Shown one piece after another: positions 1 through 42,669 of a stretch of 42,669 nt of DNA. The notes below the pieces were generated by a model. The model had not been told where the DNA came from, searched no databases, and was given only the letters and a program-made list of their open reading frames with translations. A program made the translations under genes and the position numbers. The stretch is from Bacteroidota bacterium (GTDB lineage Bacteria; Bacteroidota; Bacteroidia; NS11-12g; UBA955): positions 1 to 42,669 of the forward strand of contig VGGQ01000005.1 of the NCBI GenBank assembly GCA_016868535.1, given 5' to 3'. Within the stretch, counting starts at the first letter, position 1, and every line of letters begins with the position of its first letter.

Positions 1-3000
1 TTCACCGGTGGATACGTAAAAGGTATTTATTGCAATGGTGGTAATGATTTTAACATTCGCAGAAACACTATCCGTGATTGTCGTCCAAGCGCCTACTTCT
101 CAGGAATATACTGTTCAGGTCAAACGCCAACTTCCTATGAGCGGGCATTGTCTGACAATTATTTAAAAAACAACATATCTACAAATACCAACTATTCATT
201 CTTTAACATGTATGGTATTTATTGTAACAACGGTTCATGGAATGTGACCCGCAATACCATCGATGAATTGCAGCAAGGTGGACCCTATGGTTATCTTTAC
301 TGTTTCTATACTGTAGCAGGTACTGGTAACCACTTTTGGTCTTCCAATATAGCCACACATACCCGTGGTGGTTATTACACCTATGGTTTCTACAGCAGCG
401 CATCTGGAACAGGTGAGGTTCTATTCAAGCAAAACACTCTTAACTTCAACGTAAGTGCAGGTTTTGGCTGGAACTATTTTAACTACTTCACTTACGGCTT
501 TGGCTCTGCCAAAACCACCTATGAAGGTAACATCTTCTATGATAACACACCATACTATTGGGGCTTCTATTTTGGCAGTACCAATACCAATATGAAGTGG
601 ACCAACAACCACATTTTTGCTCCATTCTCAGGTTGGGGTATGTACAGCTACTATCCTTCAGCCGGATACGTATATGACTATAACTCATGGAGAGCATCAG
701 GTGCCGGAGGACAAGTTGGAGATATCTACGCAGATCCTTTGTTTACCAGCGTATCCACACGCGATTTCCGTCCACGTGAATTCTTCACACAAAACAATGT
801 CAACACTACAACCAATGCTCCTACTGAAAACAACGGCAAAAACCGCAACAAGGTTAAATCTGACCGCGGAGCTGCCGAGAACTTCATGGACATCGAGGCA
901 GTAAGTTCTAACCTGTCCGTACCCTCCAGCATTTGCGCAGGATGGGAACAAAAAGTAAATATCCAGGTAAAAAATCTTTACACCCATGACACTGCCTACA
1001 ATTTCAACGTGGCTTACACCTACACAGGTGGTCCTAAAGTTGCGCAAACCGTAACCAAGAAACTGCTGACAAATGACACCAACCTGGTTACTTTCTCAGT
1101 TCCGATTCGTGTAAATACCGTTGGAGATGTGAGAGTAGCAGTGTTCATCGATATCCCAGACGACAAAAATTCTAACGACTCATTCGTTTTCAAAACGGTT
1201 GTTAAACCTGCACCCGGTGGAGGAAAATACAGCAAGGGAACAACCCCTTCTACTGCCTTCTACCAGTTTGGCAGAACCAACGATGTAACCCAGGTTAAGC
1301 GCGCTGTTTATTACAATGTAAGCCGACCCCGCGCTTATACCAACGGTGATTACTGGGACGGAACCGGTTCTTCTACCGGCAAAAGCTGGACTGCATCAGT
1401 TTACGCTCAAACCGATAAAGGCACGTTGCTCTCCGGTGCAGGCAGCATCAGCAAGCACGCTACCGGTACCAACGACCTGGAAGTTAAATTCGAAACTTCT
1501 AACACTGCGTATGAAGACAGCATGATTACCTTGGTAACTAAAATCACTGACCTCAATAACGGTTGTGATACCTTCATCAAACGTAATGTACTGATTTATC
1601 CTACTATTGTACCTGACTTCAAATACCCAAGCAAGATTTGTGACGGTGAAACTGTTCCTTTTGACCAGGCCAGCACTGTGCGCAGTGGTTCTATGGAATT
1701 TTCATGGGACTTCGGCACGGGCGTAGCAGGTGACACATCCGGTGCACCCTCTCCGGTGTTCACATTCCCGAAACCAGGTACATACCGCGTTAAGATGTAT
1801 GCACGCACCCTGCCTTATGGCTTCGTTTCGGTGGATAGCGCAGATATAGTAGTCAATCCTATCCCTACCGTTAAATTCTCCAAAATTAACGCCTGCGAAG
1901 GCCAGGACCTGGTATTTACAAACCAGACTACGCCTACCACCGGTGTTAACTCTAACTGGAACTGGGGTAATGGTCAGAACAAAAATGACAACAATACTAC
2001 CGTTAAGTACAAGTATCCAACACCCGGATCATACCTGGTTACCCTTACTGCCAACCTGAACGGATGTATTGGTACTTCAAGCCAGCGCGTGTATCAGTTC
2101 CCCGCACCCAAGGCTTCATTTAGCCAGGTATCAGGTTCTTGCGATAATGACAAATACAGCTTCATGAACAAAACCACCATCGCTTCAGGAACATTTGGTT
2201 CATACTGGGACTTTGGCGATAACACCTATTCAACAGAAGACGATGCCAATAAAACATTTGGTACTCACGGAAGCAAAAGTGTGAAACTGATTGCTACCAG
2301 TGTGTTTGGCTGCAAAGACAGCTCTGTTCAGAACATCACGGTGCTTGAAAGCCCTAAAGTTTCATTCGTAAACACCCCTGCCTGCTCACGCACGGCTACT
2401 GAGTTTACCAATACCACGCCTACCGTTGGTGGCGCAGGTGGAACGGTTAAAACTTACGGCTGGAAGTTCGGTGACGGCGGAACCTCATCACTCGAAAGCC
2501 CCTCACACAGCTGGAGCGCACTGGGTCCTAAAACAATAACCTACAGCATAGAACTGATGAACGGCTGTAGAGGTTCTTTCACCAAAGTATTGTCTGTAGG
2601 CATCCAGCCTAAGGCTTCTTTCACCGCCAAAAACGTATGTCTAGGATCACCCATGACTTTTGACAACACCAGCACATGGCCTCAGGGAGATATCAGCTGG
2701 TTGTGGAACTTTGGTGACGGTACTACTTCTACCTCATCCAAGCCTGTGCACAACTACAACAAATCGTTCTCCCCGAATGTGACCCTGTATGCAAGCATCG
2801 CAGGCGGTTGCACCGATTCTATGGTAATTCCCGTGACTATTTTTGAAGGTCCCCGCACTTGTGACTTCACTGTAAATACCGACTACGCTTTCGGCTTCCG
2901 CGGTGTGAAACTGAACCCATTGAACGCTTCTACCGGTGTTGCCGGCGGCCAGGACAAGGTTGAGTACAACTGGATATTCCAGGGTGGTGGTACCAACAAA

Positions 3001-3399
3001 ACCAGTGGTATTAGTGCTGAAACCCAGTATGACTTTCAGGCTGACGGGGCCTACGACGTAACCATGCGTGCAAGGTCTACTACTGCACCTTTCTGCGAGT
3101 GCAGCATAACCAAAAAAGTGGTTATGAACCGCGCTGCCGTTAAGGATCTGGAAACTACCGGCGTTGCTGTGTTCCCTAACCCCAACAACGGTGAGTTCAA
3201 CCTGTCTGTGAAAAGCAACTTCGGCAAAAACCTGAACATTGTAATTACAAACATGTCAGGTGCTGTGGTTAAACAAATCAGCACAGAGAACAATGGTCTG
3301 ATCAGCATCAATAGCGGTAACCTTTCAGACGGTGTTTACATGGTACGTGTAAGTTCCGGCGAAAACACTGCCGTTCGCAGAATCACCATAAGCAAGTAA
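1..3399 (+). CDS. Secreted right-handed beta-helix / multi-PKD domain protein with C-terminal T9SS type A sorting domain (5' end truncated by window)
   Basis: Frame is open from base 1 (FTGGYVKGIYCNGGNDFNIRRNTIRDC...), so the listed 148 start (TTG) is internal. Repeated GIYC...RNTI beta-helix-like units, several PKD-like units (SWDFGTG, NWGNG, YWDFGDN, GWKFGDGG, LWNFGDGT), and a C-terminal VAVFPNPNNGEFNLSV...GVYMVRVSSGENTAVRRITISK tail. Confidence 0.88.
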   Translation, partial: FTGGYVKGIYCNGGNDFNIRRNTIRDCRPSAYFSGIYCSGQTPTSYERALSDNYLKNNISTNTNYSFFNMYGIYCNNGSWNVTRNTIDELQQGGPYGYLYCFYTVAGTGNHFWSSNIATHTRGGYYTYGFYSSASGTGEVLFKQNTLNFNVSAGFGWNYFNYFTYGFGSAKTTYEGNIFYDNTPYYWGFYFGSTNTNMKWTNNHIFAPFSGWGMYSYYPSAGYVYDYNSWRASGAGGQVGDIYADPLFTSVSTRDFRPREFFTQNNVNTTTNAPTENNGKNRNKVKSDRGAAENFMDIEAVSSNLSVPSSICAGWEQKVNIQVKNLYTHDTAYNFNVAYTYTGGPKVAQTVTKKLLTNDTNLVTFSVPIRVNTVGDVRVAVFIDIPDDKNSNDSFVFKTVVKPAPGGGKYSKGTTPSTAFYQFGRTNDVTQVKRAVYYNVSRPRAYTNGDYWDGTGSSTGKSWTASVYAQTDKGTLLSGAGSISKHATGTNDLEVKFETSNTAYEDSMITLVTKITDLNNGCDTFIKRNVLIYPTIVPDFKYPSKICDGETVPFDQASTVRSGSMEFSWDFGTGVAGDTSGAPSPVFTFPKPGTYRVKMYARTLPYGFVSVDSADIVVNPIPTVKFSKINACEGQDLVFTNQTTPTTGVNSNWNWGNGQNKNDNNTTVKYKYPTPGSYLVTLTANLNGCIGTSSQRVYQFPAPKASFSQVSGSCDNDKYSFMNKTTIASGTFGSYWDFGDNTYSTEDDANKTFGTHGSKSVKLIATSVFGCKDSSVQNITVLESPKVSFVNTPACSRTATEFTNTTPTVGGAGGTVKTYGWKFGDGGTSSLESPSHSWSALGPKTITYSIELMNGCRGSFTKVLSVGIQPKASFTAKNVCLGSPMTFDNTSTWPQGDISWLWNFGDGTTSTSSKPVHNYNKSFSPNVTLYASIAGGCTDSMVIPVTIFEGPRTCDFTVNTDYAFGFRGVKLNPLNASTGVAGGQDKVEYNWIFQGGGTNKTSGISAETQYDFQADGAYDVTMRARSTTAPFCECSITKKVVMNRAAVKDLETTGVAVFPNPNNGEFNLSVKSNFGKNLNIVITNMSGAVVKQISTENNGLISINSGNLSDGVYMVRVSSGENTAVRRITISK

Positions 3400-3414
3400 T
3401 TGCGGTAAACCATA

Positions 3415-3446
3415 AAGAAAGCCCCGCCAATCGGCGGGGCTTTCTT
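3415..3446. terminator. Bidirectional intrinsic terminator between convergent genes
   Basis: AAGAAAGCCCCGCC-AATC-GGCGGGGCTTTCTT, perfect 14-bp stem, between the PKD gene (+) and clpC (-). Confidence 0.9.
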
Positions 3447-3465
3447 GTCTATAAAATGGAGCGTG

Positions 3466-6003
3466 CTACTCTCCCTTCTGTTCAGTTTCTTTTGCCTTAG
3501 GCTTTGCGATGCTGATATTGAGTTCCTCACTGTCTTTCTTATGATCCACCTTCAGCTCAATGCCTTCCTTCAGGTTGCCTTTAAGCACCTCCTCTGCTAG
3601 CGGTTCCTCCAAGTATTTCTGTAGGGCACGTTGCAATGGACGTGCGCCAAAATCGGGATCAAACCCTTTGTTCGCTAAAAATTCCTTGGCGGCTTTGGTG
3701 AGATTGATGTTGTAACCCAGATCTGAAATTCGCTTCAGCATTTTTGCCATACGCAAATCCAGAATATGAATGATTTCATCCTTACCCAGGCTATTGAACA
3801 CAATGATATCATCTATCCTGTTCAGGAACTCAGGAGAGAAAAACTTCTTCAGCTGGGTTTCAATTACCTGCTTGCTTTCCTTGTCACGTGAAGCCTCCTT
3901 GCTGCCTGTGGCAAATCCTACACCGGTACCAAAATCTTTCAGGGTTCTTGAACCAATGTTGGAGGTCATGATGATAACCGTATTACGAAAATCAATTTTA
4001 CGCCCCATGCTATCGGTCATCTGGCCTTCATCCAGCACCTGCAGAAGCAGGTTAAACACATCCGGATGTGCCTTTTCTACCTCATCAAATAAAATTACGC
4101 TGTAGGGCTTGCGGCGCACCTTTTCGGTGAGCAATCCACCCTCTTCATAACCTACATAGCCGGGTGGCGCTCCTACGAGGCGGCTTACGGCAAATTTTTC
4201 CATGTACTCGCTCATATCGATGCGAATCATGGCATCGTCTGTATCAAACAAAAATTCGGAGAGTGCCTTGGCAAGCTCCGTTTTCCCTACTCCTGTAGGT
4301 CCCAGAAAAATAAATGACCCAATGGGCCTGTTGGGCTCTTTAAATCCCGCACGCGTGCGCTGAATGGTCTTGGTAAGCTTTTCTACGACTTTATCCTGAC
4401 CTATTACACGACCCTTGATGGTATCGGCCATTTTAAGCAGACGCCTGCTCTCATCCTCAGCCATGCGCTTCACAGGTATTCCTGTCATCATGCTCACCAC
4501 ATCGGCAATATCGTCTTCTGATACGGTAAACTTCTCATGGGCAGTCTGAGCTTCCCACTGGGCTTTAGCCGTTTCAAGCTCTTCCAGCAGACGCTTCTCG
4601 TCATCGCGTAGTTTGGCAGCTTCCTCAAAATTCTGGCTTTTTACTACCCGGTTTTTCTCAACCTTTATCCCCTCAATACGGGCTTCCAGGTTCACTATTT
4701 CTGAAGGAACATGGATGTTGCTGATGTGAACACGCGCACCGGCCTCGTCTAGGATATCAATGGCCTTATCAGGCAAATGCCTGTCGCTCATGTATCGAAC
4801 ACTTAGGTTCACGCATGCCTTAACGGCTTCGGGCGTATATACCACATTGTGGTGCTCTTCGTATTTGTCGCGGATATTGTTCAGAATTTCTAAACTCTCT
4901 TCGGGCGTGGCCGGTTCTATCATCACCATTTGAAAACGACGTTCCAGAGCACCGTCTTTCTCAATGTACTGGCGGTATTCATCCAGGGTGGTAGCACCGA
5001 TACATTGAATTTCACCTTTTGCCAGTGCAGGTTTGAACATATTGCTGGCATCTAAGGAACCGCTGGCACCGCCGGCACCCACAATGGTGTGAATTTCATC
5101 AATGAAAAGGATTACATCCTCAGCTTTTTCCAGTTCCATCATCAGTGCTTTCATTCGCTCTTCAAACTGTCCGCGGTATTTGGTTCCTGCTACCATGCTG
5201 GCGATATCCAGGCTTACCACGCGCTTGTTATACAGCACGCGGCTCACCTTGCGCTGCACAATGCGCAGAGCAAGGCCTTCAGCAATGGCAGTTTTGCCTA
5301 CGCCTGGTTCACCAATCAGTACGGGATTATTCTTTTTGCGCCGGCTTAAGATCTGGCACACACGCTCAATCTCCTTTTCACGGCCTACGATGGGATCCAG
5401 CTTCCCTTCTTCAGCAGATTTGGTAAGGTCTCGTCCAAAATTATCAAGCACAGGCGTTTTGCTTTTACCTTTCCCTTTCCGGGCTTCAGTGGCTTTCTGT
5501 TCCTCGCGATAGAAATCTTCGGGATTGTCCTGCTCTTCTTCCGGTGTCTCCGCCCTGGGTGATTGCGTTTCCACGCCTTCTTCCAAAGCAGCCTTGAATA
5601 TGTCGTAGGTAATACCAAAATGAGCCAGAACTTTTGAGGCAGTATTGTCTTCATCCCGAAGAATACTCAGCAGCAGATGCTCTGTGCCAATCAAGTCCGT
5701 TTTGAAAATTTTGGCCTCCAGATAGGTTATTTTAAGGGCTTTTTCAGCCTGTTTGGTTAACGGAATGTTACCCAGATTGGTGGTGCGGTTAGCCGTGGAT
5801 TTTGTAGTATCCTCAATAGATTTTTTCAGCCTAATGGTATCAATATCCAGCAGGCGCAGAGTTTGCAACGCTTTGCCCTCGCCCTCCCGAATGATGCCAA
5901 GCAGCAAATGCTCACATCCAATGTAATCATGACCCAGCCTGATGGCTTCTTCTCTGCTGAATTGAATAACTTCCTTAACCCGAGGCGAAAATTTGGCTTC
6001 CAT
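3466..6003 (-). CDS. clpC: ATP-dependent Clp protease ATP-binding subunit ClpC
   Basis: 845 aa; two N-terminal Clp repeats, two AAA+ modules ([31 protein letters not shown]), and a UVR-like central region ([20 protein letters not shown]). Confidence 0.96.
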
Positions 6004-6021
6004 GTAGTAGTTCCCCTATTA

Positions 6022-6029
6022 CAAAATTA
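6022..6029 (-). promoter_or_regulatory. Candidate Bacteroidota -7 box for clpC
   Basis: Minus strand TAATTTTG matches TAnnTTTG about 19 nt upstream of the clpC start; no convincing -33 TTG. Confidence 0.4.
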
Positions 6030-6235
6030 ATATCAATTGATGGTTAAACATGATGACTAACACACAAACGGCAGGCTGTATGCTTAAATATACAGTTGTC
6101 AAATTTTACGCCAAAAGTGATTTCCCATGCGCTGTATGACAATCTGCCATTGAATTTGAGTTATGCACCATTCTTCCACGGAGTATGTTCAAAAATATTA
6201 CTGGTCTGAAGCGATTTAACCGATAATAAAAAATA

Positions 6236-6243
6236 TAATTTTG
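6236..6243 (+). promoter_or_regulatory. Candidate Bacteroidota -7 box for dnaB
   Basis: TAATTTTG matches TAnnTTTG and ends 8 nt before the dnaB ATG (6252). Confidence 0.4.
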
Positions 6244-6251
6244 TTAGTCCT

Positions 6252-7874
6252 ATGGATAACGGCAACAACACAAACCGTAAACGCAAGAACTCTCCTGTAT
6301 TACCTGCTGATTATCAGGGGCGCGTTCCTCCTAATGCACGTGACCTTGAAGAGGCAGTACTCGGTGCCATGATGCTGGAAAGCGAAAAAATCAATGAGGT
6401 TATTGACATTTTGTCAGAAGCCCATTTTTACGCACCCGAGAACAAGGTAGTTTTCAGCGCTATTAGCGCCTTATACCAGGAAGGTAAAACAGCGGTTGAC
6501 TTGCTAACGGTAAACAATCATTTGCGGTCTACCAATGAACTGGAACTTATAGGCGGCAGTTATTACCTGGCCATGCTCACCAACAAGGTGTCGAGCGCTG
6601 CTAATATTGCCTTTCACGCCAGAATTCTTACCCAAAAAATGATTCAGCGCGAGCTGATAAGGGTGAGCGGCGAAATTGCCCATGATGCATTTGATGATTC
6701 TGAAGACAGTTTTGTGTTGCTGGATAAAAGCGAGCGTAAACTTTATGACATCAAGAACAATGGACTGAAGCGTAATTTTCAGGACATTGATATGCTGGTT
6801 AACCGGGCATTGAAAGATCTGGAGGAGCGAAGCAAAACAGAAACGGACGGAATTACGGGAGTGGCATCAGGATTTTCCGATCTGGACAGAATTACAGCCG
6901 GCTGGCAACCCAGCGATTTGATTATTTTGGCGGCGCGACCTGCCATGGGTAAAACGTCCTTTGGACTTTCACTGGTTAGAAATGCGGCGGTTGATTTCAA
7001 AAAATCAGTAATGATATTTTCCCTGGAGATGGCCGATGTTCAGCTGGTAAACCGCCTTCTCAGCGCGGAAGCGGAAGTAGCCGCCGATAAAATCAGAAAA
7101 AGTGATCTTACAGAGCAGGAATGGAAGAGACTCCTCAGTAAAACCGTGAGCCTGAGTCAAAGCAAAATCTTCATTGATGATTCACCCCAGCTGGATATTT
7201 TTGACCTGAACGCAAAGTGCCGTAGGGTACATTCCCAGCATGGCCTGGATATGGTTGTGGTGGATTATCTGCAGTTGTTAAGGCATGAAACCAAGGGCCA
7301 AGGAAACCGAGAGCAGGAAATTGCCTTTATTTCACGTTCACTGAAAGGCCTGGCAAAAGAACTGAGCGTGCCTGTTATTGCCCTTGCCCAGCTTAGCCGT
7401 GAGGTTGAAAAAAGGAACAACAAGCGTCCTCAGCTCTCCGATCTTCGTGAATCGGGCTCTATAGAACAGGATGCCGATATGGTTATGTTCCTTTACAGTG
7501 ATCAATATTACCAGAGAACGGCAGGCGGCAATGAAACTGCCCAAAAAGGCCCCGATGCTTACAACAATTACGGTGTGGAAGGCCTTACCGAGATTCTGAT
7601 TGGTAAAAACAGGCATGGTGCGGTTGGTTCTACTTTCACCAAGTTCATTAAGCACTACAGCAAGTTTGTGGATTTATCCCCTGAAGAAAGGGTGCTTATT
7701 CAAAGTCAGAACAACAACTACTTTAGCGGCTATGCGCACGAACCGGCCACACAAACGCTGCCGAGCAAGATGAACAACGCTTCAGACATGCTGCTGGATG
7801 ATGATAACCAGAACAGCTGGAACCACCTGGGTGGCTCGGGCGCAAACATCACAGAAGACAACGACGATTTTTAA
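6252..7874 (+). CDS. dnaB: Replicative DNA helicase DnaB
   Basis: 540 aa; N-terminal PNARDLEEAVLGAMMLE, Walker A ARPAMGKTSFGLSL, VVVDYLQLL, LAQLSREVEKR, LRESGSIEQDADMVMFLYSD. Confidence 0.97.
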   Translation: MDNGNNTNRKRKNSPVLPADYQGRVPPNARDLEEAVLGAMMLESEKINEVIDILSEAHFYAPENKVVFSAISALYQEGKTAVDLLTVNNHLRSTNELELIGGSYYLAMLTNKVSSAANIAFHARILTQKMIQRELIRVSGEIAHDAFDDSEDSFVLLDKSERKLYDIKNNGLKRNFQDIDMLVNRALKDLEERSKTETDGITGVASGFSDLDRITAGWQPSDLIILAARPAMGKTSFGLSLVRNAAVDFKKSVMIFSLEMADVQLVNRLLSAEAEVAADKIRKSDLTEQEWKRLLSKTVSLSQSKIFIDDSPQLDIFDLNAKCRRVHSQHGLDMVVVDYLQLLRHETKGQGNREQEIAFISRSLKGLAKELSVPVIALAQLSREVEKRNNKRPQLSDLRESGSIEQDADMVMFLYSDQYYQRTAGGNETAQKGPDAYNNYGVEGLTEILIGKNRHGAVGSTFTKFIKHYSKFVDLSPEERVLIQSQNNNYFSGYAHEPATQTLPSKMNNASDMLLDDDNQNSWNHLGGSGANITEDNDDF

Positions 7875-7880
7875 CTGTAT

Positions 7881-7908
7881 AAAAAACCCTGACGACGTCA
7901 GGGTTTTT
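7881..7908. terminator. Bidirectional intrinsic terminator
   Basis: AAAAACCCTGACGACGTCAGGGTTTTT hairpin between convergent dnaB and degP-like genes. Confidence 0.9.
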
Positions 7909-7931
7909 CACATCAAAACACATACACTGTA

Positions 7932-9452
7932 TTATTCTTCGGCATCGGAAGATGCGGGAATCTTTAAAGCGAAGATTTTATCTTTACCATCGGCGGTTTT
8001 ACCTTCAATGGTTATGGCACCGCGCAGTGTTTTCAGGGTTGCAACAGCTCCCTGGACACTGTAAACGGGCTCATTGTTTATTTGTGTGATGAAAAATCCT
8101 GCAGATATACCGGCATCTTTAAAAACACCCTTACCCACGCTTTTCACTTTTACGGCATACTTCAATTTCAGGTTTTGCCTTTCCTCCCGGGTGGCATTTT
8201 CAAATTGCACGCCCATCAGACCTGCAGTGGTTTCCGGAGCTACTGATTCTATAGATGTTTTACCACTTTCACTCAACAACACGGCGAACAAATCCTGGGT
8301 AGATGTTTTACGACGCAGTGTAATCTTAACCTTTTCACCGGGGCGGCTTTTGCCAATCTCCTCCTGAAGACGGCTGCTGCTGTTCACGTCCACATCGTTG
8401 ATTTTTAAAATTACGTCGCCTTTTTTAACACCTGCCTTCTGAGCAGCACCATCGTCTAGAACATCAGCCACAAATACCCCTTTCAAATCAGGAAAACCCT
8501 CGTCATCGGCGAGTTGCTGGTTTATGTCTTGGATAGAAACACCCAGCAGTCCACGCTGTACTTTACCGTATTTCATCAGGTCGTTAACGACTTTTTTTAC
8601 TAGATCCACCGGAATGGCAAATGCATACCCTGCATAGGAGCCGGTCTGGGAGGCAATGGCAGTATTAATCCCTATGAGTTCGCCGCCTGAATTCACAAGT
8701 GCACCTCCTGAATTGCCGGGATTGATGGCGGCATCGGTCTGTATAAAATTCTCAATGGCATACTTATTCCCCTTACTGCGTATTAGGTCAACGTTTCTAC
8801 CCAAAGCACTCACTATACCCAGGGTAACCGTACTTTCAAGGTTAAACGGATTTCCGACTGCTACAACCCAGTTACCCACCTTTACACCACTGCTGTTGCC
8901 CAACTTCATAAACGGCAATCCGCTTTCGCCTACACGCAACAATGCAAGGTCTGTGTTTTTATCAGTACCGATGATTTCAGCCACATACGTGCGCTTATCG
9001 TTCAGGACTACTTCCACTTTGCTAGCGCCTTCCACCACATGGTTATTGGTAACTATGTATCCATCATCACTAAGAATAACACCACTCCCTGAACCGGCTC
9101 TGGGACCCGGGTTTTCAAACCTGAATCCTGGATTTTGAAAGAAATCGAAAGGATCCATGGGTCCGGATTCCCTCCGCTCTGAAGACATACCGCCTACACT
9201 GGTTTTAATGTGCACAACGGCCGGGGTCGCAACCTCTGCTACGCCCGCAAAATCGAAAGCCGGGTTTGGATTCAAGGCGGCATACTTCGCCAAATGGGCA
9301 CTGTTCATTTGCTTTTGCTCAATGGTTGTATCCCCCGAAATTCTGGTAATGACTGCCACGGCACCGAGAGACACCAACCCTCCCAAAGAACCTGCAAGCA
9401 ACAGGCCCATCCATTTTGATTTGTTCATTAACTTTTCCATCATGTTTTTCAT
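7932..9452 (-). CDS. Trypsin-like serine protease, DegP/HtrA (Do) family
   Basis: 506 aa; N-terminal membrane segment, catalytic motifs [42 protein letters not shown], followed by PDZ-like domains. Confidence 0.95.
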
Positions 9453-9500
9453 ATCAAATTTTGTTCCGAACTTCTAACTTCAAATCGCATGAATTTCTTG

Positions 9501-9508
9501 TATTTTTG
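9501..9508 (+). promoter_or_regulatory. Candidate Bacteroidota -7 box for the ECF sigma factor operon
   Basis: TATTTTTG (TAnnTTTG) 48 nt upstream of the likely ATG at 9557; no good -33 box at usual spacing. Confidence 0.4.
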
Positions 9509-9519
9509 AGGCAGGTATT

Positions 9520-9541
9520 TACCCTTTTCGACCAAAGGGTA
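9520..9541 (+). promoter_or_regulatory. Inverted repeat / hairpin in the ECF sigma 5' region
   Basis: TACCCTTT-tcgacc-AAAGGGTA, perfect 8-bp arms, between the -7 box and the ATG. Confidence 0.5.
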
Positions 9542-9556
9542 TTAAGTATCTGTGAA

Positions 9557-10126
9557 ATGTCTGAAACTGCCTCAAGCAAAGAGCGCGAAATGCTGGACCG
9601 GATTCAGGCTGGTGACCGGGAAACATTGTTTGGTATTTACAAAAGCCAATACAGTATGATACGCAGCTATGTAATTAAAAATAATGGCAGTGAAGAAGAC
9701 GCAGAAGATCTTTTGCAGGATGCGCTTATCGTGCTTTGGCAAAAAGTACAGCAAGGCAACTTTGTTCTGAGCAGCAAACTCAGCACATTTATGATGGCGA
9801 TTTGCAAAAACTTGTGGCTAAAAAGACTTGGCAAATTGCAAAAAATCGATGGAGAGGACAAAATTTTACCCTATTTGCACGTGTGTGCTGACAATTTTTC
9901 AGAGTTGTCAGATTTTAAACACCTTCAAAAAACTCTGGATGAGATTGGCGATACCTGCAAGCAGCTCCTTACACTGTTTTATTTTGATGGAAATGACATG
10001 GAACAAATTGCTAAAAAAATGCAATTTGCGAATGCAGACACAGCCAAAGCCAAGAAATATCAGTGCTTTAAAAAACTGGAGACTTTGATTAAAAGCCGTT
10101 TTACCAAATCTGATTTTATATCATGA
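9557..10126 (+). CDS. RNA polymerase sigma factor, sigma-70 / ECF family
   Basis: From the ATG at 9557: MSETASSKEREMLDRIQAGDRETLFGIYKSQYSMIRSYVIKNNGSEEDAEDLLQDALIVLWQKV (region 2) and a region 4 HTH. The ORF-track start (9416) overlaps the divergent protease gene and is unlikely. Confidence 0.88.
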   Translation: MSETASSKEREMLDRIQAGDRETLFGIYKSQYSMIRSYVIKNNGSEEDAEDLLQDALIVLWQKVQQGNFVLSSKLSTFMMAICKNLWLKRLGKLQKIDGEDKILPYLHVCADNFSELSDFKHLQKTLDEIGDTCKQLLTLFYFDGNDMEQIAKKMQFANADTAKAKKYQCFKKLETLIKSRFTKSDFIS

Positions 10127-11151
10127 ATGAATTTGATCCGCATACCGACATGATTGATCGCTATCTGCGGGGTGAACTGCAGGGTGATGAACTACAGGCA
10201 TTCATGACAAAATTGCAGTCTGACCCAACATTCAAACAGCAGGTTGAAAATCAGGGAAAAATAGCCGCCGCCATATATTCCATCGGGTACGCAGAGATGA
10301 AGCAGTACCTGAGGCAAAAAAAGATACATAAAGGCATGTTTCGTCTCAGCAGTAAAACCTGGTATTTTGCCGCAGCATCGGTTATGCTGATAGCTTTTTC
10401 TGCGGCTATCATCATCTGGAAACTGAATCCCGGATTGAAAACAGAGCAAAACAGCACCGCAGAGACAAGAAAAGCTGCCGACTCCTCAAAAGAACAGAAT
10501 CCGGAATTTGTGGCCACAGAACGCGGTGTTAAAAAAGTGAATCCTGATACTGCAAGAGATACGGAAAGTATTTTACAAAATAACGAAGAACTTACAGCGG
10601 CCATGGAGTCGGATGATGCCGGGAGTAAAGCGCAGGCAGCTGATCAGGAACCCATTATCATTGCATCCAATGTTCAGGCGGTTGCCATAGTTCTTAGCAA
10701 TCCTGCAGATGCTCAGAAATCGTTGAAAACAGAAGCTTCAGAAATGAATCGTACCCGTGCCGTTGAATCTGATGTGCAGCATACCACTTCCGGTCAGACT
10801 GCAAAGGCCGGCAAGGCAGGCCCTGCGGAGAGTGTAAGCAGGGATTACAAGCAACCCGAACAGATAAAAAGTAAAAGAATACCCATGCGTTTTTCACTCA
10901 CTTTTTGCGAAACTCCGCGAAATAAATCCATGCTAGAAATAGACAGGTTCAACGACATATACTTTGTGCGTTGTTTCGATATTGTGTACGGCAATCCACT
11001 GGTATACGAATGGCAAAACAGGTATTTTCTGCACAGCGGACTCAAAACCTATGAACTCAAAAATCTACCAACCGTGAACGGACAAAAGTCGCCTTCAAAA
11101 GAAACAACCGAAGTGACAGACCCAGCAATATTAAAATTGATTGGCCAATGA
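10123..11151 (+). CDS. Single-pass membrane protein, probable anti-sigma-factor-like partner of the upstream ECF sigma factor
   Basis: ATGA overlap with the sigma factor stop; soluble N-terminus then a TM segment (WYFAAASVMLIAFSAAIIIWKL) then a low-complexity extracytoplasmic region. Position and topology only; no ZAS motif seen. Confidence 0.6.
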   Translation: MNEFDPHTDMIDRYLRGELQGDELQAFMTKLQSDPTFKQQVENQGKIAAAIYSIGYAEMKQYLRQKKIHKGMFRLSSKTWYFAAASVMLIAFSAAIIIWKLNPGLKTEQNSTAETRKAADSSKEQNPEFVATERGVKKVNPDTARDTESILQNNEELTAAMESDDAGSKAQAADQEPIIIASNVQAVAIVLSNPADAQKSLKTEASEMNRTRAVESDVQHTTSGQTAKAGKAGPAESVSRDYKQPEQIKSKRIPMRFSLTFCETPRNKSMLEIDRFNDIYFVRCFDIVYGNPLVYEWQNRYFLHSGLKTYELKNLPTVNGQKSPSKETTEVTDPAILKLIGQ

Positions 11152-11915
11152 GCATTCCATTTATAAAATACCAGGGTACGGGAAATAATTTCATTCTCAT
11201 AGACGCCAGAAACGGCATACCATCCGGTATGGATGTGGCTCGCTTATGCCACAGGCATTATGGTGTAGGCGCTGACGGTTTGATGTATCTTACTAGGGAA
11301 AAGGGCTATGATTTTGGCATGGTTTACTACAACAGCGATGGCAAGATTAGCTCTATGTGTGGGAATGGTGGCCGTTGTATAGCCCATTTTGCACATAGCC
11401 TGGGACTGGGGAAAAATGGAGAACTACACTTTCTGGCAGTTGACGGATCGCATTATGCCCGAGTATCCGGAAATATGGTTAATCTTCAAATGAAAGACGT
11501 TGAGACTTGGGAGTTTCGCAATGAAAACACTGTAATTATTAATACCGGCTCACCGCACTACATTCATTTTATCCAAGAAAGACCCGAAGCGTTTGATTTG
11601 ATAAACTTTGCGCACAGTATCCGGCATGGAGCTGAATTTGCGGTAGAAGGCATCAATGTGAATGTAGTAATGGTTGAAGACAATGCTTTACACATGCGCA
11701 CTTATGAGCGCGGCGTGGAAGATGAAACCCTCAGTTGCGGCACCGGTGTAACTGCTGCTGCACTTTCACACGCTATACGCAATAAAGCACAGAGTCCGGT
11801 CTCTGTTCACACAAAGGGTGGTGATCTCGCTGTGTCTTTCTGCGCAGGTGATAAAGGCTTTTCTGACATCCATTTAATGGGTTCAGCAAACACGGTATTC
11901 AGCGGTATTCTGTAA
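11148..11915 (+). CDS. dapF: Diaminopimelate epimerase
   Basis: 255 aa; IKYQGTGNNFILID, MCGNGGRCIA and LSCGTGVTAAAL, the two catalytic Cys motifs. Confidence 0.96.
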   Translation: MSIPFIKYQGTGNNFILIDARNGIPSGMDVARLCHRHYGVGADGLMYLTREKGYDFGMVYYNSDGKISSMCGNGGRCIAHFAHSLGLGKNGELHFLAVDGSHYARVSGNMVNLQMKDVETWEFRNENTVIINTGSPHYIHFIQERPEAFDLINFAHSIRHGAEFAVEGINVNVVMVEDNALHMRTYERGVEDETLSCGTGVTAAALSHAIRNKAQSPVSVHTKGGDLAVSFCAGDKGFSDIHLMGSANTVFSGIL

Positions 11916-11921
11916 AAAAAA

Positions 11922-11948
11922 ACTGCCGATCATACGATGACCGGCAGT
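11922..11948. terminator. Intrinsic terminator (bidirectional)
   Basis: ACTGCCGATCAT-ACG-ATGACCGGCAGT, 12-bp stem with one mismatch, between convergent dapF and the beta-propeller gene, flanked by an A-run. Confidence 0.8.
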
Positions 11949-11972
11949 CTAATATTTAATAGAGCTGTTGCT

Positions 11973-14570
11973 TTATTTAACTACGTTGAACTTAACACTG
12001 TTGCTGCCTTCTTTTCCGCTGACGCGAACAAAGTAGTTACCGGCAGGCAATGATGCAGTGTTTAGCTGAATGGTATTGCTACCTGCATTAAGCACAGGCT
12101 GCTTTTGCTGGTAGCGTTTTCCATCCATGCCGTAGATTGCAACAATAACTTTTTCGTTGGATACTGAACGGAATGAAACATTCAGCAAATCGCCGGCGGG
12201 CACAGGCCAGGCCTTCAGGGCAGTGTAGGTATCGGCAATGCGCTTGGTTCCTGTTGTCAGGCTCATGCTCTGATAGTAACCGCGTCCATGCGTACCAATG
12301 TAAAGTTTCATGCCTTCCCAAGGCTTCCACTCATATCCGCGAATTTCAAAGACTGGTGTACGGGCCATACCATTGTTAGCTTCCGCCCAGTTGGCACCAC
12401 CATTTTCGGTCATAAACACTCCCAGGTCGGTACCAATGATGATACGGTTGGGATTGTCGATATCAATCACAGCGTCATACACAGGCATTTTGGGTAAATC
12501 GCCGGTTATGTTGGTCCAAGTTGGGGTATCAGCGAGAGCATTTTTAGACTCCATAACATAGGTTACATCTCCGTACCCACCCAGAGTCACCACTACATGG
12601 TTTGGATTGGCCTGATCCACATTAACAGAGGTAATAACACGTGAGCCGGCACCGGCTGGAGTAATGGTTTTAATGGTAATCCCCTGAGGAATACTATTGA
12701 TAGCGGGATTGGCGGCAACTGTGAATTTGGCAGAGTCAAGTCCACTCAATCTGAAGAGTTTACCTGATTTTGCGATGAACAGATTTGCGCCATCAGGGGT
12801 ATAATCCATTTCCAGAATGCGGTCATTGCCCAGGTTAGCTGCTACACGGAACCAGTTTACGTCTTCAATAAAATTGGTAGGATTGATTGCAACCCAAACC
12901 TCTGAATTGCGCGCCAAAAAGAGACGCGAGGTTGAATCATTAGGTTCCCACAATGTGAAATGGGTATTAAAATCCACATCAGGAGGATTCGCCGCTGCAC
13001 CATCCGGCTTGATTCGACTATCCCAGAAGGATGATCTCGACTGGCCGCTGTTGCCCGTTCTGGCTATGCGACCATAGTAGGTGCTTACAAAAATGGTCTT
13101 GGGGTGATATTTTGAAAATTCCGCATCAAAACCGTCGCCACCGTATATTTCAATAGCAGTTTTGGAAGGCACACCATTAATACTGTTACCTGAGAAGTTA
13201 ATCAACTGGGTTCCGTTATCCTGTGAACCGCCTACTATGTGGCCGAGGCTGTTTGCAGCCACATTGTAACATTGGTATGTAGTGAAATTGCGGTTCATAC
13301 GGGTCCAGATTACTCTGTCTTTGCTGCCAAACAGCCCCCCATCCGAGCCAATTAGCATCAAAGGCGGAGTCTGGCGGGTATCAAACTGAATGATGTGCTT
13401 GTCGGCATGCACGTATCCATTGTTCCAGGGAGCATCAAACATGGAGGCAATCTCTGTGAAGCCATTTACGTTATCCCAAACAGCCATGGAAACACCACCC
13501 AAATAAACACGGTTTTTGTTCAATGGATCTACGGCGGCTACGTTATCGTAGTAGCCCTGTCCGGTTCCCATTATGTCGGTTACGGTGCTGTAGTATACAA
13601 TCTTAGACCAGGTAGCTCCGCCATCGGTAGTGCGCCAAACACCATTCAGGCTGGTTTGAGCGTTTTGCAGGTACACATATTCAGGATCTTCGGGTGAGAT
13701 AGCGATGGCCACACGTGCCGAAGGACCGCCGTATGAAACCTGCGTGAAACTTCCACCGTTTGCGTCGCTCTTAAATACGGAACCGTTGGAGAAACTGGCC
13801 CATACAACGCCGTTTTTATCAATCTTAACTTCCAGACAGGCACCACCGCGTTGTTGCACAGGTGCACCGTTGTTGGTAATCAGGAAAAGTCCGCTCTCCG
13901 TTCCCACATAAAGTTTGTTGCCGAAAGCTGCCATGGTATTGCATGCCGTAAAACGGCTATCTGAGGCATTGGCTATTTTGGTAAAGACTGTGCCTGCGGG
14001 CGTGGTACTTTTGAAGAGACCACTGCCTATAAAGGCAGGCGAACCGTTGCGTGTGCCAGACAGGTTGGTAAATCCTCCTTCACCTGTGCCATAATAAATA
14101 ATTCCATCATTGGTTTGGGCTATGCAGGTTACATTTAAATTTTCAGCTTTGTCATTCACGGGCACCCAGCTTGATCCGAATGTATTACTGCGGAAAAGAC
14201 CACCGCTAACGCCTCCAATAAACCACAGGTGGCTTGAGTCTTTATGAAGCAGCAGTGCTCGGCAGCGACCTCCGATGTTGTCGGGCCCCATGTTGGTCCA
14301 CTGTAAAGAAGCACGACGAAGCATACTCAGTCGATCGGCCTGGGCAATGGCCGCCTCAACCCACTCGGGTTCTATGGTTCCGGTTTTGGGATTGGCACGA
14401 AGCAATTTCAAATATTCCAGTGCAGGGCCAATTTCTTCGTCTTCTTCCGATTCTTCGGTCATCCATTTTTCAAATGAGGGTTTTACCGAAAAGGAATTCC
14501 CTGAAAACCAGGCTGTACATACCATCAGCGCAAGCGCTGAAGAAAACAAAAGTGCGTTTTTAAAATTCAT
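11973..14570 (-). CDS. Secreted BNR/sortilin-type beta-propeller protein with T9SS type A sorting domain
   Basis: 865 aa; signal-like N-terminus, Asp-box-like repeats (GVWRTTDGGATWSKI, VFMTENGGANWAEANNGM), C-terminal LKAWPVPAGDLLNVSF...LPAGNYFVRVSGKEGSNSVKFNVVK. Confidence 0.88.
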   Translation of the reverse strand: MNFKNALLFSSALALMVCTAWFSGNSFSVKPSFEKWMTEESEEDEEIGPALEYLKLLRANPKTGTIEPEWVEAAIAQADRLSMLRRASLQWTNMGPDNIGGRCRALLLHKDSSHLWFIGGVSGGLFRSNTFGSSWVPVNDKAENLNVTCIAQTNDGIIYYGTGEGGFTNLSGTRNGSPAFIGSGLFKSTTPAGTVFTKIANASDSRFTACNTMAAFGNKLYVGTESGLFLITNNGAPVQQRGGACLEVKIDKNGVVWASFSNGSVFKSDANGGSFTQVSYGGPSARVAIAISPEDPEYVYLQNAQTSLNGVWRTTDGGATWSKIVYYSTVTDIMGTGQGYYDNVAAVDPLNKNRVYLGGVSMAVWDNVNGFTEIASMFDAPWNNGYVHADKHIIQFDTRQTPPLMLIGSDGGLFGSKDRVIWTRMNRNFTTYQCYNVAANSLGHIVGGSQDNGTQLINFSGNSINGVPSKTAIEIYGGDGFDAEFSKYHPKTIFVSTYYGRIARTGNSGQSRSSFWDSRIKPDGAAANPPDVDFNTHFTLWEPNDSTSRLFLARNSEVWVAINPTNFIEDVNWFRVAANLGNDRILEMDYTPDGANLFIAKSGKLFRLSGLDSAKFTVAANPAINSIPQGITIKTITPAGAGSRVITSVNVDQANPNHVVVTLGGYGDVTYVMESKNALADTPTWTNITGDLPKMPVYDAVIDIDNPNRIIIGTDLGVFMTENGGANWAEANNGMARTPVFEIRGYEWKPWEGMKLYIGTHGRGYYQSMSLTTGTKRIADTYTALKAWPVPAGDLLNVSFRSVSNEKVIVAIYGMDGKRYQQKQPVLNAGSNTIQLNTASLPAGNYFVRVSGKEGSNSVKFNVVK

Positions 14571-14714
14571 AAAAAGATAATGTTTTTTATAGTCCGCTAA
14601 TTTACAGCCACTTTGTCAAAACACAACCAAGAAACCCATCAATTTTTTCAATGAGGTCAAAAACATGACAGCCATCTTACTTCAGTAAACATTTGTTTGT
14701 CAGACTAAGGCCGA

Positions 14715-15593
14715 TTATAGTAAGTGTTTCTCTGCGTGGTAGGAACTTCGTACCATGGGGCCGCTTTCCACATGGAGAAACCCTTTTGCCAGCCCGGCAG
14801 TTTCCCAGGCTTTAAATTGATCGGGATGAACAAATTCAGCGACCGGCAAATGCATTTTGGTGGGTTGAAGATATTGACCCAGCGTAAGCACGTGACATTG
14901 ATTTTCGTGCAGATCATCTATGAGCTTAAGCACTTCTTCAGGTGTTTCACCACAACCCATCATGGCGCCGCTCTTGGTTCTGAGGCCGTATTCAGCGGTA
15001 CGTTTTATCTGCTCCAAACTGCGGCTGTATTTGGCCTGTGGCCTTACAATACGGTAAAGCCTTTCCACGGTTTCCATGTTATGGCTGACCACATCGGGCC
15101 TTTCATCCAGCACCATATAAAGTAAATCCCAATGTGCTTTAAAGTCGGGGATTAATGTTTCAATGGTTGTTTGGGGATTCTGGCGTTTTACCTCTCGGAT
15201 GGTTGCCGCCCATACCCTAGCGCCTTTATCCTTGAGCTCGTCGCGGTTCACGGAAGTAATTACACAGTGTTTCACCCCCATCAACCTAACCGCTTCGGCT
15301 ACACGGTAAGGTTCGTCAATGTCATATTCGGTAGGACGACCGGTGGCAACGGCGCAGAATGAACAGCTTCGGGTGCAAATATTGCCCAAAATCATGAAAG
15401 TGGCAGTGCCTGCGCCCCAGCATTCGCCCATGTTTGGACAGCGGCCATCCTCACATATTGTGTGGAGTTTGTTTTCCTTCACAATACGCTTTACCCGGGT
15501 GTAGTTTTCGCCCGTGGGCAAAACAGTCTTCAGCCAGGATGGCTTGGAAGGTCTTCGTTCTTTTTCAGGGGTTATGACAGGAAGTTCCAGCAA
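14715..15593 (-). CDS. lipA: Lipoyl synthase (radical SAM)
   Basis: 292 aa; [12 protein letters not shown] and [15 protein letters not shown] clusters, [31 protein letters not shown]. Confidence 0.97.
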
Positions 15594-15611
15594 GTTTTAT
15601 GGGGCATGGGA

Positions 15612-16334
15612 TCAATCGCCCAATCCGAATGCAAAACTAATGTAAAAGGAAGAGAATACGCTTTTGTTGAGCTGATTGCTATTTAAAATAGGCAATTTTC
15701 GGGGGAAAGCTTCCACACTTGCACCCAGCATTAACGTATTCACATCGCCACGATAGTTTCCCCACTGAAAATCAAGACCACCCTGCCAAGTGAGGCCCGG
15801 AGTTATTCGTCCTTCAGAAAAACCTTCTGAAAAGCCTGCTCTGCCTGCTATTTCGGTGGTTTTATGTATATCGGGATTGTAGCGAACATTGGTAAAATAT
15901 TCGTTACCGAAAGGATCTACCTGAAGAACCGTAACATATACAGGCCAAACATAGGCAAGTGAAACGCCGGGACCAGAGGAAAAATTCAATCCGACGGCAC
16001 GACGGTCAGTTCTTTCACTCAGTGAATATGAATAAAGCAAACCGGGGCGGAAAGTCCATACATAATTTATCTTATCTACCTTATAGGCACTGGCATTTTG
16101 AAATACTGTATTGACCACGGCCACTTCGCGTGGATGCTGAATATTGCCCGAAACCACATAATATCCGGTGGGTTTCAAGGTAGCAGATTTAAGCGACTCC
16201 ATGGTTTTGTCATTCCGAAAGGATACAGATACACCATATTTTGAGAGCCCCAGACCCAGCGATTGCCTCACATCGGACTGAGCGAACAGCGGCAATAACA
16301 CCATACCGAGAATGGAAACAAACCAGGTTCTCAT
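15612..16334 (-). CDS. Hypothetical exported protein, outer-membrane beta-barrel-like
   Basis: 240 aa with signal peptide (MRTWFVSILGMVLLPLFAQS), alternating beta-like segments and an aromatic C-terminus (FSSFYISFAFGLGD); 18 nt upstream of lipA on the same strand. Confidence 0.65.
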   Translation of the reverse strand: MRTWFVSILGMVLLPLFAQSDVRQSLGLGLSKYGVSVSFRNDKTMESLKSATLKPTGYYVVSGNIQHPREVAVVNTVFQNASAYKVDKINYVWTFRPGLLYSYSLSERTDRRAVGLNFSSGPGVSLAYVWPVYVTVLQVDPFGNEYFTNVRYNPDIHKTTEIAGRAGFSEGFSEGRITPGLTWQGGLDFQWGNYRGDVNTLMLGASVEAFPRKLPILNSNQLNKSVFSSFYISFAFGLGD

Positions 16335-16420
16335 CTACACAAAGTTAGCAGCAATCAGACGGGGTATTCCCCATTCTCAGGATAAAATGACCAATTCGTG
16401 TTTTTTGGCAATATATTATA

Positions 16421-16440
16421 CCCACTTTCACCCACTTTTA
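16421..16440 (-). promoter_or_regulatory. Candidate MraZ-box cluster, minus orientation
   Basis: Minus strand TAAAAGTGGGTGAAAGTGGG: two AAAGTGGG units at 10-bp period. Confidence 0.55.
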
Positions 16441-16448
16441 TAAATATA

Positions 16449-16478
16449 TTGTATTTACAGCCTTTTTGACTATTTTTG
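16449..16478 (+). promoter_or_regulatory. Candidate Bacteroidota promoter for the dcw operon
   Basis: TTG (16449-16451) - N19 - TATTTTTG (16471-16478), matching TTG/TAnnTTTG consensus. Confidence 0.55.
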
Positions 16479-16540
16479 CTGAATAATTAATCATCTCATT
16501 GTGAAAATAAACCGCAATAAAACCCTTTAACAAGCCGTTA

Positions 16541-16549
16541 TGTGGATAA
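16541..16549 (-). promoter_or_regulatory. Candidate DnaA box
   Basis: TGTGGATAA on +, i.e. TTATCCACA on minus: exact consensus 9-mer. Confidence 0.4.
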
Positions 16550-16559
16550 ATGGTGCTTA

Positions 16560-16589
16560 AAAAGGGTAAAAAGTGGGAAAAAGTGGGAT
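16560..16589 (+). promoter_or_regulatory. Candidate MraZ-box cluster, plus orientation
   Basis: AAAAGGGTAA-AAAGTGGGAA-AAAGTGGGAT: three tandem decamers, first degenerate, ending 36 nt before the mraZ ATG. Confidence 0.65.
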
Positions 16590-16625
16590 TTTTAGTTTTT
16601 ATTTAGCAGACGGAATTCCAAACCT

Positions 16626-17096
16626 ATGTCCGGATTGATTGGCGAGTATGTATGTAAGCTAGATGATAAAGGCAGATTGTCTTTACCATCGAGGCTTCGT
16701 GCGCAGTTTCCCGAAAGTGCGGGAAACACGCTTGTGGTCAACCGGGGATTTGAAAAGTGTCTCGTTCTGTACACCCGAGAAGACTGGTCGGAAGAGACCG
16801 GCAAACTGACTGCAGTAGATGACTTTCTGAGCCATGAAATTCGGCGATTTAAGCGCATTTTCACCAATGGTGCAAACATGGTTCAGATTGACAATGCTCA
16901 GCGGGTCCTGATTCCCAAAAAACTTTGCGAATATGCCGAGCTAACCGATGAGGTGGTGCTCAGTGCATACGGCAACAAAGTGGAAATCTGGAGTCGTTCT
17001 AATTATGAAACCGAGTTATCGGTGGATTCTGACGAACTCAGCAAGCTTGCGCAATTCTTCCATCAGCAGCAATCGGGGAACAGAAAAGAGTCATGA
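16626..17096 (+). CDS. mraZ: Division/cell wall cluster transcriptional repressor MraZ
   Basis: 156 aa; MSGLIGEYVCKLDDKGRLSLPSRLR...NRGFEKCLVLYTREDW and second SpoVT/AbrB-like repeat MVQIDNAQRVLIPKKLCEYA; first gene of the dcw cluster. Confidence 0.96.
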   Translation: MSGLIGEYVCKLDDKGRLSLPSRLRAQFPESAGNTLVVNRGFEKCLVLYTREDWSEETGKLTAVDDFLSHEIRRFKRIFTNGANMVQIDNAQRVLIPKKLCEYAELTDEVVLSAYGNKVEIWSRSNYETELSVDSDELSKLAQFFHQQQSGNRKES

Positions 17097-17121
17097 CGTT
17101 TGGAAAGAAACCGGCTGCCAT

Positions 17122-18024
17122 ATGCAAGAATACCACGTACCTGTTCTACTGAACTCCAGTGTTGACGCACTAGTGCATGACCCCAACGGGATCTATGCCG
17201 ATGCTACATTTGGTGGTGGTGGCCACTCACGTGCCATTCTGAAAAAACTATCGGCCAAAGGAAAGCTCCTGGCCTTTGATCGCGATGACGAGGCCATTGC
17301 CAATGTCCCCGACGACAAAAGATTTACGCTAATAAACCACAATTTCCGCTTTTTAAAACAATTCATACGCTATGGAAAAATGATGCCCATCTCAGGTATT
17401 CTTGCGGATCTTGGTATTTCATCATACCAGATAAACGTGGGTGAAAGAGGGTTTGCACACAGGCTGGAAGGTCCGCTGGACATGCGCATGGACAAAAAAT
17501 CAACACTCACAGCCGCTGATATCGTTAACACTTACCCTGAGGCTAAACTAAAACACATTTTTAAAATGTGGGGAGAAATCCCAAACGCCGGAAGACTTGT
17601 CGCCATGATATGTAAGGGCCGCACAGGTAAGGCCATCCGTACCACCAATCAGTTCAAGCAACTTATTGCTGCCTGCACACCCAAACACAGTCCCGCCAAA
17701 TACCTGAGCCAGGTTTACCAGGCACTGAGAATAGAAGTAAACGGAGAAATGCAGGCTCTGGAAGCATTACTAAAAGCTTCGGCAGATTGCATAGACAGCG
17801 GCGGACATCTCGTTGTCATCAGCTACCATAGCCTGGAGGACCGTATGGTGAAAAATTTTCTTCAAACCGGGAATCTTGACGGCAACAGACAAACCGACAT
17901 GTATGGCAATGTGGAACGCCCGTTTGACCCCGAACCAAACAAGGCCATTGTACCCGATGAAAATGAAATAGCATCCAACAACCGTGCTCGCAGTGCTAAA
18001 ATGAGAATAGGAGTAAAACGATGA
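17122..18024 (+). CDS. rsmH: 16S rRNA (cytosine(1402)-N(4))-methyltransferase RsmH (MraW)
   Basis: Start at 17122 (MQEYHVPVLLNSSVDALV); ADATFGGGGHSRAIL, ADLGISSYQI, LDMRMDK, ISYHSLEDRMVKNFL, NNRARSAKMRIGVKR. The ORF-track start at 16948 overlaps mraZ. Confidence 0.96.
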   Translation: MQEYHVPVLLNSSVDALVHDPNGIYADATFGGGGHSRAILKKLSAKGKLLAFDRDDEAIANVPDDKRFTLINHNFRFLKQFIRYGKMMPISGILADLGISSYQINVGERGFAHRLEGPLDMRMDKKSTLTAADIVNTYPEAKLKHIFKMWGEIPNAGRLVAMICKGRTGKAIRTTNQFKQLIAACTPKHSPAKYLSQVYQALRIEVNGEMQALEALLKASADCIDSGGHLVVISYHSLEDRMVKNFLQTGNLDGNRQTDMYGNVERPFDPEPNKAIVPDENEIASNNRARSAKMRIGVKR

Positions 18025-18377
18025 ACACCGAACCTGAAATTCCCGAACAAAAAGAAGAAACCCTGCCACAGACAGAAACAACTGAGCAGCAGGAGACTGG
18101 GGGCATTTGGTCGTGGGTGAAATTTGGGTTGGTTGCTTTTGGGCTCATGCTGTTTTACATCTATAATCAGCACCACGCTAATAAAGCCCTTAGAACCAAA
18201 GACAAACTTATTAAGGACCTGAAGGAACTGCACAGCGAAAAAATCAGCCTGGAAAGCCAGATTACCAATGCAAGCAAGCAAAGCGAAGTTGCAAAAAAAG
18301 TTGAAAACTCCGGACTCAAAGAACTGAATGTTCCACCTGTAAAAATTGAAAACCATGTCAAAACGGGAAAACCCTAA
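18021..18377 (+). CDS. FtsL-like small bitopic division protein
   Basis: 118 aa; acidic cytoplasmic N-terminus, one TM (FGLVAFGLMLFYIYNQHHANKA), coiled-coil-like C-terminus, located between rsmH and ftsI with ATGA overlap to rsmH. Confidence 0.8.
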   Translation: MNTEPEIPEQKEETLPQTETTEQQETGGIWSWVKFGLVAFGLMLFYIYNQHHANKALRTKDKLIKDLKELHSEKISLESQITNASKQSEVAKKVENSGLKELNVPPVKIENHVKTGKP

Positions 18378-20475
18378 GGTAAATACCCGCAGAGCAATAC
18401 TTCTCAGGGCATATCTCGTGTTTGGGCTTGTTCTTGTATTTGGGTTTTCTATACTCTTTACTGCCGCTAAACTTCAATTGGGTGCAGACGAAGAATTCAG
18501 CAAAGAAATGCAGCAGAAAAATACGCGCACCCTAGACGTGAAGGCTATACGCGGAAATATTTATGCTGCCGACGGCAGTTTGCTCGCCACTTCTGTTCCA
18601 CGCTATAACATGGTTTTTGATCCCATGGCAGATGGCCTCACCACAGACACTTTCCGTAAATACATTGACAGTCTTTCACTTCTGATGGCCACTGAATTTA
18701 AAGAAAGAAACCAGTCCGGCTGGAAAAGCTATTTCACAGCCCTAAGAAACAACAAATCCCGGTATGTACTGGTGGTAAAAGAACAGGGGTTTGATGTGGT
18801 AAAAAAAATAAAAACCTGGCCACTGGTTCGAAAAGGAAAATTCAAGGGCGGTTTCTGGTTTGATGAACAGGGAAAAAGACTATATTTCATGGGAGATCTT
18901 GCCAAAAGAACAATTGGATATAGCAAAGACAGCGTTTACGTGGGGCTGGAAGGCGCATTTGACAGCTTGCTGAGGGGCACAGACGGACAACGCATGGAAA
19001 AACGCATGCCTGGTAACATTTGGCGGCCCATGCAAAACGCAAAAGTCAAGGACCCTATTAATGGATACGATATTGTAACAACGCTGGATGTATACCTTCA
19101 GGACGTGGCCCAAAATGCATTGCAGAGGGTACTGACTGCCAACGAGGCCGACCATGGCTGTGCTGTGGTTATGGGGGTAAAAACGGGCGCCATTAAGGCT
19201 ATGGCTAACCTGAAACGCAACGAAAAAGGCGAATATGTTGAGGTAGAGAACTATGCGGTAAATGAATTTGAAGAACCCGGATCCACGTTCAAGCTTGTAT
19301 CTACCATGGCGATGCTCGAAGACGGCTACGCCAAACCCTCAGACAGCGTGAATGTGCAGGGCGGAAAAGTGAAGATGTTTGGCGAGACAATGAAAGACGC
19401 AACCAAACCCAATAAGAACATCCTCACACTTCAGGAAAGTTTTGAGAAATCGAGCAATGTTGGCATAAGCAAACTGGTGCTCAAACATTATGGCAAACGA
19501 CCTGAAAAATTTGTAAACCATGCGCTCAGACTGGGGTTGCATTTTAAACCTGAATTCGATATACAAACACCCAATAATCCACTCATTAAAACCAAAAAAT
19601 CTAAAGACTGGTATAACACTACACTGCCTTGGATGAGTATTGGATACGAAACCAAGATTTCTCCACTTCAAATGCTGATGCTTTACAATGCGGTTGCCAA
19701 CAATGGAAAAATGATGCGGCCCTATATGGTGAGCGAGATCAGGCATGAAGGCAGGCTTATAAAAAACATTGTACCTGAAGTGTTGACCGAGAAAATATGC
19801 AATGACAAAACACTTTTCGCACTCCAGAAAATGATGGAAGGTGTGGTAGACCACGGCACAGCAACCAACCTGAAAAATAAAAATTATCAGGTGGCAGGAA
19901 AAACAGGTACGGCTAAAATTGCCAAAGGTAAAACCTACCAGGAAGGCAGCTACAAAGCTTCATTTGTAGGCTATTTTCCAGCCTCAAATCCGCAGTACAG
20001 CATCATTGTGGTAATCAACGAACCCAAAAAAGGTGCTATTTATGGTGCACTTGTAGCGGGGCCGGTATTTAAGGACATTGCCGATAAAATCTACAGCAGT
20101 TCGCTCAAGATACAGCCTGTTGCGTCCGGAACCGGTGATCCGCAAATGCCATCCATCCTGAAAGGCAACAGTGTAAAAACCCGGCAGGTACTTAACGCGC
20201 TTAATATCAGTTCTTCCCTTGACAGCGGCAGACAAAGCGAATGGGTTTGGGGAGATAAAAAAGGATATTCCGTATTGCTGAAACACACTGAAATCAAGCA
20301 GGGGCAACTACCCGATTTTAAAGGTCTGGGTTTGCGCGACGCCATATTGTGGCTTGAACAGCACAAAATCGGTGTAAGCAGCGAAGGATATGGCCGTGTG
20401 GTATCACAAAGCGTTCCCTCGGGTACTGCGTTGTCTATGGTTACACAAGTTCACTTAATGCTCGAACCGTTTTGA
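18355..20475 (+). CDS. ftsI: Peptidoglycan transpeptidase FtsI/PBP3-type with PASTA domain
   Basis: Likely ATG at 18355; EPGSTFKLVS (SxxK), FEKSSNVG (SxN), VAGKTGTAK (KTG); C-terminal PASTA-like LPDFKGLGLRDAILWLEQHKI...VVSQSVPSGTALS. Confidence 0.94.
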   Translation: MSKRENPKVNTRRAILLRAYLVFGLVLVFGFSILFTAAKLQLGADEEFSKEMQQKNTRTLDVKAIRGNIYAADGSLLATSVPRYNMVFDPMADGLTTDTFRKYIDSLSLLMATEFKERNQSGWKSYFTALRNNKSRYVLVVKEQGFDVVKKIKTWPLVRKGKFKGGFWFDEQGKRLYFMGDLAKRTIGYSKDSVYVGLEGAFDSLLRGTDGQRMEKRMPGNIWRPMQNAKVKDPINGYDIVTTLDVYLQDVAQNALQRVLTANEADHGCAVVMGVKTGAIKAMANLKRNEKGEYVEVENYAVNEFEEPGSTFKLVSTMAMLEDGYAKPSDSVNVQGGKVKMFGETMKDATKPNKNILTLQESFEKSSNVGISKLVLKHYGKRPEKFVNHALRLGLHFKPEFDIQTPNNPLIKTKKSKDWYNTTLPWMSIGYETKISPLQMLMLYNAVANNGKMMRPYMVSEIRHEGRLIKNIVPEVLTEKICNDKTLFALQKMMEGVVDHGTATNLKNKNYQVAGKTGTAKIAKGKTYQEGSYKASFVGYFPASNPQYSIIVVINEPKKGAIYGALVAGPVFKDIADKIYSSSLKIQPVASGTGDPQMPSILKGNSVKTRQVLNALNISSSLDSGRQSEWVWGDKKGYSVLLKHTEIKQGQLPDFKGLGLRDAILWLEQHKIGVSSEGYGRVVSQSVPSGTALSMVTQVHLMLEPF

Positions 20476-21935
20476 CATTTGCCTTAGAACATATCATCAA
20501 CAGGCTTCAATCATCCAAAGTTATAGGGCAAAGCGACATTGCCATCAGCGGCGTTTGCATTGATAGCCGAAAGGCGGAGGAAGGCTTTTTATATGCTGCC
20601 ATACCCGGCATGCATGCAGATGGCCACGATTTCATTCAAAAAGCCATTGAAAACGGAGCGACCGCCATTCTCGCAAACAGAATTGACAATCCACAAACCG
20701 GCGTGACCTATATACAGGTGAACGATGTGCCAGAATCCATGGGCATTGCCTGCCACCTCTTTTACGGCGAACCAACAAAGACTTTGAAACTTGTGGGCAC
20801 GACCGGAACCAATGGAAAAACTACTGTCAGCACCCTGCTGTTTGAGTTGTATACCTCCATGGGTTACCGCTGCGGGCTGGTATCGACTGTGGAAAACAGA
20901 ATTGGAAACGAAATTATTCCCAGCACACACACCACACCCGATACGGCAGAGCTGAACGCAATGCTGGCGCAGATGGTGGAAGCTGGCTGCGACTATTGCT
21001 TCATGGAATGCAGTTCTCATGCCATACATCAGCGCCGTATTGCCGGCCTGGAATTTACAGGTGCCGTATTTACCAACCTCACCCACGACCACCTAGATTA
21101 CCATAAAACCTTTGATAATTACCTAAAGGCCAAAAAACAATTTTTTAATGAGTTGCCCTCAACTGCCTGGGCTCTCACCAACAAAGACGACCGCAATGGT
21201 ATGGTAATGCTGCAAAATACCAAAGCAACGCGCTACACCTATGCAATGAAGAGCGGTGCAGATTTTACCGTAAAAATTCTGGAAAGTGATTTTCAGGGTA
21301 TGAAGCTGAAACTCGATGGAAAGGAAGCCTGGGTAAATCTGGTGGGGGCATTCAATGCATATAACCTCGCTGCTGTATACGGTGCAGCGTTTCTGCTTAC
21401 CTCAGAGGAAGAAAACATTATACTACCGCTCACCAGAGTCGGCAGGGTAAATGGCCGTTTTGAAGCCATAAACGGCCCTGAAAGGGTTACCGCCATTGTG
21501 GATTACGCACATACCCCCGATGCATTGGAAAATGTTATCAAAACCATTAACGACATCAGAGGTAACCATGCCCAGCTTATAACTGTGGTGGGCTGCGGCG
21601 GAAACCGGGATGCGGCAAAAAGACCAGAAATGGGGAAAATTGCTGCTAGACTCAGCAGTAAAGTCATCTTCACCAGCGACAATCCTAGGGGTGAAAATCC
21701 GGAGACCATTATTGAGCAAATGGAAGCTGGCGTAGAAGGACAGTACTACAAAAAACTGCTGAAAATCACCGACCGAAAAGAAGCCATCCACACAGCAGTC
21801 ATGCTGGCAGCGCCCGGTGATGTAATCCTGATTGCAGGCAAAGGTCATGAAACCTACCAAGAAATACAGGGTGTAAAACACCCATTTGACGATAAAGCCA
21901 TTGTAAGATCCATTTTTAACCAAAACAACGGATAA
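20472..21935 (+). CDS. murE: UDP-N-acetylmuramoyl-L-alanyl-D-glutamate--2,6-diaminopimelate ligase MurE
   Basis: 487 aa; VGTTGTNGKTTV, ECSSHAIHQ, NLTHDHLDYH, and the DNPR motif (TSDNPRGENP) associated with meso-DAP specificity. TTG start overlapping the ftsI stop. Confidence 0.96.
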   Translation: MTFALEHIINRLQSSKVIGQSDIAISGVCIDSRKAEEGFLYAAIPGMHADGHDFIQKAIENGATAILANRIDNPQTGVTYIQVNDVPESMGIACHLFYGEPTKTLKLVGTTGTNGKTTVSTLLFELYTSMGYRCGLVSTVENRIGNEIIPSTHTTPDTAELNAMLAQMVEAGCDYCFMECSSHAIHQRRIAGLEFTGAVFTNLTHDHLDYHKTFDNYLKAKKQFFNELPSTAWALTNKDDRNGMVMLQNTKATRYTYAMKSGADFTVKILESDFQGMKLKLDGKEAWVNLVGAFNAYNLAAVYGAAFLLTSEEENIILPLTRVGRVNGRFEAINGPERVTAIVDYAHTPDALENVIKTINDIRGNHAQLITVVGCGGNRDAAKRPEMGKIAARLSSKVIFTSDNPRGENPETIIEQMEAGVEGQYYKKLLKITDRKEAIHTAVMLAAPGDVILIAGKGHETYQEIQGVKHPFDDKAIVRSIFNQNNG

Positions 21936-23068
21936 TGTTATACTACTTATTCAAATACCTAGACAACCTCAATGTTTCCGGAGCTGGTGTATTTCAATAT
22001 ATCTCCTTCAGGGCAAGCATGGCGGGAATTCTTAGCCTGTTTATTGCATTACTGATTGGCAAACGCATTATTCTCTGGTTGCAAAGACAACAGATTGGGG
22101 AAGAAATACGCGACTTAGGACTGGAAGGTCAGCTGCAGAAGAAAGGCACACCCACCATGGGCGGTATCATCATTTTGCTGGCCATCATCATTCCCACACT
22201 GCTGCTGGCAAGGATTGACAATGTTTACGTCATACTGATGGTAGTGAGTACCGCCTGGATGGGAACAATCGGCGCAGTGGATGACTATATCAAAGTTTTC
22301 AAAAAGAATAAGAAAGGCATGAAAGCCACCACCAAGCTTATTGGCCAGCTTCTGCTGGGCGTGGTCATTGCTGTGGTTATTGACTATACGCATAGCAGTG
22401 CTAACATTCCGCTGGAAACCAATCTGCCCGTTACCAGCCACCGATTAAACTATTCAATCCTGATACCCGGTGAAAACAATGCCTGGTTCATTTTCATGCC
22501 CGTTATCGTATTCATTTGTATGGCAGTCACCAACGCGGTCAACCTCACGGACGGCATCGACGGGCTGGCAGCCGGCACCACAGCCATTGTAGGCCTCGGA
22601 CTCGGGTTACTGGCCTATGCCGCGGGCAACATCAAACTAGCCGAATACCTCAACATCATTTACGTTCCTCAGAGCGGTGAAGTGGTGGTATTTCTGGCTG
22701 CCGTCATAGGCGCCTGCCTCGGATTCCTTTGGTACAATGGTTTTCCCGCTCAGGTATTTATGGGAGATACCGGCAGTATGGCGCTGGGCGGAGCAATTGC
22801 CGCGGTGGCCATTATCATCAAAATGGAACTGCTCATCCCCATTCTGTGCGGGGCTTTCTTTGCCGAAAGCCTCAGCGTGGTATTACAGGTGAGCTGGTTT
22901 AAATATACCAAGAAAAAATATGGTGAGGGCCGCAGGATTTTTCTGATGAGTCCACTCCACCATCATTTCCAGAAACTCAATATCCCTGAAAGTAAAATCA
23001 CCCTTCGTTTCTGGCTGGTTACCATAATACTGGTTCTCATTTCCATTGCATTGCTGAAACTGCGTTGA
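21935..23068 (+). CDS. mraY: Phospho-N-acetylmuramoyl-pentapeptide-transferase MraY
   Basis: 377 aa polytopic; GTPTMGG, DDYIKVFKKNKKGM, NLTDGIDGLAAG, FMGDTGSMALGG, PLHHHFQ. Confidence 0.97.
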   Translation: MLYYLFKYLDNLNVSGAGVFQYISFRASMAGILSLFIALLIGKRIILWLQRQQIGEEIRDLGLEGQLQKKGTPTMGGIIILLAIIIPTLLLARIDNVYVILMVVSTAWMGTIGAVDDYIKVFKKNKKGMKATTKLIGQLLLGVVIAVVIDYTHSSANIPLETNLPVTSHRLNYSILIPGENNAWFIFMPVIVFICMAVTNAVNLTDGIDGLAAGTTAIVGLGLGLLAYAAGNIKLAEYLNIIYVPQSGEVVVFLAAVIGACLGFLWYNGFPAQVFMGDTGSMALGGAIAAVAIIIKMELLIPILCGAFFAESLSVVLQVSWFKYTKKKYGEGRRIFLMSPLHHHFQKLNIPESKITLRFWLVTIILVLISIALLKLR

Positions 23069-24402
23069 ATAGGAAACTTGTCATATTGGGAGCAGGCGAA
23101 TCAGGCACAGGGACTGCCGTTTTGGCCAAAGCCAGAGGGTGGGATGTATTTGTTTCCGATATGGGCAAGATTGCAGAAAAGTATCGCCACGAACTGGAGA
23201 AAATCGGGGTGCGCTGGGAAGAAGGGAAGCATACGGAATCCGAAATACTGTCTGCCGATGAAATAGTAAAAAGCCCGGGTATTCCAGATAAAGCAGCTAT
23301 GGTAAAGGCCGCTGTCAATAAAGGCATTCCCGTTATTTCCGAAATTGAATTTGCCGGACGCTACACCGATGCCAAAATGGTATGCATAAGCGGAACCAAT
23401 GGCAAAACCACCACTACACTTCTTACGCACCATATTCTTAAAAACGCCGGGCTCAATGTGGGTCTGGGCGGAAATATCGGAAAAAGCTTTGCCCGACAGG
23501 TGGCCGAAGAAAGACATGATATTTATGTACTGGAGGTGAGCAGTTTTCAGCTCGATGGCAATTTCAACTTCCGTTCACACATTTCAGTCCTTACCAATAT
23601 TACACCCGATCATCTTGACAGGTACGAATACAAACTGGAACTTTATGCCGCAAGCAAATTCAGACTCACCCGCAATCACCAGTCATCCGATTATTTCATC
23701 TACTGCGCAGACGATCCCATCAGCATGCAGTATTTCAGGATGAAGATGGGAGAGGCCACTGCCCTGCCAATATCCGTTACAAAAACCTGTAATCCGGGCG
23801 CTTACACAAAAAACAACACACTATTTATTAATAACAACAAACAAACAATGACAATCAATATGGAAGAAATCTCACTGCGTGGAATTCACAACACGTACAA
23901 CAGCATGGCCGCCGCCGTAGTGGCCAGCCTTCTTGACGTTCGTAAAGAAACCATTCGCGAAAGCCTTTGTAACTTTCAGAATGCGGAACACCGTCTAGAG
24001 CATGTAAACCGCGTCAATGGTGTGGAATACATCAACGACTCCAAAGCTACCAACGTAAACAGCGCGTGGTATGCCCTTGAAAGCATGGACAAGCCCGTAG
24101 TATGGATTGCCGGAGGGGTAGACAAAGGGAACAACTACAAGGAACTCAAGTCACTTGTGAAGGAGAAAGTAAAGTACATCATCTGTCTTGGCCTTGATAA
24201 CATAAAAATACACCAAGCTTTCCAGGATGACGTGGATATGATTATTAACACAGGCAGTGCCAAAGAAGCAGTTCATGTAGCCAGCCGTCTTGCCCAAAAG
24301 GGCGATTGCGTATTGCTTTCACCTGCCTGCGCAAGTTTCGATCTTTTTGAAAACTACGAAGATCGCGGCAGACAATTTAAAGAAGCCGTAAGAAACCTGT
24401 AA
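23065..24402 (+). CDS. murD: UDP-N-acetylmuramoylalanine--D-glutamate ligase MurD
   Basis: 445 aa; ISGTNGKTTTTLL, LEVSSFQLDG, NITPDHLDRY, AEHRLEHV, INDSKATNVNS. TTG start overlapping the mraY stop. Confidence 0.96.
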   Translation: MNRKLVILGAGESGTGTAVLAKARGWDVFVSDMGKIAEKYRHELEKIGVRWEEGKHTESEILSADEIVKSPGIPDKAAMVKAAVNKGIPVISEIEFAGRYTDAKMVCISGTNGKTTTTLLTHHILKNAGLNVGLGGNIGKSFARQVAEERHDIYVLEVSSFQLDGNFNFRSHISVLTNITPDHLDRYEYKLELYAASKFRLTRNHQSSDYFIYCADDPISMQYFRMKMGEATALPISVTKTCNPGAYTKNNTLFINNNKQTMTINMEEISLRGIHNTYNSMAAAVVASLLDVRKETIRESLCNFQNAEHRLEHVNRVNGVEYINDSKATNVNSAWYALESMDKPVVWIAGGVDKGNNYKELKSLVKEKVKYIICLGLDNIKIHQAFQDDVDMIINTGSAKEAVHVASRLAQKGDCVLLSPACASFDLFENYEDRGRQFKEAVRNL

Positions 24403-24405
24403 TCG

Positions 24406-25584
24406 ATGAGCGCAGAAGGCAACAAATTTAGCAAAATTTTTCGCGGTGACCCTTGGATATGGGCCATTGTGATTATCCTATCACTTGTGGGTATACTGGC
24501 CGTATACAGCTCCACCGGCGGCCTTGCTTTCAGCAAACAGGGCGGCAATACCGAATTCTACTTTCTGCGCCACACCGGTTTTCTGCTTATCGGATTCGGA
24601 TTTTTGTATCTCTGTCATCTCATCAATTACCAATACTTTTCAAGACTCTCGCAGCTTTTCATATGGATCTCCATTATTTTATTGGTAGTAACCCTCGCTG
24701 TGGGCAGTGAAATCAACAATGCTACACGGGTATTGCCTATTCCGGGACTGGGTATCACCTTCCAGACCAGTGACATGGCCAAATTGTTTCTTATCATGTA
24801 CATAGCACGCTATCTCAGCAAAAAGCAGGAGGAAATTGACAGCTTCAAGGTTTTCCGGAATATCCTGCTGGTGATCATCATTGTAGTAACTTTGATTGCA
24901 CCCGAAAACCTCAGTACCGCATTACTGGTATTTGTTACCTGCTGCCTTTTGCTGTATATCGGGCGTATCAACTTCAAGTACCTCGCGTTGCTTGGTTTTG
25001 CCGGCGCTACGGCCATTACTTTACTGGTGGTTATTCTGCTCAATATCAATGTTGACAATGTTGACAATATGAGCAACAGCCGTATACCAACATGGAAAAA
25101 GCGAATTGAAACTTTCACAGGCAAAGACAGTGGTGAAAGCAACTACCAGCAGCTGCAATCCAAGATAGCCGTAGCTACGGGTGGTATTTTTGGAAAAGGA
25201 CCGGGTAACAGCACACAGCGCAATTACCTACCCCACCCCTATTCAGATTTTATTTATGCCATCATTATGGAAGAATATGGTTTTGTAGGCGGCGCCGGCA
25301 TGGCATTGCTATTTCTAATTCTGATTTTCCGGTGTATTAGAATTGTGGTTGAAAGCCCCAAAGCATTTGGGGCATTGCTGGCCCTGGGATTGTGCCTTAG
25401 CATAAGCTTTCAGGCCTTTGTAAACATGGGCGTAGCCGTGGGTATGCTGCCTGTAACCGGCTTAACCATTCCCTTGGTGAGTATGGGTGGAACCAGCCTA
25501 ATATTTAACAGCATAGCTTTTGGGGTAATCTTAAGCGTAAGCAGAACCATCAAAGAAGAAAAAGAAAAACTGAATGCAGCGTAA
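24406..25584 (+). CDS. ftsW: Peptidoglycan polymerase FtsW (SEDS family)
   Basis: 392 aa polytopic; GITFQTSDMAKL, LPHPYSDFIYAIIMEEYGFVGG, VNMGVAVGMLPVTGLTIPLVSMGGTS. Confidence 0.95.
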   Translation: MSAEGNKFSKIFRGDPWIWAIVIILSLVGILAVYSSTGGLAFSKQGGNTEFYFLRHTGFLLIGFGFLYLCHLINYQYFSRLSQLFIWISIILLVVTLAVGSEINNATRVLPIPGLGITFQTSDMAKLFLIMYIARYLSKKQEEIDSFKVFRNILLVIIIVVTLIAPENLSTALLVFVTCCLLLYIGRINFKYLALLGFAGATAITLLVVILLNINVDNVDNMSNSRIPTWKKRIETFTGKDSGESNYQQLQSKIAVATGGIFGKGPGNSTQRNYLPHPYSDFIYAIIMEEYGFVGGAGMALLFLILIFRCIRIVVESPKAFGALLALGLCLSISFQAFVNMGVAVGMLPVTGLTIPLVSMGGTSLIFNSIAFGVILSVSRTIKEEKEKLNAA

Positions 25585-26653
25585 GTTCCTCATATCGGGT
25601 GGTGGCACAGGCGGACACATTTTCCCGGCTGTGGCTGTTGCACGGCAGCTACAGAAGGAATACCACGGCTGTGAAATCCTTTTTGTAGGTGCCAGCGACC
25701 GCATGGAAATGGAAAAAGTTCCGCAGGAAGGCTACAGAATCATTGGGCTGGATGTGATGGGACTTAAAAGAGCCATCAACCCCATGAATCTGCTGGTACT
25801 GTGGAAATTCATAAAGGCTTATTTCAAGTCCAAGAGGATTGTCATAGAATTTAATCCCGACTGTGTTATAGGCACAGGCGGCTATGCCAGCCTTGCCGTT
25901 TTGTATGCAGCATCGGGTATGGGTAAAAAAACCTTGATATGGGAAGGGAATGGCTATGCAGGCCTTACCAACAAACTGCTTGCAAAACGGGTCAATATCA
26001 TCTGCACAGGCTTCCCTGATATGGAAATGGTTTTTCCCAGAGAAAAAGTTCGGTTTACCGGCAACCCGGTTCGGGAAAGCCTCTATAATATAAGAAATAA
26101 AAACGAATCCTGCAAATTTTTCGGACTAAATCCGGACAAGCCCGTACTCTTGATAACCGGCGGTAGCCTTGGTGCCAGAAGCATTAACCTCGCCATGCAG
26201 CGAGGCCTTGAAAAACTGGCTGAAGCGGGTATTCAGGCAATATGGCAGACCGGAAAAAACTTTCATGCAGAAACCGGAGGCAAAACCGGCATACTTGCCA
26301 TGCCTTTTGTAAGAGAAATGGAATACGCCTATGGTGCTGCCGACCTGGTGGTTTCCAGGGCAGGAGCCCTCAGCATGTCGGAAATTGCCGTTTGCGGCAA
26401 GCCTGCGCTGCTAATTCCCTCTCCAAACGTAACAGACGATCACCAGACTAAAAATGCCATGCGGTTCAGCAAACTCGGTGCATCAGCACAGCTAAAAGAT
26501 GCCGATGCCATGGATTCGCTGGTGAATACCGCCATAGACATACTGCAAAATCAGGTTTTGAGAGATAAAATGCGGGCAACACTGGCAGAACTGGCCCGCC
26601 CTCATGCTACAGTATCCATTGTATCCGAAATTAAAAAACTCATAAAAACATGA
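25574..26653 (+). CDS. murG: UDP-N-acetylglucosamine--N-acetylmuramyl-(pentapeptide) pyrophosphoryl-undecaprenol GlcNAc transferase MurG
   Basis: 359 aa; ISGGGTGGHIFPAVAVA, GTGGYAS, ITGGSLGARSIN, SRAGALSMSEIAVCGKPALLIPSPNVTDDHQTKNA. Confidence 0.97.
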   Translation: MQRKFLISGGGTGGHIFPAVAVARQLQKEYHGCEILFVGASDRMEMEKVPQEGYRIIGLDVMGLKRAINPMNLLVLWKFIKAYFKSKRIVIEFNPDCVIGTGGYASLAVLYAASGMGKKTLIWEGNGYAGLTNKLLAKRVNIICTGFPDMEMVFPREKVRFTGNPVRESLYNIRNKNESCKFFGLNPDKPVLLITGGSLGARSINLAMQRGLEKLAEAGIQAIWQTGKNFHAETGGKTGILAMPFVREMEYAYGAADLVVSRAGALSMSEIAVCGKPALLIPSPNVTDDHQTKNAMRFSKLGASAQLKDADAMDSLVNTAIDILQNQVLRDKMRATLAELARPHATVSIVSEIKKLIKT

Positions 26654-28065
26654 ACCTGAGCGAAATTAAATACGCATACTTTTTAGGCATTGGTGGCATT
26701 GGCATGAGTGCTATTGCCAGGTACCTAAATTCTTGCGGCATTGAAGTCTCGGGCTATGACAAAACAACCTCAGAACTTACGGATTCGCTGCAGAAAGAAG
26801 GGATAAACATAACTTTCGAAGACAGCGTAGCAACATTGCCGACATGCCTGAAAACTGCACCACAATCGATGCTTCTTGTATACACACCCGCAATTCCAGC
26901 CAATCATGTTCAGCTGAATAATCTTCGCAAAAGCGGCCACACATTGTATAAACGGAGCGAGGTTCTGGGAATAATCAGCAAGGATGCGTTTTGCATAGCA
27001 GTGGCCGGGACCCACGGAAAAACCACCACCTCAACACTTATCGCGCACATGTTGCATGAGTGCAATATCAATTTTACCGCTTTTTTAGGAGGTATTTCGA
27101 CCAATTACAGCACCAATTACATACAACATACAACAGGCAGAGATATTTTCCCCGACAAACCTGTTATTGTTTTAGAGGCAGATGAATTTGACAGAAGTTT
27201 CCACAGGCTGAATCCTGATATCGCCATCATAACGGCCATCGATCCCGATCATCTGGATATTTATGAAAACGAAGAAGCCTTCCGCGAGGCGTTTCGCATT
27301 TTTGCCGGTAAGATTAAAACGGGCGGGCAACTCATTTATCACCGTTCACTAAAGGGAACCCGGCCTGAGCATGTCCGGAGCATGGCATACGGAACCCACG
27401 CGACCGGTGTTCCATCCGTGGCCTGCGAAAACATCATAACTTCCGGCGATGCATTTTATTTTGATATTATAATTTCGGATGAACACACACAGAAAACCCT
27501 GCCCGGCTGGCAGTCAGGACTACCCGGTTTTCATAACGTAGAGAATGCCACCGCCGCAGTGGCTGCATGCCTAGTTCTGCCGGGCTTACAGGAAGATGAA
27601 TTGCGCAGAGGTGTATGTTCCTATCGCGGGGCTAAACGCCGTTTTGAGTATGTAGTAAAAACACCTGATTACGTGGTTATTGATGATTACGCCCACCATC
27701 CGCAGGAATTAAATGCCATTATAGGTTCGATAAAGGAACTATACCCTGGCAGAACTGTCACCGGTATATTCCAGCCACACCTGTTCACCCGAACACGCGA
27801 TTTTGCCGATGGTTTCGCCGAAAGCCTGGATAAGCTTGACAACCCCATTCTGCTAAACATTTATCCTGCAAGAGAATTGCCCATACCCGGTATTACCTCT
27901 GACTGGTTGTTGGGAAAAATGAAAAATCCGTCAAAAAAACGAATGGAAAACAAGGAAGTAATTGAATTTATAAAATGCACAAAACCATCTCTTTTATTGA
28001 TACTGGGAGCCGGAGACATAGACAGAATCGTTCCTGTAATCAAAGAAATATACAATGGGATTTAA
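26650..28065 (+). CDS. murC: UDP-N-acetylmuramate--L-alanine ligase MurC
   Basis: 471 aa; LGIGGIGMSAIARYL, VAGTHGKTTTSTLIAHML, EADEFDRSF, DPDHLDIY, VIDDYAHHPQEL. Confidence 0.96.
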   Translation: MNLSEIKYAYFLGIGGIGMSAIARYLNSCGIEVSGYDKTTSELTDSLQKEGINITFEDSVATLPTCLKTAPQSMLLVYTPAIPANHVQLNNLRKSGHTLYKRSEVLGIISKDAFCIAVAGTHGKTTTSTLIAHMLHECNINFTAFLGGISTNYSTNYIQHTTGRDIFPDKPVIVLEADEFDRSFHRLNPDIAIITAIDPDHLDIYENEEAFREAFRIFAGKIKTGGQLIYHRSLKGTRPEHVRSMAYGTHATGVPSVACENIITSGDAFYFDIIISDEHTQKTLPGWQSGLPGFHNVENATAAVAACLVLPGLQEDELRRGVCSYRGAKRRFEYVVKTPDYVVIDDYAHHPQELNAIIGSIKELYPGRTVTGIFQPHLFTRTRDFADGFAESLDKLDNPILLNIYPARELPIPGITSDWLLGKMKNPSKKRMENKEVIEFIKCTKPSLLLILGAGDIDRIVPVIKEIYNGI

Positions 28066-28864
28066 ATTTGAAGATATTAGCAAATCCAGGGTCTGGCTAT
28101 TCAGTATACTGTTAGGGCTGCTTATCACGCTTTTTGCAGTATGGGATGCGCTTAAATATGCAGGGAAAAACAGAAATATCGAAAAGATTGACATAGCCAT
28201 TCTGCCCGATAGTGGCATTTTTTTCCTCAACGAGCAGGATATATTTAACATTGTAAACCGCACATACGGAAATCCTCAGGGGAAAGCAGCGTCGCAGGTC
28301 TCACTCACCAAGCTTGAAACCACGCTCAAATCTATGCCCTACATTCAATCATCGCAAGTATACATAAGCCTTGATGGCGTTATGAAAATACAAATTGTGC
28401 AACGCAAACCGATTGTAAGGGTAACCAATATTGCAGGAGAAACCTATTTCTTGGATACGGCAGGATATAAAATACCCTATCGGGGCAACCATGCCCCGGA
28501 TGTGCTGCCAGCAACCGGAAATATCACAGAAAAACTGGCAGAATCAGCAAAGGCAAAATTGTCATCGCTGAAAACATTGCTGAAGCTGGCTAGGTATATT
28601 GATGCAAACCCGCTGTGGAACGCACAATTTGAACAATGCCATGTAGATAACTCTGGTGACCTGATCTTGGTTCCCCGCGTAGGAAGGCATAGCATTGTAC
28701 TGGGCGACGCCGAAAATCTACCCGAAAAGTTCGCAAACCTACGCCAGTTCTACGAGAAAGGCTTGCGCAATACAGGCTGGGATAAGTACCATACCATCAG
28801 CCTGAAGTACCGGGGGCAGATAGTAGGTGTCAAAAGTGTCAATATAACTGAACAGAAAAAATAA
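28055..28864 (+). CDS. ftsQ: Cell division protein FtsQ/DivIB
   Basis: 269 aa, one N-terminal TM, POTRA/FtsQ-like region (PYIQSSQVYISLDGVMKIQIVQRKPIVRV), between murC and ftsA. Confidence 0.88.
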   Translation: MGFKFEDISKSRVWLFSILLGLLITLFAVWDALKYAGKNRNIEKIDIAILPDSGIFFLNEQDIFNIVNRTYGNPQGKAASQVSLTKLETTLKSMPYIQSSQVYISLDGVMKIQIVQRKPIVRVTNIAGETYFLDTAGYKIPYRGNHAPDVLPATGNITEKLAESAKAKLSSLKTLLKLARYIDANPLWNAQFEQCHVDNSGDLILVPRVGRHSIVLGDAENLPEKFANLRQFYEKGLRNTGWDKYHTISLKYRGQIVGVKSVNITEQKK

Positions 28865-28868
28865 AACA

Positions 28869-30290
28869 ATGTCCAAAATGCAAAACACTAATACACAACA
28901 AACAGATATGGCCACAAAGAATGATATTATCGTAGGCCTCGACATTGGAACAACCAAGGTTTGCGCCATTGTCGGGCAATTGGCCGAGAACGGCAAAATT
29001 AACGTACTGGGAATGGGTAAAGCCGCCAGTGCGGGGGGTGTTTCAAGAGGCATGGTAGCCAATATCCGCAAAGCGGAAATTGCCATTCGCGAAGCGATAG
29101 AAGAGGCTCAGCGACAAAGCCAGGTGGCCATAAAAAACGTTTTCGTGGGTATAGCCGGCCACCACATACGCAGCATGCAGCACCGCGGCACACTGTCGAG
29201 GCGCAATTCATTTGAAGAAATCAAACAGGAAGAACTGGATAAACTGGAGCAGGAAATGCAGTACCTGGCACTTGAGCCGGGTGTGGAAATTCTGCATGTG
29301 CTGCCTCAAGATTACCGGATTGATGACGAAGATGGTGTTAAAGACCCTGTAGGCCGCATGGGAGTTCGAGTTGAGTGTAATTATCATATCATCACCGGAC
29401 AAACCGCAGCTGCCCGCCATATTTTCGAAGCCGTAAAACGCGCCGGACTGGAAGTAGCTGATTTGATTGTGGAGCCATATGCATCTGCATCGGCAGTACT
29501 TTCACAAGCCGAAATGGATGCCGGTGTAGCGTTGATTGACATCGGTGGCGGTACCACGGATATCTGCGTATTTGAAGATGGTTCCATACGCCACACTGCT
29601 ATCATTTCCATTGGCGGAGACCGCATTACCAAGGACCTGAAGGAAGCATTCGGTATTTTGCCCGAGCAGGCCGAAATCGTGAAAATAAATTACGGAAGCT
29701 GCTATCCTACAGAAAGCATGAAAAACGAAGTTGTGGTGGTACCGGGATTGCCCGGCAGAAAACCCAAGGAAATAAGCCGCTTTGCGATTGCGCAGGTGAT
29801 TCAGGCTCGCATGGAGGATATTATCGAACGCATCAATTATGAAATTGATATTTCGACCATGAAAAACCGCCTGGCCGGAGGTATTGTACTTACCGGCGGT
29901 GGTTCATCGCTGGCCAATATCACCCAGCTTGTTTCTTACCACACAGCCTTAGAAGTGCATATAGGCACGCCCGGACAGCGCCTGGGCAAAGGCATGGTCG
30001 ATGAAGTCAGGAACCCCATGTTTGCCACCGGAATAGGCCTGGTACTTCGCGGGTTTGAAAGCACTGCCAGATTTGACGTTCCCGAAAACACCCCTCTGGT
30101 GCGCGAAACGTTACAACCCGTGGCAGAAGCAACCGAAAACGTGGAGGAAACTCCCCAAACAGAAGAAAAAGCAACCGGAAAAACAGGATTATTTGGCGGA
30201 AACTGGGGAGGAAACTGGGGTAACGTTAAATTCATGAATGACATTAAAAACTGGATGAAGGACGGAGAGGATTTTACCAACGAATCATAA
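28869..30290 (+). CDS. ftsA: Cell division protein FtsA
   Basis: 473 aa; IVGLDIGTTKVCAIVG, GVALIDIGGGTTDICVFEDGSI, GGIVLTGGGSSL, C-terminal amphipathic-like segment FMNDIKNWMKD. Confidence 0.96.
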   Translation: MSKMQNTNTQQTDMATKNDIIVGLDIGTTKVCAIVGQLAENGKINVLGMGKAASAGGVSRGMVANIRKAEIAIREAIEEAQRQSQVAIKNVFVGIAGHHIRSMQHRGTLSRRNSFEEIKQEELDKLEQEMQYLALEPGVEILHVLPQDYRIDDEDGVKDPVGRMGVRVECNYHIITGQTAAARHIFEAVKRAGLEVADLIVEPYASASAVLSQAEMDAGVALIDIGGGTTDICVFEDGSIRHTAIISIGGDRITKDLKEAFGILPEQAEIVKINYGSCYPTESMKNEVVVVPGLPGRKPKEISRFAIAQVIQARMEDIIERINYEIDISTMKNRLAGGIVLTGGGSSLANITQLVSYHTALEVHIGTPGQRLGKGMVDEVRNPMFATGIGLVLRGFESTARFDVPENTPLVRETLQPVAEATENVEETPQTEEKATGKTGLFGGNWGGNWGNVKFMNDIKNWMKDGEDFTNES

Positions 30291-30302
30291 TACAGAAAGA
30301 AT

Positions 30303-31649
30303 ATGCCATCACATTTTGAACCGGATGTAATCCGCATGACAGGAGCCATTATCAAGGTAATCGGCGTGGGCGGAGGCGGAAGCAATGCCGTGAACCATAT
30401 GTTCCGCCAGGGAATAGAAGGAGTTGAATTTTATGTGTGCAATACCGATGCACAGGCACTGCTTGACAGTCCTGTGCCTAACCGCATTCAACTGGGCTTG
30501 CAACTCACCGAAGGACTGGGCGCCGGATCAGAACCCGAAATGGGCAGAATGGCTGCTCTGGAAAGCGAGCAACAAATACAGGATTTGCTGAGTACTAATA
30601 CCAAAATGGTGTTTATTACAGCCGGAATGGGCGGTGGAACCGGTACAGGTGCTGCTCCAATTATTGCCCAAATCAGCAGAGCCATGGGTATTTTAACTGT
30701 TGGCATTGTTACCATTCCCTTCGATGACGAAGGTCCGGACAGAATCGGACAGGCTACGCAGGGTATAGAGAATCTGAAACCCCATGTAGATGCTTTGTTA
30801 AGTATCAGTAATGACCGCATTGTGGAAATGTACGGAGATTTGCCCGTAAGGCAGGCCTTCGCCAAAGCCGACGACATTCTGTGCACTGCAGCCAAAGGAA
30901 TTGCTGAAATCATTACGAAAGCCGGCATCATCAATGTTGACTTTAAAGATGTGCAAACCGCCATGACCAGCAGCGGAAGGGCTATCATGGGCACAGGGGT
31001 AGCCGCCGGACCCGAAAGGGCTGAAGAGGCCGCCAGACTCGCACTAGACAGCCCTTTGCTGGACAATACCCGCATCAACAAGGCCAAACACCTGCTTGTT
31101 AACATTACTTATGGATCCAAAGAGCCCACCATTGGTGAAACGGCCAGGGTAAAAAAATACCTGCAACAGGAAGCCGGTAACTCCGCGCACCTGAAAATGG
31201 GCATTACCCATGACGAAAGGCTGGAAGAAGAGATTTCCATCACGGTAATTGCTACCGGTTTTGAAGTACCTGCCACAACCATTCCACAGCGAGTAGTTTC
31301 CGCTCCTGAAGTATTTGTGAGCCAGGAAATTCATAATGATGATGGTTTCGGCAAACTGGCCCAGCCCATATCGTTTGATGACCCTGTGGCTGAGATTCCA
31401 CCGGCACAAGCACAACAACGGGTACCGGAAGACTACGAACACTTATGTAACCTTGAACCTTCACGCCTATCCCGCGAAAACTTGCTTGAATCACTTGAAA
31501 CCCCAGCCTATCTGCGGAGAGATAAGGTTTTGTTTCAGGCACCTGCCAGCGAAAACAATCAGGTTTCACGAATGACCATTGCGGAAAATACCGAAGAAGT
31601 GGATCATATTGTAAAACCCAACAGGCACCTGCATGACAACGTAGATTAG
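30303..31649 (+). CDS. ftsZ: Cell division protein FtsZ
   Basis: 448 aa; GVGGGGSNAVNHM, tubulin signature GMGGGTGTGAAP, FDDEGPDR, C-terminal TPAYLRRDKV. Confidence 0.97.
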   Translation: MPSHFEPDVIRMTGAIIKVIGVGGGGSNAVNHMFRQGIEGVEFYVCNTDAQALLDSPVPNRIQLGLQLTEGLGAGSEPEMGRMAALESEQQIQDLLSTNTKMVFITAGMGGGTGTGAAPIIAQISRAMGILTVGIVTIPFDDEGPDRIGQATQGIENLKPHVDALLSISNDRIVEMYGDLPVRQAFAKADDILCTAAKGIAEIITKAGIINVDFKDVQTAMTSSGRAIMGTGVAAGPERAEEAARLALDSPLLDNTRINKAKHLLVNITYGSKEPTIGETARVKKYLQQEAGNSAHLKMGITHDERLEEEISITVIATGFEVPATTIPQRVVSAPEVFVSQEIHNDDGFGKLAQPISFDDPVAEIPPAQAQQRVPEDYEHLCNLEPSRLSRENLLESLETPAYLRRDKVLFQAPASENNQVSRMTIAENTEEVDHIVKPNRHLHDNVD

Positions 31650-31672
31650 TTTTTTCATAGTTGAGTTACAGA

Positions 31673-31704
31673 CAGGGCGGCAGAAATGCTGCCTTGTTTG
31701 TTTT
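31673..31704 (+). terminator. Probable intrinsic terminator after ftsZ
   Basis: ACAGGGCGGCAG-AAATG-CTGCCTTGT hairpin followed by a T-rich tract (TTGTTTTG). Confidence 0.65.
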
Positions 31705-31712
31705 GTAAACCC

Positions 31713-32990
31713 TTACAAATCCTGATAAACAGATGCGAATTTGGCTGCAATTACCGCTGTATCGTAGTTAGTGACCGCCTTATTTCTTGCGTTATTTCTG
31801 TATGCGGCCCAGTTTCTATTATCCTTTAAAAAAGAAGCCACTTTTTCAGCCAGACTTACCGCATCACCTGAATCTGCCAGAAAACCATTTAACCCCTCAT
31901 CCACAAGTTCAGGAATGCCTCCTACCCGGAAGCCCGCAACCGGTATCCCCATCGATAAACTCTCCATTATGGTGGTGGGCAAATTATCCTGAACGGAAGT
32001 TATTACATACAAATCGCTCATTAGAATAGCATGCTTGATTCTATCAGCATCCGAAACATACCCCCAGAAGGTAAATGGAAAATCAAACTTTAGCTCCAAT
32101 CCTTTATTGTCACCTAGAATCAAGGCATGAAAGGCAATACTCTGTTGTTGCAGTGCAGAACATAAATCGACGAACAAGGAAAAACCCTTGGCCTGATTGC
32201 CCAGATAAGCAGCAGAAAAAAGCAGAACAGGCATGTTTTGGGGCAAACCATATTTTGTGCACAATGTCTCGCGCTCCTCTGCCGCTATTGGCTGGTAAGA
32301 TATCGTATTAATTGGATTCGGAATCACCTCGAAGGGCTTATTGTTTCGCATAACAAGGCTGTTTGTACCCTGTTCGGCCAGCCAGCGGCTGGGTGTTATC
32401 CAGCGAATTTGATTGTTGCCCCATAAACTTATTTTTTTCTGAATCAGTACCGACGACAAATCGTCAGAAGCCGGATTTTTCAGATATTTACAGTTGCCAC
32501 AGCCGGTTTCATGGTTGGTACAACCCCAATTGTAATAGCATCCTCCTGTTACAGGCCATAAATCGTGGCATGTCCACACAAATTTCTTGGGCAAAGCCAG
32601 TAGTTTCTCGAGGGTAGCAAATGACTGAAATCCTTTGTGCACCCAGTGCAGATGGATTATATCCGCCTCCTGAACCAGCGGATGCCTGCTGATATCTATT
32701 CCCTGAGAAGCATGGCTGAACTGAAAACGAATAGACTTACCAGCCTCAAATCTTAAAAAATCCAGTTTGTCCAGTGCATGACGAAAGAAGGCCGTGAAGC
32801 AGTTCCATGGCGTATTTGAAATCAAACTATAGCCCCACGTCGATTTGCCGCTGTAGGGTTTACCTGAAAAGACAAGATGCTTTGAAAAGACCAAGCCAGA
32901 TTCATTCAACGCCTCATTGAGTCGCTGTGCCACAACAGACGCGCCCCCTTCAGATGATGCATTGATATGAAGTACCTTCAGCTTTTTCAA
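31713..32990 (-). CDS. Glycosyltransferase family 4-type
   Basis: 425 aa; EGGASVVAQRLNEAL, HLHWVHKGF, TCHDLWPVTGGCYY..CTNHETGCGNC, VIPNPINT, ESLSMGIPVAGFRVGGIPELV. Confidence 0.9.
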   Translation of the reverse strand: MKKLKVLHINASSEGGASVVAQRLNEALNESGLVFSKHLVFSGKPYSGKSTWGYSLISNTPWNCFTAFFRHALDKLDFLRFEAGKSIRFQFSHASQGIDISRHPLVQEADIIHLHWVHKGFQSFATLEKLLALPKKFVWTCHDLWPVTGGCYYNWGCTNHETGCGNCKYLKNPASDDLSSVLIQKKISLWGNNQIRWITPSRWLAEQGTNSLVMRNNKPFEVIPNPINTISYQPIAAEERETLCTKYGLPQNMPVLLFSAAYLGNQAKGFSLFVDLCSALQQQSIAFHALILGDNKGLELKFDFPFTFWGYVSDADRIKHAILMSDLYVITSVQDNLPTTIMESLSMGIPVAGFRVGGIPELVDEGLNGFLADSGDAVSLAEKVASFLKDNRNWAAYRNNARNKAVTNYDTAVIAAKFASVYQDL

Positions 32991-32992
32991 TT

Positions 32993-34222
32993 TTAATTCG
33001 TATTGTCGTCAGACATAATTTCATTTGAGCGGGAGCGCAGCCTGGAAACCAGCATAATGGCAAGCAGCAAATTCAGCATCATCAGCAAGCCTGCGCTGAT
33101 GTATGGCAGCATAAAACCCATGCTGTAGAGGAATCCGCTGACCACCGGTCCCACAGAACGCGCCAGCGAACTTGTACTTTGCAGTAACCCCAGGGTTTTG
33201 CCCTGATCATGGGCCGGTGTGTTAACAGAAACCAGCGAATTGATGGCGGGCGTAAGCATGCCATTTCCAATCGCAAGGCAGATTACGGCACAAATCTGGA
33301 CCATTACAAACCATTTCTGAGAAGGCAGCGGAATGATAGACAAACCCACAGCCACTATCGGGCAGCCGAATAACATCATGCGCTGCAACCCCACCACGCG
33401 CTGGATTGTACCAATCAAACCACCCTGCACCACAGCACTGCATACCCCAATAAATCCAAACATATAACCCACCTGCTTTACTGTGAGGTGGTAATGCTCG
33501 CTCCACAGTACGGAAGCATTTACCTGCATCATGCTGAAAGCCGCTAGGTAAATAACGTTGATAATAAACAACTTAAACAGAATTTCTTCCTTCCACACAC
33601 GTCTTAATCCGGTGAATGAGGAAATAATAGAGCGTCTTTCGGTGTTTTTTTCTGTTAAACTTTCGGGCAGGGTAAACCAAGCCATGATAAAATTCAGCAA
33701 GCACAGTGCGGCAGTGCCAAAGCCCACCCACATCAGTCCGCCTGCTTCAAACAAAGCGCCGCCTATGGGTGGACCAAACACAAAACCCAGTCCGAATGCC
33801 GCACCAATCAGTCCCATTCTTTTGGCCCGCTCCTGCGGTGGCGTAATATCTGCGATATAAGCCTGTGCCGCGCTAATGTTAGCACTGCCAATTCCGGCCA
33901 ACAGCCGCGCCAGAAAGAGGATGATAAAAGTATTGCTGATGCCAAGCATCAAATAACCTACAGCCGTTGCCAAGATGCTGCCTAGAATAATGGGCCTGCG
34001 GCCGATTTTATCGCTCAGCGAGCCCCAGATTGGCGAAAACAGAAACTGCATGAGCGAAAATACACCCATGGTAAGACCTACCGCCACGTCAGCATCCAGG
34101 TGCAGTCCCGATTGTAAAGCCATTTCCTTGGATACCACCGGCAGAATAGGAATGATTATTCCAAAGCCCAGCAGGTCGATGAAAATGGTAAAAAAAAGGG
34201 TTAAGATGCGTTTGTCTTTCAT
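32993..34222 (-). CDS. MFS transporter (TCR/Tet-like)
   Basis: 409 aa, 12-TM pattern; FIDLLGFGIIIPILP, SPIWGSLSDKIGRRPIILGS, ARLLAGIGSANISAAQAYIADITPPQERAKRMG. Confidence 0.92.
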   Translation of the reverse strand: MKDKRILTLFFTIFIDLLGFGIIIPILPVVSKEMALQSGLHLDADVAVGLTMGVFSLMQFLFSPIWGSLSDKIGRRPIILGSILATAVGYLMLGISNTFIILFLARLLAGIGSANISAAQAYIADITPPQERAKRMGLIGAAFGLGFVFGPPIGGALFEAGGLMWVGFGTAALCLLNFIMAWFTLPESLTEKNTERRSIISSFTGLRRVWKEEILFKLFIINVIYLAAFSMMQVNASVLWSEHYHLTVKQVGYMFGFIGVCSAVVQGGLIGTIQRVVGLQRMMLFGCPIVAVGLSIIPLPSQKWFVMVQICAVICLAIGNGMLTPAINSLVSVNTPAHDQGKTLGLLQSTSSLARSVGPVVSGFLYSMGFMLPYISAGLLMMLNLLLAIMLVSRLRSRSNEIMSDDNTN

Positions 34223-34710
34223 ACGTTTTGTTTGAGAAGCTGCTTGCCCATCCAGTGGTCACGGAATGGCTTCAAGGGCTGTGATGTATAAGTTTCAAGA
34301 CGGGTGTGCATCACGTCTGCAACAGGTGTATTTTCATTGAGTTTGCCTGATTCAATAGCAGCAGCAGCCGATTGCCGGGTGTTAACACCTGCGGATTCAC
34401 CTTCAGGAACCAATAGCAGCAGGCGATTCAGAAAATCTATGCCGGTTGCTGTCGTAAAATCTGTCAGCAACCTATAAACCTTGTCTATACTGCATCCTGA
34501 GGGCGCCTCAACAGATTCATCTACGGCCACTGTGAGCAGGGCATTCCAGCGCAGTTCAAACCCTGCTAAAAGTGCACTGCCATGGGATTTCCAGCCGCTA
34601 ACAAATTCAGTCATTGTCTGGTTTAACTGCGCGGCCTCGTTTGCATTTAAAGGCCTGTCGGCGATGAAAAACCACACACGCGAACTGGGAGACAAATGGG
34701 CTATACTCAT
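34219..34710 (-). CDS. Conserved hypothetical protein
   Basis: 163 aa; start overlaps both neighbours by ATGA, so coupled in the operon. VWFFIADRPLNANEAAQL resembles a small Bacteroidota family sometimes labelled 'ABC transporter ATPase', but no Walker motifs are visible. Confidence 0.7.
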   Translation of the reverse strand: MSIAHLSPSSRVWFFIADRPLNANEAAQLNQTMTEFVSGWKSHGSALLAGFELRWNALLTVAVDESVEAPSGCSIDKVYRLLTDFTTATGIDFLNRLLLLVPEGESAGVNTRQSAAAAIESGKLNENTPVADVMHTRLETYTSQPLKPFRDHWMGKQLLKQNV

Positions 34711-35492
34711 GAATTGGCGGTACTTTGGTCTACCAGCTCGGCAATATCCAACACCTGAATCTCGTTTTCCTTTTCAAAGTGCTTGGTACCGTCGCGCAAC
34801 ATGGTCATGCAGAAGGGGCAATTCACGGCCAGTACCGCAGCACCAGATTCCAGCACATCTTCGGTGCGCTCCACGTTCACTTCTTTTTTGCCCGATTCGG
34901 CTTCCTTAAACATCTGGGCACCACCGGCTCCACAACACAATCCGTTGCTGCGGCAACGTTTCAGTTCCACCAAATCCGCATCAAGGCGCTCTATGACCAT
35001 GCGGGGCGCTTCATAAACGCCATTGGCACGGCCCAAGTAGCAACTGTCGTGGTAGGTGATTTTTTTGCCTTTGAAAGGCCCGCCTTCAATGGCCAGACGA
35101 CCTTCTTCCAGCAGCTGATTGATGAACTGGGTGTGGTGGATCACCTCATAATTGCCACCGAGGTCAGGATATTCGTTTTTCAGGGTATTGTAGCAATGCG
35201 GACAAGCAGTGACCATTTTTTTTACTCCGTAACCATTTAGCAGTTCTATGTTTTGCATGGCCTGCATCTGAAACAGAAACTCGTTTCCCGCGCGCTTGGC
35301 AGGATCACCGGTACAACCTTCTTCAGTGCCCAGGATGGCGAATTTTATACCTGCTTTTTGCAATATAGACGCGAGGGCCTTTGAAACCCGCTGTGCGCGC
35401 TCATCAAAGCTTCCTGCACAACCCACCCAAAACAAAATTTCGGGCGTTTCTCCAGCGTTCAAATAGTCCTGAATGTTTTTAATCGGATTCAT
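34707..35492 (-). CDS. (Fe-S)-binding protein with CCG cysteine-rich domains
   Basis: 261 aa; VTACPHCYNTLKNEYPDLG, YHDSCYLGRANGVYEAPR, LCCGAGGAQMF, NCPFCMTMLRDG. Confidence 0.92.
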   Translation of the reverse strand: MNPIKNIQDYLNAGETPEILFWVGCAGSFDERAQRVSKALASILQKAGIKFAILGTEEGCTGDPAKRAGNEFLFQMQAMQNIELLNGYGVKKMVTACPHCYNTLKNEYPDLGGNYEVIHHTQFINQLLEEGRLAIEGGPFKGKKITYHDSCYLGRANGVYEAPRMVIERLDADLVELKRCRSNGLCCGAGGAQMFKEAESGKKEVNVERTEDVLESGAAVLAVNCPFCMTMLRDGTKHFEKENEIQVLDIAELVDQSTANS

Positions 35493-35581
35493 AATTTACG
35501 ACTGCAATTTCACGATAAACAAGTAAAAAACACAACCGGTTTTTACACATTGTCGGCAAGCCCGTATTTTCGTTGCACAAG

Positions 35582-36655
35582 ATGCGTCTTCTCGGATTCA
35601 CTATCTTTCTTTTTTATGCTGTTTTCAGCCATGCCCAAAGCTATCGGGGATTATCGGTTGTAAGCACAAAAACCGCCTGGGTTTCGGGAAGCAAAGGCAG
35701 TATTCTCAGAACGATCAACTGGGGCAAAAGCTGGGACACCCTCAATCCGAAAGACTATGCAGGCAAGGATTTCCGCGATATGCACGCTTTCAGCCGCAAA
35801 AAAGCCGTGGCTATGAGCAGTGGCGACAGCGGTGTGGTTATTATAACCCGGGATGGCGGAAAAACCTGGAAAGAAATATACCACGATTACAGGCCAGGTA
35901 GTTTTTTGGATGCCATGGATATGTACAAAGGCAAACTCGTTCTGGTTGGGGATGGCATTTTGCATCAAAAAATGTACCAGATCCGTGCTGAAAACGTGCT
36001 GAAAAACGACTCACTGAAGGCCTTTACTATTTTCGCCAAAGACCGCAAAAGCTATTACAAACAAGGTTTTCAGCCCGACAGCACCTCCTCGTATTTTGCA
36101 GCCTCGGGCAGCAACGTGCAGTGGACCGGCAAACACAACTTCTGCGCGATTCCCATTATAGATGAGAAGAGCATATTTATCCGTGTTTCCGACAATCTTA
36201 TCCGTTTTCGCAGCCGTTTACCCTTCAAACAGCAAAAAGCAGGAGGTGCCTACGGATTTTACATGCACCGGAATAAAACCGGTGTGGCCGTGGGCGGTTC
36301 ATTTTATAAACCCAATGAAACAGACAGCACGGCATGCTACACCACCGACGGAGGACGCACCTGGACACCCTGCCAAACCATGCCAAATGGTTACCGCAGC
36401 GGGGTTTGCGCACACAAGCGTGGCAAAATATGGGTTTGTACAGGACCCAGTGGCAGCGATTACAGCACCGATGCCGGTAAAAACTGGAAACCCCTCTTTT
36501 ATGTAAAAGGTTTTAACGTTTGCACCATCCGTGGCAATTCCCTATGGCTGGCCGGCAAAGCGTCTGCCCGCATTTGGTTAAAAGATTTGCTTAAAGTTCA
36601 GCGGGAAGCCGAAATTAATCGGTCTTCGCCTCGTGGTACTCCTCCTCGGTATTGA
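35582..36655 (+). CDS. Exported Ycf48/BNR-like beta-propeller protein
   Basis: Likely ATG at 35582; signal-like N-terminus ([19 protein letters not shown]) then [63 protein letters not shown]. Confidence 0.82.
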
Positions 36656-38177
36656 TTTGCCAGAGTTTGTCTTTGTTGCTGATACCTGAAAGGATATTGT
36701 CTACCGCAGTCATGGCCGTGAGCATGCTGTGGTCGCTGTTGTTGTATTTGTGCATGCCGTTTCTGCCAATGAGGTAGAGATTTTCCATGTTATTTACATA
36801 GTCAATCACCCGCTGAAACTCGCTGTAGGATCCGGTATAAGCGGGATAGGTTTTGGGCATCCGAATGAGTGTACTGTCAATCACATCTTCCGCAGCCAGC
36901 AGACCAATCTTCTCCATTTCCTTCACCGCCATGGCCTTGAAATCATCATCCGATAAGCTCCACAGGGCATCGCCTTCGTTGCAGAAATATTCCAGTCCCA
37001 GCCAGGTAGTATTGGCATCGGCCACCAGATAGGGGCTCCAGTTGTTGAAAATCTGCAATCGCCCGATGTTTACACCACGCTCCTGAATGTAAATCCAGTT
37101 GTCCTGCAGCGTACCCGGTTTCATTTTTTTACAGAGCAATCCCACCGTGATAAAATCGCGGTAAGACAACGCCATGGCAATGTTTTTCACCTGTTCATCG
37201 GTTTTAAAGGAAAAGGCCTCAAACAAATCTTTCACCGGCATAGTACTAAAAACCAGGTCGGATTTGAATTCCACGGTCTCGCCATTTGCATTTTTTACCC
37301 AGACTGCGGTAATTCCCTGCACAGATCCATCCAGCCTAACAACGCTATGCTCAGTCAGTATCCGGCCACCCATTTCCTGCAGCCTTTCTGCCACACGTTC
37401 CCACATTTGTCCCGGGCCCAGCTTAGGATACAGGAATTTTTCAATCAGCGAGGTTTCTGTGCCCTTCTGATCAATATCCACTGGCTTTTTACGCCTGAAA
37501 ATTTGCTGTACCGCATGTACCATGGCTTTGCTAACAGATAGGCCCTTTACCCTTTGTGCACCCCAATCCTTGGCTATTTCATGGCACTTAAAACCCCATA
37601 CTTTTTCGGTGTAATCCTTAAAAAATGTGAGGTACAATTCTTTGCCAAAACGGTTGATGATAAAGTCTTCCAGGGTCACTTCAGGCCTGCGCGGAAACAG
37701 ACGAATTTTGGCGTAGCTAAATACAATTTTAAAAACACGCACAGCACCTAAATTTCTAAGGGTTTGCTGGTTCAGCGAAATCGGATAACTAAAGAATTTA
37801 CCCAGAAAATAAATGCGGCTAATACGGTTCCTCAAAAGCATTACCAGCCGCGTTTTATCGGGATCGGCCTCTGTACCTGTCACTTCAGCTTCTTTGCCGT
37901 GGTAGTGAATGTGAGCATGCGATGCGCCTTTTTCTATTGGCATCATGCTGAGCCACCACTGCATCACGCGGTCGCTTTTGCTAAAAAAACGATGTCCACC
38001 AATATCCATGCGGTTTCCCTTGTAATTGACCGTGCGGGAAATGCCACCCATATAAGTGGAGGATTCCAGCACCGTCACTTCATAGTCTTCGCTTCGCGAA
38101 AGCAACTCATACGCAGCTGTGAGCCCTGCAGGCCCCGCTCCAATTATCACTGCGTGTTTTTTGTTGCTCATAACCAC
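36615..38177 (-). CDS. NAD(P)/FAD-dependent oxidoreductase (amine oxidase / UDP-galactopyranose mutase-like fold)
   Basis: 520 aa (true ATG may be 38171, MSNKKHAV); [68 protein letters not shown]. Confidence 0.88.
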
Positions 38178-38209
38178 CTAAAAACCAACAGCGACAATAA
38201 TTTTAGGAA

Positions 38210-38926
38210 TTATTTACTGAAGAAATTGTATTTCAAAATGCACCAGACGGCCCTGAAACCGTCTTTCCACCCGATTTTTTTGCCCTCTTCATACGTGCGC
38301 CCGTAATAGCTGATACCCATCTCATAAATGCGGATTTTGGGAATACGCGACACTTTGGCGGTAACCTCGGGTTCAAAACCAAAGCGTTTCTCTTTTAACT
38401 GAATGCCCTGAATGATTTCCCTGCGAAAAAGCTTGTAGCAGGTTTCCATATCAGTCAGGTTTAGGTTGGTGAACATGTTTGACAGGAATGTAAGCATTTT
38501 ATTACCAATAGAATGCCAGAAAAACAAGATTCGGTGTGGATTTCCGCCCATAAAACGGCTCCCATAAACGACATCCGCAAATCCGTCCAAAATGGGCTGT
38601 AGCAGAATGTTGTATTCGTTGGGATCGTATTCCAGATCCGCATCCTGAACAATAACAAAATCGCCGGTAGCTTTTTGAATGCCGGTGTGCAATGCCGCGC
38701 CTTTGCCCTGGTTCACCTCATGCCTGTAATACTGAATGTTCAGCTGAGGATTGGCGGCAATATAGGCCTGAATGGCTTCCTCGGTATTGTCTTTGGAGCA
38801 GTCGTTAACAATGATGACCTCTTTGGCAATTTGGTCGCGCAGCGAAACTGCCTTCACCTTGTTCAGAATCAGTTGTATGGTCCTGCCTTCGTTGTAAGCC
38901 GGAATAACAATGGAAAGTGTTGGCAT
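38210..38926 (-). CDS. Glycosyltransferase family 2 (DPM1-like)
   Basis: 238 aa; [62 protein letters not shown]. Confidence 0.93.
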
Positions 38927-38964
38927 TGCACAGCAAAACTAATTAAACAAACCCAAAGGCGTGA

Positions 38965-39582
38965 TTATATTTTCAAGCGGCACTGCATGAAGCCGGGAAC
39001 CAGAAATACCTTGCCGGTGTCCGCTTCCACACAACGATAGCGTGTACGCATGCGCTCGCCTTTCACAAAGGTGCGTCCGCCTTGGGTTTCAAAGGCCGTG
39101 TTGGCGGGCACTTCCTCTAACAGAACCCAAGTAGTATCGGCATCGTATTTTCGCAGGGTGCGCACCAGTTGTGGACTGCTGCAGCTGCTGGCTTTGGGGT
39201 TTGATAAATACGTAATCAGGGAATGGTGAACATCCCGGGGCAGTAAATTTTCTTGAAAAACGGGTGTGCTTATTTCGCGAAAAAACCATTTCCATTCCTG
39301 TCCGTGTGGTTGCACGCGTCCCTGGTGTTTTTCAAAATTCAGCAGGTGGGCGACTTCGTGCAAAAACGTGATTAGAAACGCATACGGGTTCAAATCCTTG
39401 TTCACGCTGATGCGGTGGTTTTCTCCGGTCGCAGGCGGACGGTAATCACCGTATTTGGTTTGTCTGGGCCGCTTGATATGCAAATGAATCCGGTGGCGCA
39501 GTAACAATTCAGTGGCATATTCTTCCGTACCAACAGGTAGGTACTTCATCAGAACGGCCAGCAGTTGTTGCTTTTCAGACAT
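38965..39582 (-). CDS. SprT-like zinc metalloprotease-like protein
   Basis: 205 aa; FLITFLHEVAHLL (HExxH), HGQEWKWFFREI; TGATG overlap with lhgO. Confidence 0.85.
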   Translation of the reverse strand: MSEKQQLLAVLMKYLPVGTEEYATELLLRHRIHLHIKRPRQTKYGDYRPPATGENHRISVNKDLNPYAFLITFLHEVAHLLNFEKHQGRVQPHGQEWKWFFREISTPVFQENLLPRDVHHSLITYLSNPKASSCSSPQLVRTLRKYDADTTWVLLEEVPANTAFETQGGRTFVKGERMRTRYRCVEADTGKVFLVPGFMQCRLKI

Positions 39583-40778
39583 CAGAAATTTTTGAGAGCC
39601 AGTTCGCTGATGGTATCGCCGATGCTGAGGCTGCTGGTAGCGGCGGGCGATGGCGCATTGAGTACATGCACACAGCCGGGCGCTTCGCGGATGTAGAAAT
39701 CGTCAATCAGGCCGCCGTCTTTGTCGCAAGCCTGTGCACGCACGCCGGCACCTGCGGGTTCCAGGTCTTCTTCCCTGATTTCGGGCACCAGCTCCTGCAG
39801 CGCTTTGGTGAAGGCCGATTTGAAGAAACTGCGATAATACTCGCCCAGTCCGGTTTTCCAGTATTTAAGGGCAACTTTTCTAAAACCATGCCACAGCAGG
39901 CTTTGCCAGAATTCAGACCAATTGAACGAAGTGCGTTTATAACCCTCACGGCGGAAAGCAAACACAGCATTGGGACCTGCTTCAATTTCGCCTGTAATTC
40001 TGCGGGTAAAATGCACACCCAGAAAAGGGAAATTGGGATCGGGTACGGGATAAATCAGGTTCTTAACCAGATGCGCCTTTTCAGGCTTGATGCTGTAGTA
40101 TTCGCCGCGGAACGGGATGATGCGCACATCCAGGTTCTGCCCAGCCATTTCAGCGATTTTATCGCAGTACAGACCGGCACAGTTCACCATGAGCTTACAA
40201 ACGAACGTTTGCTTGGGTGTAATAACCTCCACGCGTCCCTCCTGCGCTTCCACCCCGGTCACTCTGTGGGAGGTGAGAACTTGTCCGCCCAACGCGCTAA
40301 ACTTCTTCGCTATTTTCTCGGAAACCAGCCTGTAGTTTACAATGCCCGTCTGGGGCACAAAAATTCCTTTAATACCACAGCAGTGGGGCTCCCGCTCTTT
40401 TATCTCTGCTTCGGTCAGATATTTCAGTCCCCCCAGGCCATTGTCTACGCCGCGCTGATAAAGCTTCTCAAGCTGTCCCAGTTCGTCTTCCTTGGTGGCC
40501 ACAATCACCTTACCGCAAAATTCAACGGGGATGTTGTACTCCTTGCAAAACTCCAGCAGCATGTGGTAGCCGCGTATACAGTTTTCCGCTTTCAGGCTGC
40601 CGGGTTTGTAGTAGATGCCCGAGTGAATTACCCCGCTGTTGTTGCCCGTCTGGTGCGAAGAAATATCGGCTTCTTTTTCCAGCACCACCACATTCAACGC
40701 GGGTTGTTTTTCCTTGAGTTTCAAAGCGGTTGAGAGGCCCACAATGCCTCCGCCTACGACCACAATATCTGCTTGCAT
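39582..40778 (-). CDS. lhgO: L-2-hydroxyglutarate oxidase
   Basis: 398 aa; DIVVVGGGIVGLSTALKLKE, ISSHQTGNNSGVIHSGIYYKPGSLKA, PFRGEYY, VHFTRRITGEIEAGPNAVFAF. Confidence 0.93.
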   Translation of the reverse strand: MQADIVVVGGGIVGLSTALKLKEKQPALNVVVLEKEADISSHQTGNNSGVIHSGIYYKPGSLKAENCIRGYHMLLEFCKEYNIPVEFCGKVIVATKEDELGQLEKLYQRGVDNGLGGLKYLTEAEIKEREPHCCGIKGIFVPQTGIVNYRLVSEKIAKKFSALGGQVLTSHRVTGVEAQEGRVEVITPKQTFVCKLMVNCAGLYCDKIAEMAGQNLDVRIIPFRGEYYSIKPEKAHLVKNLIYPVPDPNFPFLGVHFTRRITGEIEAGPNAVFAFRREGYKRTSFNWSEFWQSLLWHGFRKVALKYWKTGLGEYYRSFFKSAFTKALQELVPEIREEDLEPAGAGVRAQACDKDGGLIDDFYIREAPGCVHVLNAPSPAATSSLSIGDTISELALKNF

Positions 40779-40812
40779 AGAATTGAGTGCAAAATAACCG
40801 CAGGATTCTATT

Positions 40813-41335
40813 TCACAGCAGGGAATTTTTCCTCATTTTTATAATACTTTGTCCAATGCTGCATTCCATACAACGACGTTTTTCGCAAAAGAGCTGATGC
40901 AAACCCAGCAAAGACTGGCTGTCATAGACACTGCTGTTACCAAAACCCAACTTCTGTCAGCTGCGGATTATTTTGTTGCATTCGGACGGCAATGTTGATG
41001 AAGGTCCATGGCTTTCCCCTGCGTGGCCGTATCGTTATGGTATCGGGCATATGCAAACCGCAAAGGCAGGATGGCATTAATGATGAGGCCTTCCGGGGTA
41101 TCATCCCCGACGGTGGCAGAACGCGGGGCGCAAGCGTAATCAAAGCGGTAGTGGGTTTCTCAGTAGGCATGCGGTTTTTGGCACAGCAACCGTTTGAGAT
41201 CCGCAACAGAATCCATTTCCATCATTGAGCTGAAAAGGCCGGTTTGCTCCAGCACGGCTGATAACTGCGCGATACGCATGGTGGGAAAATTAGGGGGCCT
41301 CATTTGTTTAATTTCAGTTACTTGTAGCAACTCAT
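40813..41335 (-). pseudogene. Truncated, frameshifted remnant of a DUF2851-family protein (C-terminal part only)
   Basis: Conceptual translation: EIKQMRPPNFPTMRIAQLSAVLEQTGLFSSMMEMDSVADLKRLLCQKPHAY*ETHYRFDYACAPRSATVGDDTPEGLIINAILPLRFAYARYHNDTATQGKAMDLHQH (frameshift near 41000) LPSECNKIIRS*QKLGFGNSSVYDSQSLLGLHQLFCEKRRCMECSIGQSIIK. Two in-frame TGA, one frameshift, no N-terminal half. Confidence 0.75.
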
Positions 41336-41376
41336 TTAATTTTTAGTCAAAAAAACAGACTAGGGATTGTTGGTAT

Positions 41377-41583
41377 TTATGAAACGTGACTGCTTTCTAA
41401 ACTATTTTGAATATTGTAAGCACTCTTGAAATCTCGTAACTCTACGGTGATATTTTTATTTTTAGCACCGTGATTTGTAAAGTCTTTTATCAGTTTTAAT
41501 ACATCATAATCAATATAGACAGTATTTTTAGCACTAATAACTACAGTTGAATTTTCAGGCAAATGTGCCAATGTTTGCTTAAC
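41377..41583 (-). pseudogene. Detached STAS-domain C-terminus of a SulP-family transporter
   Basis: KQTLAHLPENSTVVISAKNTVYIDYDVLKLIKDFTNHGAKNKNITVELRDFKSAYNIQNSLESSHVS*: SulP C-terminal STAS pattern, lacking its first strand and linker, out of frame with the upstream membrane domain. Confidence 0.7.
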
Positions 41584-41710
41584 GGTTTACGGCTTGGCGA
41601 AGTCAGGGCTTTGAAAACCGTCAGCCCAAATTTAGCACAAATGTTGATGGAAGTACAAATGCTCAATTACTTCCATCTGCCCTGCTTTTGCCAAACCCAT
41701 ATTAGTGGCT
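41577..41710. repeat. Structured imperfect-palindromic element (attC-like or small mobile element) within the SulP locus
   Basis: Outer stem GGCTTGGCGAAGTCAGGGC (41591-41609) pairs with GCCCTGCTTTTGCCAAACC (41679-41697), 17/19 positions including 2 G-T. Inner perfect 10-bp stem GATGGAAGTA/TACTTCCATC (41646-41655 / 41668-41677). Minus-strand end GTTAAGC matches the GTTRRRY core of integron attC sites; the opposite end does not match RYYYAAC well. Confidence 0.5.
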
Positions 41711-42669
41711 GATTTTTTTCTGCCTTATTTTTTTGAAAGCATATTTTACCACAAAATAAATAATTAATGCAGATAATACACCTGTTAAAAAGTCTGTGAG
41801 TGGTACCATTACTGCTGTATAAAGCATCATTGAAAACTCAAATTTTCCGAGATGCTTTATTTCTTTAATCTCTGCTGGCTTAATCATATTGCTTGCTACC
41901 CATACTAATATACCGCCAATACAAGCCATAGGAACTAACTCTAAATATTGAGCTAAATAATATGCCATTACCAGTTTTAAAATAGCTTTAAAATATCCTG
42001 CTAATGGTGTTCTTGCTCCCGATTTAATACTTGTTGCTGTTCGTGCCAATGCACCGGTGCAGGGAAATCCTTGCACTAATGGAACAAGAACTTGCACCAA
42101 TCCTTGCCCGAAAAATTCTTTGTCAGGATTAAACGGTGTTTTATCGTTTTTAGCTAACCTATCTGCCATTGAAGAACATAAAATACTTTCTACCCCTGAA
42201 ACAAATACAATTGCAAAAACAAAATAGCAGATATCGTAAATTACGCCACCTGTTATTTCAGGTAAAATAGGTAATTGTATTTTGAAAAAATTATTAGGTA
42301 TAGAACCGTATAAGTCTCTTACAAGAATAATTTTTTTGTCGGCTAATACGGTAGCAGATAGCAATGTAGCTGTGCCCATAGCAATTACAGGACCCGGAAT
42401 AAATATAGAGATACGCAATAATATTTTTGCCAAAGCAAATGTCAATAAGCCTAAAAAGATTGTCCAAACATTAATTACATCTGAATGACTGAGCATATAT
42501 TTAAATTTATCTACGAGTCCTCTTGAACTATCACCCACCAAAGCTGCATAGGAGTCTAATCCAAGTATGTCTTTAAAATTAGTAGCAGCTATTGCTACTG
42601 CAATACCTACTGTAAACCCAACAATAATGGAATTAGGAACAAGTTTGGCGTATTTTCCTATACCATATA
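41702..42669 (-). CDS. SulP-family inorganic anion transporter, membrane domain (5' end beyond the window; 3' end truncated before STAS)
   Basis: Open to the window edge: YGIGKYAKLVPNSIIVGFTVGIAVAIAATNF...PNNFFKIQLP...VFVSGVESILCSSMADRL...GQGLVQVLVPLVQGFPCTGALARTATSIKSGARTPLAG; stops at KKIRQKKISH* inside the boundary of the structured element. Confidence 0.88.
   Translation of the reverse strand, partial: YGIGKYAKLVPNSIIVGFTVGIAVAIAATNFKDILGLDSYAALVGDSSRGLVDKFKYMLSHSDVINVWTIFLGLLTFALAKILLRISIFIPGPVIAMGTATLLSATVLADKKIILVRDLYGSIPNNFFKIQLPILPEITGGVIYDICYFVFAIVFVSGVESILCSSMADRLAKNDKTPFNPDKEFFGQGLVQVLVPLVQGFPCTGALARTATSIKSGARTPLAGYFKAILKLVMAYYLAQYLELVPMACIGGILVWVASNMIKPAEIKEIKHLGKFEFSMMLYTAVMVPLTDFLTGVLSALIIYFVVKYAFKKIRQKKISH

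Follow-up and report, generated by a model that had tools for sequence, protein, structure and literature searches.

A conserved, inverted second repeat cluster upstream of mraZ suggests a two-sided MraZ operator in a clade of uncultured Bacteroidota

Few bacterial transcription factors are as highly conserved as MraZ, a ring-forming protein. To our knowledge it is unsettled how MraZ rings engage tandem repeats and why some bacteria show a different sign of regulation from others. In the gal operon a promoter is flanked by two operators, OE at roughly -60 and OI at roughly +55, which are separated by about 114 bp, and GalR loops the DNA between them. For E. coli, Eraso et al. 2014 reportedly found the MraZ operator of the mra promoter to consist of TGGGN repeats with 5-nt spacers. 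In Mollicutes the MraZ site is formed by direct repeats of AAAGTG[T/G] (Fisunov et al. 2016, as described in PMC8475190). No paper on MraZ operators in Bacteroidota, and none on a conserved second inverted MraZ cluster, was found in the literature searched, with most subscription journals lying outside that search.

Here we describe the region upstream of mraZ in the window, a stretch of 42,669 nucleotides from a Bacteroidota assembly (GCA_016868535.1, contig VGGQ01000005.1). mraZ (16626..17096, plus strand) is the first gene of the dcw cluster. Its product matched the Pfam family MraZ (PF02381) at 1.4e-26 and 92.6 bits (cut-off 23) in two stretches, the two domain copies typical of MraZ/SpoVT-AbrB-type proteins; the search over genomes likewise gave two matches, and solved MraZ structures were matched at about 3e-19. 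The gene order expected of the family follows, with mraW (rsmH; 17122..18024, plus strand; Methyltransf_5, 4e-83; start codon picked from sequence) directly after mraZ, then ftsL_2 (FtsL_2), PBP (Transpeptidase) and more dcw genes, all assigned by Pfam. On the opposite strand lies a divergent gene, here called D (15612..16334, minus strand), encoding 240 aa with a signal-peptide-like start and belonging to no Pfam family; lipA is next to it. A predicted -7 box of D, TAACTTTG, was located at 16340..16347 on the minus strand, 5 nt before the ATG, and D is near-leaderless by appearance (16332-16347). The corresponding CAAAnnTA is present upstream of the inverted cluster described below in nearly all members of the clade.

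Two opposed repeat clusters occur between D and mraZ, as the initial annotation had claimed. The upstream cluster, R (16421..16438, minus strand), reads AAAGTGGGTGAAAGTGGG and consists of two exact AAAGTGGG units with a 10-bp period, which agrees with the earlier count of two. The downstream cluster, F (16541..16589, plus strand), had been described as three decamers with the first degenerate. These units are present, the degenerate one at 16560-16569 and the exact pair, AAAGTGGGAAAAAGTGGG, at 16570-16587 (units at 16570-16577 and 16580-16587), and the cluster comprises five units of 10-11 bp in all. Relative to the last GTGGG the F units start at -41, -30, -20, -10 and 0 (window 16541-16587); among 37 clade genomes the GTGG core was invariant or near-invariant in units -41, -10 and 0 and weaker in -30 and -20. 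R and F thus share unit and period and differ in orientation. The TTG-N19-TATTTTTG promoter that had been proposed between the clusters was also found, at 16449..16478 on the plus strand (TTG at 16449-16451, TATTTTTG at 16471-16478); we refer to this predicted Bacteroidota-type promoter as P1.

Both R and F consist of tandem units with a GTGG/TGGG core and a period of about 10 bp located 5' of mraZ, and from motif, period and position we infer that they are bound by MraZ. The likeness to E. coli lies in the TGGG core, the 10-bp period and the autoregulation of dcw, which is here predicted; the E. coli operator is one cluster in a single orientation, whereas here a second, inverted cluster is present. 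With the Mollicutes operators (PMC8475190) the locus shares the unit AAAGTG(G), the direct repeats, the position in the mraZ promoter region and the near-uniqueness in the genome, but those operators form one direct-repeat series and not two opposed clusters around a predicted promoter.

The initial annotation had named frequent occurrence of the pair elsewhere in the genome as an argument against its reading, and a scan showed the pair nowhere else. The 18-bp pattern AAAGTGGG-N2-AAAGTGGG had two exact matches in the 1.9-Mb genome, R and F, and a relaxed search with WWGTGGG gave exact matches at these two positions and nowhere else. Within the window four matches were obtained with up to 3 mismatches, against 0.64 expected from shuffled sequence, and none of 100 shuffles reached four. 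Over the whole genome the same tolerance gave 25 matches to the operator pair against 43 in the backward control, so there was no excess. No additional MraZ sites beyond R and F were found in the genome-wide scan of the 1.9 Mb. The third best match of the genome, AACGTGGGTGAAAGAGGG at 17434-17451 inside mraW, has 2 mismatches, is at background level and is probably due to chance.

Conservation was followed in related genomes, nearly all of which are metagenome assemblies; the named relatives are uncultured Bacteroidota, many apparently from freshwater, judged by their sample names. A search of 70 genomes of the family detected MraZ in 61, and 60 upstream regions were retrieved. The set bearing R comprised 42 regions, the window and 41 others, from nine genera. 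For comparison we used 51 regions: 18 from four other genera of the family (19 were retrieved, and one ended at a contig end) and 33 from the wider Bacteroidota. R was located 202-210 bp before the mraZ start in 42/42 readable clade genomes, which answers the objection, raised beforehand, that the upstream cluster might not be conserved in relatives. A conserved R at the corresponding place was absent from the 51 other Bacteroidota mraZ upstream regions. A maximum-likelihood tree placed the MraZ proteins of the R-bearing genomes together in a single group (support 100/99, recovered in 100% of bootstrap trees), and the R and F sequences were 80-90% identical between genera. The usual MraZ operator layout of a single cluster in one orientation, which is not a strict requirement, is therefore departed from throughout this clade. 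The inverted second cluster is real and conserved, and would represent a new form of MraZ operator by a mechanism that is plausible but unproven.

Beyond the clade the R-P1 pattern was matched three times (L174-L176), twice in the sister family and once in g4. None of these matches was at mraZ; two fall within coding regions and the third is next to unrelated ORFs. The g4 genome (G005) carries an exact AAAGTGGGAAAAAGTGGG away from dcw (L176, 1501-1563), on a contig with unrelated small ORFs. Six family genomes without an mraZ match were considered as a test of MraZ loss, but they were uninformative, because mraW was missing too and the dcw region thus lay outside the assembly.

The spacing of the three elements was analysed in 37 clade genomes, with g2 and g11 left out. 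From the start of R to the P1 -7 box the distance was 50 or 51 bp in 37/37 genomes, from P1 to the last F unit 109-113 bp, and from R to the last F unit 160-164 bp. The stretch of about 57 bp between P1 and F had a between-genus identity of 0.496, compared with 0.466 for shuffled sequence (510 pairs), yet its length differed by less than 1 bp on average and by 4 bp at most. As the length is held while the sequence is unconserved, it is the distance, rather than the sequence, that seems to be under selection in this stretch. In the basal g11 (152-154 bp) and in g2 (151 bp) R and F are closer by about one helical turn. This is suggestive at most of a helical phasing of R and F, since only two evolutionary changes are concerned and the repeats carry a 10-bp period of their own.

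On balance we favour, with a modest lean, the reading that R and F are the halves of one MraZ autoregulatory operator around a relocated P1, with a short promoter loop. R would lie immediately before the -33 box of P1, at about -55 with respect to the predicted start, and F would occupy the 5' leader from about +60 to +105. MraZ, the product of the first gene of the operon, would bind both and feed back on P1, presumably by repression. Bound to the two inverted sites it would hold P1 in a short DNA loop of about 135 bp, measured centre to centre. The near-fixed geometry of R, P1 and F suggests such a loop, and looping fits a fixed spacing. R, having two units only, is perhaps too short for stable binding alone. 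Like OE and OI of gal, the two predicted sites flank the predicted promoter at a conserved spacing. The comparison is one of analogy and not of family membership, as protein and site are unrelated and looping, observed for GalR, is here only predicted. A two-sided inverted operator with a near-fixed spacing over nine genera provides a natural experiment on DNA bridging by MraZ.

The same geometry bears on a second reading, possible although on the unlikely side, in which R and F are two independent MraZ sites. R would then act on RNA polymerase at P1, by activation or occlusion, F would be a roadblock in the leader, and no loop would form. The R-P1 distance is the tightest of the region and places R at a classic activator position; R ends some 10 bp before the -33 box. 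In g11 R overlaps the -33 region, as the likely -7 box (TATATTCG or TAACTTCG, found by eye in the alignment) is closer by about two turns, at R+31/32. Constant R-P1 spacing by itself would equally suit an independent activator site. However, the unconserved spacer from P1 to F likewise varies in length by no more than a few bp, which independent sites would not need.

Repeats homologous to F were found 5' of mraZ across Bacteroidota, and F-type repeats about 40-60 bp before mraZ are the norm in this phylum. Outside the clade these repeats abut a -7-like box, and R and the upstream P1 are absent, unlike in the clade. A TAnnTTT[G/A] box was located 5-15 nt (mostly 8-11) past the last MraZ-like unit in 37/51 of these regions and in 0/42 clade genomes. 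Conversely, a strict upstream promoter of the form TTG-N18-21-TAnnTTTG was present in 29/42 clade genomes, in more if the -33 triplet may vary, and in 0/51 regions outside. The clade has P1 111 bp upstream, and where the outgroups have their adjacent box stands a different element, E (TTATTTAGCAG; 16599..16609, plus strand). Based on the MraZ tree and on these box counts inside and outside the clade, the promoter was probably moved from F to P1 and R was added. The clade would thereby have gained its arrangement by placing the promoter upstream of ancestral repeats, and it offers a case in which the relocation of a promoter around an old operator can be traced.

A rather unlikely alternative is that P1 and R are auxiliary and that the main dcw promoter still lies just 3' of F, where TTATTTAGCAG would serve as an altered -7 element and F would stand at the place of the -33 element. 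The frequency of the outgroup box at this place speaks in its favour, as does E itself: its TATTTAGCAG lies exactly 12 nt past the last F unit and belongs to the most conserved block. With g2 left aside, E did not vary in any clade genome (40/40), each of which also kept the 12-nt distance from F, and E is more conserved than any promoter element of the region. On the other hand, TATTTAGCAG does not match TAnnTTTG, the adjacent outgroup box is absent from the whole clade, and P1 matches in nearly every clade genome. E may be a modified core promoter or the site of another protein. TATTTAGCAGAC, taken from E, occurs once in the genome, with no enrichment elsewhere.

It had also been suggested that the upstream cluster regulates the divergent 15612-16334/lipA transcript. 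R would then control D and lipA, with MraZ as the regulator of a second operon. D homologues were found in 39 upstream regions and D stands opposite mraZ in most of the clade, so that position alone cannot assign R; the D -7 box is 54-56 bp away from R in 25 genomes. Over all genomes, however, the distance from R to the divergent -7 box varied between 41 and 85 bp, with 81-83 bp in most of the window's genus, whereas that from R to P1 hardly varied. Furthermore, in g11 (L066, L067, L068) an unrelated glycosyltransferase-like gene (named by eye; profile comparison probability 0.5%) stands in the place of D, and R is retained near mraZ. Because g11 keeps R, and because R is near-fixed to P1 and variable to D, R goes with mraZ and dcw; judged from these comparisons it belongs to this operon and is not tied to the divergent gene. 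Control of D as the function of R is accordingly improbable, although a supplementary influence on D may exist. The earlier idea that the two opposed clusters around the dcw promoter form a bipartite operator is supported by the conservation of site, orientation and spacing over nine genera, while the role for the divergent gene is weakened.

Pairing of R and F as RNA in one transcript is very improbable: the two are perfect reverse complements over AAAGTGGG-N2-AAAGTGGG, but R lies upstream of the predicted P1 start and hence outside the P1 transcript, and the spacer is unconserved. A structured leader RNA was likewise rejected, with no Rfam match and an unconserved spacer.

A DnaA-box-like sequence, TTATCCACA (TGTGGATAA on the plus strand), is present at 16541..16549 on the minus strand. 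It is ambiguous, because it overlaps the first F unit. Such a site may link dcw to replication, although part of it falls within MraZ units and the genomes compared share ancestry. We put forward tentatively, as a possibility, a wider scenario in which the dcw promoter was rebuilt: ancestral MraZ repeats by a -7-like box would have turned into an operator in the leader, an inverted MraZ site and a new promoter would have arisen upstream, MraZ rings would bridge the two sites in a promoter loop, and the DnaA box and TTATTTAGCAG would have been wired in. The motif TTWTNCACA was located within 160 bp of mraZ in 40/42 clade regions, 10/18 regions from the other genera of the family and 22/33 regions from the wider Bacteroidota, compared with 0.11, 0.05 and 0.01 expected per region, respectively. 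Its position is next to or inside the MraZ repeats; it occurs on both strands, and the N varies.
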